Assembly (NCBI RefSeq): GCF_001584725.1
Contig: NZ_CP014606.1
Location: 930,001 to 994,000, forward strand
Length of the DNA: 64,000 nucleotides
Origin: an endosymbiont 'TC1' of Trimyema compressum
GTDB taxonomy: Bacteria > Bacillota > TC1
Reading direction: 5' to 3'
Shown: positions 1-64,000 of the stretch, piece after piece
How positions within the stretch are numbered: the first letter of the stretch is position 1
Layout of the letters: every line of letters starts with the position of its first letter
Translations under genes and position numbers: made by a program
Notes under the pieces: generated by a model
The model's database searches: none
What the model was told of the DNA's origin: nothing
Seen by the model: the letters and a program-made list of their open reading frames with translations, nothing else

Positions 1-1217
<1,217 letters not shown>

Positions 1218-1322
1218 TTACATTCACTACAATTGTAACATTTTTTTATTCGTCATTAAATATAGGTTAAATGTTCTTATTTTATCTTATAATATAGCTA
1301 AAAAAATAAATCTTCTTTTGCC

Positions 1323-1350
1323 TAAAAACTGCAGGAAACCTACAGTTTAA
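1323..1350. repeat. Inverted repeat, first copy of a duplicated hairpin
   Basis: The arms AAACTGCAGG and CCTACAGTTT flank an AAA loop, with one mismatch. The second copy at 1775-1803 has almost the same sequence and perfect arms. It lies between alaS and a gene relic and has only short T/A runs, so it is a weaker terminator than the second copy. Confidence 0.6.
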
Positions 1351-1774
1351 ATCAGTTTACAACATTATTTCTGAAGACATAGTGAAAATAATATCCTCTA
1401 AACAATTTTCTGGATACATAATGGTATATTCTCCATAATTAATATCAATAATTCCGCAAAAAGCACTTTAGGCAAATGCTTTTCAGATACTTAATATCTC
1501 AGCTATAATCATTTAATTCTTTTTCGCCATACCAACAAACTATTTTTGTTCTATTGGAATGAGAGTGCTAGGCAATTTATAATTTTTGCAGGAATCAAAC
1601 AGATGCCGTGTGGTATAAAGGTATGCCTAACATAAACATATTTATAACTATGTTTATCTGACGAATAAGCTATTCCCTAGATAAAAGCATAATCAAAATT
1701 AAGAAAAAGTTTTATAATGGTAATTCCTTTCCAGTTAGAGACACACTTTATATAACATTTATTTACACTATAAA
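1351..1774 (-). pseudogene. Non-coding stretch with a probable gene relic
   Basis: This gap of more than 400 bases has no open gene. On the minus strand, short protein-like pieces can be read across frames. One contains a VCWYGEKE-like string. A final piece near 1365-1455 reads DINYGEYTIMYPE and then runs to a stop. The pattern loosely resembles the C-terminal end of an alpha/beta hydrolase (WYGEKE, then a GHGE/PE-type segment), but frameshifts and stops break it everywhere. I read it as a heavily decayed gene whose family is only a guess. Confidence 0.3.
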
Positions 1775-1803
1775 AAACTGTAGGAAACCTACAGTTTTTT
1801 ATA
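1775..1803. terminator. Bidirectional intrinsic terminator after spoVS
   Basis: A perfect hairpin AAAACTGTAGG / CCTACAGTTTT with an AAA loop carries T-runs on both sides. It sits 8 bases past the spoVS stop on the minus strand, so it is the natural end of the recA-to-spoVS transcription direction. It is nearly identical to the hairpin at 1323-1350. Confidence 0.8.
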
Positions 1804-1810
1804 TTGCATT

Positions 1811-2074
1811 TTACTTTTTTGATTCAACAATTAACTTAATGGCCGTTCTTTTTTCCCCTCCGATTTCAATATCTGTAAATGCGGGGATACAATAGATATC
1901 AATACCGCTGGGGGCTACAAATCCTCTTGCTATTGCAATGGCCTTAATAGCCTGATTTAATGCACCAGCTCCTATTGTTTGCATTTCAACAGTGCCTTCT
2001 TCTCTGATAACAGCTGCTAATGCCCCTGCTACTAATCCCGGCTTCGATGAAGCTGAAACCTTTAATACTTCCAT
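1811..2074 (-). CDS. spoVS: Stage V sporulation protein S family (SpoVS)
   Basis: A small Alba-like protein of 87 residues, the usual SpoVS size (86 in Bacillus). The start MEVLKVSASSKPGLVAGALA and the GAGALNQAIKAIAIARG segment are diagnostic for the family. In Bacillus it acts at coat/cortex stages of sporulation, but the family is also found in bacteria that do not sporulate, so it does not prove spore formation here. It lies downstream of rny and ymdB, a common Clostridia arrangement, with a GGAGG-type ribosome site (revcomp of gatgcctccttt) just before the ATG. The terminator at 1775-1803 ends the unit. Confidence 0.95.
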   Translation of the reverse strand: MEVLKVSASSKPGLVAGALAAVIREEGTVEMQTIGAGALNQAIKAIAIARGFVAPSGIDIYCIPAFTDIEIGGEKRTAIKLIVESKK

Positions 2075-2104
2075 TATGATGCCTCCTTTATTTATCTAGT
2101 TCCA

Positions 2105-2881
2105 TTAAATGAGTTCATTTATTAGTTGGAAAGAGTTTATAGAGCCATCAACATCAATATCGAATTCTACACCATTAATACGTATAGAACCAAATACTTC
2201 AACTTCAACTCTAAATGGCATGCCAGTTAAAAAGTGATTAATAATGGTATCTTTTTTGCTTCCTAATATACTATCATTTGCTCCTACCATACCTAAATCA
2301 GTGAGGTAAAGAGTGCCTTTTTTAAGTAATTGCAAATCATTGGTTTGGGTGTGGGTATGAGTGCCAAAAACCCCTGTTACTTGTCCATCTAAAAAATGGC
2401 CAAGGGCTTGTTTTTCAGCTGTTGCTTCTGCATGAAAATCCACTAAAATAATATCAGTTTCTTCTTTAATAGCCTTAATAGCACTTTCTACTCTTTTAAA
2501 GGGACAATCTAAGGGTTTCATAAATACACGACCACAAAGATTAATAACTGCCACTTTAAGATTATTTTTTTTAAAGACTTGGTATCCCTTACCAGGAATT
2601 CCTACGGGGTAATTTAAAGGTCTAATAATCTCTCCTGTTTCTCGTAATAAAGAAATAACCTCTCTTTTATCAAACACATGGTTCCCTGTTGAAAAGCCAT
2701 CAACCCCTAAGTCCTTAACCTCGTTAAAAACTTCTTCGGTTATCCCTTTGCCACCAGCAAGATTCTCGCCATTGATAAATATAAAATCAGGTTTTTTCTC
2801 CTCAATTTGTTTTTTTAAATAAAGAGAAAGTCCCCTAATGCCTGCTTTTCCAATTAAATCGCCAAAATAAAGTATTTTCAT
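2105..2881 (-). CDS. ymdB: YmdB-type metallophosphoesterase
   Basis: A 258-residue member of the TIGR00282/YmdB family of cytoplasmic phosphodiesterases, which act on 2',3'-cyclic nucleotides in Bacillus. The metal ligands line up along the protein: FGDLIGKAG near residue 7, NGENLAGG near 38, STGNHVFDK near 65, DFHAEATAEK near 148 and GTHTHTQT near 173. The length matches the family. The gene begins directly after the rny stop (2882), indicating translational coupling. In Bacillus the family affects biofilm and motility decisions and works near RNase Y, which fits the neighbour here. It appears intact. The substrate in this organism is inferred. Confidence 0.93.
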   Translation of the reverse strand: MKILYFGDLIGKAGIRGLSLYLKKQIEEKKPDFIFINGENLAGGKGITEEVFNEVKDLGVDGFSTGNHVFDKREVISLLRETGEIIRPLNYPVGIPGKGYQVFKKNNLKVAVINLCGRVFMKPLDCPFKRVESAIKAIKEETDIILVDFHAEATAEKQALGHFLDGQVTGVFGTHTHTQTNDLQLLKKGTLYLTDLGMVGANDSILGSKKDTIINHFLTGMPFRVEVEVFGSIRINGVEFDIDVDGSINSFQLINELI

Positions 2882-4441
2882 CTATTTTGCGTAATCAACA
2901 GAGCGAGTCTCTCTGATAACCATAACTTTAATCTGTCCTGGATAGTCCATTTCAGATTCAATTTCTTTTACAATTGCACGTGTTAAGTTAATGGTTTCTA
3001 AATCATCAATTTTATCCGGTTTAACCATAATACGAACTTCACGACCAGCCTGAATAGCAAATGATTTATCAACACCTTCGAATCCATCAGCAATTTCTTC
3101 AAGTTTTTGAAGACGCTTAATATAGGATTCTAAAGTTTCACGTCTTGCTCCAGGTCTTGCTGCTGATAAAGAATCAGCAATTTGAACAATTACTGCTTCC
3201 ATTGTTTCTGGTTCAACATCACCATGATGGGCTTCAACTGCATGAATAATTGTTGGTGTTTCTTTATACTTCTGAAGCAAATTAACACCAATCTCAACAT
3301 GCGTACCTTCAACTTCGTGATCCACTGCTTTACCAATATCATGAAGTAATCCTGCACGTCTTGCAATATTTGGATCAGCACCTAATTCAAAAGCCATTGT
3401 AGCTGATAAATGAGCAACTTCCAAAGAATGTTTTAATATATTTTGACCATAGCTGGTTCTGTATTTCAGACGTCCAATTAATTTAATTAATTCTGGGTGA
3501 ATACGTGTAATACCTGTTTCAAGAACAGCTTGTTCTCCAGCTTCTCTAATCTCTTTTTCAACTTCTGTTTTTGCTTTTTCATACATTTCTTCTATACGAC
3601 CTGGGTGTATTCTGCCGTCAGTTATTAATTTTTCTAATGTAATTCTAGCAATTTCTCTTCTCACAGGATCAAACCCTGAAAGAATTACAGCCTCTGGCGT
3701 ATCATCAATAATTAAGTCAATACCAGTTACAGTTTCTAGAGCCCTAATATTTCTGCCCTCACGACCAATAATCCTGCCCTTCATTTCATCATTGGGCAAT
3801 GATACAACATATACAGTTGCTTCAGCAACATGATCTGTTGCACATTTTTGAATTGTTCTTACAACAATTTCTTTAGCTTCCTTATCCGCTTCTTCTTTTG
3901 CCTTATCTCTCATATCTCTAACTAAAACAGCTGTTTCTTGGCGAATTTCCTGTTCAACATTTTCTAGTAAAAACTCTTTTGCTTCATCAGACGTCATATT
4001 GGAAACTTCTTGTAGTTTAGCCATTTGTTCATAGTAAACTGCTTTAGCAGACTCTTTTAAGCGACATACTTCCTGCTCTTTATGATGAATTTTATCTTCT
4101 TTTTTTTCTAGATTTTGCTGTTTTTTATCAATGCTTTCTTCTTTACTGTGTAGACGTTTTTCTGTTTGTTGCCATTCAAATTTTCTTTCTCTTTGTTCTT
4201 TCTCAATTTCGCCATGCATTTTTTCTTTCATTTTTTGAATTTGTTCTTTTGCTTCAATGATAGCTTCTTTTTGCTTAGTAATAGCTTCCTTTTCCGCTTT
4301 TTCTACAATATCTTTCGATAGCATTTCAGCATTCTTTAATTTGCCTTCCGATAACACTCTTCTTAGAATATAACCTAAAATAATACCAACAATGGCTGTA
4401 ACAATAGCTATCAGTACTGCGAATAGTGGTGTTGTTGTCAT
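2882..4441 (-). CDS. rny: Ribonuclease Y
   Basis: A membrane-anchored endoribonuclease that starts mRNA decay in Firmicutes. The 519 residues show the canonical order: an N-terminal membrane helix (about residues 5-27), a long charged coiled coil (about 30-190, rich in E/K), a KH RNA-binding domain with [15 protein letters not shown] near residue 222, and an HD domain with [10 protein letters not shown] and [15 protein letters not shown] near 335-370. The start is supported by a GGAGG-type site (revcomp of cccctcctaacc) just upstream. It sits between recX and ymdB, a conserved Clostridia order. The roughly 230 bases between it and recX hold no gene and probably its promoter. Confidence 0.97.
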
Positions 4442-4671
4442 GGTATTCCCCTCCTAACCTAATATAAACATGTTTATGACATGTACTTAGGTAAAAAGCA
4501 CACTTATATTCAATTTTCATTATATACACTGTAATCATTATACATCTTTATTCATGTATGTCAGCTTGTATATGATGTCAATCTATTTCAAAGGGTTACT
4601 TTTTCACTAAGTGATAATTTCCTAGTTCATTTTATTTAATTGTAATTAAATTTTTTTATACTGTCAATAGA

Positions 4672-4712
4672 AAAATAGGGCATTACAATACTTGGTCAGC
4701 CCTTATTCTTCA
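4672..4712 (-). terminator. Probable intrinsic terminator after recX
   Basis: On the minus strand AATAAGGGC pairs with GCCCTATT, with one bulged A, followed by TTTTT. The left arm overlaps the last recX codons. The loop is long (about 15 bases), so strength is uncertain. Confidence 0.5.
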
Positions 4713-5131
4713 TCTAACACAGAAACAACAAAACTGATTGAAAAGCCTTTGCGCCCTAGCCGAGCAATTAACTTTTCCCTTGGCAAGCTTCCTGTTCGAC
4801 TGTATTTTTCAATAAGATATTTTATATTCTTTTCTTCTTTTTCTCTAGTATAATATTGTTCCATAAGCGCCATTATATGGTCTTTATCTATACCTTTTTC
4901 CATTAGCTTATACTGAATTTGCATTTTGCTTTTAAAACCATATTCAATTTGATTTAAAATATATGTTTCGGCATATACATAATCATTAATCCATTTTAGT
5001 TCCATAAATTCATTAAGGACTTCAGTAACTTCCTCACACTGAAATCCTTTTTTAAATAATTTATTTTCAAGCTCTTTTCTTGTATAAGCTCTTTTATTTA
5101 GTAAGTATAAACCGTATTCTCTAGCTTTCAT
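4703..5131 (-). CDS. recX: Regulatory protein RecX
   Basis: A short helical-repeat protein that binds the RecA filament and limits its activity. At 142 residues it is at the small end of the family; many Firmicutes RecX proteins are longer, and no N-terminal extension is present here. Recognisable repeats include [23 protein letters not shown] and [12 protein letters not shown] segments. The gene start overlaps the recA 3' end by 11 bases, a typical recA-recX coupling. It reads without interruption to a DEE C-terminus. Function is inferred from family and position. Confidence 0.88.
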
Positions 5132-6188
5132 CGCCTTTATCCGCTACAGCTGGCTTTTCATTTTCAACACTAGCTTCATCATTTTCTTCTGTTTCAATAA
5201 TTCCTGAAGCAATTAATACCTTATGCTCAATTTCACTTGAAAGCTCAGGATTAGCTTTGAGGAATGCTTTTGAACTATCTCTACCTTGACCCATGCGTTC
5301 CTCACCATAGGAATACCAAGATCCAGCTTTTTGAACAACTTCAAACTCAGCAGCTAAATCTAAAATACAACCATCTTTAACAGCGCCTTCTCCATAGAGA
5401 ATATCAAATTCTGCAATTGTAAATGGTGGTGCTACTTTATTTTTAACAACTTTTACTTTTGTTCTATTACCAATAATATCTACACCTTTTTTAATAGCTT
5501 CTTGTCTTCTAACCTCAAGTCTAATAGAAGAATAGAATTTTAAAGCTCTACCGCCAGTAGTTACTTCTGGATTTCCAAACATAATGCCAACTTTTTCTCT
5601 AAGTTGATTAATGAAAATAATTGTAGCATTAGATTTACTAACAACACCTGCTAGTTTCCTTAAAGCCTGGGACATTAATCTAGCTTGCAAGCCTACATGA
5701 GAATCTCCCATATCCCCTTCAATTTCAGCTCTTGGCACTAATGCAGCAACGGAGTCAACAACAATTAAATCAACTGCTCCACTTCTAACTAGGGCCTCAA
5801 CAATTTCTAAAGCTTGTTCTCCTGTGTCAGGTTGAGAAACTAATAAATCATCAATATTAACACCTAAATTTTTTGCATAAACAGGATCTAAAGCATGTTC
5901 AGCATCAATAAAAGCGGCTGTTCCACCTGTTGCTTGAGAGGCTGCAATACCATGTAAACTCACAGTTGTTTTGCCAGAAGACTCTGGTCCATAAATTTCA
6001 ATAATTCTACCTTTTGGGTAGCCACCGATGCCAACAGCTATATCTAGAGGTAAAATACCTGTTGATGTTACCTCTATGGATCTATTTCTGCTCGACTCTC
6101 CAAGACGCATAATACTACCTTTTCCAAATTGTTTTTCTATCTGACTTAAGGTGACATTTAAGACCTTTTCTTTTTCTTTTTCCATCAC
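5121..6188 (-). CDS. recA: Recombinase RecA
   Basis: An ATP-dependent DNA strand-exchange protein and SOS co-protease. The 355 residues are intact: MRLGE segment, Walker [10 protein letters not shown] near residue 67, the FIDAEHALD strand, the [11 protein letters not shown] loop, Walker B-type [12 protein letters not shown] near 140, L1/L2 DNA-binding loops including [17 protein letters not shown], and an acidic C-terminal tail. The start is ATG behind AAGGAGTAAG-type ribosome-site sequence. It lies 8 bases downstream of yedF and overlaps recX. RecA is whole while the DNA-uptake genes comEA and comEC in this window are broken, so repair recombination remains but transformation probably does not. 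Confidence 0.98.
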
Positions 6189-6196
6189 TTACTCCT

Positions 6197-6766
6197 TTAA
6201 ATTATGATTGTTCTTATATTTTTTTTCAGTAATAGTTCTGTAGCACTGTACATATTGGTAATTTCACCAATTTTCAATTGGTCTTTGAGCTCATAAAAAT
6301 CAAGACAAGTACCACAGCTAAAAATTCTAGTGCCTTGTGCTTCTAAATCTTTTAAAATAGGTATCGCATCTTCTGAAGTTGTTGTTAAAACAACCCCTTT
6401 ATTCATAAAGATTAAACTACCTATTTTATCGTCACTCTCCAATAAACTAGTAAGGAAATTCTTCATTAATAGTTCACCGAGGGCTCTTTCTCCATCACCA
6501 AAAACATCTTTTTTTATTAAGACAACAACCGGACTATTATTCGTTGTCTTTTCAAGACCCTTGATTTTTTTTAAAAATAGTTCGATACCCTTACTATTTT
6601 CTAAAATAGTCACATCAAAGCCACCATTTTCACCAAATCGCCTCACATTGTCTCTCGCTACTTCATTGTCAACAAGAATAGATATACTATTTGTTTCCTC
6701 TAATGCTTTTTTTGTTAAAATAACAGGTTTAGGACATTCTAAACCTCGAGCATCAATTTGTTTCAC
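6197..6766 (-). CDS. yedF: YedF-like sulfurtransferase/selenium-linked protein (TusA-like + DsrE-like domains)
   Basis: About 189 residues with an N-terminal TusA/SirA-like domain (start VKQIDARGLECPKPVI with the conserved Cys in CPKP) and a C-terminal DsrE/DUF3343-like domain holding SCGTCLDFY. Proteins of this layout are annotated as putative selenium-metabolism YedF, though the reaction is not settled. I chose the GTG at 6764-6766, behind GGGAGGGTATC, as the start. A longer open frame reaches 6859, but its first 31 residues (AVIHNGNLIFKKKK region) are the tail of the decayed amidohydrolase upstream, reading in frame by chance. It lies just before recA. No selD or selenium-transfer gene is visible nearby. 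Confidence 0.85.
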   Translation of the reverse strand: MKQIDARGLECPKPVILTKKALEETNSISILVDNEVARDNVRRFGENGGFDVTILENSKGIELFLKKIKGLEKTTNNSPVVVLIKKDVFGDGERALGELLMKNFLTSLLESDDKIGSLIFMNKGVVLTTTSEDAIPILKDLEAQGTRIFSCGTCLDFYELKDQLKIGEITNMYSATELLLKKNIRTIII

Positions 6767-7753
6767 TACGATACCCTCCCAAATATGCAATATTGATTTC
6801 TTTTTTTTGAAAATAAGATTTCCATTATGAATCACTGCTAAAATACTACCCTGAGACAAAACAGCTTCTTTTTTTGAGGGTGCATATATTAAAATTAAAT
6901 TTGCTGGATAGCCACAACGAATACCATATTTTTTATGCCATAAGCCTTCATAGGATATTTTGTTATCATATTATAGACCTCTTCTAAATCACAATCCGTT
7001 CCTCTTTGTATAACTTGAACAGTCAGTAAAGCCTCTTCAAGTAAATTACCATTACCAAAAGGTCTAAAAGGGTCTCTATGGTAATGTAACTACATTAATC
7101 TCACTGTTCTTCAATTGATTGATAATTTCGTTGCTTCGTTCTTCGCTAACGGCAGACAATGCAGTAATATGACCAACAGTTGTCTCATTTTCAAAATCTA
7201 AAGCTTTTGCTTTTTTTATAACGTATTCTAAAACATCGACATTGGCATCATCCGACTCATCTATGTGTAAATCAATAAGCTTATTGTTTTCAAGGGCAAG
7301 CTCAAAAAGAAAGTCAACTACGGCAAATGGATTTTCACATAAAGTAGGAGCGCCTCTATATCCTATTATATCATAATCCGCTGCCCTTTTTAAGCTTTTA
7401 TTCTGTCCTTCTGTTAAGCATAAGGTACCCATCATAGCAATTATCTGAATATCTATAAAAGCTTTGTATTCTTCTTTGATTTCGCAAATACTTTCTAAAA
7501 ACCCTGTGCCTACTATTTCATCAACAACAATATGGGTTCGTAAAAATCCGGTACCATTTTCAATACATTTCTCAAGCATTTTCCGCGCCCTTAGTTTTAC
7601 TTCATCTTTCGTAAAACTATGTTCAGCATATTCAAAAAAAGCTTCAATAGCATCCATTAAAGTGCCTTCATCTGTCAAGTTATTCAAATATGTTTTCTCC
7701 ATGTGAGTATGAAGGTCTACAAATGGTTCAGAGATAACATTCCCCTGACATTC
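6767..7753 (-). pseudogene. Amidohydrolase (cytosine-deaminase-like), C-terminal part, broken
   Basis: This is the larger piece of a metal-dependent amidohydrolase related to cytosine deaminases. It has the metal-binding FVDLHTHMEK segment, then HIDESDD and TVGHITALS. Three lesions are visible. The 5' end is cut by an IS element at 7753. After VNVVTLP the sequence jumps to RDPFRPFGNGN, so the stretch that should carry the catalytic/metal Asp is missing. Finally there is a frameshift near 6935 before YGIRCGYPANLILI. Its last codons run in frame into yedF without a stop, so the natural end is unclear. The N-terminal part is at 8991-9130. Substrate is unknown. Confidence 0.88.
7746..7753. repeat. 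Target-site direct repeat, left copy
   Basis: TGACATTC here is repeated exactly at 8991-8998 on the other side of the IS element. Removing the element plus one copy joins the two amidohydrolase pieces in one reading frame (VEECQGNVISEPF), which supports these as the insertion boundaries. Confidence 0.8.
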
Positions 7754-7835
7754 AAACTGGACATATACTAAAAAAGTAGACAGGAAAAAGTGAAACATGT
7801 TTTAAATAAGTAGACACATAAGAAAGGATAAAATT

Positions 7836-8117
7836 ATGAATAATTACAAGAAATACGATGAAGAATTTAAAAAAAGTATTGTTAATTTACACCAAAACGG
7901 TAAAACTCAATCCCAACTTTCTAAAGAATATGGTGTCTCCATGTCTGCTTTACACAAGTGGATTAAACTTTATTCTCAGGTTAGAATTGATGATGATACT
8001 ATTCTAACCGCTAAGCAGATTAAGGATCTTCAAAAGCGTAATGCTCGACTCTAGGAGGAAAATATCATTTTAAAAAAAGCAATTGCCATATTCACGCCTC
8101 ACTCAGACAAAGATTAA
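7836..8117 (+). pseudogene. IS3-type transposase OrfA, interrupted
   Basis: This is the helix-turn-helix half of an IS3-type transposase. It begins MNNYKKYDEEFKKSIV and includes SQLSKEYGVSMSALHKWIK, the DNA-binding helix. An in-frame TAG follows KRNARL at 8052-8054. The frame then continues EENIILKKAIAIF, the expected leucine-zipper-like tail, to a TAA overlapping the orfB ATG (8117). So the gene is one nonsense mutation away from whole. Confidence 0.85.
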
Positions 8118-8985
8118 TGGCTGTTCATACCCTTCGTTTTCAGCACGCTATCTCTTTTCTTTGTCATGTCCTTAAAGTGAACCGCAGCTCCTATTACAAA
8201 TACTTTTCGGAAAAACTTTCTCCTAGAACTATTGAGAATTAAAAACTCCGTCAGCTTATTCTCGGAGATTTGTCATCTTACTAAGAGACGTATTGGCCCA
8301 TCTAAGATTAAGGCTCTTCTTTCCTATGACTATGGCATCAACATCAGTATTGGTAGAGCGAGCCGCCTGATGACTGACATGAATCTTCCTAAAATGCCTA
8401 CTATCAAACTTCGGTTTATTCATCCGAGGTCTATTCCCAATTTTGATTGCCCTAACTACCTAAATCAAAATTTTAATGTTCCTCAGCCCAATCAAGTCTG
8501 GGCTAGTGACATTACCTATATTAATTTAAATGCCTCTTTTGCTTATCTCTGTGTTATTATGGATTTATTTTCTCGTAAAATTATTGCTTGGAAGCTCTCT
8601 CTTAAAATTGATACTTCTCTTGTTAAGGATACTTTTATCAAAGCCTTTTATTCTCAAAAACCTTCTACTTCTCTTATTTTTCATTCTGACAGAGGTTCCC
8701 AATATACTTCTTTTATCTTTAGAAAGCTCCTTGATTCTTTTGGTATCATTCAATCTTTTTCTAAGCTTTCTCATCCTTGGGACAATGCTGTCGTTGAGTC
8801 CTTTTTAAATATATGAAAAAAGAAGAAATTCTTCGTAGGTCTTTTTCTTCCTTTGCTCAAATTAAGCTTTCCTGCTTTGAACACATTGAGGGCTTCTACA
8901 ACCCCCTATACGTCCCCACTCTGCTAATAACATTCTTTCTCCTAATTCCAAAGAAGACTATTTTTTCACTTCTATTAAAACTTAA
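8117..8985 (+). pseudogene. IS3-type transposase OrfB (DDE integrase core), multiply frameshifted
   Basis: It begins MAVHTLRFQHAISFL and hits a stop after SPRTIEN near 8238. It resumes in another frame with KRRIGPSKIKALLSYDYG, and then shows all three catalytic positions: WASDITYI, HSDRGSQY and DNAVVESF. After ESF it shifts by one base near 8803 into KKEEILRRSFSS, and shifts again near 8905 into RPHSANNILSPNS before the terminal TAA. The DDE triad is readable but no continuous protein can be made. Confidence 0.9.
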
Positions 8986-8990
8986 TTTCA

Positions 8991-8998
8991 TGACATTC
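8991..8998. repeat. Target-site direct repeat, right copy
   Basis: TGACATTC, identical to 7746-7753, immediately right of the IS end TTTCA. Confidence 0.8.
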
Positions 8999-9130
8999 TT
9001 CCACAATTACCTCTTGGCCTTCCTCTTGAATCCTACTTTCAATAGAAACAATTTTCCCATTATTAATGCCAACATCTACTAGATTTTCATAGCCTTCTAC
9101 TCTCCCTGACCTTAAAATTATATCTAACAT
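8991..9130 (-). pseudogene. Amidohydrolase, N-terminal piece severed by the IS element
   Basis: The ATG at 9128-9130, behind a GAGGTGAG ribosome site, starts MLDIILRSGRVEGYENLVDV and then GINNGKIVSIES, typical of the N-terminal beta-sandwich of amidohydrolases. The frame runs to VEECHE at the IS boundary and stops shortly after. Joined to the part ending at 7753, it forms a continuous N-terminus. This gene was once divergently transcribed from metA across the 9131-9290 gap. Confidence 0.87.
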
Positions 9131-9249
9131 AGCTCACCTCTTCAAATTCATTGTAACTGATTTCAGTTTATCATTTTTGCATAAACTTGTTATTACTCAA
9201 TTTGCTAACTTGAAATCAGAGAAATATGAAAGTACTCCTATTCTATCAA

Positions 9250-9278
9250 TTTACTTTTCAACTTCAATTTGTTATAAT
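9250..9278 (+). promoter_or_regulatory. Sigma-A-type promoter for the SAM riboswitch/metA unit
   Basis: TTTACT and TATAAT are separated by 17 bases, and the -10 ends about nine bases before the riboswitch begins. The -10 is consensus; the -35 matches four of six positions. Confidence 0.65.
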
Positions 9279-9286
9279 TTAACGTA

Positions 9287-9385
9287 GTCATCAAGAGAGG
9301 TTAAGGAATAGGCCCAATGACACCTCAGCAACCTACAATAATGTAAGGTGCTAACTCCTACGATCTCTGACTGGGAGATGATTAA
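9287..9385 (+). promoter_or_regulatory. SAM-I (S-box) riboswitch
   Basis: The conserved S-box core is readable in order: ATCAAGAGAGG, GGCCCAATGACACC, CAGCAACC, AAGGTGCTAACTCCTAC and a closing GATGAT that pairs with the opening GTCATC. It precedes a terminator hairpin (9407-9438) and metA. The SAM-I class senses S-adenosylmethionine and stops transcription when it is plentiful. The aptamer looks well preserved although the gene it controls is destroyed. Confidence 0.93.
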
Positions 9386-9438
9386 AAGAAAACATTTCTT
9401 TTAATAGTCTCCTTCCAAAACGGAAAGGGGATTTTTTA
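9381..9438 (+). terminator. Riboswitch expression platform: hairpins and terminator
   Basis: A first hairpin ATTAAAAGAAA / TTTCTTTTAAT (9381-9405) is followed by TCTCCTTCC / GGAAAGGGGA and TTTTTT (9407-9438). The second is the intrinsic terminator; the first may be part of the alternative fold. The switch logic is inferred from the class. Confidence 0.75.
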
Positions 9439-9462
9439 ATAAATAACGAAAGAAGGGTTATT

Positions 9463-10373
9463 ATGAGTCCCGTTATTATACCAGAAAATTTACCTGTATC
9501 AGAACAACTACAAAAAGAAAATATCTTTATTATGAATGCCAAAAGAGTCATTGCTCAAGATATTCGACCCTTAAATGTAGTTATTCTAAATCTGATGCCA
9601 ACAAAAATTGTAACAGAAACTCAAATACTGCGCTTATTGAGTAACAACTTAATACAACTGGAATTAACCTTTTTACATATGGCAACACATTAATCTAAAA
9701 ATACGCCTAAAAGCCCATCTGAACTCTTTTTATACTAATTTCAAGACCATTGAAAACAAGAGATTTGATGCTTTAATAGTAACAGGTGCTCCTATTGAAC
9801 TCCTCCCTTTTGAAGAGGTAGACTATTGGCAAGAGCTAACCTCTATCTTAGACTAGGCAGATGCCAATTACATGCCAGCCTATTTATCTGCTGGGGAGCT
9901 CAAGCAGCTCTATATCATTACTATAATATTCAAAAAAAGAAAATTAGAAAAAACTTTCTGGTATTTATAAACATAGCGCACTAAACAAAACTGCAAAACT
10001 AATGAGAGGTTTTGATGATCGCTTCCATATGCCGCACTCAAGAAATACTGAAATAATTGAAGAAGTACTTGAAGGCATTGACGATTTAGAAGTAGTTGCA
10101 GCCTCTGGAAGAGCAGGCTCAAGTATTTTAGCATCAACAGATCGGAAACGAATATTTGTAACTGGCCATCCAGAATATGATGAGGAAACACTAGGCAATG
10201 AATATCTAAGAGATTTAAAAAAAGGTCTTAATATTACAATGCCTGAAAACTATTATCTGGATAATAAGCCTGATAAAGGTGTCATGGTAAATTGGAGAAG
10301 CCATGCTCACTTATTTTATGCCAATTGGATTAACTATTATGTCTACCAAGAAACTGACTACTATTTAGGATAA
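9463..10373 (+). pseudogene. metA: Homoserine O-acyltransferase MetA, broken
   Basis: MetA acylates homoserine at the entry to methionine synthesis. It starts well (MSPVIIPENLPVSEQL, DIRPLNVVILNLMPTKI) but shifts frame after LHMATH near 9690. It resumes as [12 protein letters not shown] and [17 protein letters not shown], then has a stop after TSILD. It shows the ICWGAQAALYHYY nucleophile segment in another frame and has more damage around 9920-9990. The C-terminal third is clean: RGFDDRFHMPHSRNTE, TGHPEYDEETL and the end YYVYQETDYYLG. At least four lesions are needed to explain it. A normal RBS and the SAM riboswitch remain upstream. Confidence 0.93.
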
Positions 10374-10399
10374 CTAAAAGGATTTAGATAAACTTCTTG

Positions 10400-10428
10400 T
10401 TGATTTTATTATTATAAAATGATATACT
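10400..10428 (+). promoter_or_regulatory. Probable promoter of rpsT
   Basis: TTGATT and TATACT are spaced by 17 bases, ending 35 bases before the rpsT ATG. A strong AGGAGGTGA ribosome site lies between. Confidence 0.6.
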
Positions 10429-10463
10429 TTTAAAGCAATATAAAAAACTGAGGAGGTGAAACA

Positions 10464-10727
10464 ATGGCAAACATTAAATCATCAAAAAAACGTGCGCTTT
10501 TAGCAGCTGAACGTAATGTAGTAAATTCACAACAACGTGCTCGTATGAGAAACCAAGTGAAAACATGTGAAGCAGCAATTGAAAATCAAGATCAACAAAA
10601 AGAAGTTGTTTTAAATGAAACCATTAGTACCATTGCTAAAATGGCACAAAAAGGAATTCTTCACGATAAAACAGCCAATAGAAAAATCTCTCAGTTGCAA
10701 AAGAAATACAATGTGGCTTCTAAATAA
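10464..10727 (+). CDS. rpsT: 30S ribosomal protein S20
   Basis: An 87-residue basic helical protein that binds 16S rRNA. The start MANIKSSKKRALLAAERN and the C-terminal GILHDKTANRKISQLQKKYN are characteristic. It has a very strong AGGAGGTGA ribosome site. It is one of the few plus-strand genes and sits back-to-back with holA across a broken flavoprotein gene; rpsT divergent from holA is a usual Firmicutes arrangement. It has its own promoter and terminator and is intact. Confidence 0.97.
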   Translation: MANIKSSKKRALLAAERNVVNSQQRARMRNQVKTCEAAIENQDQQKEVVLNETISTIAKMAQKGILHDKTANRKISQLQKKYNVASK

Positions 10728-10734
10728 GAATAAA

Positions 10735-10764
10735 ACAAAACCTTCTATACAGAAGGTTTTTTAT
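10735..10764. terminator. Terminator between rpsT and the flavoprotein relic
   Basis: AAAACCTTCT / AGAAGGTTTT closes on a four-base loop (ATAC) with T-runs in both directions, so it can serve both converging genes. Confidence 0.85.
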
Positions 10765-10770
10765 TGCCTA

Positions 10771-11847
10771 TTATTCAACTATTTTAACAGAATTCATACC
10801 ACTTTTCAGTACCAAATATCTTAAATGCTTAGTATACATAAAAGGCAGTTTTAAATTTTTTGAAAATACTTTCCCTCTCAACTTACGGGTTTTTCTATGA
10901 TAAGTTTTATCAAGGATTGAACCTGTTTGGCCAGAATTAAAAACCTGACTGAGTATAAATGCATTTTCTAAAGCATAGCTAATCCCCTCAAGAGAGCTAG
11001 GACTAATAAAGCCAGCTGCTTCTCCAATTAGGAAAACACCATTATCCCCACTGTTACAATCCCTAATGCCTCTCGGTCTCAGTACTTGGCAAATTTCAGT
11101 TTTCACAACGTCACCAAAAACAAATCCGAAATCTTCTGCTTTTTCTTTAAGAAGTTTAAATCTCTCCATAGCATAGTCTTTTGGAAATGCTCCTCCAAAG
11201 ACAAAATATTCATCTTTAGATAAGCCCCAAGAATAACAATCTGTAATATCATTATCAAAAAACAAGAATAGAAAGGTGTGCTGTGAGTATTTTTAAACCA
11301 TTGTTGGATGGAAATATGGATGGAAATATAAGTAGGTATTTTTTCTTAATCCCATTTGTTTGGCAACATGGGACTTAGCGCCATCAGCCCCAACTAAATA
11401 CTGAGTTAAAACGGTTTTTTCCATACCATTAACCCTGTAAGTAACTTCAAAATTACTACCTGTTCTTCTTAACAGCAACAACTGTAGCTCTATGCTCTAC
11501 TTCAACTGATGATGGTATAAGGGATTTTAACCATAAATCGAACTTATGACGATTTAAATTCAAATAAAAACGTTGATAATAACGAGTTGCCTTGGCAGGC
11601 ATATCTATGGTTTTTACTGAAAAAATCTGTGGATCCGCCAAAACATCTACCGGTAATGTTAAATCAAAACGAGCCCCAATACTTTTTGAGCATCAGGTGC
11701 TAAAAGACCGCCACAGGGCTTTTGAAAACCATCATCTAAAGGATTCTCAGCTTTTTATCCAACGCTAATACATTAAATTTTTTATCTAAAATATTGTGCT
11801 AGAACTGAACCAGCAGGTCCTAATCCAACAATTATAATATCATACAT
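10771..11847 (-). pseudogene. FAD-dependent oxidoreductase (geranylgeranyl-reductase-like family), broken
   Basis: The start MYDIIIVGLGPAGS at 11845-11847 is an FAD-binding GxGxxG fold. It is followed by [17 protein letters not shown], in which CGG is typical of geranylgeranyl-reductase-like flavoproteins, and later by YLVGADGAKSHVAKQMGLR and GVFLIGEAAGFISPSSLEG. The pieces lie in different frames, with breaks near 11790, 11740, 11690, 11470 and 11280. The C-terminal 165 codons (10771-11265) are clean. Substrate cannot be told. It lies between rpsT and holA, where many relatives have no gene, so it may be a lineage-specific insertion that decayed. Confidence 0.85.
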
Positions 11848-11857
11848 ATAAATCCCC

Positions 11858-12796
11858 CTAGTGATTGCAAAAAGCCATTAAAGTACTTGTCAATAATATT
11901 TTAGAATCACCTTTTCCTGTTTTAATTTTCTCTTCAAGTTCATATAATCGGTTTAGATAGCTTTTAATAACGGTAAAGGAAAATTGTTTGGTTCTCGTAT
12001 ATAATCGTCCACCTACAAAAGGATGGACTTTCAAAGATTTTATAAGATCATCTTTAGACCCTCTTCTTTCAACTAACCATTTGGCTAATAGCATTAACCT
12101 AAACTCCCTAATAACCATAAATATTATTTTAACTTCCGGTTCTTTAAGTTTATATAAAGCATCTAACGATTGAATCATTTTGCTACCATTTTTTTCCATT
12201 AGCCCATCTAATATTTGAAATACATTCCCTTTTATACTATAAGCAATCACATCTTTAAGACTATCTATTGTAAGTTTTTTTTCTTCTGGACCATACAGAC
12301 ATACTTTTTCCATTTCACTTTCTAACAAAATTTGATCATCACCAAGAGCTTCAATTAAAAAATAGCGAGTATCTTCTGTAATGTCATATCCTTTTTTCCA
12401 AAAATATTCTTTAATCCATTTCTCTAATTCTCTTGGCTTCATTAATGAAAAGACAGTTTCAAAGCCTTCTTTTTTCAAATACTTAGGGATTTTTTTCCGC
12501 ATATCCACTTTTTTAGGAAAAGCTAAAACAAGACAAGCAAACGGTGAAGGATTATTAATATAGTTTATCAACACATCTAATCCTTCATCATCCTTTAAAA
12601 TAGCTTCATCTCTCACAATATAAAGTAGTTGGCCTTCAAACAAAGAAGGTGTATTGAGATTCATAATAACTTCTGGAAAGCCCATTTCATCAAGCATAAT
12701 TTTCTCAGTTAAGTTATATTTCTCACTAATTTCATGAATCTTTTTATTTATCTGAAATTCATTTTCCCCATGGAAAAAATATAATGGTTTAAACAT
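11858..12796 (-). CDS. holA: DNA polymerase III delta subunit
   Basis: Clamp-loader subunit that opens the sliding clamp. It has about 312 residues starting MFKPLYFFHGENEFQINKKI, with the weak N-terminal P-loop-like fold of HolA, SLMKPRELEKWIKEYF near 130 and a C-terminal helical collar domain. I chose the ATG at 12794-12796, which has a GGAGG site (CTGGAGGCGTT). A frame open to 12841 would overlap the comEC end, and its first 15 codons contain comEC's stop region instead. In Firmicutes comEA-comEC-holA-rpsT is a standard order. holA is intact while its two upstream partners are broken. Confidence 0.92.
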   Translation of the reverse strand: MFKPLYFFHGENEFQINKKIHEISEKYNLTEKIMLDEMGFPEVIMNLNTPSLFEGQLLYIVRDEAILKDDEGLDVLINYINNPSPFACLVLAFPKKVDMRKKIPKYLKKEGFETVFSLMKPRELEKWIKEYFWKKGYDITEDTRYFLIEALGDDQILLESEMEKVCLYGPEEKKLTIDSLKDVIAYSIKGNVFQILDGLMEKNGSKMIQSLDALYKLKEPEVKIIFMVIREFRLMLLAKWLVERRGSKDDLIKSLKVHPFVGGRLYTRTKQFSFTVIKSYLNRLYELEEKIKTGKGDSKILLTSTLMAFCNH

Positions 12797-12827
12797 AACG
12801 CCTCCAGTAATTTTCCTAACCCTTATT

Positions 12828-14808
12828 TTACCATAATTCATAAGTTGATTCTATAGTAACCCCGTTATCAATTTTTAAAATAATGGTGCCATTTTCGTCT
12901 GTCCTAAAATAACAAATATTGTTCTCTAATAAATCATTTATAATTTCAGGTTCAGGATTTCCATAAGGATTTTTACCTACAGAAAAAAGACTGCCTTAGT
13001 TTTTAAATCATTGTAAATTCCTTTTCTAAAGGATTTTCTGCTACCATGATGGGGCGCACAATCACATAATCAAAAAACTCCTTATTAGCTACTAAATCAG
13101 ATAAAACATTTAATTCGCAATCTCCAGTTAAAAGTATTTTTTGACCTTCGTATTCAAAGGCAACTACTAAAGAATTTTCATTACTACCCTTACCGCCTCC
13201 TGTTTTCAAAGGATTTCTGATTTTAAAAGTAATACCATCAATTGTAAATTCATCACCAATCCCTACCTCCTGCAAAAGATTGTTGTATTCCTTTTTCATC
13301 CATTGATAATCATTTTTCTCATCATATACTAAAGGTGGCAATAAAACTAAAGAAACAGGAATTCTCTCTAATACGGTCTCTAATCCCCCTCTATGATCTT
13401 CATCTCCATGAGAACTAATTATTAAATCTACTGAAAAATAGCCCTGTCTCTCCAAATAGGGAATTACTTCTTTTTTACCCATATCAACATAAATACTTTT
13501 TCTACCGCCATCTAATAATATTCTCTTGTGACTGCTTGGTGTTGTAATTAGAATACTATCACCTTGACCTACATTAATAAAATGAATAGTCAATCCTCGA
13601 TTGTTTTTTTGGCAATAATAAAAACAAGGAAAATAACAATAAAATACTACTCAATAATACAATCAATCCCCTCTTTTTATTTTTTATTGATAAACCTAAT
13701 ACAATTAGCAAACTATAAAAACAAAAAATAAGAAAAACATCTGGTTGAGGTAAGGAAGGTTAAATTGATTAAGAGACTCAGTAACAGCATTTAAAAAGCC
13801 TATTATAAGCTTTAAACTATAACCAAAAGGCAACAACAACTGATCGAGAAAAGGAAAATAGAAAAAGACTTCCAATGATAAGAACAATCTCAATAATTGG
13901 CATAATTAAAGGGGTTACAAGTATACTAGCCAAAGAAGTTTTTTGAAAATAAAATAATAAAATAGGAAAACTACATATAAAGGAAACAAATCCAAAATAA
14001 AAAAATTTCTTAAGAAAACCCCATTTTTTAAATAAAAAAGAAAAGTAATATAAGCCACCTACAATAGTAAATGAAAGCTGAAACCCTATATTAATTAAAT
14101 AGTAAGGGTTAAAAATCAGCAAAATAACTGAGGTTAACCCTAATTTAAAAAGAGCTGAACTTTCAATCTTAAATCTTTTAAATATAATAGATACAACAAA
14201 AAAGACAAAGCACCGCGAGACAGAAGGGGAAAATGTAATTAGTGTATATAAAAGCAAGAAACCAATAAAAACAATTCTTTTTCTAGTGCTACCACCTGGT
14301 ATAACAAGTGTAAAAAAATACAAATATCCATAAGCAAACTCATATGAGTTCCAGAAACAGCTAACAGATGACTAATGCCTAAATTTTGCCACAGTTCCCT
14401 TAAACCATCATCTAATCCTTTTTTATCACCCAGAAAAAAGGAAGTAAATAATACTGTATCTTCTTCTAAATATTTAGAAATTTGATTTTTCATTGCCATT
14501 TTATAGTTGTAAAGCCAGCTATAAATAGTATCTTTTTTATTAATTATCTCCTCTTTCTTCAGAGTACAGATAAAGTTTATTCCTTGACCTTTTAAATATG
14601 CCCTTTGAGAAAATCCTCCTTTATTCTGTTCTCTTTTAGGAACATCTATGAAACCTTCAATATCAATGATTTCACCAACCTCAAATGACTTTTCAGAATA
14701 TATTATTGCTTTTTTCAAAGACAAATCCTTTAATAAAAAAATATAAGTAAAAGTTTCTTTTTCATCCCACATATCAGTAATCTCTATTAATCCTTTATAC
14801 TCCCTCAC
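12828..14808 (-). pseudogene. comEC: DNA uptake channel ComEC, broken
   Basis: ComEC forms the membrane channel for incoming single-stranded DNA in competence. Pieces in order are: an OB-like N-terminal region with NLGISHLLAVSGTHMSLL; a multi-helix Competence domain (FVFFVVSIIF, INIGFQLSF); and a metallo-beta-lactamase-like domain (INVGQGDSILI, LDGGRK, SSHGDEDHRGG, TGDCE). It ends YFRTDENGTIILK before a TAA at 12828-12830. Frame breaks fall near 14310, 13860, 13650 and 13050. The usual leading membrane helices are not evident upstream of 14808, so the 5' end may also be lost. An HGDEDH motif with GDCE survives, but no whole protein can be made. Confidence 0.92.
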
Positions 14809-14908
14809 TTCTCCAAAATTACTCTCAAATACATTAAACAGAATACTCCCTCGAAAATAAGAGAGTCCCTAATTTTTCATTAATAACCATTATAGGGTAA
14901 TGTAGGAT

Positions 14909-15503
14909 TTAATTTTTTCTAAAGTTTTTCCCAATACCACTTATTTCAAGAAGACCTTCAATGGACTTAAACAGACCATTAGCTTTACGATGTTCAATAA
15001 TTCGTCTAGCCCGTTTGCGGTCCTACACCAGGAATCGTTTCTAAATCAGTTTGACTTCCTTTGTTAATACTTACTTTGGCTTCTTTGAAATCAGACTTTT
15101 CTTTCTTTATATTTAATGGATACTTCCTGCTCACCTTTCTTAGGAACATGAATTTTATCTTCGTCCTTTACGTACTCGGCTAAATTAAGGCTTTCCAAAT
15201 CCGCCTCCGCTAAAGGATCCGCTTTCTCCAACGCCTGAAAGACTCGATCCTTTTCCGATAATTCATAAAAACCTGGAGACCTAACTGCATCACTAACATA
15301 AACAATAACTCCCTTCTCTGTTTCTTCTTCCAGAATAATTTCCTCCTTTGGAGCAGTATTAACAACAAGTACGTCCCTCCCTCTTTGCCATTAATATGCT
15401 TAACCTGAAAACCTAAAAAACCCACTTCCAATAATTATTAATACTACAATTACAATTAAAATTCTCTGATGTTCTTTTTCAAGAGACATAAATTTTCCCA
15501 CAT
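14909..15503 (-). pseudogene. comEA: DNA receptor ComEA, broken
   Basis: ComEA binds exogenous DNA at the membrane. It has an N-terminal membrane segment (RILIVIVVLIIIGSG), a SLBB-like middle (VIVYVSDAVRSPGFYEL, LAEYVKDEDKIHVP) and a C-terminal helix-hairpin-helix (DLETIPGVGP, then ARRIIEHRKANGLFKSIEGL, LEISGIGKNF). The reading frame breaks near 15490, 15390, 15105 and 15015, the last inside the DNA-binding HhH motif. The two possible ATGs (15501-15503 and 15487-15489) are in different frames. Its ribosome site lies inside a terminator hairpin (see 15504-15540). Length and architecture otherwise match the family. Confidence 0.9.
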
Positions 15504-15540
15504 AAAAAACCTCCTTGTGTTTCGTTTACACAAGAAGGTT
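15504..15540 (-). terminator. Terminator after rsfS that also contains the comEA ribosome site
   Basis: On the minus strand AACCTTCTTGTGT and ACACAAGGAGGTT form a 13-base stem with one G-T pair, followed by TTTTTT and then ATG. The AGGAGG of the right arm is the only good ribosome site for comEA, so the same hairpin could both end the rsfS transcript and mask comEA translation. Confidence 0.75.
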
Positions 15541-15569
15541 CTATTTCTTTAATTTTATATTTTTTTACA

Positions 15570-15869
15570 TTAAGACTCAATAACTTTACCTTTATGCCAA
15601 ATTTTTTCCAAGCCGTATCGGCTTCTAGTTTCTTCTAAGAATAAATGCACAATTACATCGCCATAATCAATTAAGACCCAATCCTCACTGGCTTCTTTTC
15701 TTAACTTAAAAATCCCTTCTTCTTCCAGAGCTTCCTCACAGTAATGAGCAAACAACTGCTCAACCTGCTTTTTATTCATACCTGTAGCTAAAACAAAATA
15801 ATCTGTTAGTACAGTAACATCCGTTACCTCTAATAATATAACATCAATTGCTTTTTTATTAAGAAGCAC
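15570..15869 (-). CDS. rsfS: Ribosomal silencing factor RsfS
   Basis: It binds L14 on the 50S subunit and blocks subunit joining in slow growth. The 99 residues include NKKAIDVILLEVTDVTVLTDYFVLATG and the C-terminal EDWVLIDYGDVIVHLF motif, both diagnostic. The start is uncertain: the GTG at 15867-15869 has only a poor AAGGAA site. An ATG upstream (near 15903) lies in another frame, separated by an A7 run, so the N-terminal helix (about 10 residues in relatives) may have been lost by a one-base slip. It follows yqeK, a conserved order. Confidence 0.88.
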   Translation of the reverse strand: MLLNKKAIDVILLEVTDVTVLTDYFVLATGMNKKQVEQLFAHYCEEALEEEGIFKLRKEASEDWVLIDYGDVIVHLFLEETRSRYGLEKIWHKGKVIES

Positions 15870-15912
15870 TTCCTTAATTTTTTTCCTTTTTCTAAACTTA
15901 TCATCTGTTTAC

Positions 15913-16503
15913 CTACACCTCTTTATTATAGGTTTCTATTGTTTCGAAATAAACCTTTTGATTATCCTTTATTAATTCTATAATTAAATCTTTAATCACA
16001 TAGAGAAAACTCTTTTCTAATGAATGCCTAGAAACATAATCTCGTAATGCTTCAACACTAGGATAATCCCTTGTTTCTTCAATTGCGTCACTTATATAAA
16101 GAATTTTAGCTACTGAATCCATACCTGGTTTGCCCAGTGTATGACACCTAATTGCCGACAATACTACTGGGTCACTAATTAATTTTTCCATCTCAAAATA
16201 AGTAGCAGCAATTTTGCCGTGGAGCAAACTCGGCTTTTCATATTCTGAATCACTTACAGCCAACAAATATTTTTTCGCCATAGCAATCATTGCTTTTTTA
16301 TTTACTTCTCTGAAGTAATCATGAAAATAAGCAGCTAAAACTGCCTGATAAGTATTTACTCCATACTGCTTACTTAATTCATAAGCTTTTTTTGCAGTTC
16401 CCGCCACATGTTGCCATCTTCTTCTAGATAACTGTTTCTTCATGGTAGTAGCTAATGCTGCATATTCTTTATCTATTTGTTCCAGATAATCATTATACGT
16501 CAT
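15913..16503 (-). CDS. yqeK: HD-domain hydrolase YqeK
   Basis: A 196-residue HD-superfamily protein; YqeK members hydrolyse symmetrical diadenosine tetraphosphate. The metal-binding residues appear as QHVAGTAKKAYEL (H), AAYFHDYFRE (HD) near 85, SLLHGKIAATYF and AIRCHTLGKPGMD (H..T.G). The start codon overlaps the nadD stop by one base (16503), so the two are translationally coupled. The nadD-yqeK-rsfS order is conserved across Firmicutes; the lytR gene often found between yqeK and rsfS is absent here. The frame is intact. Confidence 0.93.
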   Translation of the reverse strand: MTYNDYLEQIDKEYAALATTMKKQLSRRRWQHVAGTAKKAYELSKQYGVNTYQAVLAAYFHDYFREVNKKAMIAMAKKYLLAVSDSEYEKPSLLHGKIAATYFEMEKLISDPVVLSAIRCHTLGKPGMDSVAKILYISDAIEETRDYPSVEALRDYVSRHSLEKSFLYVIKDLIIELIKDNQKVYFETIETYNKEV

Positions 16504-17099
16504 TATTTATATAATCCTTTTGCTAGAATATAATTATAGACTCTTTTATCTAGCTTTCTTTTGCTTTTTCTAATTCCTTTATAGCGAATATCAGTTGAGC
16601 TAATAAAATAAGGTTTGAGAGGCATAATAAGTGTCTTATTACTAATATATTCAGGCATTGTTTTAACAAAGGAACGCCAAGCTATTTCATCTTCGCAAGC
16701 TCTAACAGCAACTATGAAAAACACTTTTTCCGCCAAGGCTTCAATATCATTCCATTGTTCAATGTATTTAAAGGCATCTGAACCTAAAATAATATAAAAT
16801 TGACTATCAGGTTCCATTATTTTCAACTCATTAATAGTATCAATTGTATAGGTAGGACCTTTTCTTTCCACATCAATTCCCAAGGGAATAAGCTTTGGGG
16901 CATTTTCCAAAGCCAAACTCACTAGTTTTAGACGTTCTTCTCCCCTTACAGTGTTACCATCCTTTTTATGATAAGGCTCTCCAGCTGGAATAAAGAAAAC
17001 TTTATCTAAATCAAACACCTTTAAGGCAGCTTCCCCAAGGGCAACATGACCTCTATGAATGGGATTAAAAGTTCCTCCTAAAATACCAACTTTTTTCAT
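16503..17099 (-). CDS. nadD: Nicotinate-nucleotide adenylyltransferase
   Basis: It makes deamido-NAD from nicotinate mononucleotide and ATP in NAD synthesis. The 198 residues show the nucleotidyltransferase GGTFNPIHRGHV motif at residue 8, FIPAGEPYHK, GPTYTIDTI, FYIILGSDAFKYIEQW and the ISSTDIR signature near 170. Its ATG overlaps the proA stop by four bases. No lesion is visible. NadD is usually essential, which fits its survival among broken neighbours. Confidence 0.96.
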   Translation of the reverse strand: MKKVGILGGTFNPIHRGHVALGEAALKVFDLDKVFFIPAGEPYHKKDGNTVRGEERLKLVSLALENAPKLIPLGIDVERKGPTYTIDTINELKIMEPDSQFYIILGSDAFKYIEQWNDIEALAEKVFFIVAVRACEDEIAWRSFVKTMPEYISNKTLIMPLKPYFISSTDIRYKGIRKSKRKLDKRVYNYILAKGLYK

Positions 17100-18349
17100 T
17101 CTCTTATTTGTCCGTCTCCATTAATAACATATTTAATAGATGTTAATGCATCTAGTCCCAGCGGACCTCTAGCGTGTAGCTTTTGCGTACTAATACCAAT
17201 TTCTGCTCCAAACCCAAACTCTTCACCATCTGAAAAACAGGTTGAAGCATTAACATAAACACAAGCTGCATCAACTCCTTTTTGGAATGTTCTTGCATTT
17301 TCATAATCATCCGTGATAATAACTTCTGAATGCATCGTACCATACTTATTTATATGAGCAATTGCTTCATTAACATCCTTAACTTTTTTCACTGCTAAAA
17401 TATAATCTAAAAATTCTGTAGCATAATCTTCCTCAGTTGCTAATTTAGCATCCTTAAAGAATTCTCTACTTTTTTCACAAGCCCTAACTTCAACCTTTTT
17501 ATCTTCTAAAGCAAGGGCTAATAATGGTAAAAATTCAGCCATCATATCTTCCGCAACTAAACAAGTTTCCAAGGCATTACACACACTTGGTCTTCGGGTT
17601 TTGCCATTGATTACAATTTTCAAAGCCATCTCGAGATCCGCTGTTGTGTCTACATAAGCATGACAATTGCCTGTTCCTGTTTCAATAACAGGAACAGTTG
17701 AACCTTTGATAACTGTTTCAATTAGACCTGCTCCACCCCGTGGAATTAGGACATCTAAATAGTCATTCATTGTTAGCATAACTTGAACAGCCTCTCTATC
17801 TAAACTATCAATAAGCTGAATGGTTCCATCAGGCAAGCCAGCATTTCTAGCTGCATTATCTAGAATATAGACTAAAATTTTATTAGAATTATGAGCTGTT
17901 GAACTGCCTTTTAGGATAACCGTATTAGCAGTTTTAACAGCCAATCCTGCCGCCTCTAATGTTACATTAGGTCTGGCTTCATAAATCATACCAATAACGC
18001 CTAGTGGTACCTTAACAACACCAATTTCAATGCCATTGGGTCTTTTCCAAGCTTTGGTCATTGAACCAACTGGATCATCTAAGCTAATCAGTTGTTCAAG
18101 ACCTGCTGCCATGGCTTCAATCCGATTACCTGTTAACAGTAAACGATCTAACATTGCTCTTGAAAGACCACTGGCACGCCCTTTTTCCATATCTTTTTTA
18201 TTTTCCATTAAAATAGCATTTTCTTGTCTTCTTAAAGCATCAGCCATTTCTTTTAAAGCTCTGTTTCTTTTAATAACAGACATATTTCTCATTTCATCAG
18301 CTGCTTTTTTTGCTAAAACGCCTTGCGCGTAAATTGTTTCTTTTAGCAT
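17096..18349 (-). CDS. proA: Gamma-glutamyl phosphate reductase
   Basis: The second proline-synthesis enzyme reduces gamma-glutamyl phosphate to glutamate semialdehyde with NADPH. The 417 residues carry VPLGVIGMIYEARPNVT, LKGSSTAHNSNK, PRGGAGLIETVI, the catalytic-Cys segment RRPSVCNALETCLV near 260 and a C-terminal GPLGLDALTSIKYV. It lies 8 bases after proB. Intact and of family length. With proB and no broken step visible, proline synthesis from glutamate is probably retained. Confidence 0.97.
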   Translation of the reverse strand: MLKETIYAQGVLAKKAADEMRNMSVIKRNRALKEMADALRRQENAILMENKKDMEKGRASGLSRAMLDRLLLTGNRIEAMAAGLEQLISLDDPVGSMTKAWKRPNGIEIGVVKVPLGVIGMIYEARPNVTLEAAGLAVKTANTVILKGSSTAHNSNKILVYILDNAARNAGLPDGTIQLIDSLDREAVQVMLTMNDYLDVLIPRGGAGLIETVIKGSTVPVIETGTGNCHAYVDTTADLEMALKIVINGKTRRPSVCNALETCLVAEDMMAEFLPLLALALEDKKVEVRACEKSREFFKDAKLATEEDYATEFLDYILAVKKVKDVNEAIAHINKYGTMHSEVIITDDYENARTFQKGVDAACVYVNASTCFSDGEEFGFGAEIGISTQKLHARGPLGLDALTSIKYVINGDGQIRE

Positions 18350-18357
18350 TTTACTCC

Positions 18358-19488
18358 CTAACCCTTTCTTACAGACATATTATCTCTGTGGATAATTGTT
18401 TCGTAAATATATTCTTCTCCTAATAGACGAGCCATTTCTTTAGTTCTCAGTCCTTTAACTTTTCTAATAGCATTGCTATCGTAAAGCACAATGCCTCTGC
18501 CTATTTCATTTCCATTTGTATTTAAAATACTAACTACCATATCATCATCAAAATCACCAACAACTTCTGCTATTCCAGTAGCCAGTAAACTTTTCCCTTT
18601 ATTTACTAATGCATCTGCAGCACCATTATCAACTACAAGACTCCCTTTAGGTCTAGATGATAAAAGCAACCACTTCTTTTTTGTATGGATCTTTTTATTC
18701 TGGGGAATAAAAAGTGTTCCCTCAAAGCGTCTATTAACAATATCAGACAAGAGTCCTTTTTTTTCTCCATTGCCAATAACCATATAAACACCAGCAGCCA
18801 TAGCAATTTTTGCTGCTTGAATCTTAGTTGCCATGCCTCCTGTTCCTAATAAAGAACCTTTGGCCCCAGCTGCTTCTACAATTTGAGGCGTTATCTTATC
18901 AATAGTTTCATATAATTTTGCATTACAGGACGTTGTTGGATTTTCAGTATAAAAACCATCAATATCCGATAATAATACCAGTAAATCTCCATCAATTAAA
19001 GAGGATACTAATGCTGCTATATGATCATTATCTCCAACTTTCATTTCATCAACAGCAACTGTATCATTTTCATTAATAATAGGAATTACACCCATCTGCA
19101 ATAATGTTGATAGTGTATTTTTAGCATTTAAATTTCTCTTCCTAATAGAAAAGTCTTCTTTAGTTAAAAGAATTTGAGCCACGGTTTTACCATATTCAGC
19201 AAATAATTTCTCATACATATGCATTAATACAACTTGACCGATAGCTGCAACAGCCTGCTTTTTAGGTAGTGTGTCAGGTCTTTTTTTAAGGTGTAAACGA
19301 CCAACACCAGCACCAACTGCTCCAGAAGAAACTAATAGAACTTCATACCCTCTATTGCTTAAATCATCAATGCCTCGCACTAATTGTTCCATTCTATCAA
19401 TATTGATTTCCCCTGTTTTATAGGTTAATGTACTGGTTCCAACTTTTACTATAATCCTTTTGATATCCCTCTGAAACTCTACAATCAT
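18358..19488 (-). CDS. proB: Glutamate 5-kinase
   Basis: It phosphorylates glutamate to start proline synthesis. The 376 residues contain the amino-acid kinase fold (IIVKVGTSTLT, LVSSGAVGAGVGRL, INENDTVAVDEMKVGDNDHIAALV, GSLLGTGGMATKIQAA) and a C-terminal PUA domain from about residue 275 (PKGSLVVDNGAADAL, GRGIVLYDS). ATG at 19486-19488. The full-length PUA form is feedback-inhibited by proline in relatives. It is followed by proA. Upstream is the broken yhbY. Confidence 0.97.
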   Translation of the reverse strand: MIVEFQRDIKRIIVKVGTSTLTYKTGEINIDRMEQLVRGIDDLSNRGYEVLLVSSGAVGAGVGRLHLKKRPDTLPKKQAVAAIGQVVLMHMYEKLFAEYGKTVAQILLTKEDFSIRKRNLNAKNTLSTLLQMGVIPIINENDTVAVDEMKVGDNDHIAALVSSLIDGDLLVLLSDIDGFYTENPTTSCNAKLYETIDKITPQIVEAAGAKGSLLGTGGMATKIQAAKIAMAAGVYMVIGNGEKKGLLSDIVNRRFEGTLFIPQNKKIHTKKKWLLLSSRPKGSLVVDNGAADALVNKGKSLLATGIAEVVGDFDDDMVVSILNTNGNEIGRGIVLYDSNAIRKVKGLRTKEMARLLGEEYIYETIIHRDNMSVRKG

Positions 19489-19534
19489 ATCTTCACATCC
19501 TACGGTAATTTATATATTGACTCTTTTCTTTTTT

Positions 19535-19793
19535 TTACTTAAATAATAAACAGTTTCTTCCAATCACCTGCACCAATTCAGCCTTTACTTCTTCAGCAAG
19601 GTCAGCTCCTACTTTTTTAATATCTTCAGCCCCATTTTTACCAACTCTAACCTTCACTAGATCTAGAGAATCTATGGACTGAGATACTTCTTTAATAACT
19701 GCTTCTGACAAAACCCTCTTTACCGACGTAAGCTACGGGGTTCATTAAGCTACCAAGTCCTCTTAAATAACGTTTTTGTTTCCCTGTTAACAT
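19535..19793 (-). pseudogene. yhbY: YhbY-type RNA-binding protein, one frameshift
   Basis: A small CRS1/YhbY-domain protein associated with pre-50S ribosome assembly. The ATG (19791-19793), behind GAGGAG, gives MLTGKQKRYLRGLGSL and AYVGKEGF, the conserved first half. After GKEGFV a one-base insertion near 19716 shifts the frame. The rest reads EAVIKEVSQSIDSLDLVKV, RVGKNGAED and LVQVIGRNCLLF to a TAA. Only one lesion is needed, so loss is recent or the base is a read error; this is the best locus to test which. Confidence 0.85.
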
Positions 19794-19833
19794 TCTATTA
19801 CTCCTCATTCTATCTTCTCTTGATTATAGCATT

Positions 19834-21108
19834 TTAGTCTACATAATCAAATTCTGTTTTACCAATTCTAACTGCATCTCCAGCTTGAACACCTTTTTCT
19901 TTTAATAATTCAATGGCACCAATTCGCACTAACTGTTGATGAAAATGCCTGATGCCTTCATCACTGGCTAAGTAAGCCATTTTAAAAGCACGATCTACAG
20001 CATATCCTTTAAGAATAAAAATACCTGTTAATGGCTCAATTTCTACCGAAATCAAATCATCTTCCAACTGGGTAATTTTATGGTTTACAGTTGCAATGAT
20101 TGGTGCTTCAATTTCTTTAACCCATTTTAATACTTCATATAAAAATGGTTCTAAACCCTGTCGAGTAACAGCCGATATTTTAAATACGGGATCCTCTACC
20201 CCTGATTCTCTAAGTTTCTTGATAAATATCTCAGCTTTTTCTTCCGCACCTGATGCATCTATTTTATTAACAGCAATAATTTGCTTTTTCCTTCCTAATG
20301 CTTCATTGAAAAGTGCTAGCTCCTTATTAATGTTTGTGTAATCTTCAAATAAATCTCTTTCCTCATCAAAGCCGCCAGCATCGAGAAGATGAACAATAAC
20401 TTTAGTTCTTTCTAAATGTTTAAGAAACTGATGTCCTAAACCAATCCCTTCACTTGCGCCATCAATTAAGCCAGGAATATCAGCTAAAACAAAACTTTTA
20501 TCGCCTAATGAAACAACGCCTAAATGTGGATTAAGGGTTGTAAAAGGATAGTCTCCAATCTTTGGTCTAGCATTGGAAACGCTACTGATTAAAGTTGATT
20601 TTCCTGCATTAGGATAACCTGCTATCCCAGCATCCGCCAGTAGTTTTAATTCGAGATAAATCGTTTTTTCATCTCCTGGCTCACCATTTTCAGCCATTCT
20701 CGGAGCCTTGTTTTTATTGGACATAAAACGGGCATTGCCTCGGCCACCTCGGCCGCCAGCAGCCACACACACCTCTTGGCCATCTTCAATAATATCCGCC
20801 AATACATTTCCTAATTCATCTTTTACAATAGTGCCTAATGGTACTTTCAAATAGAGGTTTTGTCCATTTCTACCATGCATATTACTGGTTTTACCATTTT
20901 CCCCTTTTGCTGCTTTATGATGTTTCTTATATTTAAAGTCAATCATAGTAGTAGCGCCTTTATCCCCAACTAAAAAAACTGATCCTCCAAGACCACCATC
21001 ACCGCCACTAGGTCCTCCTTCAGGAACATATTTCTCTCTTCGAAAAGAGACCATGCCATTACCGCCGTAACCGCCTTTTATAAATATTCTTACTTTATCA
21101 TAAAACAT
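19834..21108 (-). CDS. obgE: GTPase ObgE/CgtA
   Basis: A ribosome-assembly and stress GTPase. The glycine-rich Obg fold (YDKVRIFIKGGYGGNG, GGDGGLGG, GGRGGRGNARF) spans about 1-158. The G domain shows GYPNAGKST, DIPGLIDGASEG and NKIDASG. A C-terminal OCT domain has GYAVDRAFKMAYLASDEG. I chose the ATG three codons inside a longer frame because it lies 8 bases from AAAGGAG, while the upstream GTG is too close. It follows rpmA, the standard rplU-prp-rpmA-obg order. Intact. Confidence 0.97.
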   Translation of the reverse strand: MFYDKVRIFIKGGYGGNGMVSFRREKYVPEGGPSGGDGGLGGSVFLVGDKGATTMIDFKYKKHHKAAKGENGKTSNMHGRNGQNLYLKVPLGTIVKDELGNVLADIIEDGQEVCVAAGGRGGRGNARFMSNKNKAPRMAENGEPGDEKTIYLELKLLADAGIAGYPNAGKSTLISSVSNARPKIGDYPFTTLNPHLGVVSLGDKSFVLADIPGLIDGASEGIGLGHQFLKHLERTKVIVHLLDAGGFDEERDLFEDYTNINKELALFNEALGRKKQIIAVNKIDASGAEEKAEIFIKKLRESGVEDPVFKISAVTRQGLEPFLYEVLKWVKEIEAPIIATVNHKITQLEDDLISVEIEPLTGIFILKGYAVDRAFKMAYLASDEGIRHFHQQLVRIGAIELLKEKGVQAGDAVRIGKTEFDYVD

Positions 21109-21128
21109 TGAGCACACTCCTTTTAAGT

Positions 21129-21165
21129 GAAAAAACTCCCCTTTAATATAATTAAGGGGAGTCGT
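21129..21165 (-). terminator. Terminator between rpmA and obgE
   Basis: ACTCCCCTT / AAGGGGAGT form a perfect stem with a T6 run on the minus strand, ending the rplU-prp-rpmA unit. It means obgE needs its own or read-through transcription. Confidence 0.8.
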
Positions 21166-21181
21166 CTTCTAAATCATTTTT

Positions 21182-21463
21182 TTATTGGACTGCATATATG
21201 CTGGCTTGTTTTTTATCTCTGCCTTTTCTTTCAAAACGCACAACACCATCTATTAATGCAAACAAAGTGTCATCTTTGCCTAATCCTACGTTATTGCCTG
21301 GGTGAATTTTAGTTCCTCTTTGGCGTACCAAAATATTCCCTGCCTTGACAACACAGCCGTCGCCTCTTTTAACACCTAATCTTTGGGCATTACTGTCACG
21401 ACCGTTTCTTGAACTACCTTGCCCCTTTTTGTGAGCGAATAGTTGAAGGTTTAATTTAAACAT
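21182..21463 (-). CDS. rpmA: 50S ribosomal protein L27, with Prp-cleaved N-terminal extension
   Basis: A 93-residue protein whose N-terminus lies near the peptidyl-transferase centre. It begins [18 protein letters not shown]: the MFKLNLQLF part is the Firmicutes-type extension removed by the protease Prp before assembly, leaving AHKKG. The body ([37 protein letters not shown]) is standard. The ATG overlaps the prp stop. Having the extension and the protease gene side by side strongly suggests processing is required here. Confidence 0.96.
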
Positions 21464-21797
21464 GATACTCCACCTCCTCTTCGTGGACCTTAAGATATTT
21501 CTTATAATCTTCTTTAAGTAAGGTTAAGCCATTTAAAAATACAGTTTCAATGCCTAGCAATAAAGGAGAATCTCCTTTAAAAATCACTTTTAAATAACCT
21601 GCCTCATCATCTCTTATTAACTTGACTAAATCCATATGCTTCTCCAAAGAATAAGCAATTGTCTGTAAATGCATAGATAAGGCACAACAGACTAAACTGT
21701 ATTGACCTGCTTCTTCATCATATTCACCAATGTGACCACAACTTTCAAAACCACACCAATTACCCTGTTTATCCTTATAGATTACAATACTATTCAT
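21456..21797 (-). CDS. prp: Ribosomal-processing cysteine protease Prp
   Basis: Cleaves the N-terminal extension of L27. The 113 residues carry the family's catalytic pair: His in [15 protein letters not shown] near residue 21 and Cys in [12 protein letters not shown] near 36. The gene sits between rplU and rpmA and overlaps rpmA by 8 bases and rplU by one, the conserved Firmicutes arrangement. Intact. Two adjacent cysteines (VCCA) occur where relatives usually have VCAA/VCAG-type sequences, a small variation that leaves the nucleophile in place. Confidence 0.93.
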
Positions 21798-22108
21798 TAG
21801 CCTTGAATTTTCTCTACAGTTACTTCAGTATAAGGTTGTCTATGACCTTGCTTTCTTCTGTAGCCTTTTTTGGGTTTCATTTTATAAACAATAATTTTCT
21901 CACCTTTGCCATGATCGGTTACCTTTAAAGTAACTTTTGCACCATCAACAACTGGTGTACCAATTTTTGTTTCTTTTCCATCGCTAACAAGCAACACTTT
22001 AGAATCCTCTACTAAAGAACCAACTTTAGTTTCGATTTTCTCAAGACGTAAAACATCGCCTTCAGAAACTTTATATTGCTTACCGCCATTTTCTATTACT
22101 GCGTACAT
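21797..22108 (-). CDS. rplU: 50S ribosomal protein L21
   Basis: A 103-residue 23S-rRNA-binding protein starting [20 protein letters not shown], with the C-terminal [21 protein letters not shown] signature. The ribosome site GGAGGAGG lies upstream. First gene of the rplU-prp-rpmA unit. A structured leader may lie upstream (22115-22205). Confidence 0.97.
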
Positions 22109-22114
22109 ACTATT

Positions 22115-22205
22115 TGCACCTCCTCCGCAAAAGACTCCCTGATTAGGTAGAGATTCAACTCTTTTAAAACCTTTTCCACGGGGTTGTAAACGAACATTAT
22201 TATTA
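22115..22205 (-). promoter_or_regulatory. Possible L21 autoregulatory leader
   Basis: The 90 bases before rplU contain CAACCCCGTGGAAAAGG and, nearer the gene, GACTCCCTGATTAGG / AATCAGGGAGTC-type complementarity. Firmicutes rplU genes often have a conserved leader RNA of this size. I recognise the context but cannot confirm the motif by eye. Confidence 0.35.
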
Positions 22206-22544
22206 TACCTTTTTTTTAACTATTATGCAATAAAATAGCACTAACTTCCCTGAAAAATTCATTTTAATATTTTCGCAAGTTTATTTTTCTTGAAGACACT
22301 TATACTATCTGAATTACTATATCATTTTTATAACGATTGCCAATCCTAAAATCTAATATTTTATAAACCATATACTTCTATTAATGTGAATAGTACTAGT
22401 TTTCGGACTTGTTATTGCACTTTTTAGTTTTTTAAGATTAATGAGAAAATCAATATCAGAAATTATCTAAACCAAATTAAAATGGACCAACGGACTATAG
22501 TATGCTACTGACCCATTTATTAATTAATTTTATGCTTATAACGC
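22206..22544. other. Intergenic stretch without a gene
   Basis: About 340 AT-rich bases separate rplU from the SMR exporter. No convincing coding frame, riboswitch or RNA gene is visible. Weak complementarity AAATGG...CCATTT near 22483-22522 could end the exporter transcript. The stretch probably holds the rplU promoter near its left end. Confidence 0.5.
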
Positions 22545-22865
22545 CTAACTTCCAGAAGTTATTTTTAAACCAATAATGCCTACTAATATAAAAGCAACAA
22601 ATGTTAATCTTGGTATAGTTGCTGGTTCTTTAAATACAAAAATACCAAAAATTACTGTACCAATTGCACCAATACCAGTCCAAACTGCATAAGCAGTCCC
22701 TAAAGGTAGTGTTTTCATTGCAAAAGATAGTAAAACGACACTAACAACCATTGTTGCAATAGTAATGATAGGGGGAATTAGCTTTTTAAAGCCTTCTGAA
22801 AATTTAAGTCCTGTTGCCCAAACTACTTCAAAGATTCCTGCTATTAATAAAATAAGCCAACTCAT
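22545..22865 (-). CDS. gdx: SMR-family guanidinium exporter (Gdx/SugE type)
   Basis: A 106-residue membrane protein with four predicted helices: [19 protein letters not shown], then a second and third, and [16 protein letters not shown]. The Glu in helix 1 ([12 protein letters not shown]) is the SMR proton/substrate site, and the WATGLK sequence is typical of the Gdx/SugE subtype rather than EmrE. The guanidine-I riboswitch directly upstream fixes the likely substrate as guanidinium. It is followed by a non-coding gap and preceded by LiaF-like genes, so the unit looks inserted between rplU and the TIGR03936 gene. Intact. Confidence 0.92.
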
Positions 22866-22885
22866 TTTTTACACCTCATTTTCTA

Positions 22886-22923
22886 CAAAAAATAAGCCTA
22901 GGAGATTACTCTCCCAGGCTTTT
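22886..22923 (-). terminator. Expression-platform terminator of the guanidine riboswitch
   Basis: On the minus strand GCCTGGGAGA and TCTCCTAGGC pair with one mismatch and are followed by TTATTTTTT, 20 bases before the gdx ATG. Guanidine binding in this class prevents formation of such a hairpin. Confidence 0.85.
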
Positions 22924-22924
22924 A

Positions 22925-22994
22925 TCCTTCCGTGACCAACTTATTTGTTGGGGTTTTACCTCGGACCAGACCACTTTTGTGCGGAACCCTAGAA
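22925..22994 (-). promoter_or_regulatory. Guanidine-I (ykkC) riboswitch aptamer
   Basis: The minus strand reads CTAGGGTTCCGC, then GGTCTGGTCCGAGG, AAAACCCC and TCACGGAAGG, the conserved core of the ykkC/guanidine-I class. It is placed between the LiaF-like gene and gdx with a terminator behind it. Known members turn on exporters or degradation genes when guanidine is present. Confidence 0.93.
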
Positions 22995-23035
22995 AACTAA
23001 CTTAATCTTAACCCACTATTAGGGTAATGTCAAGG

Positions 23036-23397
23036 CTAGGATATATACTTGAAGCTAATGCCTCCAAAAGCACAAGTACCTCTCTTACAATTAGTGTAGA
23101 ACCTTCAGTGACAGATGAAGGACTTCCTTCAACATCAGAACCGCCTAAAATTGCAGTCACCTCATTTTGCAACTTCATTTTAGCAGGTAATTTAAATTCA
23201 ATACCACCCATAATACAATTAACATCAATAACTGCACCTTCAGAAGCTATAGTAGCACTTGTTAAGTCTACCTCAGATCCACCTAAATAAGCTGAAACAG
23301 ATCCACCTTTGAAATGACTTGAAACAACACGCTTTCCATTACCTGATAAAATAGAACTTACATAAATAGTATCTCCTTGAGAATCTTCTCTTGTCAT
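23036..23397 (-). pseudogene. LiaF-like C-terminal domain protein, frameshifted at the 3' end
   Basis: A soluble beta-helix-like domain of the cell-wall-stress LiaF/DUF2154 type: SGNGKRVVSSHFKGGSVSAYLGGSEVDL, IDVNCIMGGIEFKLP and VTAILGGSDV. The family normally ends in a further GG-type repeat. That repeat (CAFGGISFKYIS) is present but one frame away, after a slip in the AGAGAG run near 23087. The actual frame runs on to 23008 with unrelated residues. The protein may still fold, since only the last ~16 residues are changed. The ATG overlaps the upstream gene's end. Confidence 0.75.
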
Positions 23398-23721
23398 ATT
23401 ATCATGTTTTTTATCTTAATAATTCCAGTTTTAATAAATATAAATTCTAAACCTAAAAAAATTAAAATTAAAGGCACCAAGAAATTCCAAGCATTTTCAA
23501 CAAAATAACTTAAAATAAACATAGCAGCTATAGAAGTAACTAAACCTCCCCAGAAAATACTTCTTCTAAAAATCAATTGATATAAACCATAAATTGCAAA
23601 TAAGACTGCAATTGCAATTTTAATGACATAGTTTGCCAATGGCATAATATTTAGACTTGATAAAGCTATTAAAATACCCGCCTATGATTAATATTAAACC
23701 TATAATAATTTTACTTTTCAT
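23394..23721 (-). pseudogene. LiaF/LiaI-like small membrane protein, frameshifted near the start
   Basis: A membrane protein of about 108 residues. The ATG at 23719-23721 gives MKSKIIIGLILIIGG. An extra G near 23679 then shifts the frame, which continues ILIALSSLNIMPLANYVIKI and ends GLEFIFIKTGIIKIKN. It is a paralogue of the next gene upstream (same GLI-II-G, V-P and GLEFIF/GLQIIF landmarks). An internal ATG (23643-23645) could give an 83-residue protein lacking the first helix, so residual function is possible. The stop overlaps the next gene. Confidence 0.72.
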
Positions 23722-23732
23722 TTTTACCACCT

Positions 23733-24086
23733 TTATTTATTATTGTTGCTATTATCGTTGTTTTGGTTATCACAATTACTATTGTAATTAGTCTTTTTGC
23801 CGAAAATAATCTGGAGTCCTAAGAGAATTAGAATTGCTGGAAATAAAATTTTCCAGAAATAGACAAACCAATTACCTAATAAGAAAATAAGTGATAAAAC
23901 AATAGTGAATCCACCAAAGAAAATTTTCTTATTTTGAATAATATTAAAAATACCATAAATGATAAATATCACAGGAAGTATAACCCCTAAAAAGCCTTGA
24001 TTAAAAGGTACAATATTAAATAAGTCTAATGCTATAATTACACCTGCTGCAATAAAAATCAGTCCCCAAAATACTTTTGATGCCAT
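23733..24086 (-). CDS. LiaF/LiaI-like membrane protein
   Basis: 117 residues with about four hydrophobic segments: VFWGLIFIAAGVIIALDL, FLGVILPVIFIIYGIF, FTIVLSLIFLLGNWFVYFW and ILFPAILILLGLQIIFG. They are followed by a hydrophilic Asn-rich tail (repeated N and D). This is the transmembrane region found at the N-terminus of LiaF and in stand-alone relatives. Together with the two genes downstream it forms a three-gene set, possibly an envelope-stress module, but no LiaS/LiaR kinase-regulator pair is nearby. This copy is intact. Function is inferred only from family resemblance. Confidence 0.7.
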   Translation of the reverse strand: MASKVFWGLIFIAAGVIIALDLFNIVPFNQGFLGVILPVIFIIYGIFNIIQNKKIFFGGFTIVLSLIFLLGNWFVYFWKILFPAILILLGLQIIFGKKTNYNSNCDNQNNDNSNNNK

Positions 24087-24099
24087 AATAATTTCCTTT

Positions 24100-24774
24100 C
24101 TAAATACAATGGATTAGTATTTTATCAGCTCCATATAAAGCCAACCTCTTTATAGTATACTCTCCATTAAAACCAATAGCTTGAACTAAAGTTTTAATTA
24201 GAGGTTCAATACGAAGCGTTCTCTCACTTCCACAAGTCGTGAGAATTTTTAAATCAACAATGCCCTTTTTCTTACTTAATTTATACGTTATAATCTCCTC
24301 TTTAACTTCTTTTACTCTAATGCCTTTTTTTGTTTTTAAAGTTATTAAAATTGAAGGATGACTTAAAAATGAATCGATTTTATTCATTATTTCATTTCTG
24401 TTCTCATCCATACAAGCAAAAACAATATCATATTCCGCTTTTTCCAAAAGAGCCGTTAATGATTTGTTGGTTTCAGTTTTTTCTTCTATTTCTAAAACTT
24501 TTATACCTTTAGGCAGATTATTATTAACCAATTTTAAAGCTTTTTTCATATTTAATGTTGATTCAACTTCTAATTCTAATAACTCCCCTTCACTTTCAAG
24601 GCCTACGCCTTTTGCTAAAGCAAAAGACAGCTTCATATGAGGATTAAAACCTTCACTAAAAGCTACTGGAAGTTGACCTCTTTTAAAACATTGGCGGAAT
24701 AACTTCATTAACTCTAAATGAGATAAATATTTTAATGAGCCTTCCACTTTAAATAACATAATATACTTAACCAC
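24100..24774 (-). CDS. TIGR03936 family radical-SAM-linked protein (DUF2344)
   Basis: A 224-residue protein starting MVKYIMLFKVEGSLKYLSHLELMKLFRQCFKRGQLPVAFSEGFNPHMKLSFALAKGVG in segments (LKYLSHLE, FSEGFNPHMKLSFA are diagnostic). It is fused to the radical SAM partner in some relatives. Here it overlaps the TIGR03960 gene by 8 bases, so the two are co-translated and likely act together. The pair is commonly next to rng and rplU; an RNase E/G gene is missing here and the gdx/LiaF genes occupy the gap. The reaction is unknown, though a role in RNA/ribosome modification is often suspected from context. Confidence 0.88.
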   Translation of the reverse strand: MVKYIMLFKVEGSLKYLSHLELMKLFRQCFKRGQLPVAFSEGFNPHMKLSFALAKGVGLESEGELLELEVESTLNMKKALKLVNNNLPKGIKVLEIEEKTETNKSLTALLEKAEYDIVFACMDENRNEIMNKIDSFLSHPSILITLKTKKGIRVKEVKEEIITYKLSKKKGIVDLKILTTCGSERTLRIEPLIKTLVQAIGFNGEYTIKRLALYGADKILIHCI

Positions 24775-26638
24775 GGTATGCTCCTTTTAAATCTAATTTT
24801 AAGCCTTCCTCTTCATTACAAAGACTACAGCCTGTACATCCTTTTCTACAATCTCTTGTTAGAGTTTCTTTTTTTGCATTTTTATACTCTTTCCACAAAT
24901 AGTCCTTGGCAACGCCTATATTAATATGGTCCCAGTATAAAGGCTCCTCCTTAGCAAAAAAATGTTCACTATATTCTGTAATATTAATTCCAGTTTCTGC
25001 TAATGCCTCATTCCATGCATCTTGCTTAAACCACTCATCCCAACTGTCAAGGTAGCAATCATTTTCATGAAGTTTTAACAATAGCTTATTCAATCGTCTA
25101 TCCCCTCTAGCTAACATACCTTCTAAAACACTTAAAGGCGCACTATGATAGTTAAATTTAAGACCTTTTCCCTGAATATGCTCTCGAAGTAGTCTCTGTT
25201 TTCTCTCCAGCTCAGATTGACTGTTTTGGCCAAACCACTGAAATGGTGTAAATGGCTTTGGTACAAAAGAAGCTACACTAACAGTAATCGTCAATCCTCT
25301 AACTCCTAAACTTTTTCCTAATGCAAGAATTTTTTTACCTAATTCAGCAATCCCTATTATATCTTTGTCAGTTTCCTCAGGTAACCCAATCATAAAATAA
25401 AGCTTAATTCTTTTCCAGCCAGCCTTAAAAGCACCTGTAGCTGTTTCAATTAAATCTTCTTCTGTAACCCCTTTATTAATTACATCTTGCATTTTCTGAG
25501 TCCCGGCTTCTGGCGCAAAAGTAAAGCCTGTTTTACGAACAGTCTGTATCATTTTTGCTAAATTAATTGAAAATGTATCCACTCTTAATGATGGTAAAGA
25601 AACACTTATTTTCTCTTTCTCAAAATCAGCCATTAGCTGACTTACTAAAGGTTCTACACCTGTATAATCAGCCGTACTCAAGGATGTTAAGGAAATATCG
25701 TCATAGCCTGTATTAAGGGCTAATTGATGGGCCTGTTCCATTAAAGTTTTTATTGTTTTTTCTCTTACTGGTCTATAAATCATGCCAGCTTGACAAAAAC
25801 GACAACCATGAGTACAACCTCTTAGTACTTCAAGCATCATTCTATCATGAACAGCATCTACAAAAGGAACTACAGGCTTTGTAGGGAAGTAGGCTTGATT
25901 TAGATTTTTAACAATAGCTTTCCTAATTTTTTCATTAGCTTCATTATTAGTAGGAAAAGTACCTTTATAAACACTATTTTCATATTGAGCCTCATACCAC
26001 TCTGGAATATAAACACCATCTAAATGAGCAATTGCCTTAAAAAAACCTTCTCGGTCCTCAATAAAGCCTTCTTTTAAAAAGGCTGCTCCTGCTTCTAAAA
26101 TTTGAGGTAAAAGTTCTTCTCCGTCACCAATTAAAAAAAGATCAAAAAAATCACTAATTGGCTCTGGATTTACAGCACAAGGTCCTCCTCCAATAATTAT
26201 TGGATAAATCCCCTTCTTTCGTTCTGCTCTTGTCACTGGAATATTGCCTAATGACAACATTTTAAGAATATTAGTATAGCTCATCTCATATTGCAAAGTA
26301 AATCCCACAATAGGAAATTGAGCTAAAGGTGTATAAGATTCTAAAGAAAAAAGTGGTATACTTTCAGCTTCCATTAAAGAGGCCATATCAGGCCAAGGAC
26401 AGAATACCCGTTCCATTAAAAAATCTGTTTCTTCGTTAATTAAGCCATAAAGTATTTGCATCCCTAAGTGAGACATTCCAATCTCGTAAACATCAGGAAA
26501 ACAAAATGCCATTTGACATTTTGTTTCCTTAAAACTTTTATCTGTACTGTGCCACTCACCACCAATATAGCGACCTGGCTTTTCAACCTTTGGCAACAGT
26601 TTTTTTTCAATTTTATTTTTTAAATTATCTTGCTTCAC
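24767..26638 (-). CDS. TIGR03960 family radical SAM protein with B12-binding-like domain
   Basis: 623 residues. The N-terminal B12-binding-like region has CFPDVYEIGMSHLGMQILYGL and RVFCPWPDM. The radical SAM core shows the cluster motif RGCTHGCRFCQAGMIYRP near residue 275 (CxxxCxxC), followed by SLTSLSTADY and FAPEAGTQKMQD. The C-terminus has a cysteine cluster DCRKGCTGCSLC near 600, probably a second iron-sulfur site. It is intact and overlaps TIGR03936. It lies directly after rodA. The substrate of this family is not established. Confidence 0.92.
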   Translation of the reverse strand: MKQDNLKNKIEKKLLPKVEKPGRYIGGEWHSTDKSFKETKCQMAFCFPDVYEIGMSHLGMQILYGLINEETDFLMERVFCPWPDMASLMEAESIPLFSLESYTPLAQFPIVGFTLQYEMSYTNILKMLSLGNIPVTRAERKKGIYPIIIGGGPCAVNPEPISDFFDLFLIGDGEELLPQILEAGAAFLKEGFIEDREGFFKAIAHLDGVYIPEWYEAQYENSVYKGTFPTNNEANEKIRKAIVKNLNQAYFPTKPVVPFVDAVHDRMMLEVLRGCTHGCRFCQAGMIYRPVREKTIKTLMEQAHQLALNTGYDDISLTSLSTADYTGVEPLVSQLMADFEKEKISVSLPSLRVDTFSINLAKMIQTVRKTGFTFAPEAGTQKMQDVINKGVTEEDLIETATGAFKAGWKRIKLYFMIGLPEETDKDIIGIAELGKKILALGKSLGVRGLTITVSVASFVPKPFTPFQWFGQNSQSELERKQRLLREHIQGKGLKFNYHSAPLSVLEGMLARGDRRLNKLLLKLHENDCYLDSWDEWFKQDAWNEALAETGINITEYSEHFFAKEEPLYWDHINIGVAKDYLWKEYKNAKKETLTRDCRKGCTGCSLCNEEEGLKLDLKGAYRG

Positions 26639-26658
26639 AATACTACTCTACCCCTCTA

Positions 26659-27786
26659 TTAAAATATCTCCTTGGTTCGCCGCATACTAATACTGATAAT
26701 AATACCGCAGGCCATTAAATTTGTCCATAAATTACTACCTCCATAACTTATGAAGGGCAACGGAATACCTGTTACAGGCATTAAACTAATGTTCATACCT
26801 ATATTCTCAACAATATGGAACATAAACATACTAACAAAACCAATAATTACAATAAAACCATAGTGATTTAAACATTCATGAGCAATAGACAAAGCCTTTA
26901 AAAGAAAGAAGAAATAAATGACCAAGAGAACAACCCCGCCAATAAATCCAAATTCTTCACCAATAACTGAAAAAGCAAAGTCTGTATGATGCTCAGGCAA
27001 AAAATTAATCTGAGCGGCATTGCCAAAACCTTTGCCAAAAAGGCCACCTGAACCAGATGCAATAAGCGCTTGAACAATATTATAGCCTGCTCCTAATCCG
27101 TTTTTACCATCATTATATGGGTCTAAAAATACAGTGAATCTCTGTATTTGGTATTCTGCTAAAGGAATAGGCACTCCAAAAATCAAGTGTAGTGCTAACC
27201 AACCTACAATTAATCCTAATCCACTGAATAAAATAATACAAACAATTTTTTTATTCGCATTTGAAAAAAACAACATCCCAAAAACAACAAAAATATAGAC
27301 CATTGCAGTCCCTAAATCAGGCTGAAGCATAATCAATGCAAAAGGTGGCAATATATAAAGGAAAGCTTTAAACATTTGTGTCCAGGTATTGAGATTATCA
27401 AAATTTCTATTAAAAAATCCCCCAAGACACAAAATCAAAAGAATCTTACTAAACTCCGCAGGTTGGATACCGAATACACCTAATGAAAACCAGCTTTTTG
27501 CTCCATTAATATCCTGTCCAAAAACCAAGACAGCTAACAGCATAATCATCATAATAGCATATAAAAGTTTTTCCATTTCCATGTATTTTAAATAATCAAC
27601 TGAACCTACTATAAAAATAATAATCAGTCCAACTATCAGAAAAAAGATGGATTTAATAATAATTAAGTTAGCATCTTCAGCTAAACCTTTAGCTGAAGAA
27701 AATATTAGTGCAAAACCCATTGCAACTAAAAGCATTGTTAGACCAAAAAAAATCCAGTCTGTTTTTTTCCATAAGTCTCTATTCAT
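26659..27786 (-). CDS. rodA: Peptidoglycan polymerase RodA (SEDS family)
   Basis: A membrane glycosyltransferase of lateral wall synthesis that works with PBP2. The 375 residues have about ten membrane helices. Family landmarks are GAKSWFSLG, QPAEFSKILLIL near 110, LQPDLGTAMV near 153, FLPEHHTDFAFSVIGEEFGF near 262 and the C-terminal TGIPLPFISYGGSNLW near 340. It lies 11 bases after the PBP2 gene. In many Clostridia minCDE is found between these genes and rodA; it is absent here. Intact. Confidence 0.96.
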   Translation of the reverse strand: MNRDLWKKTDWIFFGLTMLLVAMGFALIFSSAKGLAEDANLIIIKSIFFLIVGLIIIFIVGSVDYLKYMEMEKLLYAIMMIMLLAVLVFGQDINGAKSWFSLGVFGIQPAEFSKILLILCLGGFFNRNFDNLNTWTQMFKAFLYILPPFALIMLQPDLGTAMVYIFVVFGMLFFSNANKKIVCIILFSGLGLIVGWLALHLIFGVPIPLAEYQIQRFTVFLDPYNDGKNGLGAGYNIVQALIASGSGGLFGKGFGNAAQINFLPEHHTDFAFSVIGEEFGFIGGVVLLVIYFFFLLKALSIAHECLNHYGFIVIIGFVSMFMFHIVENIGMNISLMPVTGIPLPFISYGGSNLWTNLMACGIIISISMRRTKEIF

Positions 27787-27797
27787 CTTTTCCTCTT

Positions 27798-29834
27798 TTA
27801 TTTATTAAAGTAAGCGTCAAATGCTCCTTTAGCAACCCAAGCCGCCGAGGTTGAACTACCCTTACCATATTCTACAATAACTGCAATAGCAATTTGCGGA
27901 TTATCATAAGGCGCAAAAGCAACAAAAACGCCATAATAGTCTGTTTTCGCATTATCCGTTGCTCTTCCGGTCTCAGCTGTCCCTGTTTTAGCTGCAACAG
28001 GAATACTATAGTCACTAAATACCGACCCAGCTGTACCACCAGATTGAGTTACTTGATACATACCTGCCTTAATAGAATCTAAATCAGCCTTAGCTACTTC
28101 TAATTTATTTAATACTGTTGGCTGAGCTTCATAGGCAACTTCGGCAACTTCTCCGGCACCAGTTACAGCTTTTTTAACTAATATAGGTTTATAGCGGGTT
28201 CCGCCATTGGCAATAGTTGAAACATATTGACCCAATTGTAATACGGTATAGTTATTCATACCTTGTCCAATTGATAAATTATATGTATCATAAGGATACC
28301 AACTTTTTGCCCATTCATAATTAGATGTGGCGGCACTAATAGTCTCATCTCTTTCCCCTTCAACTGCTTCAATTTGTTTTCGTTTTTCAGCTTCACTTAA
28401 GTTACTATTTTGATTAATTGCAACAATTTTATCAGCTGCAGCACCATTTAAATTTTCCTTAATGCCTTCTAAATACTCTTTTTCATAAGCAGATTTAGAA
28501 TCTGGTGTTGGCAAAAATCCTTTTGATACACCTGACATATCTGTAAATCCAGTATCAACACCTAAGCCTAATTGTCTTGCTGTTTTAGAAATATTATCTA
28601 TTCCAGTTTGCTGAGATACTGCTTGAAAATAAACATTACATGATACTTTCAAAGCTGTTTCAAGATTAATGGTTCCATGAACACCTGTACACGGAATATA
28701 AGGCGGTTCCCAAAATTTACCGTTACAAGTAAATTGAGAGTTTGGTGTTAAATTACCATAAGTTAATCCAGCAAGAGCAGTAGTCATTTTAAATGCAGAA
28801 CCAGGTGGGTAAGGTGTATTTAAAACTTTGTTCACCATAGGTGTTTGTAAACTTCTAATATAATAATCGGCTTTATCTTCACTTAAACCATTAACAAAGT
28901 CATTAGGATCAAAATAAGGTTTTGAGGCCATAGCTAAAATTTCCCCAGTTTTAACATCCATTATTACTGCTGAGCCACTGCCTGCTTTAGGATTTGAACC
29001 TTGGCTAATCTTAATTTGCTCATCTAAAGCTGTTTCTAATGCTTTTTGCAACCTTAAATCAATAGTCAATTGAAAATTATCACCTGACTTAGAAGGATTG
29101 ATTTCCCCTTTGGTTTTAATGGTTTTCCCCTCCATATCAACTTCCACTTCTTGAGTTCCCTTAATACCATAAAGCCCTCTTAAATCAGTACCTTCTTTTT
29201 TAAATTGCTCTAGAGACTTTTCCAGTCCCATTTTACCAATTGAATCAGTTTGCTTGTAAATACTTTTATTTTTTTCATACTCTTCTTGGTTAATGGCCCC
29301 AACATAACCTAAGGTTACTCCTAAAACACTTTCTTGAGGATAATAGCGGGTAGGTATTATTTGCACTTTCGCTGCCGGCAAAATGGCAGCTCTCTCATAG
29401 ATTTTACTAATAATTTGCATGCCATCCCCTTGGTCATAAGGCACTTTCACAATCTCTATTACACCATAAGCGCCAGTGGCACCTTTGTCTTCAATTTTCT
29501 TTCTTATTTTTTCTTCATCAAAACCTAAAGGTTTAAGTAATTCGCTTAAGTTATAGATGGTTTTTTCATAGTCGTCTTTTGGAGCATTAATGTCTATTGC
29601 TATTGAAGCCATTGGCCTACTAACTGCTAAAGGTTCATTATTGCGATCTATAATATCTCCTCGTTTAGCTGGAATATCAATTAATCTCAGTGTATTATTT
29701 GATGATTGAGTCTGATAATTCGCGCCATTAATAACTTGGACTTGAAATAAACGACCTATTAAAATGAGGAACACAACAGCAATAAAAATTAAATAGCCAT
29801 GAACATTACCTTCATTATCTTTTTTTTTGTTCAT
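27798..29834 (-). CDS. mrdA: Penicillin-binding protein 2 (elongasome transpeptidase)
   Basis: A class B PBP cross-linking lateral wall peptidoglycan. The 678 residues comprise an N-terminal membrane helix (GYLIFIAVVFLILIGRLFQVQV), a pedestal domain (RGDIIDRNNEPLA) and a transpeptidase domain. The domain has SxxK as PPGSAFKM near residue 345, SxN as VSCNVYF near 395 and KTG as VAAKTGTAETG near 613. A charged insertion around 460-500 (EKEYLEGIKENLNG, KRKQIEAVEGERDE) lies between the SxN and KTG motifs. Its ATG overlaps the mreD stop by four bases. It works with RodA just downstream. Intact. Confidence 0.96.
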   Translation of the reverse strand: MNKKKDNEGNVHGYLIFIAVVFLILIGRLFQVQVINGANYQTQSSNNTLRLIDIPAKRGDIIDRNNEPLAVSRPMASIAIDINAPKDDYEKTIYNLSELLKPLGFDEEKIRKKIEDKGATGAYGVIEIVKVPYDQGDGMQIISKIYERAAILPAAKVQIIPTRYYPQESVLGVTLGYVGAINQEEYEKNKSIYKQTDSIGKMGLEKSLEQFKKEGTDLRGLYGIKGTQEVEVDMEGKTIKTKGEINPSKSGDNFQLTIDLRLQKALETALDEQIKISQGSNPKAGSGSAVIMDVKTGEILAMASKPYFDPNDFVNGLSEDKADYYIRSLQTPMVNKVLNTPYPPGSAFKMTTALAGLTYGNLTPNSQFTCNGKFWEPPYIPCTGVHGTINLETALKVSCNVYFQAVSQQTGIDNISKTARQLGLGVDTGFTDMSGVSKGFLPTPDSKSAYEKEYLEGIKENLNGAAADKIVAINQNSNLSEAEKRKQIEAVEGERDETISAATSNYEWAKSWYPYDTYNLSIGQGMNNYTVLQLGQYVSTIANGGTRYKPILVKKAVTGAGEVAEVAYEAQPTVLNKLEVAKADLDSIKAGMYQVTQSGGTAGSVFSDYSIPVAAKTGTAETGRATDNAKTDYYGVFVAFAPYDNPQIAIAVIVEYGKGSSTSAAWVAKGAFDAYFNK

Positions 29835-30337
29835 TTGTTTTCTTCCCCTTTAAATTTATGGAGAATCAAATAGGTTATAGGATAAATAACTAAAGAAACT
29901 AATACATTATAAACACTACCTAATAACATATTTTTTACATACATTAAATTAAGTAATCCCCCATTGCCTGCTAAGACCATTAAGACTGCCATTACTATAC
30001 CATTTATAATGGAGCCAATAAAAATAACTGCAATAGGTGTCAATACATTTTCTTTAATAATTCTAGAAGTAAAACGACTAATTATAAAGATAGTCAAAAC
30101 CATAGCAATTACATTGCTGCCAATCATTCTACCAATATAAAAATCTTCAATCCCACCAGCGATTAAGGCGCAAACAATACTAGATTCTCTGCTTATAAAA
30201 AAAGTAAGTGTTATAGTAAAAATCAATAATAAGTTAGGCTGGGCTCCAAAAAAATCCAGTCTGGAAAAAAAGGTTGATTCCAAAATAAGAAAAAAAGCTA
30301 CTAGCAGAATATAAATGGGAATATATAATTTTTTCAC
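29831..30337 (-). CDS. mreD: Rod shape-determining protein MreD
   Basis: A 168-residue integral membrane protein of the elongasome with about five hydrophobic helices (IPIYILLVAFFLILESTFF, PNLLLIFTITLTFFI, AMVLTIFIISRF and others). Sequence is poorly conserved in this family, so the call rests on size, topology and position between mreC and PBP2. The start overlaps nothing; the end overlaps the PBP2 start by four bases. Intact. Confidence 0.9.
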   Translation of the reverse strand: MKKLYIPIYILLVAFFLILESTFFSRLDFFGAQPNLLLIFTITLTFFISRESSIVCALIAGGIEDFYIGRMIGSNVIAMVLTIFIISRFTSRIIKENVLTPIAVIFIGSIINGIVMAVLMVLAGNGGLLNLMYVKNMLLGSVYNVLVSLVIYPITYLILHKFKGEENK

Positions 30338-30362
30338 TGGCCTCTTTCCTTTCCTAGTACCT

Positions 30363-31205
30363 TTACTCTTGACTAGTAATAACCATTACAAAATCTAAAC
30401 TATTTAAATTTTCATAAGGCTCAATAATAGCTTCTTTCATTAAGCCATCAGAAGCGTTTTCTATAGACTTTACTTTTCCTATTTTTAAATTTTTATAGGT
30501 CATATCACCTAAACCTGAGGTAATAATCTCAAAGCCTTCTTGGATAGGTGCATCTGAGGGAATTTGAATCATCTTTAATTGATTGGAACCATCATCCTCG
30601 CCAATTACAATACCAGGATACCTGATTTCTTTCGCAAGAGCTGCTACAGCTCCATATTTAGAATCAGTAATAAGTGTAACCTCTGCAGTACTATTTGTGA
30701 CAGATGTTACACGGCCAACTAAACCTTTATAGGTAATTACTGGCATATTTTCCTTAATACCGTCATTGGATCCTTTATTAATGGAAATAGTTTTATACCA
30801 TTCCTTAATACTTCTTCCAACTACTTCACCCGTTACAATTTGCAACTCTTTATTACTTTTCTGTAAATCTAATGTTTTTTTCAAAGTCTCATTTTCAACT
30901 TTGTATTCTTGGAGTATGTTGTTTTCTGTTTCCAAGCGAGCTAAATCTTTTTTTATTTCATCATTTTCATCTTTAACATTTTTATAATCTACTAAACCCT
31001 TAAAAAAATTAACAATACCGTTCCCGGCCGAATAGGAAGCTGTTTGAGCAGGGTTAAATACTTCCCTCATAATACTTTCAACAGGACCTAATCCTAACTG
31101 AGTTGTACTTGTTATTCTCATAATAATTACAAAAATAATGACAATGACACTGATGACTACCTTTATTTTGAAGTCTCCAGTGCCCTTTTTAATTTTCTTG
31201 TCCAT
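30363..31205 (-). CDS. mreC: Rod shape-determining protein MreC
   Basis: An elongasome scaffold linking MreB to PBP2. The 280 residues contain an N-terminal membrane helix (IKVVISVIVIIFVIIM), a coiled coil (about 75-115, ENDEIKKDLARLETENNIL) and the extracytoplasmic beta domain with GEVVGRSIKEWYKTISINKGSNDGI and GLVGRVTSVTNSTAEVTLITD segments. It follows mreB by two bases. Intact and of normal length. Confidence 0.95.
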   Translation of the reverse strand: MDKKIKKGTGDFKIKVVISVIVIIFVIIMRITSTTQLGLGPVESIMREVFNPAQTASYSAGNGIVNFFKGLVDYKNVKDENDEIKKDLARLETENNILQEYKVENETLKKTLDLQKSNKELQIVTGEVVGRSIKEWYKTISINKGSNDGIKENMPVITYKGLVGRVTSVTNSTAEVTLITDSKYGAVAALAKEIRYPGIVIGEDDGSNQLKMIQIPSDAPIQEGFEIITSGLGDMTYKNLKIGKVKSIENASDGLMKEAIIEPYENLNSLDFVMVITSQE

Positions 31206-31207
31206 TT

Positions 31208-32245
31208 TTATTTATCGCTACCTATTATATTCTTCCATTCTGATAAATTATCAACTACTAACCCTGTGCCTTTGGCTACAGCCAATAATGGGTCTTCAGC
31301 CACATAAACAGGCATACCTGTAACATCTCTAACTAAGCGATCAAAACCATATAATTGTGAGCCACCACCAGCTAAAATGATGCCTCTATCAATTAAGTCA
31401 GCAGACAATTCAGGTGGTGTATTTTCTAAACAGTAACGAATGCCTTCTACCATTCTGGCAAGAGGCTCTTCCAGAGCACTTCTGACTTCATCGCCAGTAA
31501 TCTCAATGGTTTTTGGCAATCCTTCAAGTAAATCTCTACCTCTAACAGCATAACGTGAATGTCTTCTTTCTAAATCTTCTGGCGTATCTAGAAAATAAGC
31601 ACTACCAAAATTAATTTTAATTTCTTCTGCTGTTCTTTCACCAATCATTAGATTGTATTTTTTCTTGAGATAATTCACAATAGAAATATCCATACCATCA
31701 CCACCAACACGGATGGACTGATCGGTAACAATACCACCTAAGGATATTACAGCTACCTCAGTAGTACCTCCCCCAATATCCACAATCATATTGCCTGTTG
31801 CTTCTTCAACAGGAAGACCAGCACCAATTGCAGCAGCCATAGGTTCTCTAATTAATTGAACTTCTTTAGCACCTGCCTGTAAAGCTGCTTCTTTGACAGC
31901 ACGTTCTTCAACGGCTGTAATGCCAGAAGGAATTCCCACAACAACTACAGGTTTAAAAAAGCTAAAACGTCCTCTAGCTTTATCAATAAAATAGCGAAGC
32001 ATTGCCTGCGCTACATCAAAATCAGCAATAACACCATCTTTCAATGGGCGAATTGCTGTAATATTCTCAGGTGTTCTACCTATCATTTGTTTTGCTTCTT
32101 CACCAACAGCAACAATCTCCTTTGTGTGCTGCTGAACAGCTACAACGGAAGGTTCCTGCATTACGACGCCTTCTCCGCGGATATACACTAATATATTAGC
32201 TGTTCCTAAATCTATCCCTAAATCCTTTACTCCGAAACCAAACAT
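31208..32245 (-). CDS. mreB: Rod shape-determining protein MreB
   Basis: A bacterial actin that organises lateral wall synthesis. The 345 residues begin [21 protein letters not shown], with phosphate-binding [14 protein letters not shown], the IGRTPENI helix, [18 protein letters not shown] near 160 and [13 protein letters not shown] near 298. The short amphipathic N-terminus is present. It has an AGGAGTG site upstream. It is separated from the radC relic by a terminator (32349-32381), so it has its own promoter in 32246-32345. Together with mreC, mreD, PBP2 and rodA, all intact, it points to a rod-shaped or elongating cell. Confidence 0.97.
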
Positions 32246-32348
32246 GTTTCCACTCCTTTTTTTGATTTATATTTCTCCTGTTAAAAACAGGATTTAATTT
32301 CAAAATTTGCTGATATTTTCCGACCATTAGCCATCCTTTATTATAACA

Positions 32349-32381
32349 TAAAAAAAGAGTTGGGGATATCCTCAACTCTTA
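32349..32381 (-). terminator. Terminator after radC
   Basis: AAGAGTTGAGGATATCCCCAACTCTT-type stem with one mismatch and a T7 run on the minus strand, between radC and mreB. Confidence 0.85.
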
Positions 32382-32435
32382 CTTTTTACACATTCTTTAA
32401 ACTTGAAAAGATACCACATATCATTATACCATAGA

Positions 32436-33066
32436 CTATATCATTCCTTCTTCCTTAAAGCTAAAATAATTGCCTTTTCCAATAATTACATGATCAATAA
32501 CATCTATGCCAAGCAAAATACCTCCTTTGACAATTCTCTCAGTAACTTGGCAATCTTCCCGACTGGGATGAGGATCACCACTAGTATGATTATACCCTAA
32601 TATAATTGAGGCGGCACTATTTTTTACAGCATCTTTAAAAACTTCACGGGGGTGTACAATTGAAGCATTTAAGCTACCGATAGAAACTGTCTCAACTTTT
32701 AAGATATGATTTTTAGTATTTAACTGAATGACTAAAAAATGTTCTTTCTTCAATCCCATGAGTTCTTTTTCCAGAACCTGTGCAGCTTTTTTGACGAAGT
32801 AATAATTGGTGTTGTTAGTTCTTCAAATAAAAGGCACCTTTTGCCTAATTCTAAAGCAGCTAATAAAGTAATAGCTTTTGCTTTTACTATACCTTTAATT
32901 TGGCATAGTTCTTTAACAGATAATTCACTTATTTTATTTTTTGATAACCACTTCTTAAAACAATAGCTATTAATTCCTGGTCCGTTAAGTTTGCTATGCC
33001 AACAGCTACACTTCTCTCTCGAGGATGTATACTTATAGGTCGCTCCTTCATTGTAATATTTGACAT
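32436..33066 (-). pseudogene. radC: RadC family JAMM-domain protein, frameshifted and with an altered metal motif
   Basis: Relatives carry an N-terminal HhH region and a C-terminal JAMM/MPN metalloprotease-like domain. The ATG at 33064-33066 starts MSNITMKERPISIHPRERSVAVG and LTDQELIAIVLRSG. The frame breaks near 32945, continues with SKNKISELSVKELCQIKGIVKAKAITLL in pieces, and breaks again near 32760 before KKEHFLVIQLNTKNHIL. The motif normally written HNHPSGDP...SxxD reads YNHTSGDPHPSRED here, so the first metal-binding His is Tyr. The altered site suggests function was lost before or independently of the frameshifts. It keeps the conserved place between maf and mreB. Confidence 0.9.
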
Positions 33067-33070
33067 ACAA

Positions 33071-33132
33071 AAACTTCCTTTACTTACTAATTATTCTCCA
33101 TAGTAAATTATTCTCCATAGTAAAGGAAGTTT
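33071..33132. terminator. Hairpin with a 17-bp tandem duplication in its loop
   Basis: A perfect 14-base inverted repeat (AAACTTCCTTTACT at 33071-33084, complement at 33119-33132) encloses two exact tandem copies of a 17-base unit beginning AATTATTC (33089-33105 and 33106-33122). T-runs follow in the minus direction only weakly. It lies between radC and the ArsD-like gene and is probably its terminator. Confidence 0.7.
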
Positions 33133-33164
33133 ATTTTAGTTTAATTCTATTTTTACATTATTAT

Positions 33165-33476
33165 TTAGTTTGCAATTCTTTTTAAAGCCTCTGTTAATTC
33201 TTCATCTGTTGGATAGCCACCTTCTTTAATTACAAAATCATTTAAAAGTACTAAAGGCAATACAGAATGACCTTTTTCTTTTACTAAGTTGCTTGCTGTT
33301 TTATTAATAACAAAAGCTCTAGGATCATCTTTAATATTATAGCGCTCAATTGCTATATCCTCATTTTGTGCCATTTCATTAATAAAAATTAAAATTCTAA
33401 AAAGGGCTTCATCTCCCAAAGACATGCCTTCTGATAAAGCATCCTTAGCAGGTTCATACAAAACTAATTTTTTCAT
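33165..33476 (-). CDS. ArsD-like protein lacking the arsenic-binding cysteines
   Basis: About 103 residues starting MKKLVLYEPAKDALSEGMS. The downstream part matches ArsD closely: AIERYNIKDDPRAFVINKTASNLV and LPLVLLNDFVIKEGGYPTDEEL. ArsD is an arsenite metallochaperone that hands As(III) to ArsA through CC and C residues in a segment like AMCCSTGVCG. Here that place reads AKDALSEGM with no cysteine anywhere in the protein. No arsA or arsB is nearby. I chose the ATG nine bases after AGGAGG rather than two in-frame ATGs overlapping the ribosome site. It may have a different, thiol-free role; function unknown. Confidence 0.8.
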   Translation of the reverse strand: MKKLVLYEPAKDALSEGMSLGDEALFRILIFINEMAQNEDIAIERYNIKDDPRAFVINKTASNLVKEKGHSVLPLVLLNDFVIKEGGYPTDEELTEALKRIAN

Positions 33477-33496
33477 ATTATCCATCCTCCTCTTCA

Positions 33497-34067
33497 TTAC
33501 ACTTCAATTGATAAACGCTGAAATAATTCATTGACTATATAAGGTGATAATCCCATAATGCCATAGAAATCCCCTTCAATTTGCTTTATAAAAGCACTGG
33601 CTGGTCCTTAAATACCATAAGATCCTGCTTTATCTAAAGGCTCACCTGTAGCAACATATTTAAAGATTTCTTGATCACTTAACTCTTTAAAATATACATT
33701 GGATGTTGACAGACCCTTAACAACTTTTCCTTCATAAAAAAGCACAATGTCCCGTATAAACTCGATGACACTGCCCGGATAACGATTTAAGCATAGCTAT
33801 GGCATCACTTTCATTTTTAGGTTTTCCTAAAATATTTCTTTTTAAAGAAACAATAGTATCACCACTGATAACAAGAGACTCCTTATAAGCTTCTGCTACA
33901 GCTTCTCCTTTTTGAAAGGCTAAATCCAATACCAAATCTCCTGGAGACTTAGTAATATCTACTGATTCTTCAATTCCTGAAATAATTATTTCCGGTTTTA
34001 TTGCTAAAGCATTTTCTAGTATTTCTTTTCGTCTCGGAGAAGCTGATGCTAAAATTATATTAATCAT
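33497..34067 (-). pseudogene. maf: Maf-type nucleotide pyrophosphatase, broken
   Basis: Maf proteins hydrolyse non-canonical nucleoside triphosphates. It begins MINIILASASPRRKEILENA (SASPRR is the signature) and continues through VISGDTIVSL and LSGQCHRVYTG. A one-base slip near 33757 then moves the frame to IVLFYEGKVVKG and YVATGEPLDKAGSYGI. An in-frame TAA near 33618 replaces what is usually Gln. The rest, IEGDFYGIMGLSPY, is preserved to a TAA at 33497-33499. The ATG overlaps the rex stop region. Two lesions show real decay rather than a single error. Confidence 0.9.
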
Positions 34068-34700
34068 CTATAACCCCTTAACCAACATATTATAAGATAA
34101 TATCTCAAGATATATTGAAAAGTCTACATTTCTAACTTCAACGTCTTGAGTTGCATTTAAAACAATAGGTGCAAAGTTTAAAATAGCTTTAATACCGCTT
34201 TCTACAACAATATCTCCAACTTTCTGAGCCCTATCATCCGGTACTACACTATAACTGCAATATCTATTTTTCTCGCTTAGTTATAGTCTTGAAATTACTA
34301 ATATCTTCAACAATTAACCCACCAATTTCAGTACCAATTTTACTTTTATCAGCATCGAATATAGCTGATGTATAAAAGCCTCTGTCACCAAAACCAGAAT
34401 AAGCCAACAATGCTCCACCTAAATGTCCGGCTCCAATAATTGCCAATTGCCAATTTCTATGAAGGCCAATAATATCAGAAATTACTTCATAGAGTTTATC
34501 TACATCATAGCCAACTCCTCTAACACCAAATTCTCCAAAATAGGCAAAATCCTTTCTAACTTGAGCAGATGTTGAACCTGTAATCTCAGCAATTTCTCTT
34601 GATGAAGTAATTTTTTTCCAGTCTCTTTTAAATGAAGTAAATATCTAGAATAAGTTGTTAAGCGCATAATGGTTACTTCAGGAATTTTAGCGGTTTTCAC
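34068..34700 (-). pseudogene. rex: Redox-sensing repressor Rex, broken
   Basis: Rex senses NADH/NAD+ and represses fermentation and electron-transfer genes in anaerobic Firmicutes. The winged-helix part starts MKTAKIPEVTIMRLTTYSRYL. A slip in the A/T-run near 34612 moves the frame to ITSREIAEITGSTSAQVRKDF and FGEFGVRGVGYDV. The Rossmann domain (LAIIGAGHLGGALLAY) follows cleanly. A second slip near 34262 precedes DIAVIVVPDDRAQKVGD and NFAPIVLNATQDVEVRNVD. It overlaps folC by four bases upstream and maf downstream. Two slips, one in the DNA-binding half, make it non-functional unless frameshifting rescues it. Confidence 0.92.
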
Positions 34701-36016
34701 TTTAGTAAACCTCCTTTAAAGTAATGTCTTGCTTCCTTAATCATATAGATAGAGCCTGTAATGCAGACAATATCATTTTCATTGGCTTTAGATAAACCTA
34801 TAGCTACAGCCTCTTCAATATTGGGTTCTAAAATAACATCAGAAACATATTCTTTAGCTAAAGTTGCAATAATTTCGTAGTCTCCTGCTCTAGGGCTATT
34901 AGGCTTTGTAACTACGATAGCATCAGCTACTGGTCCTAGATACTGCATCATTTCCTGACGCTGTTTATCACCTAAAATGCCTAGCACGAATACAAACTTT
35001 CGAAAAGGATAAATTGACTTTAAAGCTAATCCTAAATGTTTGGCTCCATCTACATTATGGGCAGCATCTAAGAGTATTCTTTTCCCTTTGTACTCGATTA
35101 ACTCTAAGCGCCCTGGCCAGAGAACATGCTCCATACTTCCTCTCATTTTCTCTTCATCAATAATAAGGCCATTTTCTTTCAAACACCAAATTGTTTCCAA
35201 CGCCAAAGCACCATTTCTCACTTGATGATGACCTACTAAAGAAAATAAGATTCTTTTCTCCCAATCCTTATTTTGAAAAATAAAGTAAGACCCTCTTTTA
35301 GAAAATGATTTAGGCAATGCAGAAAATTCATAGCCAATGCGATAAACTTTCGAACCACATGACTTTGCCTTTTCTTCAATGACTTTCAAAACATCAGAAT
35401 CAAGGCTCCCTGTCACAACAGGAACACCATTCTTAATAATGCCTGCTTTAACTTTAGCTATTTCCTCCTCAGTATTGCCCAAGTATTCCTTGTGATCCAT
35501 AGTTACATTTGTAATAACAGAAATTAAAGGTGTAATTACATTCGTAGAATCAATGGCTCCACCTAATCCAACTTCCACAACTGCTATATCAATATTTTTC
35601 TCACTAAAATAAAGAAATGCCAAGGCTGTTGATACTTCAAAATTAGTAGGATGCTCATCTCCAGCTGCTACCATCTGGCTAATAGCCTCTTTTATTTTTC
35701 TAATTTGCTTAACAAGAGAAGCTTTCTCAGTCCAATTACCATTAAATTGAATTCGCTCTCTAAAATCGAACATATCAGGGGATATAAATTGACCAACTTT
35801 ATAACCTTGATCTTTTAAAATTTTCGCCAGTGTAACTGTTACAGACCCTTTTCCATTTGTTCCTCCGACATGAATAGACTGATAGTCATTTTGAGGACTC
35901 CCTAAAATGGATAATAGTTTTTCAATACGTTGAAGACCTGGCTGCCAGCCAAATGTTTCAAGGCTCTCTAAATAAGCAATTGCCTCATCATATTCATCTA
36001 TTTTATTATCTTTCAT
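34697..36016 (-). CDS. folC: Bifunctional folylpolyglutamate/dihydrofolate synthase
   Basis: It adds glutamate to folates. The 439 residues show SIHVGGTNGKGSVTVTLA (P-loop) near residue 49, ISPDMFDFRERIQ, VVEVGLGGAIDSTNV and TNVTMDHKEYLGNT of the Mur-ligase central domain. The C-terminal domain has WPGRLELIEYKGKRILLDAAHN and ITGSIYMIKEARHYF. It sits one base after valS and before rex, a frequent Clostridia order. Intact, in contrast to the second folC-like gene at 41404-42743. Confidence 0.95.
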   Translation of the reverse strand: MKDNKIDEYDEAIAYLESLETFGWQPGLQRIEKLLSILGSPQNDYQSIHVGGTNGKGSVTVTLAKILKDQGYKVGQFISPDMFDFRERIQFNGNWTEKASLVKQIRKIKEAISQMVAAGDEHPTNFEVSTALAFLYFSEKNIDIAVVEVGLGGAIDSTNVITPLISVITNVTMDHKEYLGNTEEEIAKVKAGIIKNGVPVVTGSLDSDVLKVIEEKAKSCGSKVYRIGYEFSALPKSFSKRGSYFIFQNKDWEKRILFSLVGHHQVRNGALALETIWCLKENGLIIDEEKMRGSMEHVLWPGRLELIEYKGKRILLDAAHNVDGAKHLGLALKSIYPFRKFVFVLGILGDKQRQEMMQYLGPVADAIVVTKPNSPRAGDYEIIATLAKEYVSDVILEPNIEEAVAIGLSKANENDIVCITGSIYMIKEARHYFKGGLLK

Positions 36017-36017
36017 T

Positions 36018-38654
36018 TTATAAATCTTCCCATCTCTCTTTCACAGCATTATATTGTTCCCTATAACCTGCTAGCTTCTCTTTTTCACCTTCAATTACTT
36101 TTGCTGGCGCTTTTTTTACAAAGCCCTCATTATTTAATTTTTTTTCAATGCGCTGAACTTCTTTTTCTAAATGAGCTAACTCTTTTTCCAAACGTTTTCT
36201 TTCAGCAGACATATCAATTAAATGTTCTAATGGTAAATAGACTTCAAATTTTTTAGTTATACCAGTAGCTGCCTTAGCTGGTTTATCATCCCCTTCAAAA
36301 CCAATCGTAACTGCTTCACTATTAGCCATCGTTTCTAAATAAGGGATAGCCAACTTTGCCAGTTCTTCATTTTCATTTTTTACAAACAAGTATATAGATG
36401 CTTTCTTGCCTAAAGGCACATTTATTTCAGCTCGAATATTTCTTACTAAACGAATAGTTTCCATAATACTCTCCATCTGATTTTTCTCAGTTATAAAGCA
36501 CTCTTCTTCATTAACAGTTGGCCATGAATCCAACATAATTGTTTCTCCTTTATGAGGCAAGTGTTGCCAAATTTCTTCAGTAATAAATGGCATAAATGGA
36601 TGCAATAGCTTCATTGAACCAATTAATACTTTATTGAGAATCCACTTAACTACAATCTTTTCCTCTGCCGTGCCATTATATAAACGATTCTTAGCAATTT
36701 CAATGTACCAGTCACAAAAAGAGTTCCAAATGAAATCATAAATTGTATCAGCACCTTCACCTAATTCGTATTCATCAAAATTATGGGTTACTTTTTTTAT
36801 GGTTTCATTGTATTCATTTAAAATCCACTTATCAGCTAATGTGAATAATGATTTATTAGGCATTTCACCATTGCAACCTTCTAAATTCATCATTAAGAAA
36901 CGTGACGCATTCCAGATCTTATTACAGAAATTGCGTACCCCTTCTAAACGGTCTTTTTGGAAACTAATATCGTTTCCAGGTGTATTACCTGTCACTAGCA
37001 TAAAACGCAGTGTATCCGCGCCATAGTTTTCAATAATTTCTATAGGATCAATACCATTACCTAATGATTTACTCATTTTCCGGCCTTTACTATCTAAAAT
37101 CAAGCCATGAATAAATATTTCCTTAAATGGCACTTTATCCATAAATTCTAATCCCATAAACAACATTCTAGCTACCCAGAAAAAAATAATATCCCTCCCA
37201 GTAACTAAAACACTAGTCGGATAAAACTGTTCTAACTCCTTAGTTTTTTCAGGCCATCCTAATGTTGAAAATGGCCACAATGCTGAACTGAACCAAGTAT
37301 CTAAAACATCAGGGTCCTGATAAATATTTGTACTATTACATTTCGTACATTTTTCTAAAGATTCTTTTGAGCCCATCATTTCGCCACAATCTTCACAATA
37401 CCATACAGGTATCCGACGTCCCCACCATAGTTGTCTTGAAATACACCAATCTTTAATATTTTCTAACCAACTTGTATAGACTTTGGTGAAGCGTTCAGTA
37501 ATAAATTTAGCTTCTCCTTTTTTAACTTCTTCTAAAGCTCTCTTAGCTAAACTGTCCATTTTCACAAACCATTGACTTGAAACCAAAGGCTCAATAATGG
37601 TACCACAGCGGTAACATTTACCAACAGCATGGGTGTGAGGTTCAATCGAAATAAGAAATCCTGCTTTTTCTAAATCCTCAACAATTGCTACTCGACATGA
37701 ATCTCTATCCATACCAAGATACTTCCCAACATCTCCTGTCATATTTCCCTTTTGATCAATAACAACAATTTGAGGTAGGTTATGACGGCCGGCAATTTCA
37801 AAGTCATTTGGATCATGGCTTGGCGTAATTTTAACAGCACCAGTACCAAAAGACTTGTCTACATAATCATCAGCAATAATTGGAATTTTTCTATTAATTA
37901 AAGGTAAAATAGCAAACTTACCAATATAGTCTTGATAGCGCTCATCATCAGGAGCAACTGCAATAGCTGTATCACCTAGCATGGTTTCTGGTCGTGTAGT
38001 AGCAATAGTAATATAGTCTCTAGTACCATCAATTGGATAACGAATATGCCAGAGCGAACTTTCATCATCTTCATGTTCTACTTCAATATCCGAAATCGTT
38101 GTTAAGCAACTCGGACACCAGTTAACAATGTACTTCCCTCTATAAATTAAGCCTTTTTCATATAAACGAATAAAAACTTCTTTAACGGCATCTAAACAAC
38201 CATCATCTAGCGTAAAGCGCTCTCGTTGCCAATCACAGCTACTACCTAATAATCTCAGTTGGCTGGTTATTCTTTTATGGTATAATGCTTTCCAGTTCCA
38301 AACTTTTTCAAGAAAAGCTTCTCTACCTAAGTCTTGGCGAGTAAGTCCTTCCGTTTTTTTAAGTTCTTCTTCAACTCTTGCTTGAGTTGCAATACCAGCA
38401 TGGTCTGTACCTGGTACCCATAATGTATTATAACCTTCCATTCTTTTAAAGCGAATGAGTATATCCTGTAAAGTATTATCCATGGCATGACCTAAATGTA
38501 GTTGTCCTGTTACATTTGGGGGTGGCATTACAATACAAAATGGTTCTTTACTTTCATCAACCTCTTGATGAAAGTAACCATTTTTTTCCCACCACGGATA
38601 CCATTTAGATTCTACTTCTTTTGCATTATATTTAGATGACATTTCACTAGTCAC
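36018..38654 (-). CDS. valS: Valine--tRNA ligase
   Basis: Class I synthetase charging tRNA-Val. About 878 residues with HIGH as PPPNVTGQLHLGHAMD, an editing domain (TTRPETMLGDTA), KMSKS as GRKMSKSLGNG and a C-terminal coiled coil (ERKRLEKELAHLEKEVQRIEKKL). The frame is open to 38723, but the extra 23 residues come from the T-box terminator. The start is the GTG at 38652-38654, seven bases after AAAGGAGG. Two zinc-type cysteine groups (CPSC, CYRCG, CEDCG/CTKC) are present. Regulated by the T-box upstream. Intact. Confidence 0.96.
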   Translation of the reverse strand: MTSEMSSKYNAKEVESKWYPWWEKNGYFHQEVDESKEPFCIVMPPPNVTGQLHLGHAMDNTLQDILIRFKRMEGYNTLWVPGTDHAGIATQARVEEELKKTEGLTRQDLGREAFLEKVWNWKALYHKRITSQLRLLGSSCDWQRERFTLDDGCLDAVKEVFIRLYEKGLIYRGKYIVNWCPSCLTTISDIEVEHEDDESSLWHIRYPIDGTRDYITIATTRPETMLGDTAIAVAPDDERYQDYIGKFAILPLINRKIPIIADDYVDKSFGTGAVKITPSHDPNDFEIAGRHNLPQIVVIDQKGNMTGDVGKYLGMDRDSCRVAIVEDLEKAGFLISIEPHTHAVGKCYRCGTIIEPLVSSQWFVKMDSLAKRALEEVKKGEAKFITERFTKVYTSWLENIKDWCISRQLWWGRRIPVWYCEDCGEMMGSKESLEKCTKCNSTNIYQDPDVLDTWFSSALWPFSTLGWPEKTKELEQFYPTSVLVTGRDIIFFWVARMLFMGLEFMDKVPFKEIFIHGLILDSKGRKMSKSLGNGIDPIEIIENYGADTLRFMLVTGNTPGNDISFQKDRLEGVRNFCNKIWNASRFLMMNLEGCNGEMPNKSLFTLADKWILNEYNETIKKVTHNFDEYELGEGADTIYDFIWNSFCDWYIEIAKNRLYNGTAEEKIVVKWILNKVLIGSMKLLHPFMPFITEEIWQHLPHKGETIMLDSWPTVNEEECFITEKNQMESIMETIRLVRNIRAEINVPLGKKASIYLFVKNENEELAKLAIPYLETMANSEAVTIGFEGDDKPAKAATGITKKFEVYLPLEHLIDMSAERKRLEKELAHLEKEVQRIEKKLNNEGFVKKAPAKVIEGEKEKLAGYREQYNAVKERWEDL

Positions 38655-38674
38655 AAATAACCCTCCTTTTTTAT

Positions 38675-38724
38675 AAAAAAAATCTGTCGCCCTCACTAAA
38701 AGGGCGACAGATCGCGGTACCACC
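38675..38724 (-). terminator. T-box antiterminator sequence and terminator of the valS leader
   Basis: GGTGGTACCGCG (38713-38724) is the T-box consensus, followed by the stem TCTGTCGCCCT / AGGGCGACAGA and T7 (38675-38712). The two are alternatives in the T-box mechanism. Confidence 0.93.
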
Positions 38725-38906
38725 TTAATTTATTACTCAAAAGCTATAACGGGCTTATCCCGAATGGTTAGTACTCATAATTCCCAACACCAGCTCCTAG
38801 GCTACCTTCTTTTCATCTCCTTGGAAAGATTACACCCTACTTTCCTCTCTATAAAGGGAATCTGAAAATACTCCTCCTAATCATAGCTTTTTTCTTTATA
38901 ATCTCT
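38725..38906 (-). promoter_or_regulatory. T-box leader, Stem I region, valine-specific
   Basis: The transcribed leader before the T-box has an AGTA S-turn element, an AGAGAGG bulge region and a distal arm. AUUCCC / GGGAAU forms an upper helix and GAUUAG / CUAACC a lower one. Between them on the 3' side the loop UAUGAGUAC offers GUA, a valine codon, at 38772-38774 as the specifier. The aptamer would be bound by uncharged tRNA-Val. The specifier assignment is by hand folding. Confidence 0.85.
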
Positions 38907-38935
38907 AGTTTAATACACTTTAAAGATAATGTCAA
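38907..38935 (-). promoter_or_regulatory. Promoter of the valS T-box unit
   Basis: On the minus strand a consensus TTGACA (38930-38935) is spaced 17 bases from TAAACT (38907-38912), just ahead of the leader. Confidence 0.75.
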
Positions 38936-38952
38936 TTTTAAAATAATTAACA

Positions 38953-39474
38953 TTATGACTTATAATGTTTCTCTACATAATCCCTCTGAGCAGGATACAT
39001 TTCATTTATAATACTAATTTGTTCTACTACAGTTTTTACTTTCTCAAAATCTTCTTTATCATAAGCATCCATTGCAGTAAAAATTAATACAGAAGTTTTA
39101 TTCAGTTTTGGATAACGCCTGTATTCTCCTAACAAAAACTTATAAATTTCCTCTTGTTTCTTATGATGCGCAAGTATTATTGCCTCAAAAAATAAGGGTT
39201 CCATATTCATTTCCTTAAACCCAACTTTTGAAAGATTATTAACATAATCCTCAATTCTATCCAGTTGCATTAAGGCTAATCCTCTTAACAAGTAACCTCT
39301 GTCGGAACGCCCCTTTACTTCAGCTAATATTTTTTCATACCCACCATGTAAATACTCATCATATAGTTCTTCTACTTTTTGATTTTCTTTAGATATTACG
39401 ACTCTGCCCAGAATAAATACAGTCAATAATACAACAATTAAGGTTACTAAAATTATAGTCGTTAAATCTGGCAT
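38953..39474 (-). CDS. Membrane-anchored TPR-like protein of unknown function
   Basis: 173 residues: one N-terminal membrane helix (TIILVTLIVVLLTVFILG), then an all-helical cytoplasmic or external domain with repeat-like helices (YLLRGLALMQLDRIEDYV, EPLFFEAIILAHHKKQEEIY, VLIFTAMDAYDKEDFEKVK). The pattern resembles degenerate tetratricopeptide repeats. It lies three bases downstream of the large membrane protein gene, so the two probably form an operon. No catalytic motif is seen and I do not recognise a named family. Confidence 0.75.
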   Translation of the reverse strand: MPDLTTIILVTLIVVLLTVFILGRVVISKENQKVEELYDEYLHGGYEKILAEVKGRSDRGYLLRGLALMQLDRIEDYVNNLSKVGFKEMNMEPLFFEAIILAHHKKQEEIYKFLLGEYRRYPKLNKTSVLIFTAMDAYDKEDFEKVKTVVEQISIINEMYPAQRDYVEKHYKS

Positions 39475-39477
39475 AGG

Positions 39478-41391
39478 TTATACACATCCTTCCTCTGTCT
39501 TAACATTTGATATCTCCTTACTTGGATTCACCCATAATGCAGCCACTAAAAATGGCATTGCAAATAAAATTGGATAAGCATATCTTAGGTCATGCGCCAC
39601 AATTGACATATAAAGACTTAACACATTACCAAAAATAGTAATCATTAAAAATAGAATAGGCAAAATACTGTTTCTACCTCTTTTAACCATAAATGCAAAA
39701 CTTAAAAAAGTAAGTAGTGCCAAATAAAAAGCAGGATTGTATAATAAAGTTGCTCTTAGTAAAGCTTCAGCTAATAAATAGAGCCCACCTACTATAGGCG
39801 TTAAAATAGTAGTTCTGTGACTAATAGCATCAATATCCACATAGTCAAAACCATGAGGATGTTGCGCTGAAAATCCTGGTCTTCCTTCTTTAAAAGCATT
39901 AATTATCTTCTCTCCATTGTCAGGATTATATAAAAAGGTGAAAAAACGCCCTTTATCAACATAGGACCATAATAAATCTGTTTGATTTAAATAAGCAACA
40001 ATGGCTTGACGTGGATTTGCTAATGAAACCGCAATGGTTTTCTTTAAAAACTCACCAACATTTTCTTCTAAATAATCATTATCAAGGGGCGTTACATTTT
40101 TAATATTATCTGCTAAATAGGGATAATAGCTTTGCCAGTCCTCATCTGTTTTAATTTTTCTAAAAAAATCTCTTTCCTCTTCAGTAATTGTACCATTATT
40201 AATAACACCAGCAGCAACTTGTAACGGGAGTCCAACCCCATTGGAAAAAGGTGGCTGTACAACATTAAAAGCTTTCATAATACCTATAGAGTATCCTAAA
40301 AAAACAACTGTGAATAATGTCCCAATTACAATAACTCGTCCTAAATATTTTCTACAATTTACACAAATAAAAACAAATAAAAATAAACCGACTAATGTTG
40401 CGGGAACAATACCATTATTTCTAAAAGAAGCCGTTAAAAATAAAACAAAAGCAAATAAAATTACATTACCTTTATTCTTTAACCAAAGGCCTTTGGTAAC
40501 AATAATATTAAAAATATAAATCATTAATAATAATACAAAACCACTATAAAGTATATCTTTCCATAAAGTATTTACAAAAAATCCATTTAAGGGACTAATG
40601 CCAACAGCAAAAGCAATAAACCATAACCACTTTTTATTGAACCCTGTTTTCTCAAGAGAATATAAACCATAGCCATAAATTAAACTTAATATTAAAATTT
40701 GCACCAGCGCTAGGGCAGTCATGGAATTCCAAATATAAGTAATAGCTTTGTAAAACATACTATGTATAAGAGGATGCCAATTATCTAAGATTACAGGATT
40801 CGAATGAATCAATGACCATTGATAAAAAGTATCTGAACTGGCATTTGCAGGTAAAGAGCCTAACAAATAGATAACCCATATTATCATAATTGGTAAACTA
40901 TATACAAATAATCTTTTAATAGATATTTTTTTCTCCTTATTGTAACTCTCAAATCCATCAACTGCTACAAATAGGATAAAGATTGTAAAAAACAATAACA
41001 GAAGTAAAAAAAACAATGCTATATTATACCAAGTAAAAAGAGGCTTAGTAAGTAAATTACCTGCACTTAGTACCAAGCTCAACGTAATATATAATGAAAA
41101 GATCACAGAAAAGAAAATACTAGCTATTTTCTTTTTCTTAGATAGAGATTTATAAGCTTTAGGCAATCTTAAAAAAACAAAATAATAACAAAAAACAGCC
41201 ATTCCCCCACCAATAATAATTATTATAATCCATTTAATATAAATCATTAATATATCTAATGTTTCAAATGGCATATAGAAACTTAAAACACTTCTTAAAT
41301 AAAAAACAATATCATCTAAGAAAAAGAAAAGAGTTCCTAATGTATCTAAACCAATTAGGATAGAAATGAATACATTTTTTTTATTATTCAA
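39478..41391 (-). CDS. Large GT-C-like membrane protein (DUF6020 type)
   Basis: 637 residues with about 13-15 hydrophobic helices. After the fifth helix an extracytoplasmic loop carries SSDTFYQWSLIHSNPVILDNWHPLIHSMFY near residue 185-215; the D...YQW...N.WHP.(I/L)H pattern is the hallmark of the DUF6020 group related to lipid-linked-sugar (GT-C) glycosyltransferases. A long external segment (about 385-510) sits between helices and contains NPRQAIVAYLNQTDLLW. It is intact, which is notable for an accessory-looking gene in this window. Likely role in envelope polysaccharide assembly; this is inference. Confidence 0.75.
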   Translation of the reverse strand: MNNKKNVFISILIGLDTLGTLFFFLDDIVFYLRSVLSFYMPFETLDILMIYIKWIIIIIIGGGMAVFCYYFVFLRLPKAYKSLSKKKKIASIFFSVIFSLYITLSLVLSAGNLLTKPLFTWYNIALFFLLLLLFFTIFILFVAVDGFESYNKEKKISIKRLFVYSLPIMIIWVIYLLGSLPANASSDTFYQWSLIHSNPVILDNWHPLIHSMFYKAITYIWNSMTALALVQILILSLIYGYGLYSLEKTGFNKKWLWFIAFAVGISPLNGFFVNTLWKDILYSGFVLLLMIYIFNIIVTKGLWLKNKGNVILFAFVLFLTASFRNNGIVPATLVGLFLFVFICVNCRKYLGRVIVIGTLFTVVFLGYSIGIMKAFNVVQPPFSNGVGLPLQVAAGVINNGTITEEERDFFRKIKTDEDWQSYYPYLADNIKNVTPLDNDYLEENVGEFLKKTIAVSLANPRQAIVAYLNQTDLLWSYVDKGRFFTFLYNPDNGEKIINAFKEGRPGFSAQHPHGFDYVDIDAISHRTTILTPIVGGLYLLAEALLRATLLYNPAFYLALLTFLSFAFMVKRGRNSILPILFLMITIFGNVLSLYMSIVAHDLRYAYPILFAMPFLVAALWVNPSKEISNVKTEEGCV

Positions 41392-41403
41392 ACAATTCCC
41401 CTC

Positions 41404-42743
41404 CTAAACATTTAATGTATCTAAGCCATATAAACTTTCTACATCTCTAATAAATGATTGTGTTCCTAAAAACAAGAGAATATCCTCTTTGCTTTTTAAT
41501 AGCGATTTCCCTAATGCAATTGCTTCAGATATTTTTTCTCTAAACAGTACAGGAATAACTTTATTACTTTCTTCAACCTGATTTTTTGAAAACTTTAAAT
41601 AATCATTTTCAGTATAAGTAATTACAATATCCTTAGAGAATTCACTAACTCCTTTTAAAACTCCTAAATAATCTTTATCTTCAGGAATCGCTAAAACAGT
41701 AACGATTTTTCTTTCACTAAATCCATCTAGCACTTTATTAACTTCCTCCAATGATTCTACAGTAATGCAACCATCTAATATTGTAAGAGGAGTCTGCTTA
41801 ATAATTTCCATACGTCCTGGCCAGTGAATTTTTTTAGAGTATTTTTTAAAATTGCTATTTCAAGTTGTCTCCCAAGAACCCCTTCAGCCATAGCAATTGC
41901 TAAACCTGCATTTTCCCCTTGGTGATACCCCAGCATCGATAACTCAAGATTCCTGTAATCACCATATAGTGTATGAACATCAAAACAAGTGCCACTAGAT
42001 TCTAAACGAATCTTAACAGTTTTAAAATCCATGCCATAATGGAATAGAGGAACCCCAACTTTACGACTCTCATAGCGCAAAGCTCGATCAGCATATTTGC
42101 TTTGCTCTGCAGTATAAGCCCTTTTCATGCCTTTTTTCAGAATGCCTGCTTTATGATAAGCAACTTCATCAATAGTATGACCTAAAGCGTCTCTATGCTC
42201 TATAAATATTTTATTAATACCAGCCATAAATCCCACAATTTGATTCACATCATCATATCTAGCGCCACGACCACACTCAACTATATTAATATCCGTTTGC
42301 TCTCTTAAAAAATAGTCCATTGCCATAACACTAGTAGCACCAACTGGACCTATATATTCATAACTTTTTAAATCCTTTTCAATAGATTCATAAAATGGTT
42401 TAAGACGATTACCACAAAGAACTAACGCTTTTCCTCAATAGCTTTACCATTAATCCGAATGCGTTCACGATAATTTTGTAAGTGAGGGCTAGTAAACAAA
42501 CCTACTTTCAAGCCCCTCTCCTTCTAATATTTTAGCTAGCAGAATTGAGAGAGAACCCTTTCCTTTACTTCCAGTAATCAGTATATTCTTTTGTAATTTA
42601 TCTGGGCTTCCTAGTCCATCTAATAATTGTCTTGTGAATTGAGGTTTCCGGGCAAACTTATCACTACCTCCAGGAATCATTTTATATTTATTTACATAAG
42701 AACTATAAATAAATGACTCTACTTCAATTGCTGTTTTAAACAT
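41404..42743 (-). pseudogene. Second FolC-like Mur-ligase family gene, broken
   Basis: Starts MFKTAIEVESFIYSSYVNKY, with GGSDKFARKPQFTRQLL and P-loop ITGSKGKGSLSILLAKIL. It then breaks near 42500, 42430 and 42350, resuming as MAMDYFLREQTDINIVECGRGARYDDVN and FIEHRDALGHTIDEVAYHKAGI. A last slip near 41815 separates LKKFTWPGRMEI and LDGCITVESLEEV. It resembles folylpolyglutamate synthases but ECGRGARYDDVN replaces the usual EVGLGGRLDATN, so it was a paralogue with perhaps another substrate. Located between pgi and the GT-C-like gene. The true folC (34697-36016) is whole. Confidence 0.87.
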
Positions 42744-42745
42744 TA

Positions 42746-44002
42746 CTAAAAAGCCTCCAATAATTTTTTCACTTCTTTTTTATACTGCTCTACTCCTGGT
42801 TGATTAAATGGATTAACACCTAATAAATAACATGTCATAGCACAAGCTCTCATAAAAAAATAGGAAAGTTGACCAAAAACTCTGCCATTCATTCCCTTAG
42901 TTTTTATTAGAATATTCGGTATACCACCTTTATGATGAGCATTTCGCGTTCCTTCCATTGCTACTTGATTAAGCGTATCAATAGTTACACCAGCTAGATA
43001 ATCTAAACCATCAAAATTCGAATCATGGTTTGGCACTTTTAAACCTAAACCTTCCTCAATAAAAATAATAGTTTCAAAATGTTTTTGGGTACCCTCTTGA
43101 AAAAATTGCCCTAATGAATGAAGGTCTCTAGTATTTACAACACTTATTGGATAAATGCCTTTACCCTCTTTGCCTTCGCTTTCTCCAAACAATTGTTTTA
43201 GCCACTCTAAGTAAAAGCACATACTCGGCTCATAAGCAGTAAAAATCTCAACTTCTTTTGAACCCATGTTAGCAACCCGTCTTGCCACAGCATATTGATA
43301 AGCTAAATTATCCTTAAGTAAAGGCTTCTCATATAATTTTTTGCCATCTTTAAAACCTTCTATCATTGCCTCTATATTAACGCCAGACGCTGTTAAAGGC
43401 AATAAACCAACTGCTGTAAAAAGAGAATACCTTCCTCCAATATTCTCTGGAATTTCAAGGCAATTTAAGCCAGACTTATTACCAAAACATCCTAATGAAC
43501 TTTTATTGGGATTCGTTGTAATAAAAATTCTCTCATTTGCTTTTTCACCATATTTTTCACTCAAAAGAGCTTTAATAAAACGAAACGCAATTGCTGTTTC
43601 CAAAGTGCCTCCAGATTTGGAAATAACATTAACACAAAAATCTTTCTTCTTAAGAAGCTCTAAAGTAGCCTCTAAATAGTGTCCGGATAAGTCTGTTCCT
43701 ACAAATAAGAGTTCACAACCTTTATCACCATCTCTGTTTTTAAGTAATTCATAGGCACTCTTAGCACCTAAAAAAGAGCCACCAATACCAATAACTACCA
43801 TTAATTCATAATGTTGCAATGACTTCCCTAAAGCAATTATATAATCAATATAAGCTTGTTCTTTTTCAACATAATCAATCCATCCTAAGAAATTATTTTC
43901 TGAATCTTTTAATACTTCTATTTGCTCATGAATTGAATCTATTGCTGGTTGCCATTTATTAAAATCTATTTTATTGTGTTGAGATAAATCTAATGATACC
44001 AT
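42746..44002 (-). CDS. pgi: Glucose-6-phosphate isomerase
   Basis: Interconverts glucose-6-P and fructose-6-P. The 418 residues are a little shorter than the usual ~450 of Firmicutes enzymes, with the N-terminus reduced. Active-site landmarks: VIGIGGSFLGAKSAYELL near 70, VISKSGGTLETAIAFR near 127, GGRYSLFTAVGLLP near 190, the EGKGIYPISV/HSLGQFFQEGT region near 285-305 and a C-terminal GVNPFNQPGVEQYK. The final GV(N/D)PFNQPGVE.YK signature is complete. Intact; upstream of the broken Mur-ligase gene. Confidence 0.95.
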   Translation of the reverse strand: MVSLDLSQHNKIDFNKWQPAIDSIHEQIEVLKDSENNFLGWIDYVEKEQAYIDYIIALGKSLQHYELMVVIGIGGSFLGAKSAYELLKNRDGDKGCELLFVGTDLSGHYLEATLELLKKKDFCVNVISKSGGTLETAIAFRFIKALLSEKYGEKANERIFITTNPNKSSLGCFGNKSGLNCLEIPENIGGRYSLFTAVGLLPLTASGVNIEAMIEGFKDGKKLYEKPLLKDNLAYQYAVARRVANMGSKEVEIFTAYEPSMCFYLEWLKQLFGESEGKEGKGIYPISVVNTRDLHSLGQFFQEGTQKHFETIIFIEEGLGLKVPNHDSNFDGLDYLAGVTIDTLNQVAMEGTRNAHHKGGIPNILIKTKGMNGRVFGQLSYFFMRACAMTCYLLGVNPFNQPGVEQYKKEVKKLLEAF

Positions 44003-44082
44003 TTAAATCCTCCAACTCTATATTCATCTTATATATCTTAAAATTTTTCTTACCCATCTATTATACTAAAAAATAGCTAATT

Positions 44083-44117
44083 AAAAAAGTCTATAGCAAA
44101 TGAATGCCATAGACTTT
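44083..44117. terminator. Terminator between pgi and the DUF3784-like relic
   Basis: AAAGTCTATGGCA / TGCTATAGACTTT-type stem with one mismatch and T-runs on both sides. Confidence 0.75.
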
Positions 44118-44131
44118 CTTCTTAGTGTGTC

Positions 44132-44369
44132 CTAATCTTCGTCTTCAGTAATTTTAAAATGGTTTCCCTTATTAGCATAGACTAGCGTAAACACAACAGA
44201 GACTTTCCCATAAATCTACAAAGAGCTTTTTCATTATATTGTTTCTTTTTTCCTTTGACATTAAATTATAGCCAGCAATTAATATACCACCTTTCCCCCT
44301 TAATAATATAATACTCATAATTAAAAGAACAATAATAAGGATAATTAAGATTATTTTAGTAATCATCAA
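44132..44369 (-). pseudogene. Small DUF3784-like membrane protein, broken
   Basis: The start MMITKIILIILIIVLLIMSIILLRGKG is one membrane helix followed by LIAGYNLMSKEKR, a DUF3784 hallmark. After that a slip near 44248 moves the frame to NEKALCRFMGK, and another moves it to VFTLVYANKGNHFKITEDED, ending in TAG at 44132-44134. The unshifted frame ends early after LCCVYASLC. Two slips within 100 bases. Family function is unknown. Confidence 0.65.
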
Positions 44370-44407
44370 TTCATCTCCTTTAAAGACTATCTAATTATTC
44401 AAAACTG

Positions 44408-44544
44408 ATTTTTTAGGGGAAAAAATTGATAAGGAAACTAGTGATAATAACTATACTTCAACAAATAAAACACCTGCTGTTAATTCAAAATTGCAAATAG
44501 AAAATCATAGAGATAAAAATTACTACATATCCAAATCACCGTAA
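44408..44544 (+). pseudogene. C-terminal gene scrap of unknown origin
   Basis: A 45-codon open stretch on the plus strand without a start (DFLGEKIDKETSDN, then AVNSKLQIENHRDKNYY, ending ISKSP and TAA). It is hydrophilic. It reads like the tail of a deleted gene but no family is recognisable. Confidence 0.25.
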
Positions 44545-44559
44545 TTAATGTAAAAGTTA

Positions 44560-44940
44560 TTAAGTTTTGTATTATTCACAGCCCTATTCAATTTCTAAAA
44601 TATATATATTATAATATATCATTTCACCAATTGACCATTGAGCATATCATTTAATATTATTTACAGGCATTTTGCTTTTATTAAAATCCTATTTTGTACC
44701 TTTCCCATCAGCGTGTGTATTCCAACCTACAAACTTTATGGTTTGTTCTTTTTAAGCCAAGTAGCTTTTTGGCTAAACTACTAATTCAAAGCTTAATTCA
44801 TAATAAACTATTTTTTCCGTTGCACATATAACTTCACATCACTATTTGCCATTGGAGTTGTTCCTAATTGCCACGCTGTTACATTTCCATCTTCTGTTGT
44901 TTTCCAGCTGGTAAAGGTATACCCTGCTCATTCTTATCTT
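44560..44940 (-). pseudogene. Relic with two Listeria-Bacteroides (Flg_new) surface repeats
   Basis: Two degenerate copies of the ~65-residue repeat found in Gram-positive surface proteins can be read. One is GYTFTSWKTTEDGNVTAWQLG with LYVQRKK and a TAG (about 44815-44925). The other is KFVGWNTHADGKGTK, a stop, then DFNKSKMPVNNIK and YAQWSI (about 44620-44745). They have no start or signal peptide and lie beyond the terminator at 44945-44986. They are probably the remains of another surface protein, or a duplicated tail of the LRR gene upstream. Confidence 0.65.
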
Positions 44941-44944
44941 TATC

Positions 44945-44986
44945 AAAAAACAAGACAAATTCTAAATAAAAAATGTCTTGTTTTTT
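44945..44986. terminator. Terminator after the LRR surface-protein gene
   Basis: AAAAAACAAGACA and TGTCTTGTTTTTT form a perfect 13-base stem with a 16-base loop, giving T-runs on both strands. Confidence 0.8.
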
Positions 44987-45058
44987 AATAAAAACTACCT
45001 TATAGTCAATATCTCATAATGCTTAATATCTATAAATATATTCATATTACCTATTTGT

Positions 45059-46597
45059 CTATTCCTTTTTTAAGTAATATCCTATAAATAAGTATCCTGC
45101 TATCATTACTATCAAACCATATATTACTGTTAATCCCCCAGTTTGTGAAAGCTTTTTCACTGAATCATCAGTAACTGATTTTTCCTCAAAAATATTACGT
45201 TCACCACCTTGACTACTTTCGTTACTTTCGTTACTACCTTCACTGCTATTTTTCTCCCATTGAGCATATAAAATAATATCATTACTAGGCATTGTTGAGT
45301 TTTCAAAATCCCACATTGCATCACTTCCATATTTTTGTGTATTCCAACCAACAAATGTATAACCTAGTCTAGTTGGTAACATCGGCTCTATAATTTTATC
45401 TCCTTAGTATAGGGATTGAGATAGAGGCTATGTTCCTGTATTATCATTTAAATCAAATGATACCTTATAATAGGTCACCTCAAAATTCAATTCTAGCTTT
45501 TCAGCCGTAATAGCATTGTCACTTGCATTTGAAAAAAGCCCCTCCCCTGTTGCTCTAATTTGAACAAAAACCTTTCCATTTTTATTACAACGCCATTACG
45601 AATATAATCATTAATACTAACTGCATTCTGTGAATCATCCATGTGGTTTGTTAAAATGAAATTATGTGCTGAAGATAGTGAATGGACACCACTTTTTTCA
45701 AAATTGACATATGATCAATAGAATCAAGATCTGTCTCTTTTAAAATTAACATTGGCTCTGGAATATTCTCAATCGATAAATTTTCTTGCTTATGCCCCTC
45801 AAAACTAAAATTTGTAAACCCTAAATTATTCAATGTATCTGCGTATCCCGTAGGAAGCATGTTACTAATTGCCACTAACAACTCCAAATTTGTTAGGTTT
45901 TTAAAACTAGTTGGCAAACTTGTTAATTGATTCCAACCAATATGAAGGTGTTTCAATTTATTTAATTGTCCAAAGCTTTCAGGCAAACTTGTTAATCTAT
46001 TTGCTTGGATTTGCAAGTCAATTAGATTTATCAACTGACTAAATTCATCTGGCAAAAAAGTCAATAAATTATTGCTCAAAGTAAGCCAATTTAAATTGTT
46101 CAATTGTAATAAACCTGTTGGTATTGTTTTAAATTGATTGTTTGCTAAATTTAAAGTTGATAATTTACTCCAATTCATTATACTGTTTGGTAAATCATCA
46201 AGCTTATTAGTATCTAAAGAACAAAAAGTTAAGTTACTTAAATTTCCAATACTATCTGGCAAGCTAGTAATGTTATTACTATTTAAGGCCAGTGATTTCA
46301 ACATGCTTAAATCACCAATATTACTTGGTAATTCAGCTATTTCATTATAGCCTAATCTTAGATTTTCAAGCTTATCAAAAATCTCTATCGACTTAAGTCC
46401 AACGTTGAAGCGTTCAATACAGTTGCATCCATTTCATCTGTTACTAATTTCCCAAAATAATTTGCAATAACCTGAGCAGTATGCTCATTTGAGAATTGCT
46501 CAGCAAATGTTGGATTTGCTGCCTCTATTGGTTTTGAGGATAAGCCGCAAACTGCCAATACACTAATAAACACTAACCCAATAATTTTTTTCTTCAA
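45059..46597 (-). pseudogene. Sortase-anchored leucine-rich-repeat surface protein (internalin-like), broken
   Basis: Domain order is complete. There is a signal peptide (KKKIIGLVFISVLAVCGLSSKPIEA) and about ten bacterial LRRs of the LxxLxLxxNxLxxLPxx type (45651-46380). An internalin-like linker follows, then a Flg_new repeat (LPTRLGYTFVGWNTQ, LYAQWEK), a Ser/Asn-rich wall spacer and the sorting signal LSQTGG followed by a membrane helix and KKE. LSQTG is a variant of LPxTG. Frame breaks lie near 46385, 45700, 45570 and 45440, with in-frame stops between 45400 and 45440. The start is the TTG at 46595-46597, seven bases after AAAGGAGG. It cannot be made as one secreted protein. Confidence 0.87.
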
Positions 46598-46780
46598 TTT
46601 AATGCCTCCTTTTTTTGACATATATTTATTGTAACATATTGCTTATATTTTTGCAAAAACAATAAATTTGTATTCATTATTTATTTATATTAAATCACAT
46701 ATACATCAAACTAATATCTATCAAATTTATTATCTTCAATACAGCTTTTCAACTAAACTCATATTAAATCGTCTTTTAAA

Positions 46781-47168
46781 ATGAATAAAAAATATAATTT
46801 TTTTACTATCAAAACCAGAAATCTAATAATTAATACTTTGTTAATATTACTGTTACTTAATCCCTATAAAACTATTACTGTTACAGAAGTCTTTACTTTT
46901 GCTAAAATTAAGAAACAGAGTTTTTATAATAATTTTAAATCTAAAGATGATGTTTTAAATAATTATATAGATTTTTTAAAATGAATATATAAAAATATTC
47001 CATGAAGAAAAAAACAACAACTTTCTACGCATTAAAATATATTTCCAATTTTGGCAAGAACAATATAAATTTTTACAAATACTTATTAGAGATAAATTAT
47101 TTGATCAGTTTTTAAACAATATAATAGTTTTTCCGTTACTGTATTATTTCAACTTCTCATTCAAATAA
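46781..47168 (+). pseudogene. TetR-family regulator, frameshifted and truncated
   Basis: The N-terminal helix-turn-helix reads LLNPYKTITVTEVFTFAKIKKQSFYNNFKSKDDVL, in which TVTEV...FYNNFKSKDDV is the TetR signature. After IDFLK (46984) a one-base slip leads to EYIKIFHEEKNNNF and FWQEQYKFLQILIRDKLFDQFL. The frame ends at 47166-47168, overlapping the 3' end of the opposing MBL gene. The ligand domain is about 50 residues short of usual, so the 3' end seems deleted. Confidence 0.8.
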
Positions 47169-47595
47169 AAGTAGCATTGAAATGAACTTCTATAATATCA
47201 CAATCTTCATATTCCTTCGCTAAACACTGGTCATCGCTTTTTAGAAAATGACTACTATAGGACTCTTCCTTTAATCTGTTCTTTTCCCTTCTCAAAAACC
47301 CATTGGTCCTTTTATGGGCAATAGAGACTCCATGAATCTGATGCATACCAAATGTATGATCCCAATGCCAATGGGTAATGGCAGTATAATCAGGTTTAAG
47401 GAATTGTTCCACTTCTAAAGAAGCATAGAAATCTTCAACATGACTAGCAGAATTGCCCGCATCAATAGCAAGTATATATTTTTCTCCTTTTCTTTTATAA
47501 TAAGCTAGCATAGGCCTATCAGTAGTAGTCTCATGTAGATAATAAAATAGCCTATCACTAAATTTTTTAAGAGCCAATTTAAATACACCTTTCAA
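47161..47595 (-). pseudogene. Metallo-beta-lactamase-fold hydrolase, C-terminally truncated
   Basis: 144 residues with ILAIDAGNSASHV and the metal motif THWHWDHTFGMHQIHG (HxHxDH). The later ligands of the fold (the downstream His, Asp and final His) are missing: the frame ends IIEVHFNATFI about 70-100 residues early. The stop at 47161 sits exactly where the plus-strand tetR relic also ends, so one deletion probably removed both 3' ends. The first residues look normal, with an AAAGGTG-type site upstream. Substrate unknown; activity unlikely. Confidence 0.75.
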
Positions 47596-47646
47596 GAAAT
47601 TAAATAGAGCGCCAATTTCCTGACACTCTATTTTAGTATTAATAAA

Positions 47647-48140
47647 TTAATCTCCTAAATCATCATTATCGCCATCAATTAAAGTAGAACCAGTTTCTTT
47701 ATAAACAGTCCATTTAGCAATAGCATTTGCCCTGTCTCCAATTCTCTCAAAATATTTACTAATAAATACATAGTCTAAATATTCTTTAATATCGTCAGGA
47801 TTAGAACTCATTTCATTTTTTAACCATCTAACCACACTTTTATAGCTATTATCAAGAATATCGTCCTCTAAATAGACTGCTTTTGCGTCCTCAATATTGC
47901 CATCACTGTAGCTACGCATTACTTTCTTTACAATATCAATTGTTAAATCAAAGAGTTCAATCAAACTTTTTCCTTTTGATCAATTAACTCGTCTCGTTTA
48001 ATAGTCTTTTTAGCAAGAGCTACATTTATATTTTCTAATGCATCTTTAGACTCCTCAAGAACCTGAATAGTTAAAGCCCCTAGCTCAACTACATCATAAT
48101 TTAACTCACTTAAAACTTGATCAAATGACTTCCTACTCAT
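47647..48140 (-). pseudogene. phoU: Phosphate signalling protein PhoU with internal deletion
   Basis: PhoU links the Pst transporter to the PhoR kinase. The N-terminal part MSRKSFDQVLSELNYDVVELGAL...DQKEK (47975-48140) is joined to IELFDLTIDIVKKVMRSYSDGN and later VFISKYFERIGDRANAIAKW. Normal PhoU has two such three-helix bundles; here the end of the first bundle, including its ERIGD-type metal motif, is missing (about 50-60 residues) and the join is out of frame near 47965. The start has a G10 tract as part of its ribosome site. Downstream it ends before the MBL relic. Confidence 0.87.
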
Positions 48141-48148
48141 TAATTTCT

Positions 48149-48158
48149 CCCCCCCCCC
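48149..48158. repeat. Homopolymer tract of ten G (minus strand) at the phoR/phoU junction
   Basis: C10 on the plus strand, G10 on the coding strand, followed by AGAAATTA and the phoU ATG, so it forms the Shine-Dalgarno region. It also lies in the last codons of phoR. No other G or C run of this length was seen in the window. Confidence 0.95.
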
Positions 48159-48175
48159 TTCATTGACTGGTAATG

Positions 48176-49853
48176 TTATTTTAATTGTAAAAGTACCCTT
48201 ACCCAGAGTGCGCTACTTACTTCAATACGTCCATTATAAAGCTCTACAATATGCTTTACAATGGATAATCCAAGTCCAGTACTGTTAGGATTTTTGCTTC
48301 TGCTTTTATCTACTTTATAGAAACGTTCAAAAACTCTTTCTTGGTCTTCCTCTGAAATACCAATTCCAGTATCTTTTACTTCAATAATAAGGTTACTCTT
48401 TTCAATATAGACATTACCAATAACAGACCCACCTTCTTCATTGTATTCAATGCTATTGGTAAATAAATTTAAAAGAAGTTGTTTCAGCCAATAGGGATGT
48501 CCAAAAAATATTGTATTTTCTTTAACAGAAACTTTTAAAGTTACTTTTTTTCTACAGCAGAAGACTTGAGAAGTGACACTAACTCAGCTACTACAACTTC
48601 TAAAATAATTGGTTCTTTAACTTGATCTTCTTTTCTTTCCTCAATATCTGAAAGATTTAAGACATCGCTAATTAAATTTTCTAGGCGAACACTTTCCACT
48701 TCAATTATATCCAAAAAACGCTGAGCAACTTCTGGGTTTGAAATTGCACCATTCTTCAAAGTTTCTATAAATCCTCTTATTGATGTCAATGGGGTTTTCA
48801 ATTCATGGCTTACATTTGCTACAAACTCTTTTCTAATATTCTCTAAAGCTCTAATTTCTGTTACATCATAAAAGAAAATAATAGTACCAATGACTTTCTT
48901 ATTTTGATTCTTAATAGGATAAAAGTTAATTTTATAAGATAAATTGTTTAAAGTTAATTCTTTAGTGCGACTCTTTGCATTAAGCCTATTCAAACTATTT
49001 AGTAGTTCCATATTATGGGTAATCACAAGAAAGTCTTCTAATGGCTCTATTTCACCTTCAATAGAAAATATTTTACGGGCTTCTTTATTAATTAAAGTAA
49101 CCTTGTTATTTCTATTAACAGCAATAAAACCGTTTTCCATAGCATCAATTGTATTTTTTAAATAACTGTTTTTTCTTCCTCTAAGGAAGCACTCCTCTTT
49201 AAAGCTTTTGTGTCTTATCTTTAAACAAAATTGCTAATGCCCTATATTCTTTAGGCAGTTTAGATACGACTAAATCTCCCACCTTATCCCCTTTATCAAC
49301 ACCTTCAATATAGCCTATTAAGCGTTTTATTGGTTTCATATTCATTTTATAAAAAAAGTTAAAGGTATTGTAATTAAAAGAGTAACAGCTAAAGCAATCC
49401 CAGTATAAATACCAATTTTAAAAAAATGGAACTTAAACTATCAATAGGAGTAGCAAAACGAATAATATAGTCACCATTTTTCTGCTGCATATAAATAATA
49501 AGTTGCATTGCTATCACTATAACGAATACTTGAACCACTGCCTGAATTTAAAGCAGATAATACTTCAGGTCTATCTTTATGGCTAAAAAGTATATCCTTA
49601 ACACTAGAATCGTAGAGGACTCTGCCATTTAAATCCATTAATGTTAAACGGCCTAAAGCACTATAGCGTACCCCTAATTCTGAATAGGAATCTCGATTAA
49701 CTAAATCAGCTCCTACTAGTTCAGTAGCAGTAAATAGTTCTTTTTCTCTTTCTTGAACATATATTTTAGTTGCAACAAAACCCATTAAGCCTACACACAC
49801 TAAAATAATTGAAAAGCTTAATATAAAAAAACTTAAAAAATCTTCCTTTTCAT
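48176..49853 (-). pseudogene. phoR: Phosphate-regulon sensor kinase PhoR, broken
   Basis: The expected order is visible: an N-terminal membrane helix and sensor (VGLMGFVATKIYVQERE, then SGSGSSIRYSDSNATYYLY), a second helix, HAMP-like remains (KRLIGYIEGVDKGDKV) and a PAS domain (MENGFIAVNRNNKVTLINKEA). The histidine box FVANVSHELKTPLTSI near 48785 follows. The HATPase has NLFTNSIEYNEEG, VKDTGIGISEEDQERVFERFY and TGLGLSIVKHIVE. Frames change near 49845, 49465, 49400, 49190, 48548 and 48205. A GKGTFTIKI end is one frame off and leads into the G10 tract. No functional kinase is possible. Confidence 0.92.
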
Positions 49854-49862
49854 TACATTCTC

Positions 49863-50554
49863 CTACCCATTATTAAATCTATAGCCAACGCCTCTAATCG
49901 TTACGATATATGCTTCAGCTTCATCACTTAATATTTTTCTTAAATTATGAATATGAACATCAACTGTTCTGCCATCTCCATAATAATCATATCCCCAAAC
50001 TTCATTAAGAAGGCTTTCCCTAGAGTAAACTTTGCCATTTCCTAAAGCTAGAAGTTTAAGGAGTTCATATTCTTTCAATGTTAATTTCAAAATCTTCCCA
50101 TCTTTTTTAATCGCTCTCTTATTCATATCAAATATAAGATTCTTAATCTAGAATAAGCTACTCTTAGGCACCTCTGTTTTAGGTGCAAATTGTCTTAAAA
50201 GTGCTCTTACTCGAGCAATCAGCTCATTAATTGAAAAAGGCTTTTTTAGATAATCATTAGCTCCTGATTCTAAGCCTACAATTGTATCAAACTCTGTAGT
50301 TTTTGCAGTAATCATTATTATAGGAATATGCTTTGTTTCTTCATCATCCCTAATAATTTTACATAGTTCTAAACCACTATAATCCCCTAACATAATATCT
50401 AAACAAAATATATGGGTTTCCTAATTTTTAAAGCATCTAAAAATGTTTTGCCATTTTCAAATGCCATAACTTCATAGCCATTAGCTTCCAAATTATAAGT
50501 CAACAGTTCCCTTATGTTCTTTTCATCATCGACAACATAAATTAATTGTTTCAC
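49863..50554 (-). pseudogene. phoB: Response regulator PhoB/PhoP, broken
   Basis: The GTG at 50552-50554 starts [21 protein letters not shown], the acidic pocket of a receiver domain. After RKP the frame slips near 50405 so that the phosphoacceptor region continues as DIMLGDYSGLELC in another frame. PIIMITAKTTEFD and YLKKPFSINELIARV follow. A second slip near 50140 separates the winged-helix domain (LTLKEYELLKLLALGNGKVYSRE, GYDYYGDGRTVDVHIHNLRKIL, TIRGVGYRF), which ends cleanly. The kinase gene follows ten bases later. Two slips abolish the protein. Confidence 0.92.
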
Positions 50555-50567
50555 TTTGTTTTCCCTT

Positions 50568-51324
50568 CTATCCAAAACGACCTGTAATATATTCCTCAGT
50601 TTTCTGCTCCTTAGGTTGCTTGAAAATAATTTCTGTTGATTATATTCTACTACTTCTCCTTGTAAAAAGAAAGCCGTTCTATCGGAGACTCGAGCCGCTT
50701 GTTGCATATTGTGGGTCACTATAATAATAGTATAGTTCTTCTTTAATTCCATAATCAAATCTTCAATTTTAAGAGTAGAAATAGGATCTAAAGTACTAGT
50801 TGGCTCATCCATTAAAAGGACCTCTGGATCAACAGCTATTGCTCTAGCCATACATAAGCGCTGCTGTTGCCCTCCTGATAAAAACAAAGCGCTTTTCTTT
50901 AAACGATCCTTTGTTTCTTTCCAAATAAAAGCTTTTTTCAATGAGCTTTCCACAATACTGTTTAGCTCACTTTTCTTTTTAATACCATGGATTCTAGGTC
51001 CATATGCAACATTGTCATAAATAGACATTTTAAAAGGATTTGGTTTTTGAAAGACCATCCCTATTTTTTCTCAATTCAACAACATTAATTTTATCACTAT
51101 AAATATTTACGCCATCAAAAAAACTTCACCTTCTATACGGCAACTATCTACCAAATCATTCATACGATCCAGTGTTTTTAAAAAAGTGGATTTACCACAT
51201 CCTGAAGGACCAATTAGAGCCATGATTTCATTTTTTTAACACCTAAATTAATATCTTTTAGGGCATGGACATCGCCATAGTATAAATTTAAGTTTTTTGT
51301 TTCTATTACACTGTTATTATACAT
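50568..51324 (-). pseudogene. pstB: Phosphate ABC transporter ATPase PstB, broken
   Basis: It starts MYNNSVIETKNLNLYYGDVHALKDINL, overlapping the pstA stop. The frame slips near 51232 before [26 protein letters not shown] (Walker A), again near 51125 and 51063. It then reads cleanly through [21 protein letters not shown], the signature [34 protein letters not shown] and [10 protein letters not shown] last slip near 50625 precedes the family's end [10 protein letters not shown]. In the current frame the C-terminus runs directly into phoB sequence, giving a spurious fusion frame to 50399. Confidence 0.93.
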
Positions 51325-52118
51325 TAGTCTTTTTCTCCTTAAAAATTAGTTGCGTTGCCAGTACCAGTATTAAAACAATTATAATTAAAACTGTAGCAGT
51401 ACCAAAGGCATCTTGAAAAGCATTTTCACCAACTGCTTCTTTAGCTAGCAAATATAAATGAACAGATAAGGTTCTTCCTGAATCAAGGAAACCACCTGGC
51501 ATTCTATCTACAGTTCCTGCTGTTAAAAACACTGCAGCTGTTTCACCAACAATTCTGCCAATTGCCAAAATAGCAGCTGTAATAATGCCTTTCATAGTTG
51601 TCGGAATTACAATACGTCCTATTGTTGAAACTTTAGTAGCACCTAAAGCATAAGAACCTTCTCTAAAACTAATGGGTACTGAACATAAAGACTCCTGAGT
51701 AACCCTAACAATAACAGGTAAAATCATAATAGCTAATGTTAAACTACCAGATAACAATGACCATTTAAAGTTTAAGTTTGTTACAAAAAACTAATCCAAA
51801 CAAACCACATAAAATAGAAGGTATACCTGCCAGGCTATCAATAGCAAAATTAATAAATGCCACTACTTTTTTCTTTTTAGCATATTCTGTTAGATAAATA
51901 GCAGTACATAATCCAATAGGTACAGCAATTAAAACTGAAAGAAAAATAATCATGAGAGTACTTACAATACTCGGCGTTAAGTCAGCAAAAAATTTAAAAT
52001 TCAAAGCACCAAAACCATTCCACAGAATATAGCCAATTATGAGAAGAAGTGCCCCAGCAGTTACAAAGACGGAAAAATAAATAAGTAATTTCAAAATGGT
52101 ATCTTTTACTTTACCCAT
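51317..52118 (-). pseudogene. pstA: Phosphate ABC transporter permease PstA, frameshifted
   Basis: An integral membrane subunit with about six helices. The N-terminal part (51765-52118) has LLIYFSVFVTAGALLLIIGYILWNG and AGIPSILCGLFGLVF. A single slip near 51778 separates it from LLSGSLTLAIMILPVIVRVTQESL, SYALGATKVSTIGRIVIPTTMKGI and GRIVGETAAVFLTAG, the EAA-type coupling loop that contacts PstB. The gene overlaps pstC upstream by eight bases and pstB downstream. One lesion only, so this subunit is the least damaged of the operon. Confidence 0.92.
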
Positions 52119-52980
52119 TTTTCTTATCTACTCTCATTTTAAATACTTGAAACAATAAGTTTAAAACAAAAATAAATATAAAGAGAATAACTCCAGTGCC
52201 GAATAAAGCGTCTTGATGTAGACCAGTGGCATAGGACATTTCAAGAGCACTATTAGCAGCTAAAGTTCTCACTGGTGATAAGATAGAATCTGGAAGCTTT
52301 GCTGCATTTCCTGAAACTAGGATAACTGCCATAGCTTCTCCTAATGCTCTACCCAACCCCCAAAATCACAGCAGATAATATACCTGAAGATGCAGCTGGA
52401 ACTAGTACTTTAAAGATAGTTGTAATTTCAGTTGCTCCTAAAGCCAAAGAAGCCTCTTTAAAGTTGCCTTCAACTTCTCTTAGGGATGTTTCTATAATGC
52501 TGATTACAGTAGGTAAAATCATAATAGATAAAACAATAATAACAGCTAGGAGGCTATTCCCTCCTGTACCAGCACCAATTGTATTATCAATTAGAGGAAT
52601 TAAAATCATCAAACCAAAAAAGCCAAAAATAATAGATGGAATACTGGCTAAAACATCAACAGCAATCCTTAAAATACGACCTAACTTTGGCGGTGCGATA
52701 TAAACCATATATACTGCAGTTAAAACACCAATAGGTCCACCAATCAGGGCTGCCCTTAATGTGTAGAAAGCAAAATTGATACAATCATAGGCAAGATACC
52801 AAATAAGCCACCTGTTGGCTTCCAATCAGTACCAAAAACAAAATTGCCAAAACCAATTTCAAAAATTGCCGGTGTTCCTCTAAAAAATATGAAAAACATA
52901 ATCAGAAACAAAGACAAAATGCAAATTGCTGCCGCTAGAATAAATAGTTTTTCAATAATTTTATGACTTACTTTATTCAT
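52111..52980 (-). pseudogene. pstC: Phosphate ABC transporter permease PstC, frameshifted
   Basis: The first piece (52756-52980) has IIEKLFILAAAICILSLFLIMFFIFF and GTDWKPTGGLFGILPMIV. After a slip near 52785 the middle piece has LRAALIGGPIGVLTAVYMVY, SIPSIIFGFFGLMILIP, MILPTVISIIETSL and ASLALGATEITTIFKVLVPAASSG. A second slip near 52356 precedes GRALGEAMAVILVSGNA (the EAM coupling loop), and the C-terminus is clean. It lies 13 bases after the truncated pstS. Two slips disable it. Confidence 0.92.
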
Positions 52981-52993
52981 AAATCCTCCTAAT

Positions 52994-53451
52994 TCAACTG
53001 ATTACAACAATAGGTTTATTATTGCCACCTACTTAAGACCAATTAGTAATTGCGCCTGAAAAAATTCCCTTTATCTGTTCCTTTGTTAAATTATTAACTA
53101 GGTTCTTTTCTTTAATGACCAGGGCAATGCCATCTAAAGCAATAATTGTTTCAGTTAAATCTTCTCCTTCACCTTCTTTTAGATAACGTGAAGACATACT
53201 AATATCCACAGTGCCATCTTCAGCTGCCTTAATCCCAGCTGAGGAACCTACACTTTGAATATCAATTTTACGCCCTTGATTTTCTGCCTCAAATGAAGCA
53301 CTTTCTTTTTCATAAAGGTGCTATAGAAGTCGAACCTACTAAAGATATTTTTAACCCTGTGCTTGCGCCTCCGCTACTGCTACAACCTACAACCTACAAC
53401 TAAAAACACTGAACTCACTATTAATACTAAACCTAAAAATATTTTTTTCAT
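52994..53451 (-). pseudogene. pstS: Phosphate-binding lipoprotein PstS, truncated and broken
   Basis: It begins MKKIFLGLVLIVSSVFLVVGC, a lipoprotein signal. At the lipobox a 7-base unit (GGTTGTA) is repeated, which shifts the frame before SSSGGASTGLKI. GSTSIAPL, a slip, then GRKIDIQSVGSSAGIKAAEDGTVDISMSSRYLKEGE follow. GIALVIKEKNLVNNLTKEQIKGIFSGAITNWS comes next, with TAA in place of Glu. The gene stops at PIVVIS where relatives continue REEGSGTR, so the second half (about 130 residues) is deleted. First gene of the pst operon; all seven genes of the locus are dead. Confidence 0.92.
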
Positions 53452-53647
53452 AATAGTTCCTCCTTATCAATCTTTTTATAATCATTATATGACCTTAATT
53501 TTATAGCTTGATTATGGGCGTATTAATTATTTATTAAACAAATAAGAATTTTGTTAAGGAACGTTAAATGTATAAATCTAAATAAATGTATCGTTAGCTT
53601 AGATTATTCATTTTAACTTTTTATTAGCCTAGGAGGTTAAATGGAAA

Positions 53648-54279
53648 ATGAATAGTAAATTAAAACTATCAACAGCTGAAAAAATATTAGATGAATCCCT
53701 AACTCTTTTCTCAATCCATTGATACCAGGGAGTCTCCGTAGAAACAATTGCTCAAAGAGTAGGCATCAAAGCAAGTTCAATCTATAAACATTTTAGAAGC
53801 AAACAAGCTATTTTAGAAGGTATTATTACAATGATGGATAAAAGTTATAAAGATAAGGAAATTAGGTTTAATATTCCTCAAAACAATAAAAAGCAATTGA
53901 CTTCTACAAAGGTGTTACACCTGAAGAATTATTTAAGATTAGCGAAGGCCTATTTGAATATTTTTTAGACAATGAAAAAGAAAAGAAATTTCGACATTTA
54001 TTAACAATTGAGCAATTCCAAAATAAGGAAGCAGCTAATTTATTGTTTAAACGTTATTATTTAGAACCAATTAAATACCAAACAATTATTTTTAAAGAAC
54101 TGGTTAAAAATAAAATTATTCATCAGAGTAACCCTAGTATAGTAGCCCTCCAATTTTTCTCACCAATATATATGCTCATAATAAACTGTGAAAAGGGTTT
54201 TCTTTTAAAAAGCGAAGCACAAGAAAATTTAAAAAATCATATTGAGCAGTTTATTCAATTATATTATCAATTAAATTAG
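53648..54279 (+). pseudogene. TetR-family regulator, nonsense plus frameshift
   Basis: Behind TAGGAGG the ATG starts MNSKLKLSTAEKILDESLTLFS. A TGA near 53723 takes the place of Gly in the expected HGYQGVSV. The HTH then reads VETIAQRVGIKASSIYKHFRSKQAIL. A slip near 53900 precedes YKGVTPEELFKISEGLFEYFLDN and the C-terminal ligand domain, which is open to the TAA at 54277-54279. It is a typical TetR length (about 200). It precedes a small membrane-protein gene on the same strand, presumably its regulated partner. Confidence 0.87.
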
Positions 54280-54293
54280 AAAGAATTTAGATT

Positions 54294-54608
54294 ATGTTTA
54301 ATTCATATTTAGGAATCCATCTAAAAATAATATCAACACTTTTAATACTGGGATCCATTATTTATTTTATATACATTTTAAAAAATCTTAATATAGAAGT
54401 TCTTCGGGAACACACTTTTATTATTTTATTCTTCTTAGGTTTAGCGCTGTCTATAATTTCTGGAACTAGAGACGCCATTGGTACGCTTACTGGCTTTCCT
54501 ACCCAAGGCACTCTATTTCTAATCTTGTGCGGATTAGGTGCACTTGCATTCATTATTGGTCTCATAGCACTGATTTCCAAATTTTTCAATACGGATCTTA
54601 TCTTTTAA
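54294..54608 (+). CDS. Small membrane protein of unknown function
   Basis: 104 residues with three hydrophobic helices: LKIISTLLILGSIIYFIYIL, TFIILFFLGLALSIISG and LFLILCGLGALAFIIGLIALIS. A short loop GTRDAIGTLTGFPTQGT lies between the last two. It is 14 bases downstream of the dead tetR gene, so likely once in the same operon. The frame is intact. I do not recognise a family; no transporter motif is evident. The ribosome site (GAAAGAATTTAGATT) is weak. Confidence 0.6.
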   Translation: MFNSYLGIHLKIISTLLILGSIIYFIYILKNLNIEVLREHTFIILFFLGLALSIISGTRDAIGTLTGFPTQGTLFLILCGLGALAFIIGLIALISKFFNTDLIF

Positions 54609-54682
54609 TGTTTATAATTATTACTAAAATATTACTTGTTGAAGTAAGGCGAATTATACTGCTATTTAGTTCTTAAATAGCC

Positions 54683-54720
54683 AAAAAAGCCTAGCTGGGA
54701 TTTATCAAGCTAGGCTTTTT
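54683..54720. terminator. Bidirectional terminator between the membrane-protein gene and dapA
   Basis: AAAAAGCCTAGCT / AGCTAGGCTTTTT, a perfect 13-base stem with T5 on each strand, serves both converging genes. Confidence 0.9.
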
Positions 54721-54739
54721 GTATATATTAAAATCTAAA

Positions 54740-55600
54740 CTAAATTATGTTTTTTAAGAGAGTATCCACTATTTTCTTACCTTGTAAATCCAATGGTACT
54801 AATGGTAAGCGAACTTCTTCGGTATCAAATCCCATTCTTGAAAGTGCATACTTCACTGGCACAGGATTACTATCACAAAACAAATCCTTAAATGCATCAA
54901 AATATTCTAAATGTAGCTCTCTAGCCCTGTCTTGATTACCAGCTAAAAATGATGTAACCATTTCATTAATTTCTTTTCCAATAATATGAGAAGCAACACT
55001 GACAATACCGCAACCACCTATTGAAAGAATTGGTAATGTTAAGCCATCATCACCACTATAGATTAAGAAATTATTATCAGTATTTCTTCTAGTTAAACTG
55101 ATTTTTTCTAAATTTCCACAGGCTGCTTTTAAAGAGCTAATATTAGGTATTTTACTTAAAGCAGTAATAGTATCCACTTCAATTTCCTTAACACTTCTAC
55201 CTGGAATATTATAAAGCATAATAGGCTTATCTGTTACACTTGCAACTGCTTTAAAGTGTTCAAAAATACCTCTTTGATTTGGCTTATTGTAGTAAGGGGT
55301 AACTAAAAGAAAACCATCAATACCTAAATCATGAACTTCTTTTGTAAAGCTCATAGACCCTCTTGTGTTAAATGAGCCTGTTCCCACCATAATAGGAACA
55401 GAAATCACATCTTTAACAGCTTTAATAAGTTCAATTTTTTCCTCTTTTGACATAGTAGGATTTTCACCTGTGCTACCACAAAGCAAAATAGAATCACTAC
55501 CATTTTTTTCTAGAAATTGCGCAAGTCGTTGAGCCTCTTTATAGTTAACTTGGTCTCCTCTAAACGGTGTAACCATTGCCGTCATAACTTTTCCAAACAT
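54740..55600 (-). CDS. dapA: 4-hydroxy-tetrahydrodipicolinate synthase
   Basis: It condenses pyruvate with aspartate semialdehyde in lysine/diaminopimelate synthesis. The 286 residues show FGKVMTAMVTPF, LCGSTGENPTMSKEEK near 41, YNIPGRSVKEIEVDT near 132 with the catalytic Tyr, LKAACGNLEKI with the Schiff-base Lys near 158 and YSGDDGLTLPILSIGGCGIVSVASH. Last gene of the riboswitch-controlled dapB-asd-dapA unit, 12 bases after asd. Intact. Confidence 0.96.
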   Translation of the reverse strand: MFGKVMTAMVTPFRGDQVNYKEAQRLAQFLEKNGSDSILLCGSTGENPTMSKEEKIELIKAVKDVISVPIMVGTGSFNTRGSMSFTKEVHDLGIDGFLLVTPYYNKPNQRGIFEHFKAVASVTDKPIMLYNIPGRSVKEIEVDTITALSKIPNISSLKAACGNLEKISLTRRNTDNNFLIYSGDDGLTLPILSIGGCGIVSVASHIIGKEINEMVTSFLAGNQDRARELHLEYFDAFKDLFCDSNPVPVKYALSRMGFDTEEVRLPLVPLDLQGKKIVDTLLKNII

Positions 55601-55612
55601 GATTTTCTCCTC

Positions 55613-56620
55613 CTAAACTAATTCTTCTTCAAGAAGCAGTTCTGCAATTTGCACAGCATTAGTTGCAGCACCTTTTCTTAATTGATCAGCTACTACAAAA
55701 AAGCTAATGCCATTATCAAAAGCTAAATCTTCTCTCACTCGACCTACATAGACCTCATCTGTATCAGAAGTAAAATAAGGCATAGGATAGATGTTATTTT
55801 GAGGATCATATTGGAGTACAATGCCTTTTTCATCCGATAATAATTCTAACGCTTCATCTCTTGTAATTTTATTTTCAGTTTCTATAGTTACTGATTCAGA
55901 GTGGCTTCTTAAAATAGGTACTCTTACAGCTGTAGCTGATATTTTCATATCATAGTCATTAAATATTTTTTGTGTTTCCAAAGTCATTTTCATTTCTTCT
56001 TTTGTATATTCATTGTTCATGAAAATATCAATATGAGGAATTAAGTTAAAAGCAATCTGATGTTGAAACATTTCAACAGTTGGACTTTCTCCTGCAAGTA
56101 CTTCTCTAGTTTGTTCAACTAATTCGTCCATAGCCTCTTGACCTGCACCACTTACTGCTTGATAAGTAGAAACAATTATTCTTTTAATTCTTGACTTATT
56201 ATAGAATGGTTTTAATGCCACACACATTTGAATAGTTGAACAGTTAGGGTTAGTAATAATACCATTATGATTGCGAATGGCTTCAGGATTCACTTCTGGT
56301 ACAATTAGTGGCACATCATCATCTAAACGGAAAAAGCTACCATTATCAATAACAATTACACCTTTTTTTACTGCTTCTCTAGCATACAATTCACTGGCCT
56401 TGCCACCTGCAAAAAAAGCAATATCCACGCCATCAAAAGCATCTATTGTAGTCGCCTCAATTGTATATTTTTCCCCTTTATAAGTCATTTTTTGACCTGC
56501 TGAACGCTCGGTAGCTAATAATTTTAAGCTACCAATAGGAAAGTTTCTCTCCTCTAATATTTGAAGTAAAGTAGAGCCAACTGCTCCAGTCCCTACTATA
56601 GCTATGTTATACTGTCTCAT
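55613..56620 (-). CDS. asd: Aspartate-semialdehyde dehydrogenase
   Basis: Reduces aspartyl phosphate to the semialdehyde shared by lysine, threonine and methionine routes. The 335 residues include IVGTGAVGSTLLQILEERNFP (NADP site), GGKASELYAREAV, ITNPNCSTIQMCVAL with the catalytic Cys near 130, YQAVSGAGQEAMDEL and VRVPILRSHSESVTIET. 22 bases after dapB. Intact. With metA broken, its product now probably feeds mostly lysine/DAP and threonine. Confidence 0.96.
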   Translation of the reverse strand: MRQYNIAIVGTGAVGSTLLQILEERNFPIGSLKLLATERSAGQKMTYKGEKYTIEATTIDAFDGVDIAFFAGGKASELYAREAVKKGVIVIDNGSFFRLDDDVPLIVPEVNPEAIRNHNGIITNPNCSTIQMCVALKPFYNKSRIKRIIVSTYQAVSGAGQEAMDELVEQTREVLAGESPTVEMFQHQIAFNLIPHIDIFMNNEYTKEEMKMTLETQKIFNDYDMKISATAVRVPILRSHSESVTIETENKITRDEALELLSDEKGIVLQYDPQNNIYPMPYFTSDTDEVYVGRVREDLAFDNGISFFVVADQLRKGAATNAVQIAELLLEEELV

Positions 56621-56642
56621 TTTTAATCCTTTCTCCTATCTC

Positions 56643-57428
56643 TTATATTAGTTTGTCTAAGCCTTCAATAAAGCCTTTTTTACCAATTAAATTTCTACAT
56701 GCCATCATAACACCAGGCATAAATGATTCTCTACTCATACTATCATGACGAATTGTAAGAACTTGACCGATATCCCCAAAAATCACTTCTTGATGGGCTA
56801 TAAAACCTGGTAGTCTAACACTGTGAATTCTAAAGCCATCTACCTCGGCACCTCTAGCACCAGGAATAAGCTCTTTTTCTTCTGGATTACCCTGCTTATG
56901 GCTTTCTCTAACTTTTTCTATTAAACCAGCAGTTGTTAAAGAAGTTCCAGAAGGAGCATCTAATTTATTATCATGATGATATTCAATAATTTCTACATTT
57001 TTAAAGTATTTAGCAGCTTTAGCAGCAAACTCCATCATTAAGATTGCGCCAATAGCAAAATTAGTTGCCCAAAGAACACCAATACCTTTTTCAGCAGCTA
57101 TTTTCCCTAATGTTGCTACTTGTTCAGTTGTTAGGCCAGTAGCGCCAATAACAACAGGTACACCACATTCTAAAGCAGTCTTAGCATTATTATAAACACT
57201 TTTTGGCGATGTCAATTCAACCATTACATCTGGCTTTGACTCTTCCAATACTTTTTTTAAATTATCTGATACTACAATAGCATCATCTGTTCCAGCAATA
57301 TCACCAATAGATTCGCCTACATGAAAAGCATCAACAGCTCCCGCAAGAACCATATCATTTTCTTTTTTAAGGGTTCTGACTACTTCACTGCCCATTTTAC
57401 CACACGCACCGCAAACACATACTTTCAT
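56643..57428 (-). CDS. dapB: 4-hydroxy-tetrahydrodipicolinate reductase
   Basis: It reduces the dapA product. About 261 residues starting MKVCVCGACGKMGSEVVRTL (dinucleotide site), with VVIGATGLTTEQ, WATNFAIGAILM, IIEYHHDNKLDAPSGTSL (active-site HHD...K.DAPSGT) near 150 and PGFIAHQEVIFGD. The frame is open to a TTG at 57441-57443. I chose the ATG at 57426-57428 because it is seven bases from GAGGAG. First gene after the lysine riboswitch. Intact. Confidence 0.95.
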   Translation of the reverse strand: MKVCVCGACGKMGSEVVRTLKKENDMVLAGAVDAFHVGESIGDIAGTDDAIVVSDNLKKVLEESKPDVMVELTSPKSVYNNAKTALECGVPVVIGATGLTTEQVATLGKIAAEKGIGVLWATNFAIGAILMMEFAAKAAKYFKNVEIIEYHHDNKLDAPSGTSLTTAGLIEKVRESHKQGNPEEKELIPGARGAEVDGFRIHSVRLPGFIAHQEVIFGDIGQVLTIRHDSMSRESFMPGVMMACRNLIGKKGFIEGLDKLI

Positions 57429-57452
57429 ATTCATACTCCTCAATTTTAATAT

Positions 57453-57489
57453 AAAAATAAGGTCATAAGCATTTTGCTTACGACCTATT
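57453..57489 (-). terminator. Terminator of the lysine riboswitch
   Basis: AATAGGTCGTAAGCA / TGCTTATGACCTTATT-type stem with one mismatch, then ATTTTT on the minus strand, 25 bases before dapB. Confidence 0.88.
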
Positions 57490-57504
57490 AAACCTTAACT
57501 AAAA

Positions 57505-57681
57505 TGCTCATCTGAGTTAGCACTCCACATTCCTGTGACAGTTATAAATCTATTAAACTCATAACCAGCCTAATAAGCTCGGGCTTATTTGACTTCGGCA
57601 AGTTCCCCTTTTCTATTCCTTCTTTGCTTCCATCTCTGGAATAGTACTAATGGTCCTTGCGACCTCTACTTCGATGAAGCT
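57505..57681 (-). promoter_or_regulatory. Lysine (L-box) riboswitch aptamer
   Basis: On the minus strand the L-box landmarks appear in order: GTAGAGGTCGCAAGGACC, AGTACTATTCCAGAGATGG, GAAAAGGGGAACTTGCCGAAG, GGCTGGTTATGA, ACTGTCACAGG and GGAGTGCTAACTC. They are closed by GCTTCATC / GATGAGC. It precedes dapB-asd-dapA, a standard lysine-riboswitch regulon, and would shut the operon when lysine is abundant. Confidence 0.93.
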
Positions 57682-57740
57682 CATATTCAATTCAACTATA
57701 ATTAATTATAGGACATTTTACTTACCCTGTCAATAAATCC

Positions 57741-58508
57741 CTATTTTTCCTTTAACTTTTTATAGCGAATATCTTTATCTGTTTTTAAATTATAGACTTT
57801 ACATAGCTCTAAAATTCTAGATGCGATTCTCTCATCTAGATACATTTCAATATCATTAAAGTCTAAATTTGTTGTAATCACAGTAGGAAGCATATGATTA
57901 AGTCTGTAATTTAATAACAAATAAAGTTGATTCGTCGTCCAAGCTGTATAATTATGAGCACCTAAATCATCTAAAATTAAAACAGAAGCATTTTTAACAC
58001 CATCCATAAAATTATCCTTACGGCTATCATCAAACATCGCTTCCTTACTTTTTCCCAGTAATTCCGGAACTACATAAAAAACAACATCTCTCCCTTGATT
58101 CTTCAGCTCATTATAAATACAAGCGGAAATAAAGGTTTTTCCTGAACCGACTGGTCCAGTAATAAATAAACCTTTAAGGTTTTTTTTACCCTCCATAATT
58201 TCTACTACAAAGGACTCACAAGCTACTAATACTTTTGCTGCTTTATCCTCATAGGTTTCACCACTAACTGTAGCATCAATGACTTTATTAGGGTAATACT
58301 TAATTTTAAAATCATCTAAAGAAACACCATCTAGCTTTTTAGGCAGCCTAACTTCCCTTTTATAACTATCACAGGTACATGGAAATGCTTTGCCATCAAC
58401 AACAGAATAACCAGTATCCTTGCATTTTTCGCAAACATAAGTCTTCTCATCTGAAATTGTTAACTTACTAAGCAAAGCATCTAATTGCTTTTTTACACTA
58501 TTATCCAA
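57741..58508 (-). CDS. DnaC/DnaI-like helicase-loader ATPase
   Basis: 255 residues, an AAA+ primosomal protein. The N-terminus has a zinc-type cysteine set (YVCEKCKDTGYSV, AFPCTCDSYKREV). The ATPase shows Walker A LFITGPVGSGKTFISA near 120, Walker B SVLILDDLGAHNYTAW near 175 and sensor 1 TVITTNLDFNDIEMYLDERIASRIL. It is 16 bases after a DnaD-like gene; such pairs in Clostridia load the replicative helicase. Intact. Whether it should be called dnaI or dnaC depends on naming habit. Confidence 0.9.
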   Translation of the reverse strand: MDNSVKKQLDALLSKLTISDEKTYVCEKCKDTGYSVVDGKAFPCTCDSYKREVRLPKKLDGVSLDDFKIKYYPNKVIDATVSGETYEDKAAKVLVACESFVVEIMEGKKNLKGLFITGPVGSGKTFISACIYNELKNQGRDVVFYVVPELLGKSKEAMFDDSRKDNFMDGVKNASVLILDDLGAHNYTAWTTNQLYLLLNYRLNHMLPTVITTNLDFNDIEMYLDERIASRILELCKVYNLKTDKDIRYKKLKEK

Positions 58509-58524
58509 AATAATCTCCCTGTTT

Positions 58525-59247
58525 CTAATTTAAATAAACATCATCGTATTTACTCTTATTCGTAGACTTCTTCTTAGTTTTTTTATTTTTAACTTCAGTC
58601 TTGTTTTTTTTTACAGCTTCATTTTCATATGCTGAATTAACTCCTTTTTTCTCCCAGTCTAAAAGAATTCTGTCTATGTATTTGAAATTCAATTTACCTA
58701 TGAGAACAGCTTCAGTTAAAGCTTCTTTAATCATTGATTCCGAATACATTTTTTCATGTAACCACTCCTGAATATTATCAATTTCAATAGGAGAAAGAAT
58801 TCTGCCAAACTCCCCTTCAAATAACTGATACATATTGCCTTGGCTAATAATGGCTTCATCAGCAACAACTTCTTTTTTTTCTTCTATATTATGTTGTTTA
58901 TCTGCTTTTTCTTCTTTGCTCCATAGCTCAAATAATTTTTCAAGTAAAGGGGTTAATGAATAGCTAATAGAACCATTGTTTTCTTCGTGAGTAACCATTC
59001 CTTTTTGAATTACATTAGATAATAATAAGAACAATTGACCCTCATCAATACCCATAGTTTTACACAAAAGATCTTCAGCAGGAGACTCATTGTCTTCCCC
59101 GTACTTAAAATACCAAAGTTCCATTAACAAAAAACATTCATCCATAGTTAAATTCAACTCACGAAATTTAGTGAAAAGAACTTTTGGCAATGCAACAATT
59201 CCTTTCCCTAACATTGATTCTAAAAATTCTAAATAGGTATTGATCAT
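58525..59247 (-). CDS. DnaD-domain primosomal protein
   Basis: 240 residues. The N-terminal winged-helix-like part (KVLFTKFRELNLTMDECFLLMELWYFKYG) matches DnaD/DnaB proteins. The C-terminal DnaD domain (YQLFEGEFGRILSPIEIDNIQEWLHE, IKEALTEAVLIGKLNFKYIDRILLDWEKKGV) carries the YxxxIxxxW-type end. A very basic Lys-rich tail follows. It overlaps the aminotransferase gene by four bases and precedes the DnaI-like ATPase. Intact; likely helicase loading at origin or restart. Confidence 0.9.
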   Translation of the reverse strand: MINTYLEFLESMLGKGIVALPKVLFTKFRELNLTMDECFLLMELWYFKYGEDNESPAEDLLCKTMGIDEGQLFLLLSNVIQKGMVTHEENNGSISYSLTPLLEKLFELWSKEEKADKQHNIEEKKEVVADEAIISQGNMYQLFEGEFGRILSPIEIDNIQEWLHEKMYSESMIKEALTEAVLIGKLNFKYIDRILLDWEKKGVNSAYENEAVKKNKTEVKNKKTKKKSTNKSKYDDVYLN

Positions 59248-60413
59248 AACTGCTCCTGTAATTTTTTAACAAAACGTTCAATTCTGACTAAAGCTTCTTC
59301 TATTTCTTCAATAGAATAAGCATAGCAAATTCTTAAGAAATATTTCCCATTTTCACCAAAGGCAATACCTGGAACAACAGCAACTTCCTCTTCAGCAAGG
59401 AGTCTATCAGCAAACTGTTCCCCATCAAGTCCTGTACTCTCAACACTTGGGAATGCATAAAATGCACCCTCAGGTTCAAAGCAAGTTAGGCCAATTTCAT
59501 TGAATCTATCAACAATAAAACGTCTTCTCTTATCATAAATTTTAACCATTTCTTCCATAGCAGGAACACCGAATCTTAGAGCATGTTCCGCTGCAACTTG
59601 AGCCATAATTGGCGCACAGAGCATTGTAAATTGATGAATCTTAACCAATTGAGTCATTACCTCTGAAGGACCACAAACATAACCCAATCTCCAACCAGTC
59701 ATAGCAAAAGCTTTTGATACACCATTAATAACAAGAGTACGTTCTCTCATATTTGGCAAAGAAGCAAAGCTTGCATGTTTTTTACCATTATAAGTTAGCT
59801 CACCATATAATTCATCTGAAATTACAAATAAATCATGCTCTTTAACGACTTCACTAATTTCCATCATTTCTTCTTTTGTCATAATAGCCCCTGTTGGATT
59901 CATTGGGTAAGGCATTAGCAATACTTTTGTTTTGTCAGTTAAATGATTAAGAATATCTTCTTTTCTCAATTTAAACTTGTTTTCAGCTGTTAAATTAACT
60001 AATACAGGTTTACCACCAGCTAATATAACTTCAGGTTCATAAGCAACATAACTTGGTTTCGGAATTAAAACATCATCACCAGGATTTACAAGAGTTCTCA
60101 AAGCTAAATCTAAAGCTTCACTTGTCCCTGTAGTTACTAATATTTCATTTTCGGGATTATAGAATAGATTAAAGCGCTTATTTAAATATTCATTAATTGC
60201 TTCACGTAATGATTCTAATCCCCAATTACTAGTATAATAGGTTTCTTCATTGAAAATAGATTGCACTGCAGCATCACTGATAGCCTTAGGAGTAGCAAAA
60301 TCCGGCTCACCGACCCCTAATGAAATAACCCCCTCAGCATTTTCAAAGTACTTCCTAATACCAGAGGGCTTTAAGGACTTAACGCCCTCAGATACAAATT
60401 TACTATAGTCCAT
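59244..60413 (-). CDS. Class I/II pyridoxal-phosphate aminotransferase
   Basis: 389 residues of aminotransferase fold type I: ISLGVGEPDFATPKAI, YTSNWGLESLREAI, TTGTSEALDLAL, MPYPMNPTGAIM (substrate and PLP contacts), ISDELYGELTYNGKKHASF, and INGVSKAFAMTGWRLGYVCGP with the Schiff-base Lys near 235. The C-terminal FLRICYAYS holds the carboxylate-binding Arg. This group includes aspartate/aromatic transaminases of the PatA type. In lysine synthesis a PatA homologue can supply the N-acetyl- or LL-DAP aminotransferase step, but that link is only suggested by proximity to dap genes. Intact. Confidence 0.9.
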   Translation of the reverse strand: MDYSKFVSEGVKSLKPSGIRKYFENAEGVISLGVGEPDFATPKAISDAAVQSIFNEETYYTSNWGLESLREAINEYLNKRFNLFYNPENEILVTTGTSEALDLALRTLVNPGDDVLIPKPSYVAYEPEVILAGGKPVLVNLTAENKFKLRKEDILNHLTDKTKVLLMPYPMNPTGAIMTKEEMMEISEVVKEHDLFVISDELYGELTYNGKKHASFASLPNMRERTLVINGVSKAFAMTGWRLGYVCGPSEVMTQLVKIHQFTMLCAPIMAQVAAEHALRFGVPAMEEMVKIYDKRRRFIVDRFNEIGLTCFEPEGAFYAFPSVESTGLDGEQFADRLLAEEEVAVVPGIAFGENGKYFLRICYAYSIEEIEEALVRIERFVKKLQEQL

Positions 60414-60426
60414 AATTAGTCACCTT

Positions 60427-62838
60427 TTATTTTACAACCAAGTTGAAAATCTTGCCAGGAATATAAATTTCCTTAACAATGGTCTTCCCTTCAAGATGGC
60501 GTAAAACACCTTCCTCTTTAAAAGCAATTTCCTTTGCTTCTTCCACAGTACTATTTCTATTAATTGAAATAGTACTTCTCAATTTACCATTAATTTGAAT
60601 TGGTAATTGCACTTCATCCTCCAGAGTCTTTGACTCATCAAATGTTGGCCATTGTTGTTGATTTAACATGGCAGGATACCCCAACTCTACCCATAACTCC
60701 TCTGTAATATGAGGGGCTACTGGATTGAGTAAAATTAAAAATGTCTCCATTTCCTTTCTATTAATAGTTCCTCTATGTAGAAATTCATTGGTTAATTCCA
60801 TTAATGCAGAAATACCTGTATTGAATTTCAATGTTTCAAAATCTTCACTAACCTTCTTAATCGTTTGATTGATTTTAACTTCCATTTCCTTAGAATAAGT
60901 TTCTCCCTCAGTTAAATTAGAAGCCATTTTCCAAACTCGATCTAAGAAACGTCTACAACCTTTAACCCCATTTTGGGACCAAGGCACACTTTTTTCAAAA
61001 TCTCCAATAAACATTTCATACATGCGTAAAGTATCTGCTCCAAATTCATTGACAATATCATCTGGATTAATTACATTGCCTCTGGATTTTGACATCTTCT
61101 CATTGTTCTCACCTAAAATCATACCATGCGACGTTCTTTTTTGATAAGGTTCTTTTGTGTTAACTACGCCAATATCATAAAGAAACTTATGCCAGAACCT
61201 TGAGTAAAGAAGATGAAGGGTAGTATGCTCCATTCCCCCATTATACCAATCTACAGGTAGCCAGTATTCAATTTTTTCTTCACTAGCCATAGCTTCTTTA
61301 TTTTGAGAATCAATATAACGGATAAAATACCAAGAAGATCCAGCCCACTGAGGCATTGTATCAGTTTCTCTCTTAGCTACTCCTCCACAAATCGGACAGG
61401 CAGTATTCACCCAATCATCCATTAAGGCTAACGGTGATTCTCCATTATCAGTAGGTTCATAAGTTTCAACTTCTGGTAACTCAACAGGCAAAGATTCTTC
61501 TGGCGCAGGAACCCAACCACATTTTTCACAATAAACTAAAGGAATTGGTTCCCCCCAATAACGCTGTCTTGAAAATACCCAGTCTCTTAATTTATAATTA
61601 GTAGTTTTCTTCCCAATACCTTTACCTTCTAAAAACTCACTCATTCTTTCAATTGCTACTGGAACAGTTAAGCCATCAAGGAAATCTGAATTAACTAACA
61701 GGCCTTTTTCATTATCAGTATAGGCTTCCTTACCAATATCGCCACCAGAAACAACTTCAATAATAGGTAAATCAAAAGCTTTAGCAAATGCATAGTCTCT
61801 CGTATCATGGGCAGGCACAGCCATTATAGCCCCTGTTCCATAACCACTTAAAACATAATCTGAAATAAAAATTGGAATGGATTTTCCAGTAACAGGATTA
61901 ATTGCTCTTATCCCTTCAATTTCTACCCCAGTCTTTTCTTTATCTAACTCAGTTCTTTCAATATCAGATTTTTTAGCTGCCGCCTCCTTATAGTTATCTA
62001 AGGCTGTTCCATTTTTAATTTTATCTTTAAGAGTATTAATAATTGAATGCTCAGGAGCAATAACCATATAGGTTGCACCAAATAATGTATCTGCTCTCAT
62101 TGTAAATACTTTCAAGGATTCATCAGTACCCTCAATTTTAAAATCAACTTCACAACCATAGGAACGACCAATCCAATTTTTTTGTTGTGTTTTTACACGC
62201 TCAATATAGTCAACATCATCTAAATCATCAATTAAACGATCTGCATAAGCTGTTATTTTAAGCATCCATTGATTTTTAATTTTCTTGACAACTTCATTGC
62301 CACAGCGCTCACATCCTCCATTGACAACTTCTTCATTGGCTAAACCAACTTTACAATTGGGGCACCAGTTAATTGGAAATTCTTTTTTATAGGCTAAGCC
62401 TTTTTTAAACATTTGAATAAAAATCCATTGTGTCCATTTATAGTACTCTGGATCTGTTGTATCTATTTCCTTCGACCAGTCAAAAGAAAATCCTAAAGCT
62501 TGCAATTGTTTTTTAAAACGAGCAATATTTTGAATTGTCACTTCTCTTGGATGCATTTTATTTTGAATTGCAAAGTTCTCTGTAGGTAGCCCAAAGGCAT
62601 CCCAGCCCATTGGAAACAGCACATTATAGTCCTGTAATCTTCTTTTTCTCGCCACAATATCCAAGGCCGTATAAGGTCTTGGATGACCTACATGAAGGCC
62701 TTTACCAGAAGGATATGGAAACTCAACCAAAGGGTAAAGCTTTGGTTTATCACTCTGATCCTCAGCCTGAAAAACGCCTTTTTCTTCCCAGATATTCTGC
62801 CATTTTTTTTCAATTTCATTTGGATTATATTGTTTCAA
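60427..62838 (-). CDS. leuS: Leucine--tRNA ligase
   Basis: A class I synthetase for leucine. The 803 residues start [27 protein letters not shown] is [16 protein letters not shown] near residue 42, the CP1 editing domain has [19 protein letters not shown] and [16 protein letters not shown], the zinc-type motif is [22 protein letters not shown] is [11 protein letters not shown] near 575, and an anticodon-binding domain follows. No T-box leader is visible in the short upstream region (62839-62958). Intact. Confidence 0.97.
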
Positions 62839-62958
62839 ATCTACCTACCTCCTAATTGTTACATTCTACCAAATTTTATGCTCTTTTACAATGGGGCTCT
62901 AACCATTAAACCCCTTATGCAGCTGATAAAAATTAGCTTTGTGTGTATTTAATAATAA

Positions 62959-62998
62959 ATAAAACGAGGATAATACAATTTATTATCCTCGTTTTATT
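62959..62998. terminator. Bidirectional terminator between leuS and the EIIC relic
   Basis: AAAACGAGGATAATA / TATTATCCTCGTTTT, a perfect 15-base stem with a five-base loop (CAATT) and T-runs on both strands. On the minus strand it ends the EIIC unit. Confidence 0.9.
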
Positions 62999-63021
62999 AA
63001 ATAATATAAATGTGATACTAT

Positions 63022-64000
63022 TTATTCCTCTAATTTTAAATCTCCATCTTTTATCCAGCCTTTTTTCTAAAAAGAAAACCTACAAGACCAATTAGTAACA
63101 ATGGTATAAGAAACTGAATTGCTAAGATTTTAGGTATGGATTCCACCCACCCCATTACATCAATAGTGGCCAATTTGACCAACTAAACCACTGCTTCCCA
63201 TGCCTGCTCCAATAGAACTAGTTTCCATTTTAAAAACCAGAATAGAAATAGGGCCTAAAATACCATCTAAAATTAAATTAGGCAACCAAATAATTGTCTT
63301 TTTAAGAATATTACCCATCTGTAATTTAGGCGTGCCAATACCATGAGTCATAAAACTTGAAATACCATTGTCTCTGTAGCCTAAAATTGCAAAACCCATC
63401 ATTTGAACAGCAACAACCTGTTAAGGCAGCGCCTGCAGCAAGACCATTAATTCCTAAAGCAATTGATAATGCTGCACTACTGGTTGGTAAAACCATAATA
63501 ATCCCCATAATAACTGCTAAAAGGATACCAGTAGGAATAGGTTGAAGTTCAGCTGCTCCATTAATACAGCTACCTAAAAATGTCATAAAAGCACCAATAG
63601 GAGGCGCTATTAAATAAGCGGTTAATGCTCCCGTTAAAATTGTTACAAAAGGTACTACAATTAAATCTAATTTAGTTTTTCCATTTACTAGACGACCTAT
63701 TAGGATACCCACTGTAGCTGCTACAATAGCACCTACAGGCTCATTGGATTTTAATATAGCCGTGTTTTTTTGCGCACACCGCTGTCGATAACTACAGCCC
63801 CAGCTCCAAAGGCTTCTGTAACAATAGAACTGTAAAGGACAAGTGGCGGTGCTTTTAATTCGTAAGCTACACCTACACCAATAGCTGATCCTAAGAATAA
63901 ACCAGCAACCATACCTATTTCATTTAATATTGGCAAACTAAATAATAGAGCCAGTTGTTTAAGAATTAAACCTGTTACTAGAGTAGCAAATAAACCATAC
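63022..64000 (-). pseudogene. PTS-type EIIC membrane protein (PTS_EIIC_2 group), broken, cut by window edge
   Basis: An integral membrane protein whose readable pieces are NEIGMVAGLFLGSAIGVGVAYELKAPPLVLYSS, VGILIGRLVNGKTKLDLIVVPFVTILTG, IGAFMTFLGSCINGAAELQPIPTGILLAV, LGINGLAAGAALTGCC and MMGFAILGYRDNGISSFMTHGIGTPKLQMGNI. These fit the predicted sugar-specific permease group PF13303. Frames change near 63765, 63420, 63165 and 63065. The C-terminus KKGWIKDGDLKLEE ends in TAA at 63022-63024. The 5' end lies beyond base 64000. No EIIA/EIIB partner is visible. Confidence 0.82.

Follow-up and report, generated by a model that had tools for sequence, protein, structure and literature searches.

Is the long run of G at the junction of phoR and phoU a phase-variable switch, or is it what remains of a locus in decay? 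The question is raised by a window of 64,000 nucleotides from an endosymbiont 'TC1' of Trimyema compressum. A sequence-only reading of this window had noticed ten G that fall both in the last phoR codons and in the phoU ribosome site and proposed that changes in tract length could fuse PhoR to PhoU or switch the translation of phoU. We believe that the tract is very probably a slippage-expanded relic in a decaying, mismatch-repair-deficient genome and not a working on/off switch. We prefer a relic to a switch because the genes on both sides have been destroyed and the mismatch-repair genes have been lost.

The tract and the genes on either side

The run can be read directly in the letters as ten C on the plus strand, which are ten G on the minus (coding) strand, although the length is known from one assembly and the exact count (9, 10 or 11) may be off by one. 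A scan for runs of eight or more G makes it the longest in the 1.62-Mb genome (two contigs). It ends 8 nt upstream of the ATG with which a PhoU-like frame begins. Locally the run exceeds chance, since by a Markov model of the window about 0.01 runs of ten G are expected there; scaled to 1.6 Mb, the model allows about 0.3-0.4, so a single G10 per genome is not in itself improbable. Plausible as one such run may be, we reject chance as the sole cause, since the ten-fold contrast with relatives presented below is not a chance result.

The frame arithmetic of the sequence-only reading is correct. Ten G join the supposed native frame of the phoR end (GKGTFTIKITLP) to the phoU ATG, giving GKGTFTIKITLPVNEGGGEKLM-SRK in frame when recomputed; nine produce a TAA that overlaps the ATG, and eleven a TAG right after the phoU start. 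The switches built on this arithmetic do not survive. The GKGTFTIKITLP frame is preceded by an in-frame TAG at 48213-48215, and between this stop and the phoU ATG it contains no ATG, GTG or TTG with which translation could begin. The frame that actually arrives from phoR is closed by a TAA before the tract, and in the alignment a 2-nt difference from the relatives just upstream of that TAA puts phoR out of frame. The HisKA part of phoR is intact (PF00512 in 48541-49140), with a frameshift near 48555 and the frame lost near 48206. On the other side, phoU ends after 59 codons (54% identity to relatives over residues 1-57), and about 64 internal codons present in the relatives' phoU are missing between its two remnants.

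A slippage-prone simple repeat does stand just before a gene here, at the phoU Shine-Dalgarno site, as it does in phase-variable loci. What such a locus also has is some tract length that yields a functional full-length product, and none of the lengths from 6 to 13 does so. The longest frame that results from any of them has 84 residues. Since these lengths never exceed 84 aa and both genes are broken, there is nothing for the tract to switch, and frame analysis over this range refutes a PhoR-PhoU fusion and leads us to reject a translation switch as well. The tract switches nothing now; no tract length makes phoR or phoU whole. The sequence-only reading had itself allowed that both genes were broken and that the tract might be a relic or a product of relaxed selection. 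The damage is confirmed, and we support that fallback. A tblastn of PhoU against plasmids and a first scan of genome contigs with the 59-aa PhoU fragment led nowhere.

Features discussed in the text (positions without a prefix are those of the window; G000:C1 is contig 1 of this genome)
Feature	Position	Strand	Remarks
phoU 3' remnant, other frame	47647..47964	-	matches residues 122-212 of a relative's PhoU; PF01895
phoU 5' remnant, 59 codons, part of PhoU domain	47961..48140	-	ATG at 48138-48140; PF01895 match
G10 tract	48149..48158	-	sits where the phoU Shine-Dalgarno site belongs; aligned with five same-family relatives
TAA closing the upstream phoR frame ahead of the tract	48176..48178	-	frame analysis
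phoR pseudogene	48206..49839	-	tblastn with a relative's PhoR; two frames; several stops in sensor region
phoP pseudogene, two frames	49875..50551	-	comparison with relatives' proteins
pstB pseudogene, three frames, stops	50571..51306	-	under the curated cut-off of TIGR00972
pstA pseudogene, two frames	51329..52112	-	comparison with relatives' proteins
pstC pseudogene, three pieces over two frames	52117..52980	-	comparison with relatives' proteins
pstS remnant	52997..53317	-	only residues 42-148 of 276 recognisable
G8 between argH-like and murA-like genes	G000:C1 24269-24276
mutS2 homologue, at least five pieces	G000:C1 about 699850-702110
PiT transporter, intact	G000:C1 865595-866509		PF01384
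mutS-mutL pseudogenes	G000:C1 1006848-1011168
G8 inside argJ	G000:C1 1397449-1397456		open frame of 409 residues

The junction in relatives and the loss of the phosphate cluster

In an alignment of the junction across five same-family species (G001-G005), the tract falls on the phoU Shine-Dalgarno site, which bears out its earlier placement in the ribosome site. The relatives have GAAGGAGG there in four cases and GAAGGGGG in G004, and the window has GAA-G10-AG. No long tract is found at the phoU site of the five family members, only a short purine-rich site with G runs of 2-5. The tract is not conserved at this position and is seen in one assembly alone, which speaks against the idea of a switch. 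The relatives have an intact phoP, phoR and phoU, with pgi next to them downstream. Judging from the junction alignment, a G-rich Shine-Dalgarno site was the probable seed of the expansion.

It is important to realize that the damage extends well beyond the two genes at the tract. All seven genes of the pst-phoPR-phoU cluster are broken, and the flanking dapB, asd, dapA and pgi each form one frame in comparison with relatives. Because the whole cluster is dead, selection at the tract would already have ceased. A second, intact Pst system can be rejected, as the genome contains no second PstB over the curated family cut-off. What it does contain is an intact PiT transporter, with an intact ORF of 208 aa upstream that looks by eye like a DUF47/PhoU-like partner. 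PiT was not found in the five same-family relatives. We think PiT probably made Pst/Pho dispensable here; a replacement of high-affinity Pst by PiT would relax selection on pst-phoPR-phoU.

Two of the relatives, G002 and G003, have pstB close behind dapA, no intact pstS, pstC or pstA at the locus, and another pstB elsewhere. Because pstB remains there without the other three, erosion of the Pst cluster seems to be under way independently in these genomes.

Mismatch repair and the excess of G runs

Both mutS and mutL score over the curated family cut-off in nine of the ten genomes of the order and are intact in all nine relatives; the exception is this genome. Here mutS is in five pieces over two frames with an internal deletion. 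Residues 1-86 and 397-564 are left of mutL, and the roughly 1.4 kb between them includes a fragment of an rve transposase, IS3-like by sequence. The miaB-like and miaA-like genes that flank these pseudogenes are full length and in one frame each. The mutS2 homologue is also in pieces, and a 480-aa gene adjoining it is broken into three. Seven 12-kb stretches from this genome are 57% covered by frames of at least 200 aa, against 91-95% for the relatives' stretches at similar genome size, and for that reason decay appears to affect the whole genome. Published work gives a 334-473-fold increase in single-nucleotide indels, most of them in homopolymers, when mutS is deleted (PMC5854121). The tracts of C. 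jejuni, an organism without functional mismatch repair, drift to G9-G10 (PMC8355987).

The genome has 15 runs of at least eight G (eleven of 8, three of 9, one of 10), against 0, 0, 0, 0 and 1 in five relatives of 1.1-1.7 Mb each (about 7.2 Mb together), a comparison that uses one genome per species, the relatives being mostly draft MAGs. The counts for runs of at least seven G are 45 here and 2, 3, 3, 5 and 6 in the relatives. Runs of at least ten A are not enriched, with 4 here and 5, 3, 7, 2 and 14 in the relatives. Binomial p values, using rounded genome sizes, are about 1e-10 for G8 and longer, 2e-19 for G7 and longer, and 0.38 for A10 and longer. An excess of long homopolymers over mismatch-repair-proficient relatives is present for G runs and absent for A runs, so a general expansion of homopolymers is rejected. 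Composition is rejected as well, since GC, GC skew and P(G|G) match those of the relatives in the stretches compared.

Loss of mismatch repair alone does not explain an excess specific to G, because runs of A are not enriched. A slippage bias of G runs, or else relaxed selection, has to play a part. At genome scale, a first-order Markov model of the window predicts about 40 runs of at least seven G, close to the 45 observed. Because the count is near this expectation, it is the relatives that appear depleted in G runs, and this genome no longer is. The contrast can thus also be read as a purging of G runs in the relatives that has ended here.

The 15 runs of eight or more G fall into two groups, those below 0.21 Mb on the plus strand and those above 0.97 Mb on the minus strand. 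This split fits G lying on the G-rich strand, and the window's own skew agrees for its part. Three of the 15 are inside frames of at least 200 aa, against a background of 57% taken from the seven 12-kb stretches of this genome (p = 0.004); these are the site before murA, the open argJ and a fragment of an LRR gene. Changing the length of these tracts by one makes no nearby broken gene long and open, and it would interrupt argJ. The G8 in argJ is a candidate hypermutable site because a one-base change would truncate the gene. The G8 before murA is a second case of a tract at a Shine-Dalgarno position; of its two neighbours, one is an argH-like gene of full length and the other is murA-like.

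Some further observations belong here. At 45059-46621 the window contains what is left of LRR and Listeria-Bacteroides (InlB-type) repeat proteins, spread over different frames, and similar broken surface genes lie near G8 tracts at G000:C1 153049 and 1256397. Comparing part of the second contig (35.8 kb) with plasmids by megablast led nowhere.

Rival readings and known systems

We give next to no chance to a live phase-variable switch, in which length changes would fuse PhoR to PhoU or tune the translation of phoU. In length, base and position, from Shine-Dalgarno site to start codon, the tract is like known contingency tracts. The arithmetic for 9, 10 and 11 G works, and the loss of mismatch repair would render the tract slippery. 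Against this, phoR has lost its frame and stops ahead of the tract, phoU is cut short and also lacks an internal segment, and 84 aa is the most that any tract length restores. The pst-pho cluster is wholly dead besides, and a different phosphate transporter is present. It could also be argued that the tract length and the many frameshifts are sequencing or assembly errors, that is, homopolymer miscalls, since there is a single assembly and several frame breaks of the genome are at or beside G tracts. We consider this very unlikely. The damage is limited to particular genes beside full-length ones (dapB-asd-dapA and pgi; miaB and miaA), and among the lesions are an insertion and large deletions, neither of which is produced by base-calling. 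The estimated completeness is 96.9%, and runs of A are not in excess.

A different objection accepts the decay and doubts the part played by mismatch repair. The tract would have formed after the death of phoU at an ordinary mutation rate, by relaxed selection alone, with the loss of mismatch repair unrelated. The dead cluster agrees with this, as does the absence of expanded A runs, and long G runs are about as frequent as composition would predict if there were no selection. However, mutS, mutL and mutS2 are all broken and the slippage rate is therefore expected to be higher, and intact genes, too, have long G tracts within or next to them, as in argJ and before murA. We regard this explanation as unlikely.

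The reading we prefer is a relic that slippage expanded while mismatch repair was deficient. In it, the phoU Shine-Dalgarno site, GAAGGAGG or GAAGGGGG in the ancestor, has decayed into the tract, which replication slippage probably lengthened to ten G. PiT, whether acquired or kept, would have made Pst/Pho dispensable, and selection at the locus would have ended before the tract expanded. The loss of mutS and mutL, and also of mutS2, would have raised the rate of slippage.

As a switch the tract has no importance; its value is in the comparison of the genome around it. A genome with broken mutS, mutL and mutS2 has about ten times the long G runs of relatives in which mutS and mutL are intact, at the same composition and with no extra runs of A. 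We believe this makes it a natural case for studying how G runs accumulate before they are recruited as phase-variable switches. It also warns against taking poly-G at a start codon as evidence of phase variation before the genes to its left and right have been checked.

Published accounts of reduced endosymbiont genomes (Blochmannia and others) describe a similar state, with many pseudogenes, low coding density, repair genes lost and homopolymers near frame breaks. In those accounts the homopolymers are usually poly(A/T), whereas the excess here is in G runs only. In this respect the genome resembles Campylobacter jejuni, whose poly-G contingency tracts are likewise runs of 8-10 G in an AT-rich background without functional MutS/MutL, and the phoU-site G10 is within the range of G9-G10 toward which C. 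jejuni tracts drift (PMC8355987). The C. jejuni tracts switch intact, mostly surface-related genes, but here 12 of the 15 long G tracts are outside long open frames and the one at phoU stands between two dead genes. Like phase-variation tracts upstream of start codons it occupies a Shine-Dalgarno position, and unlike tracts that tune expression it is followed by a frame that encodes a 59-residue PhoU fragment. A tentative and rather improbable extension of this comparison is that the lineage, which its MAG relatives link to Clostridia, has come independently into a Campylobacter-like regime, with mismatch repair lost and about 15 slippery G8-G10 tracts. Most of these would be relics, and a few (the G8 in argJ, the one before murA, those in two LRR/InlB-type surface genes) could be hypermutable and open to becoming new contingency loci. 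If that were true, the tract at phoU would show, at one moment, the raw material from which contingency loci are made.
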